5,381 bases of DNA from JACRDV01 sp024860865 [NCBI: Methanobacteriota archaeon] (lineage in GTDB: Archaea > JACRDV01): positions 1 to 5,381 of the forward strand of contig JACRDV010000121.1 in assembly GCA_024860865.1 (NCBI GenBank), in the 5' to 3' direction. The notes below the pieces were generated by a model that was given only the letters and a program-made list of their open reading frames with translations, had not been told where the DNA came from and ran no database searches. The position numbers and the translations under genes were made by a program. Below, one piece after another: positions 1 through 5,381 of this stretch (within the stretch, counting starts at the first letter, position 1; every line of letters starts with the position of its first letter).

Positions 1-699
1 AAAAATAGATAACTTTCCTTCTTCAAGGGCTTTTTTGGCGATCTTAACACCTATTGGAACTCTGATTATTTTAAAATATGCTTTATCATCAGTAAAAGCT
101 TTGACTTCAATTGACTCACCTAACTTTTTGATATCAATATCCCTTTCGCTTTTAACCTCAGGTAATTCCATTTCAATTATTATCTTATCATCGACTCTTC
201 GAAGGGCACTTTTAGGTTCTTCAGTTACAAGGGGGACCCTTCTTACTTTAGGCTTTTCTTCTTCAATTTTAGGCTTTATCTCTTCTATTATACGCCTTTC
301 TTTCTTCTCCTTTCTAATTTGGGCTTTTGGAATTTTAAAACGCTCAATTATCCGATCAGCAGCCTTTTCATCTATGTCTCCAAAAGTCTTTACATCGACC
401 TGTGGTGGTCTATTACCTCTTTGAACGATCTTTATGCTGAATCCGCCGGACTTTACTCTAGGTCTAATTTCTTTAAACCAAGGTGTTATATCCAGTACCT
501 CAAAATCCCTTGAGATCGGTTTCATCAATTTATCCAATTTTTTTGTTTGCTCATGGAATTCTCTAAACAGATCATCGAATGTGGAAAAGTCGCTGAAAAA
601 ATCGTAATCAAACCATCTTTTTTCCAAAGTAGTTCCACATTCAGGGCAGTACTTCCAATCTTTGCCGAGCCTCATTCCACAACTAGGGCAATATACCAA
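1..699 (-). CDS. Zinc-ribbon protein with Hsp20/alpha-crystallin-like C-terminus (3'-truncated by window edge)
   Basis: The minus-strand frame stays open from a TTG start at 699-697 to position 1, giving 233 residues with no stop, so the C-terminus lies outside the window. The frame upstream ends at a TAA (720-718) with no ATG between. A Shine-Dalgarno-like GAAGAGG six bases before the TTG decides this start. Residues 3-22 hold two knuckles, YCPSCG (C4, C7) and YCPECG (C18, C21), which together make a C4 zinc ribbon. A soluble stretch rich in Phe and Asp follows (about 32-60), then a beta-prone segment (about 91-116), then a Lys/Glu-rich linker (about 134-162). From about 178 the sequence (IIIEMELPEVKSERDIDIKK, then VKAF and KAYFKIIRVP) resembles the beta sandwich of small heat-shock proteins. 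It lies directly downstream of the thermosome gene on the same strand, which suggests a chaperone or cochaperone role. That role is inference; the Hsp20 call rests on sequence resemblance by eye. No signal peptide or membrane segment is visible, so it is probably cytoplasmic. Confidence 0.75.
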   Translation of the reverse strand, partial: MVYCPSCGMRLGKDWKYCPECGTTLEKRWFDYDFFSDFSTFDDLFREFHEQTKKLDKLMKPISRDFEVLDITPWFKEIRPRVKSGGFSIKIVQRGNRPPQVDVKTFGDIDEKAADRIIERFKIPKAQIRKEKKERRIIEEIKPKIEEEKPKVRRVPLVTEEPKSALRRVDDKIIIEMELPEVKSERDIDIKKLGESIEVKAFTDDKAYFKIIRVPIGVKIAKKALEEGKLSIF

Positions 700-712
700 G
701 GATATCCTCTTC
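700..712 (-). promoter_or_regulatory. Ribosome binding site that fixes the TTG start of the zinc-ribbon gene
   Basis: Read on the minus strand, GAAGAGG (712-706) is followed by six bases and then TTG (699-697). The spacing suits an archaeal Shine-Dalgarno site. The only other in-frame start-like codon after the stop is a CTG (714-712), which lies just upstream of and overlaps the SD-like site, so TTG is preferred. Confidence 0.6.
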
Positions 713-735
713 AGTTTTTAATTGCTTTTTCTGCG

Positions 736-742
736 CTATATT
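736..742 (-). promoter_or_regulatory. Possible TATA box for the zinc-ribbon gene
   Basis: The minus strand reads CGAATATAGCG here, with AATATAG about 37 bases before the TTG start. A transcript starting about 25 bases downstream would have a short leader containing the Shine-Dalgarno site. The match is weak, and the gene could instead be transcribed by read-through from the thermosome gene. Confidence 0.3.
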
Positions 743-765
743 CGAAAGTAAAATCTAAAGAATAG

Positions 766-786
766 AAGGACGCTTGTAGCGCCCTT
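766..786 (-). terminator. Hairpin followed by a T-rich stretch after the thermosome gene
   Basis: In the minus-strand transcript, AAGGGCGCU, loop ACA, AGCGUCCUU form a nine-pair stem with one G-U wobble. It begins nine bases after the thermosome stop codon. A T-rich stretch (CTATTCTTTAGATTTTACTTT) follows. This may terminate the thermosome mRNA, protect its 3' end, or attenuate read-through into the zinc-ribbon gene. Archaeal termination depends mainly on oligo-T, and the T-run here is interrupted, so the termination role is uncertain; the inverted repeat itself is plain. Confidence 0.45.
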
Positions 787-795
787 TTTCATTAA

Positions 796-2436
796 TTAAT
801 ATTCCGGCATTCCGCCTGGCGGCATCCCTGGAGGGGTTGGCGCACCCCTTTCAAGCGCTGACGCTGCTATTACATCATCGATTCTTAAGATCATCGTAGC
901 TGCTTCACTGGCTGATTTAATTGCTTGGGTTTTAATTCTAAGCGGTTCAATAACTCCGCGTGCAGACATATCCTCAACTTTGCCACTGAATACATTGAGC
1001 CCCATTCGAGCCCCATCTTTTTCATGCCTTGCTTTAAGAGCTGCAAGCATATCAATTGGATCTAAGCCTGAGTTTTCTGCTAGCGACCTTGGGATGGATT
1101 CTACGGCATCTGCAAATGCATTAATTGCGAGCTGTTCTCTGCCTCCAACTTTTGTAGCATGTTCTCTAAGCTTGCGGGCAACTTCGATTTCTGGGGCTCC
1201 TCCTCCAGCTACAATTTTTCCATCTTCAATAGCGACTCCAACTACACAAAGGGCATCATGCAAAGCTCTTTCAACTTCATCAACCACATGCTCAGTCCCG
1301 CCTCTGACAAGAATGCTGACTGCTTTTGGATCTTTGCAACCCTCAATAAAAGTCATTTCTTCTCCAGCAATCTTTCTCTCTTCAACAAGCTTTGCTTCTC
1401 CGAGATCATTTAATGTTAAATCGTTTAGGTTTGTGACAATTCGCCCTTTGGTTGCACGAGCTAGTTTTTCCATGTCAGATTCTTTAACTCTTCTCACCGC
1501 AAAAATTCCGGCTTTAGCAAGATAATGCTGTGCTAAATCATCGATTCCCTTTTGGCATATAACAACAGTAGCTCCAGCAGCCTTTATTTTGTCAATCATT
1601 TCTTTGAGCATATGCTCTTCTTCAGACAAAAATGCTCTTAGCTGATCTGGGCTTGTGATGCTAATTTTTGCATCAACTTCGGTCTTTTCAATTTCAAGCG
1701 CACTGTTGAGCAATGCAATTTTGGCATCCCCAACCCTTCTTGGCATCCCTGGATGCACTCTTTCTTTATCGATTATAATGCCATTGATTAGCTGTGTGTC
1801 TTCCACGCTGCCCCCTTCTTTCTTGTCAACTTTTATGTGATCGATGTCAGCAACGTATCTGTTTCCAACCTTTTCAACAATCTGTCTAACAGCTTTTACT
1901 GCAAGCTTTGCCAAAGGTTCTCTTCCGATCTCGGCGCCTTTCCCAGTTATGGAAGTAAGTGCAATTTTTTCAAGTGTAGGCTCATCTGTTACATCGACTT
2001 TTCCTGCTATCTCATTCAGAGTTTGAATAGCATGCTCTGTTGCCATTCTATATCCTTTAACAATTAAGCTCGCATGGATCTCTTGATCGAGAAGTTCTTC
2101 TGCTCTCTTTAGAAGTTCGCCAGCAATTACTACTGCGCTGGTTGTTCCATCACCAACTTCATCATCTTGAGTTTTTGCAATCTCGACCATCATTTTAGCG
2201 GCCGGATGTTGAACATCCATTTCTTTTAGTATTGTCGCACCATCGTTTGTTATTGTTACATCTCCTAAGCTACTCACTAACATTTTGTCCATGCCTTTTG
2301 GACCCAAAGTACTTCTAACTGCCTCTGCAATTATTCGGCCAGCTAAGATGTTCATTCTGCGGGCATCTCGTCCCATATATCGTTGAGCTTTTTCAGGTAA
2401 GATCAATATTGGTTGACCACCTAATTGAGTTCCCAT
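796..2436 (-). CDS. ths: Thermosome subunit (group II chaperonin)
   Basis: This complete 546-residue protein has the usual length for an archaeal group II chaperonin, the cytoplasmic double-ring ATPase that encloses and refolds unfolded proteins. From the N-terminus come the equatorial start ([20 protein letters not shown]), the phosphate-binding LGPKGMDKM (44-52), [10 protein letters not shown] (64-73) and the nucleotide-binding GDGTTS (95-100). The lid/helical protrusion region lies about 245-285. HDAL at 393-396 supplies the Asp expected as general base for ATP hydrolysis, and GGGAPE (411-416) is the second glycine-rich nucleotide loop. The tail [12 protein letters not shown] is a short form of the Gly/Met-rich C-terminus typical of thermosomes. 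The ATG is preceded by GGAGGG with a five-base spacer, so the start is firm. Many archaea encode several subunits; which one this is (alpha, beta or the only one) cannot be told here. It is divergent from Hel308 and precedes the zinc-ribbon/Hsp20-like gene. No key residue appears to be missing. Confidence 0.97.
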
Positions 2437-2441
2437 AATAT

Positions 2442-2447
2442 CCCTCC
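2442..2447 (-). promoter_or_regulatory. Strong Shine-Dalgarno site of the thermosome gene
   Basis: The minus strand reads GGAGGG, then ATATT, then the ATG at 2436-2434. This matches the anti-Shine-Dalgarno end of archaeal 16S rRNA well. It implies a leadered mRNA, as expected of a highly expressed chaperonin. Confidence 0.75.
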
Positions 2448-2464
2448 GAAAACTTTGAAATCAG

Positions 2465-2492
2465 TTTCTTTAAGTACTCTTTTTTCTTTAAG
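2465..2492 (-). repeat. 10-bp direct repeat upstream of the thermosome gene (candidate operator)
   Basis: TTTCTTTAAG occurs exactly at 2465-2474 and again at 2483-2492; on the thermosome strand this is CTTAAAGAAA twice. The period is 18 bp, and an AGTACT palindrome (2473-2478) overlaps the first copy. If the TATA-like box at 2495-2502 drives the thermosome gene, one copy lies between TATA and transcription start and the other near the start itself. Repressors that block polymerase recruitment commonly bind there. The copies do not match the Archaeoglobus HSR1 heat-shock motif as I recall it. The regulatory role is inference; in such AT-rich DNA chance repetition is possible. Confidence 0.45.
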
Positions 2493-2494
2493 AC

Positions 2495-2502
2495 ATTATA
2501 AT
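2495..2502. promoter_or_regulatory. Near-palindromic TATA-like box in the divergent promoter region
   Basis: ATTATAAT lies 59 bases upstream of the thermosome ATG and 43 bases upstream of the Hel308 ATG. On the minus strand it is preceded by AGAAA, a plausible purine-rich BRE, which favours reading toward the thermosome with a leader of roughly 35 bases. On the plus strand the flank (AAGAC) is a poorer BRE. The helicase may use this box or the nearby TAAATAA (2513-2519). Confidence 0.4.
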
Positions 2503-2544
2503 TTCTAATAACTAAATAAAAAGATTGTGCTAGTTGGGTTAATA

Positions 2545-5214
2545 ATGAGAGTTTCTGAGCTGGTAAAATATGGAGCTTCTGAGCAATTAATTAAAGCCTT
2601 GGAGAATCAAGGAATTCAGGAGCTTTATCAACCCCAAGCTTTAGCGGTTAAAGCCGGCCTTCTTTTCGCTAATGACTCATTTGTTATAGCAGCCCCAACG
2701 GCCTCTGGGAAAACACTTGTGTCTGAAATGCGCATTTTGAAGACAGTTCTCGAAGAGAGAGGCAAGGCATTATATTTAGTTCCTTTAAGAGCACTTGCCA
2801 GCGAAAAATTTGAAGATTTTTCCGAAAAATACGCACCGCTTGGAATAAAAGTTGCAATGACTACTGGCGAGCTTGATAGCGCAGATCCTTGGTTAGGTCG
2901 GTACGATATTGTTTTTGTTACAAATGAAAAAATGGACAGTTTAATCAGACATCAAGCTCCTTGGATCAACGAAGTTTCGTTAGTTGTTGCTGATGAGATA
3001 CATTTATTAGTAGACCCTCATAGAGGCCCAACGCTTGAGGTTGTTTTAGCTCGGTTGCGCCAGCTGAATCCTAACCTTCGAATTTTGGCTCTAAGTGCTA
3101 CGATAAAAAATGCAAGAGAAATAGCAGACTGGCTTGAGGCAAAACTTATTGAAAGCACTTGGCGCCCCGTGGTTTTGCGCGAAGGGGTTTGTTACGGACA
3201 AAACATCTCATTTAATGATGGCACTCAGAAAGAGATCAAACTTCTAACTAGAAATGATGCAATTAATTTAGCTCTTAATACAATTGAAGAAGGCGGTCAA
3301 GCTTTAATTTTTGTTAATACTCGAAGGGCAACAGAAAACATAGCAGAGTTAGCTAGTGGGCCAGTTTCTAAGGTGCTTTCGCTACCTGAAAAAAGAGCAC
3401 TAGAAGGAGCTGCAGATGAAATTTTAAAAGCTTTGCCTGAACCAACTAGAATTTGCAAAAAATTGGCTGATGCGGTTAGAAGCGGGGTAGGTTTTCATCA
3501 TGCTGGCCTTCATTCAAAGCAGAAAAAAATTGTTGAAAATAATTTTAGAGCAAATAAGTTGAAGCTGGTGATAGCAACGCCTACCCTGGCTATGGGCCTT
3601 AACCTTCCTTCGCGGCGGGTAATTATCAGAGATTGGTTGCGATATGAACCAGCGTATGGAATGACTTCAATTCCAGTTTTAGAGATAAAACAGATGTGTT
3701 TGCCATATTCGGCAAGGCTTCTGATTGAGAATGGAGAATTAGTACCAATAGGAGAAATAGTTGAGGAAAAAATGAATAAAAAAGTGTTTTCATTCGATCA
3801 CTCCCAAGGGAAATTTACTTTTAAGAAAATTTCTGGCTATTTTTTGAGAGAAACATATGAGTTAATTGAAATACAAACTAATGAAGGACCTATATTACAA
3901 ATCACTTCGGAGCATCCAGTTTTAGTAAAAGAAGGAGGATGGATACCAGCAGGAGATTTGGGGGCAGATAGCAAGATCGGATACTTAAGAGAATTTTGCT
4001 ACTTTGCAGATATTGGTCCTGTTAGATGGTTAAACATTAAAAAACTTAAGAAGATTAATGGGAAATTTAAAGTTTACAATATCTCTGTAGAGGATACGGA
4101 AAATTACGTAGCAGATAATTTTATCCTTCATAACTGCGGCCGAGCTGGAAGGCCAAAGTTTGATCGCTATGGTGAAGCAGTTTTAATTGCTAAAAGTCAA
4201 AAAGACCAAGAATTTTTATTTGAGAATTACATCCAGGCAGAGCCAGAAAAGATCTGGTCAAAGCTTGCAAACGAGGCTGCTTTAAGGACTCATGTTCTAG
4301 CATCTATTGCAACTTTATTTACAAAAACAAAAAGCGAGCTTTGGGATTTTGTAGATAAAACATTTTTCGCAAAGCAGTATGATCCGGCTACAATCTCTAA
4401 CGCAATTGAGAATATCTTACAATTCTTAGAGGAAGAAGCTATGATTGAAAGAAGAAAAGGCAAATTAATAGCAACTGATTTTGGCCGAAGGGTTGCCCAG
4501 CTCTATATTGATCCAAGCACAGGCGTCGTTTTGCGAGATGCACTTCGAATTGCGGAGGAAAAAATTCCAACCCATTTCTCTTTTTTACATGCAATTTGTC
4601 ATACTCCAGATATGCAAGTCCTTTACTTAAGAAGAGGAGAGCACGAAAAATTTGAGCAAGTTGTGTTAGAATATAAAGATGAATTTCTTTTTCCAATTCC
4701 AGATTCTTGGAGACACCCAAGTGCCTATGAACTTTTTATTGCTGAAACAAAGACCGCTGAAATATTTCAAGATTGGATAAATGAATCTCGAGAAGATGAC
4801 TTAGTTGAAAAATATGGAATTGGACCCGGAGATATTCGGGCGTTAATTGGGCTTGGTGATTGGTTATTATACTCGCTGCAAGAGTTGGGGAAAATTTTCA
4901 AAACTCGAAAATCTCGTGGCCTAATAGCAACACTTCGAAAGCGCGTAATTTATGGAGTTCGGAATGAGTTGTTAGAATTGGTGGCTTTAGAAAATATTGG
5001 TCGAATTAGAGCAAGGAATCTCTATCGCGCTGGCTATAAAACTTTAGACCAGTTAAAGGAAGCAAAGATAGAAGAGCTTGCAAAAGTACCAACAATTGGG
5101 CCAGGAATTGCTTTAAGAATCAAAAAACAACTGGGAGAAGAAGTTAAGCCAGAAATAATTGAAGAGAAAAAACTGGCTGAGAGCCGCCAGACTTCGATTT
5201 TTAACTTCGAGTAG
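2545..5214 (+). CDS. hel308: Hel308/Hjm superfamily 2 DNA helicase precursor containing a mini-intein
   Basis: Hel308 is an ATP-dependent 3'-to-5' DNA helicase of the Ski2-like class that acts at stalled replication forks. The precursor has 889 residues from the ATG; without the 146-residue intein it has 743, near the roughly 700-720 of known homologues. Motifs, in ATG numbering: Q-motif region LYQPQ (27-31), Walker A APTASGKT (50-57), Ia LVPLRALASEK (78-88), DEIH box (150-153), SAT (184-186), IV ALIFVNTRR (253-261), HHAGL (318-322), V ATPTLAMGLNLP (344-355). Motif VI is split: QM at 383-384 and CGRAGR at 531-536. A winged-helix region (about 570-650), ratchet domain (about 650-800) and helix-hairpin-helix domain with the IRAR element (about 809-863) follow. 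The tail QTSIFNF (882-888) resembles a PCNA-interacting peptide. The ATG is chosen because MRVSEL resembles known Hel308 N-termini. An in-frame GTG at 2527 would add six residues and has no Shine-Dalgarno site; the ATG has only a weak GGGT upstream. Confidence 0.95.
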   Translation: MRVSELVKYGASEQLIKALENQGIQELYQPQALAVKAGLLFANDSFVIAAPTASGKTLVSEMRILKTVLEERGKALYLVPLRALASEKFEDFSEKYAPLGIKVAMTTGELDSADPWLGRYDIVFVTNEKMDSLIRHQAPWINEVSLVVADEIHLLVDPHRGPTLEVVLARLRQLNPNLRILALSATIKNAREIADWLEAKLIESTWRPVVLREGVCYGQNISFNDGTQKEIKLLTRNDAINLALNTIEEGGQALIFVNTRRATENIAELASGPVSKVLSLPEKRALEGAADEILKALPEPTRICKKLADAVRSGVGFHHAGLHSKQKKIVENNFRANKLKLVIATPTLAMGLNLPSRRVIIRDWLRYEPAYGMTSIPVLEIKQMCLPYSARLLIENGELVPIGEIVEEKMNKKVFSFDHSQGKFTFKKISGYFLRETYELIEIQTNEGPILQITSEHPVLVKEGGWIPAGDLGADSKIGYLREFCYFADIGPVRWLNIKKLKKINGKFKVYNISVEDTENYVADNFILHNCGRAGRPKFDRYGEAVLIAKSQKDQEFLFENYIQAEPEKIWSKLANEAALRTHVLASIATLFTKTKSELWDFVDKTFFAKQYDPATISNAIENILQFLEEEAMIERRKGKLIATDFGRRVAQLYIDPSTGVVLRDALRIAEEKIPTHFSFLHAICHTPDMQVLYLRRGEHEKFEQVVLEYKDEFLFPIPDSWRHPSAYELFIAETKTAEIFQDWINESREDDLVEKYGIGPGDIRALIGLGDWLLYSLQELGKIFKTRKSRGLIATLRKRVIYGVRNELLELVALENIGRIRARNLYRAGYKTLDQLKEAKIEELAKVPTIGPGIALRIKKQLGEEVKPEIIEEKKLAESRQTSIFNFE
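3697..4134 (+). other. Mini-intein (146 aa, no homing endonuclease) in Hel308 motif VI
   Basis: This in-frame insertion separates QM from CGRAGR in the helicase and carries the hallmarks of a self-splicing Hint domain. Intein residue 1 is Cys in the block A stretch CLPYSARLLIENGELVPIGE. Block B is TSEHPVLV (T70 and H73 of the TxxH motif). Block F is KVYNISVEDTENYVAD (125-140), and block G is FILHN with penultimate His145 and final Asn146. The first downstream host residue is Cys, so the standard two-Cys class 1 splicing pathway should work: N-S shift at Cys1, transfer to Cys+1, Asn cyclisation. Block F has Asn128 where Asp is common and Glu135 where His is common; both can vary among inteins. 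There is no LAGLIDADG motif and only about 50 residues between blocks B and F, so no endonuclease fits. The intein cannot spread by itself today. Boundaries are firm, since excision rebuilds motif VI exactly. Confidence 0.93.
5188..5208 (+). other. C-terminal PIP-box-like peptide of Hel308
   Basis: The last eight codons encode QTSIFNFE. The pattern Gln-x-x-Ile-x-x-Phe fits the PCNA-interacting peptide at the extreme C-terminus of several archaeal replication and repair proteins. It lacks the second aromatic residue that completes the strongest versions. It follows a charged tail (EEKKLAESR), consistent with a flexible tether. Pyrococcus Hjm has been reported to interact with PCNA; binding by this protein is inference. 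Confidence 0.55.
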
Positions 5215-5250
5215 ATCTGAGTAATTATGAAAAAGATGTTTCAACTTGCA

Positions 5251-5282
5251 AAAATTGCAGTTTTTACTGAGAAAATTGCAGT
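5251..5282 (+). repeat. 11-bp direct repeat, 21-bp period, downstream of Hel308
   Basis: AAAATTGCAGT occurs at 5251-5261 and 5272-5282. The 21-bp period is about two turns of the helix, which would place both copies on the same DNA face. The first copy also lies in an inverted repeat, TGCAA-AAA-TTGCA (5247-5259). A further TTGCA is at 5364-5368. These may be protein-binding sites for the next gene or part of the helicase mRNA 3' region; the sequence alone does not say which. Confidence 0.5.
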
Positions 5283-5293
5283 CAACTTTTTTT
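5281..5293 (+). terminator. Oligo-T terminator after Hel308
   Basis: A run of seven T (5287-5293) lies about 70 bases past the helicase stop. Archaeal RNA polymerase terminates at such T-runs without needing a hairpin. A shorter T5 run (5261-5265) upstream and a T6 run (5353-5358) downstream could contribute. No strong GC-rich stem precedes it. Confidence 0.45.
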
Positions 5294-5307
5294 AAACAAA
5301 TTGAACC

Positions 5308-5323
5308 GCGAAATAATTTTATA
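5308..5323 (+). promoter_or_regulatory. Possible BRE/TATA promoter for a gene beyond the right edge
   Basis: GCGAAATAATTTTATA combines a purine-rich BRE-like element (GCGAAA) with a TATA-like TTTTATA (5317-5323). Transcription would start near 5345-5350 and run out of the window. A small palindrome, ATTTTA-A-TAAAAT (5330-5342), lies between the box and the expected start. The region is very AT-rich, so chance matches are likely. Confidence 0.35.
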
Positions 5324-5381
5324 CAAATCATTTTAATAAAATTCAACTTCACTTTTTTGTTAGTTGCAAAAAAAAAATAAA

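What the first reader, a model, noticed from the sequence alone, without database searches (positions are those of the whole stretch)
3697..4134. Mini-intein splits the arginine-finger motif of a DNA repair helicase
The intein sits exactly between QM and CGRAGR of motif VI, the element whose arginines contact ATP in superfamily 2 helicases. The unspliced precursor should therefore be unable to couple ATP hydrolysis to unwinding. Both splice nucleophiles are cysteines, so splicing could respond to redox state, metals or temperature, turning helicase maturation into a stress-sensitive switch. The insertion and its splice residues are seen directly; the switch is inference. Inteins are known in archaeal helicases (one is annotated in a Methanocaldococcus jannaschii Hel308-type helicase, from memory), so the host choice may not be new, but this short endonuclease-free form deserves comparison.
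Basis: partly seen in the sequence, partly recalled or inferred. Interest (0 to 1): 0.75.

Follow-up and report, generated by a model that had tools for sequence, protein, structure and literature searches.

The report
Mini-intein in Hel308 helicase motif VI
An archaeal DNA-repair helicase gene carries a short self-splicing protein insert (an intein) in its ATP-sensing motif; it is a real but ordinary kind of element, the endonuclease-less form of an insert found at exactly the same spot in many other archaea, and the proposed stress switch is untested.

Summary
The window encodes a Hel308 helicase (2527-5214, +) with a 146-residue class 1 mini-intein (3697-4134) between QM and CGRAGR of motif VI. 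Domain models, catalytic residues, a confident HINT-fold model and intein-free homologues support this. The site is not new: one genome scan found the C-side junction HN|CGRAG in 27 of 80 kept named archaeal loci, under at least eight group names. Both junctions read in one frame in 22 of 27: 6 are mini-inteins, 16 are 452-476 aa (LAGLIDADG domain in 4 of 4 scanned). The window's intein groups with full-length Nitrososphaeria inteins (99/96, rough), while its helicase does not (p-AU 0.0005). So it was most likely acquired horizontally and later lost its endonuclease. All 24 same-site inteins compared have Asn where block F usually has Asp. An Lhr-type helicase has an intein at the matching position. 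An inactive precursor is likely. The redox/heat switch has no specific support: no cysteine lies near the N-side junction, as in a known redox-trapped intein. Verdict: real, new member of a known kind; interest moderate.

The parts
2527..5214 (+). Hel308-type SF2 DNA helicase precursor, 895 aa including the intein (GTG start as listed; an ATG at 2545 is an alternative start)
2527..3696 (+). N-extein: up to QM of motif VI
3691..3696 (+). First part of motif VI, Q389-M390
   Evidence: invariant there, but most of those rows were selected by a pattern holding QMC; M varies to F, L or C in unselected relatives
3697..4134 (+). Class 1 mini-intein, 146 aa (C1 to N146)
3697..3699 (+). Block A nucleophile Cys1
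3904..3915 (+). Block B TxxH motif (T70-S-E-H73)
   Evidence: T70 and H73 invariant in 22 of 22 same-site inteins
3988..4026 (+). Loop (residues 98-110) at the place of the lost homing endonuclease; mean pLDDT 63 for residues 101-110
4072..4080 (+). Block F V126-Y127-N128: Asn where the assisting residue is most commonly Asp
4129..4134 (+). Block G penultimate His145 and terminal Asn146
4135..4152 (+). C+1 nucleophile and second part of motif VI, C537-G-R539-A-G-R542 (the two arginines)
4135..5211 (+). C-extein: rest of RecA2, winged helix, Hel308 domain 4, HhH domain
   Evidence: HTH_61, Helicase_dom4_arc, HHH_5

Best explanation
A class 1 (Cys1/Cys+1) intein sits at a recurrent archaeal insertion site in helicase motif VI of Hel308. 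It was probably acquired by horizontal transfer from the lineage of full-length, LAGLIDADG-bearing inteins now seen in Nitrososphaeria, and later lost its endonuclease by an internal deletion of about 317 residues. After translation it should excise itself by the standard four-step reaction (N-S shift at Cys1, transfer to Cys+1, Asn146 cyclisation, S-N shift) and rejoin QM to CGRAGR. Until then the helicase should be inactive or nearly so. Sequence, site, same-site relatives and discordant ancestry are shown. Splicing, precursor inactivity and the direction of transfer are inferred. The default is constitutive splicing of a persisting mobile-element remnant, not a dedicated switch.
For: Intein models and catalytic residues. 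HINT fold, pLDDT 93.5; best Foldseek hits are solved inteins, e.g. Pho CDC21-1, Mtu RecA, Npu DnaB. Uninterrupted motif VI in 29 of 29 loci examined. C-side junction of a same-site intein in 27 of 80 named loci. Intein tree: window with L125, L127, L128, L130 at 99/96 (the program calls its bootstrap values rough). Helicase tree of 29 rows: window held together with L125, L128 and L130 hosts is 112 lnL units worse, p-AU 0.00046. The window keeps sequence resembling both edges of the endonuclease in L125: YLREFCYFADI beside YAREFEYIPDK, and GPVRWLNIKK beside EPVEWLKVKD. Only one full Hel308 was found in the genome, which is 92% complete.
Against: No splicing data. Block F carries Asn (N128) and Glu (E135) where the usual assisting residues are Asp and His (PMC4031507, PMC7765530, passages), so splicing could be slow or conditional. 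Whether the window's intein is nested in or sister to the four Nitrososphaeria inteins is not resolved: the tree holding the four together without the window scored 5.4 lnL units higher, p-AU 0.656. The helicase trees place the window only with moderate support (87/84; SH-aLRT 88, no starred set holds it). The AU test on the 72-row helicase tree did not finish.
Confidence: 0.88

Rival explanations
1. Conditional switch (a sub-reading of the same anatomy): the intein holds Hel308 inactive until a signal (fork or single-stranded DNA, heat, redox) triggers splicing, as in Pyrococcus horikoshii RadA.
For: Precedent: a mini-intein in the RadA P-loop whose splicing is released by ssDNA and heat, with the former endonuclease loop acting as a hinge (PMC5790916, abstract and introduction; PMC10663303, passages). 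Same general layout here: mini-intein, ATP-site insertion, DNA-repair host, residual loop. Unusual block F residues. Mini forms in several lineages.
Against: No expression or splicing data. No N-extein Cys near Cys1. C101 has no counterpart in the nearest relatives. Full-length versions at the same site fit plain homing.
Confidence: 0.12
2. Purely selfish relic (the default sub-reading): a homing element that lost its endonuclease, splices constitutively and persists only because precise deletion is rare.
For: Patchy distribution and discordant trees. LAGLIDADG_3 in 4 of 4 full-length relatives scanned and in 0 of 6 minis scanned. The same genome holds 16 intein N-terminal matches in 15 genes.
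Against: I found nothing that speaks against it; it also makes few predictions that these tools can test.
Confidence: 0.75
3. Not an intein, or a decayed one: a normal helicase domain, or an element that no longer splices (helicase gene effectively dead).
For: Asn and Glu in place of the usual block F Asp and His.
Against: The segment is absent from 29 of 29 loci examined. The nucleophiles, TxxH and His-Asn are present, and the Asn is shared by 24 of 24 same-site inteins, so it is a shared trait, not decay. The helicase reading frame is intact.
Confidence: 0.05

Closest known systems
Full-length inteins at the same Hel308 position in other archaea (e.g. L125, L127, L128, L130 Nitrososphaeria; L134 Bathyarchaeia; L141 Nanohaloarchaea; L142/L145 Heimdall-/Hodarchaeota)
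   Same: Same insertion point, Cys1, TxxH, Asn at block F, His-Asn, Cys+1; to the four Nitrososphaeria inteins the N-terminal 95 aa are 42.6-45.3% and the C-terminal 38 aa 60.5-71.1% identical
   Different: Those are longer (about 317 residues more in L125), with LAGLIDADG_3 in the 4 of 4 scanned (L125, L130, L134, L141)
Mini-inteins at the same site (L124 Aenigmatarchaeota; L126, L129, L131, L132, L133 Thermoproteota names)
   Same: Same site, 130-153 aa, no endonuclease domain found
   Different: None of the six lies in the supported five-row group that holds the window, so their losses look separate; L132 has a very long branch and its place is unsure
Inteins in the RecA2 domain of archaeal Lhr2 helicases (PMC8301817, passages read) and the Lhr-type protein L097
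   Same: L097 has its intein at the matching motif VI position, QR|C...HN|CGRSGH, with Asn at block F; host matches NF010338 above cut-off
   Different: Paralogous host; intein of 459 aa
Pyrococcus horikoshii RadA mini-intein
   Same: Best PDB sequence match; mini-intein in the ATP site of a DNA-repair protein
   Different: Recombinase P-loop, not SF2 motif VI; conditional splicing shown there, not here
Other Hel308 inteins: motif V (L101, L106), HHAGL (L102), motif VI three residues further on (L095)
   Same: Same host family
   Different: Different insertion points; outside the 27-row group that holds the same-site inteins

Membership tests
Class 1 intein | Cys/Ser/Thr at intein position 1 | tested here: met
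   Cys1
Class 1 intein | Block B TxxH | tested here: met
   T70, H73; invariant in 22 of 22
Class 1 intein | Penultimate His and terminal Asn | tested here: met
   H145, N146
Class 1 intein | Cys/Ser/Thr at +1 of the C-extein | tested here: met
   C+1, codon 4135-4137
Class 1 intein | HINT fold | tested here: met
   Model pLDDT 93.5; best-ranked solved structures are inteins
Class 1 intein | In-frame insertion absent from homologues | tested here: met
   29 of 29 loci examined uninterrupted
Class 1 intein | Block F Asp (common, not obligatory) | tested here: not met
   Asn128; Asn also in 24 of 24 same-site inteins, window included, and in 5 of 29 other inteins (two of the 24, L126 and L136, were mis-scored by my script and read from the printed tails)
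Class 1 intein | Self-splicing activity | not testable with these tools
   needs expression
Class 2 / class 3 intein | Class 2: no nucleophile at position 1 (recalled); class 3: Cys at block F position 4 (PMC4031507, passages) | tested here: not met
   Cys1 present; N128 at that position
Hel308 helicase | Whole-protein model above the curated cut-off (NCBIfam) | tested here: inconclusive
   NF002654 851 bits (cut-off 887) and NF040935 540 bits (cut-off 1200), each matched in two stretches around the intein; Pfam Helicase_dom4_arc above its cut-off
Hel308 helicase | Fold of Hel308/Hjm | tested here: met
   2zj5 Z 37.4, rmsd 2.5, 675 aligned; Foldseek's top nine rows are Hjm/Hel308
Conditionally splicing intein | Splicing rate changes with a physiological signal | not testable with these tools
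   none

The most novel reading that the evidence does not exclude
Inteins at motif VI of archaeal SF2 helicases (Hel308, and the matching position in an Lhr-type helicase) belong to one broad intein lineage marked by Asn in place of the usual block F Asp. In it splicing is tied to the state of the helicase ATP site or its DNA substrate, so that a repair helicase matures only when forks stall; mini forms such as this one would be versions kept for that purpose after mobility was lost.
Probability: 0.1. Interest if true: 0.72.

Novelty: new member of a known kind. Interest (0 to 1): 0.38.

Why it matters
It adds an endonuclease-free member to a widespread archaeal Hel308 motif VI intein site that my paper searches did not find described (most subscription papers and intein databases could not be searched). 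Full-length and mini forms occur side by side at one site, so loss of the endonuclease and possible retention for function can be compared in one protein. The shared block F Asn is a concrete, testable departure from the usual catalytic set.

Tried and rejected
Viral contigs: the Hel308 query gave no confirmed relative. Plasmids: no match to the intein. Phages: one distant match, 30.7% identity, in an unannotated record, not followed. Redox switch: looked for a Cys near the N-side junction and for a counterpart of C101 in the nearest relatives; found neither. Recent foreign origin by base composition: intein GC 33.1% lies below every 438-nt extein window (36.3-42.9%), but third-position GC (27.4%) lies inside their range (23.3-36.3%), so I read the difference as amino-acid make-up.

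My first reading, that the tree shows the window nested inside full-length inteins, was withdrawn after (p-AU 0.656). A strictly single same-site family is not shown: one same-site row, L147, sits with the terminase intein (99/95) and not with the other 23 (92/87). Parsimony on that tree gives 5 changes between mini and full, a rough figure as many forks are weak. The AU test on the 72-row helicase tree did not finish; a 29-row set that I chose, with a simpler model, did.

The intein query with short flanks matched 44 of 394 genomes at E 1e-6; I fetched 20 stretches from these and earlier genomes and looked at their junctions, so most of the 44 were not checked for site. A DNA pattern for HN|CGR[AS]G matched 7 of 394 genomes, the reversed-pattern control 3; five of the seven are Hel308 (window included), one is the Lhr-type L097, and one (G327) has no open frame over 200 aa reading HNCGR and is treated as chance. 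That pattern misses Ser codons AGY and any +1 residue other than Cys. Of the 117 confirmed loci only the best 80 were returned; 37 were not seen. In 5 of the 27 same-site loci (L135, L138, L139, L143, L146) both junctions are not readable in one frame, because the contig ends or the frame breaks; they were left out of the trees. L132's Pfam intein score (29.2) is below the cut-off (35.8). The 53 intein-free named loci were caught by a pattern holding QMC, so their native Cys at +1 is no evidence, and the same holds for Q, M and C in alignment A3; among the 29 loci, +1 is Cys in 5 of 29. The organism could not be named.

Full report
What is there. The window is a whole 5381-base contig (G000:C75) of a 1.54 Mb genome in 160 contigs, 92% complete. 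On the plus strand at 2527-5214 lies one 895-codon open frame. Its best family and structure matches are Hel308/Hjm helicases: Pfam DEAD, Helicase_C, Helicase_dom4_arc and HHH_5; NCBIfam PRK02362 and Hel308 models, matched in two stretches and below their cut-offs; and PDB chains 2zj2, 2p6r, 9b15 and 2va8 by sequence. The best PDB alignment ends at query residue 390 and resumes at 537. The segment between, 3697-4134, is 146 residues, starts with Cys, ends His-Asn and is followed by Cys. It matches Pfam Intein_splicing and the NCBIfam intein N- and C-terminal models above their cut-offs.

Is it more than chance. The 29 relative loci examined (L005-L033, the best-scoring) all read the motif without interruption, 29 of 29. 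AlphaFold2, with an alignment of 22 same-site inteins, gives pLDDT 93.5 and pTM 0.88, and Foldseek's best matches are solved inteins, among them Pho CDC21-1, Mtu RecA and Npu DnaB. The one weak stretch, residues 101-110 (mean pLDDT 63), is where relatives carry an endonuclease.

Same site elsewhere. One scan of genome contigs with an alignment of five same-site inteins used the patterns [VT][LM]E[YI][KE]QMC and HNCGRAGR; 165 stretches matched, 117 were confirmed and 80 returned. In 27 of the 80 the C-side junction is HN|CGRAG; the other 53 are intein-free there. The 27 record titles name Aenigmatarchaeota, Nitrososphaeria/Nitrososphaerales, Thermoprotei/Thermofilum/Thermoproteota/Crenarchaeota, Bathyarchaeota/Bathyarchaeia, Nanohaloarchaea, Heimdall-/Hodarchaeota, Diapherotrites and Micrarchaeota, plus one unclassified archaeon. 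Both junctions read in one frame in 22 of the 27: 6 are mini-inteins (130-153 aa) and 16 are 452-476 aa. Of ten scanned with Pfam, 4 of 4 long ones have LAGLIDADG_3 and 0 of 6 short ones do. A DNA pattern for the junction matched 7 of 394 genomes, five of them Hel308 (window included) and one an Lhr-type helicase; the reversed-pattern control matched 3, so this is a rough count for +1 Cys only.

Where it came from. In a tree of 53 splicing domains the window's intein falls with the full-length inteins of four Nitrososphaeria loci, 99/96; the program notes that its bootstrap had not settled. In a tree of 29 helicases without inteins, holding the window together with three of those four hosts (L125, L128, L130) costs 112 log-likelihood units, p-AU 0.00046; the window lies instead, with moderate support (87/84), among rows that include Thermoplasmatota and Methanocellales names. 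The 72-row helicase tree agrees in broad placement, but its AU test did not finish. Intein and helicase thus have different histories, which fits horizontal acquisition by homing; the direction is inferred. Residues at both edges of the endonuclease in L125 have look-alikes in the window (YLREFCYFADI with YAREFEYIPDK; GPVRWLNIKK with EPVEWLKVKD), so the short form reads as a full-length one with about 317 residues removed. Whether it is nested in or sister to the Nitrososphaeria group is open: the tree with the four held together scored 5.4 units higher, p-AU 0.656.

Family marks. At the block F position that is most commonly Asp (PMC4031507, passages), all 24 same-site inteins compared have Asn (two rows mis-scored by my script and read from the printed tails; invariant in the alignment of 22). 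Some of the 24 are near-copies, so they are not 24 independent cases. Among 29 other inteins compared, 22 have Asp, 5 Asn, 1 Gly and 1 Cys; the five with Asn are an Lhr-type helicase at the matching motif VI position, two MCM inteins, a terminase-like protein and this genome's LonB. The Lhr, terminase and LonB rows join the 24 same-site rows at 98/96 in the tree. Within that group the same-site rows are not cleanly one clade: 23 form a group (92/87), and L147 sits with the terminase row (99/95). The window also has Glu where block F usually has His. What this means for rate is unknown.

How it works. By established intein chemistry (class 1; PMC4031507 and PMC7765530, passages) the residues present suffice in principle for the four standard steps; this is inference, not a result. 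The two motif VI arginines are invariant in 30 aligned Hel308 proteins and in the 29 loci. In the precursor model the helicase fold is recovered (2zj5: Z 37.4, rmsd 2.5 A, 675 aligned), but residues 388-392 and 536-541 fall below pLDDT 50, so the model does not place motif VI. I take the precursor to be inactive or nearly so; an assay is needed. Only one full Hel308 was found in the genome, so its function there probably depends on splicing.

The switch. The precedent is real: ssDNA- and heat-released splicing in P. horikoshii RadA, with the former endonuclease loop as hinge (PMC5790916, abstract and introduction), and Cys-based redox control in P. abyssi MoaA and mycobacterial DnaB (PMC10663303 and PMC6195587, passages). 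Nothing in this sequence picks out such control: cysteines of the precursor are at 222, 310, 391, 491, 537 and 691, with none near the N-side junction, and Cys491 (intein C101) has no counterpart in the nearest relatives. I rate the switch at 0.12.

Known or new. Inteins in ATP sites and in archaeal repair proteins are well known (PMC5790916, introduction), and inteins in the RecA2 domain of Lhr2 helicases are in print (PMC8301817, passages). My searches listed no paper on a Hel308 motif VI intein. Of the five papers holding both 'intein' and 'Hel308' I read passages of three; the other two hold the word intein once each and were not opened. Databases and most subscription papers were out of reach, so this is weak evidence of absence. 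It is a new member of a known kind.

Noticed in passing
G000, contigs C14, C28, C34, C42, C50, C62, C69, C75, C76, C81, C100, C129, C134: The genome is intein-rich: 16 intein N-terminal matches in 15 genes, including MCM (two), V-ATPase A and B, TopoVI B, RpoA' and A'', ribosomal protein S12, GlmS (a second mini-intein, 158 aa), LonB and ribonucleotide reductase (some host models score below cut-off because the intein splits them). A paper gives up to 19 per genome (PMC8229266, passages).
   Followed up: partly
L135, L136: Hel308 with two inteins: the C-side junction of one in motif V (HN|SAGVNLP) lies 36 residues before the N-side junction of one in motif VI (KQF|C). In L135 the frame is broken before the C-side junction of the second; in L136 the contig starts inside the first.
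   Followed up: no
G000:C17:1175-1540 (L123) against window 5012-5375: A copy, 94.8% identical over 367 aligned columns, of the Hel308 3' end and downstream region on another contig, which also holds a 361-aa open frame that looks like a transposase by eye.
   Followed up: partly
L097 (G354): Lhr-type helicase with an intein at the matching motif VI position, QR|C...HN|CGRSGH.
   Followed up: partly
L095 (G126): A different mini-intein (139 aa) in Hel308 motif VI three residues further on, KQMFGR|C...HN|SGRP, outside the group that holds the same-site inteins.
   Followed up: partly
L122 (G000:C28): Intein in a PHP-like protein (TIGR00375, below cut-off) with an unusual end, WCGN|S, and Cys at the block F position.
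   Followed up: no
L096 (G266:C163): Mini-intein (145 aa) in a protein that reads like a phage terminase large subunit, DLN|C...HN|CMDEA; it sits inside the group of the Hel308 motif VI inteins in the tree, next to L147. Host name by eye; no NCBIfam match at E 1e-20.
   Followed up: partly
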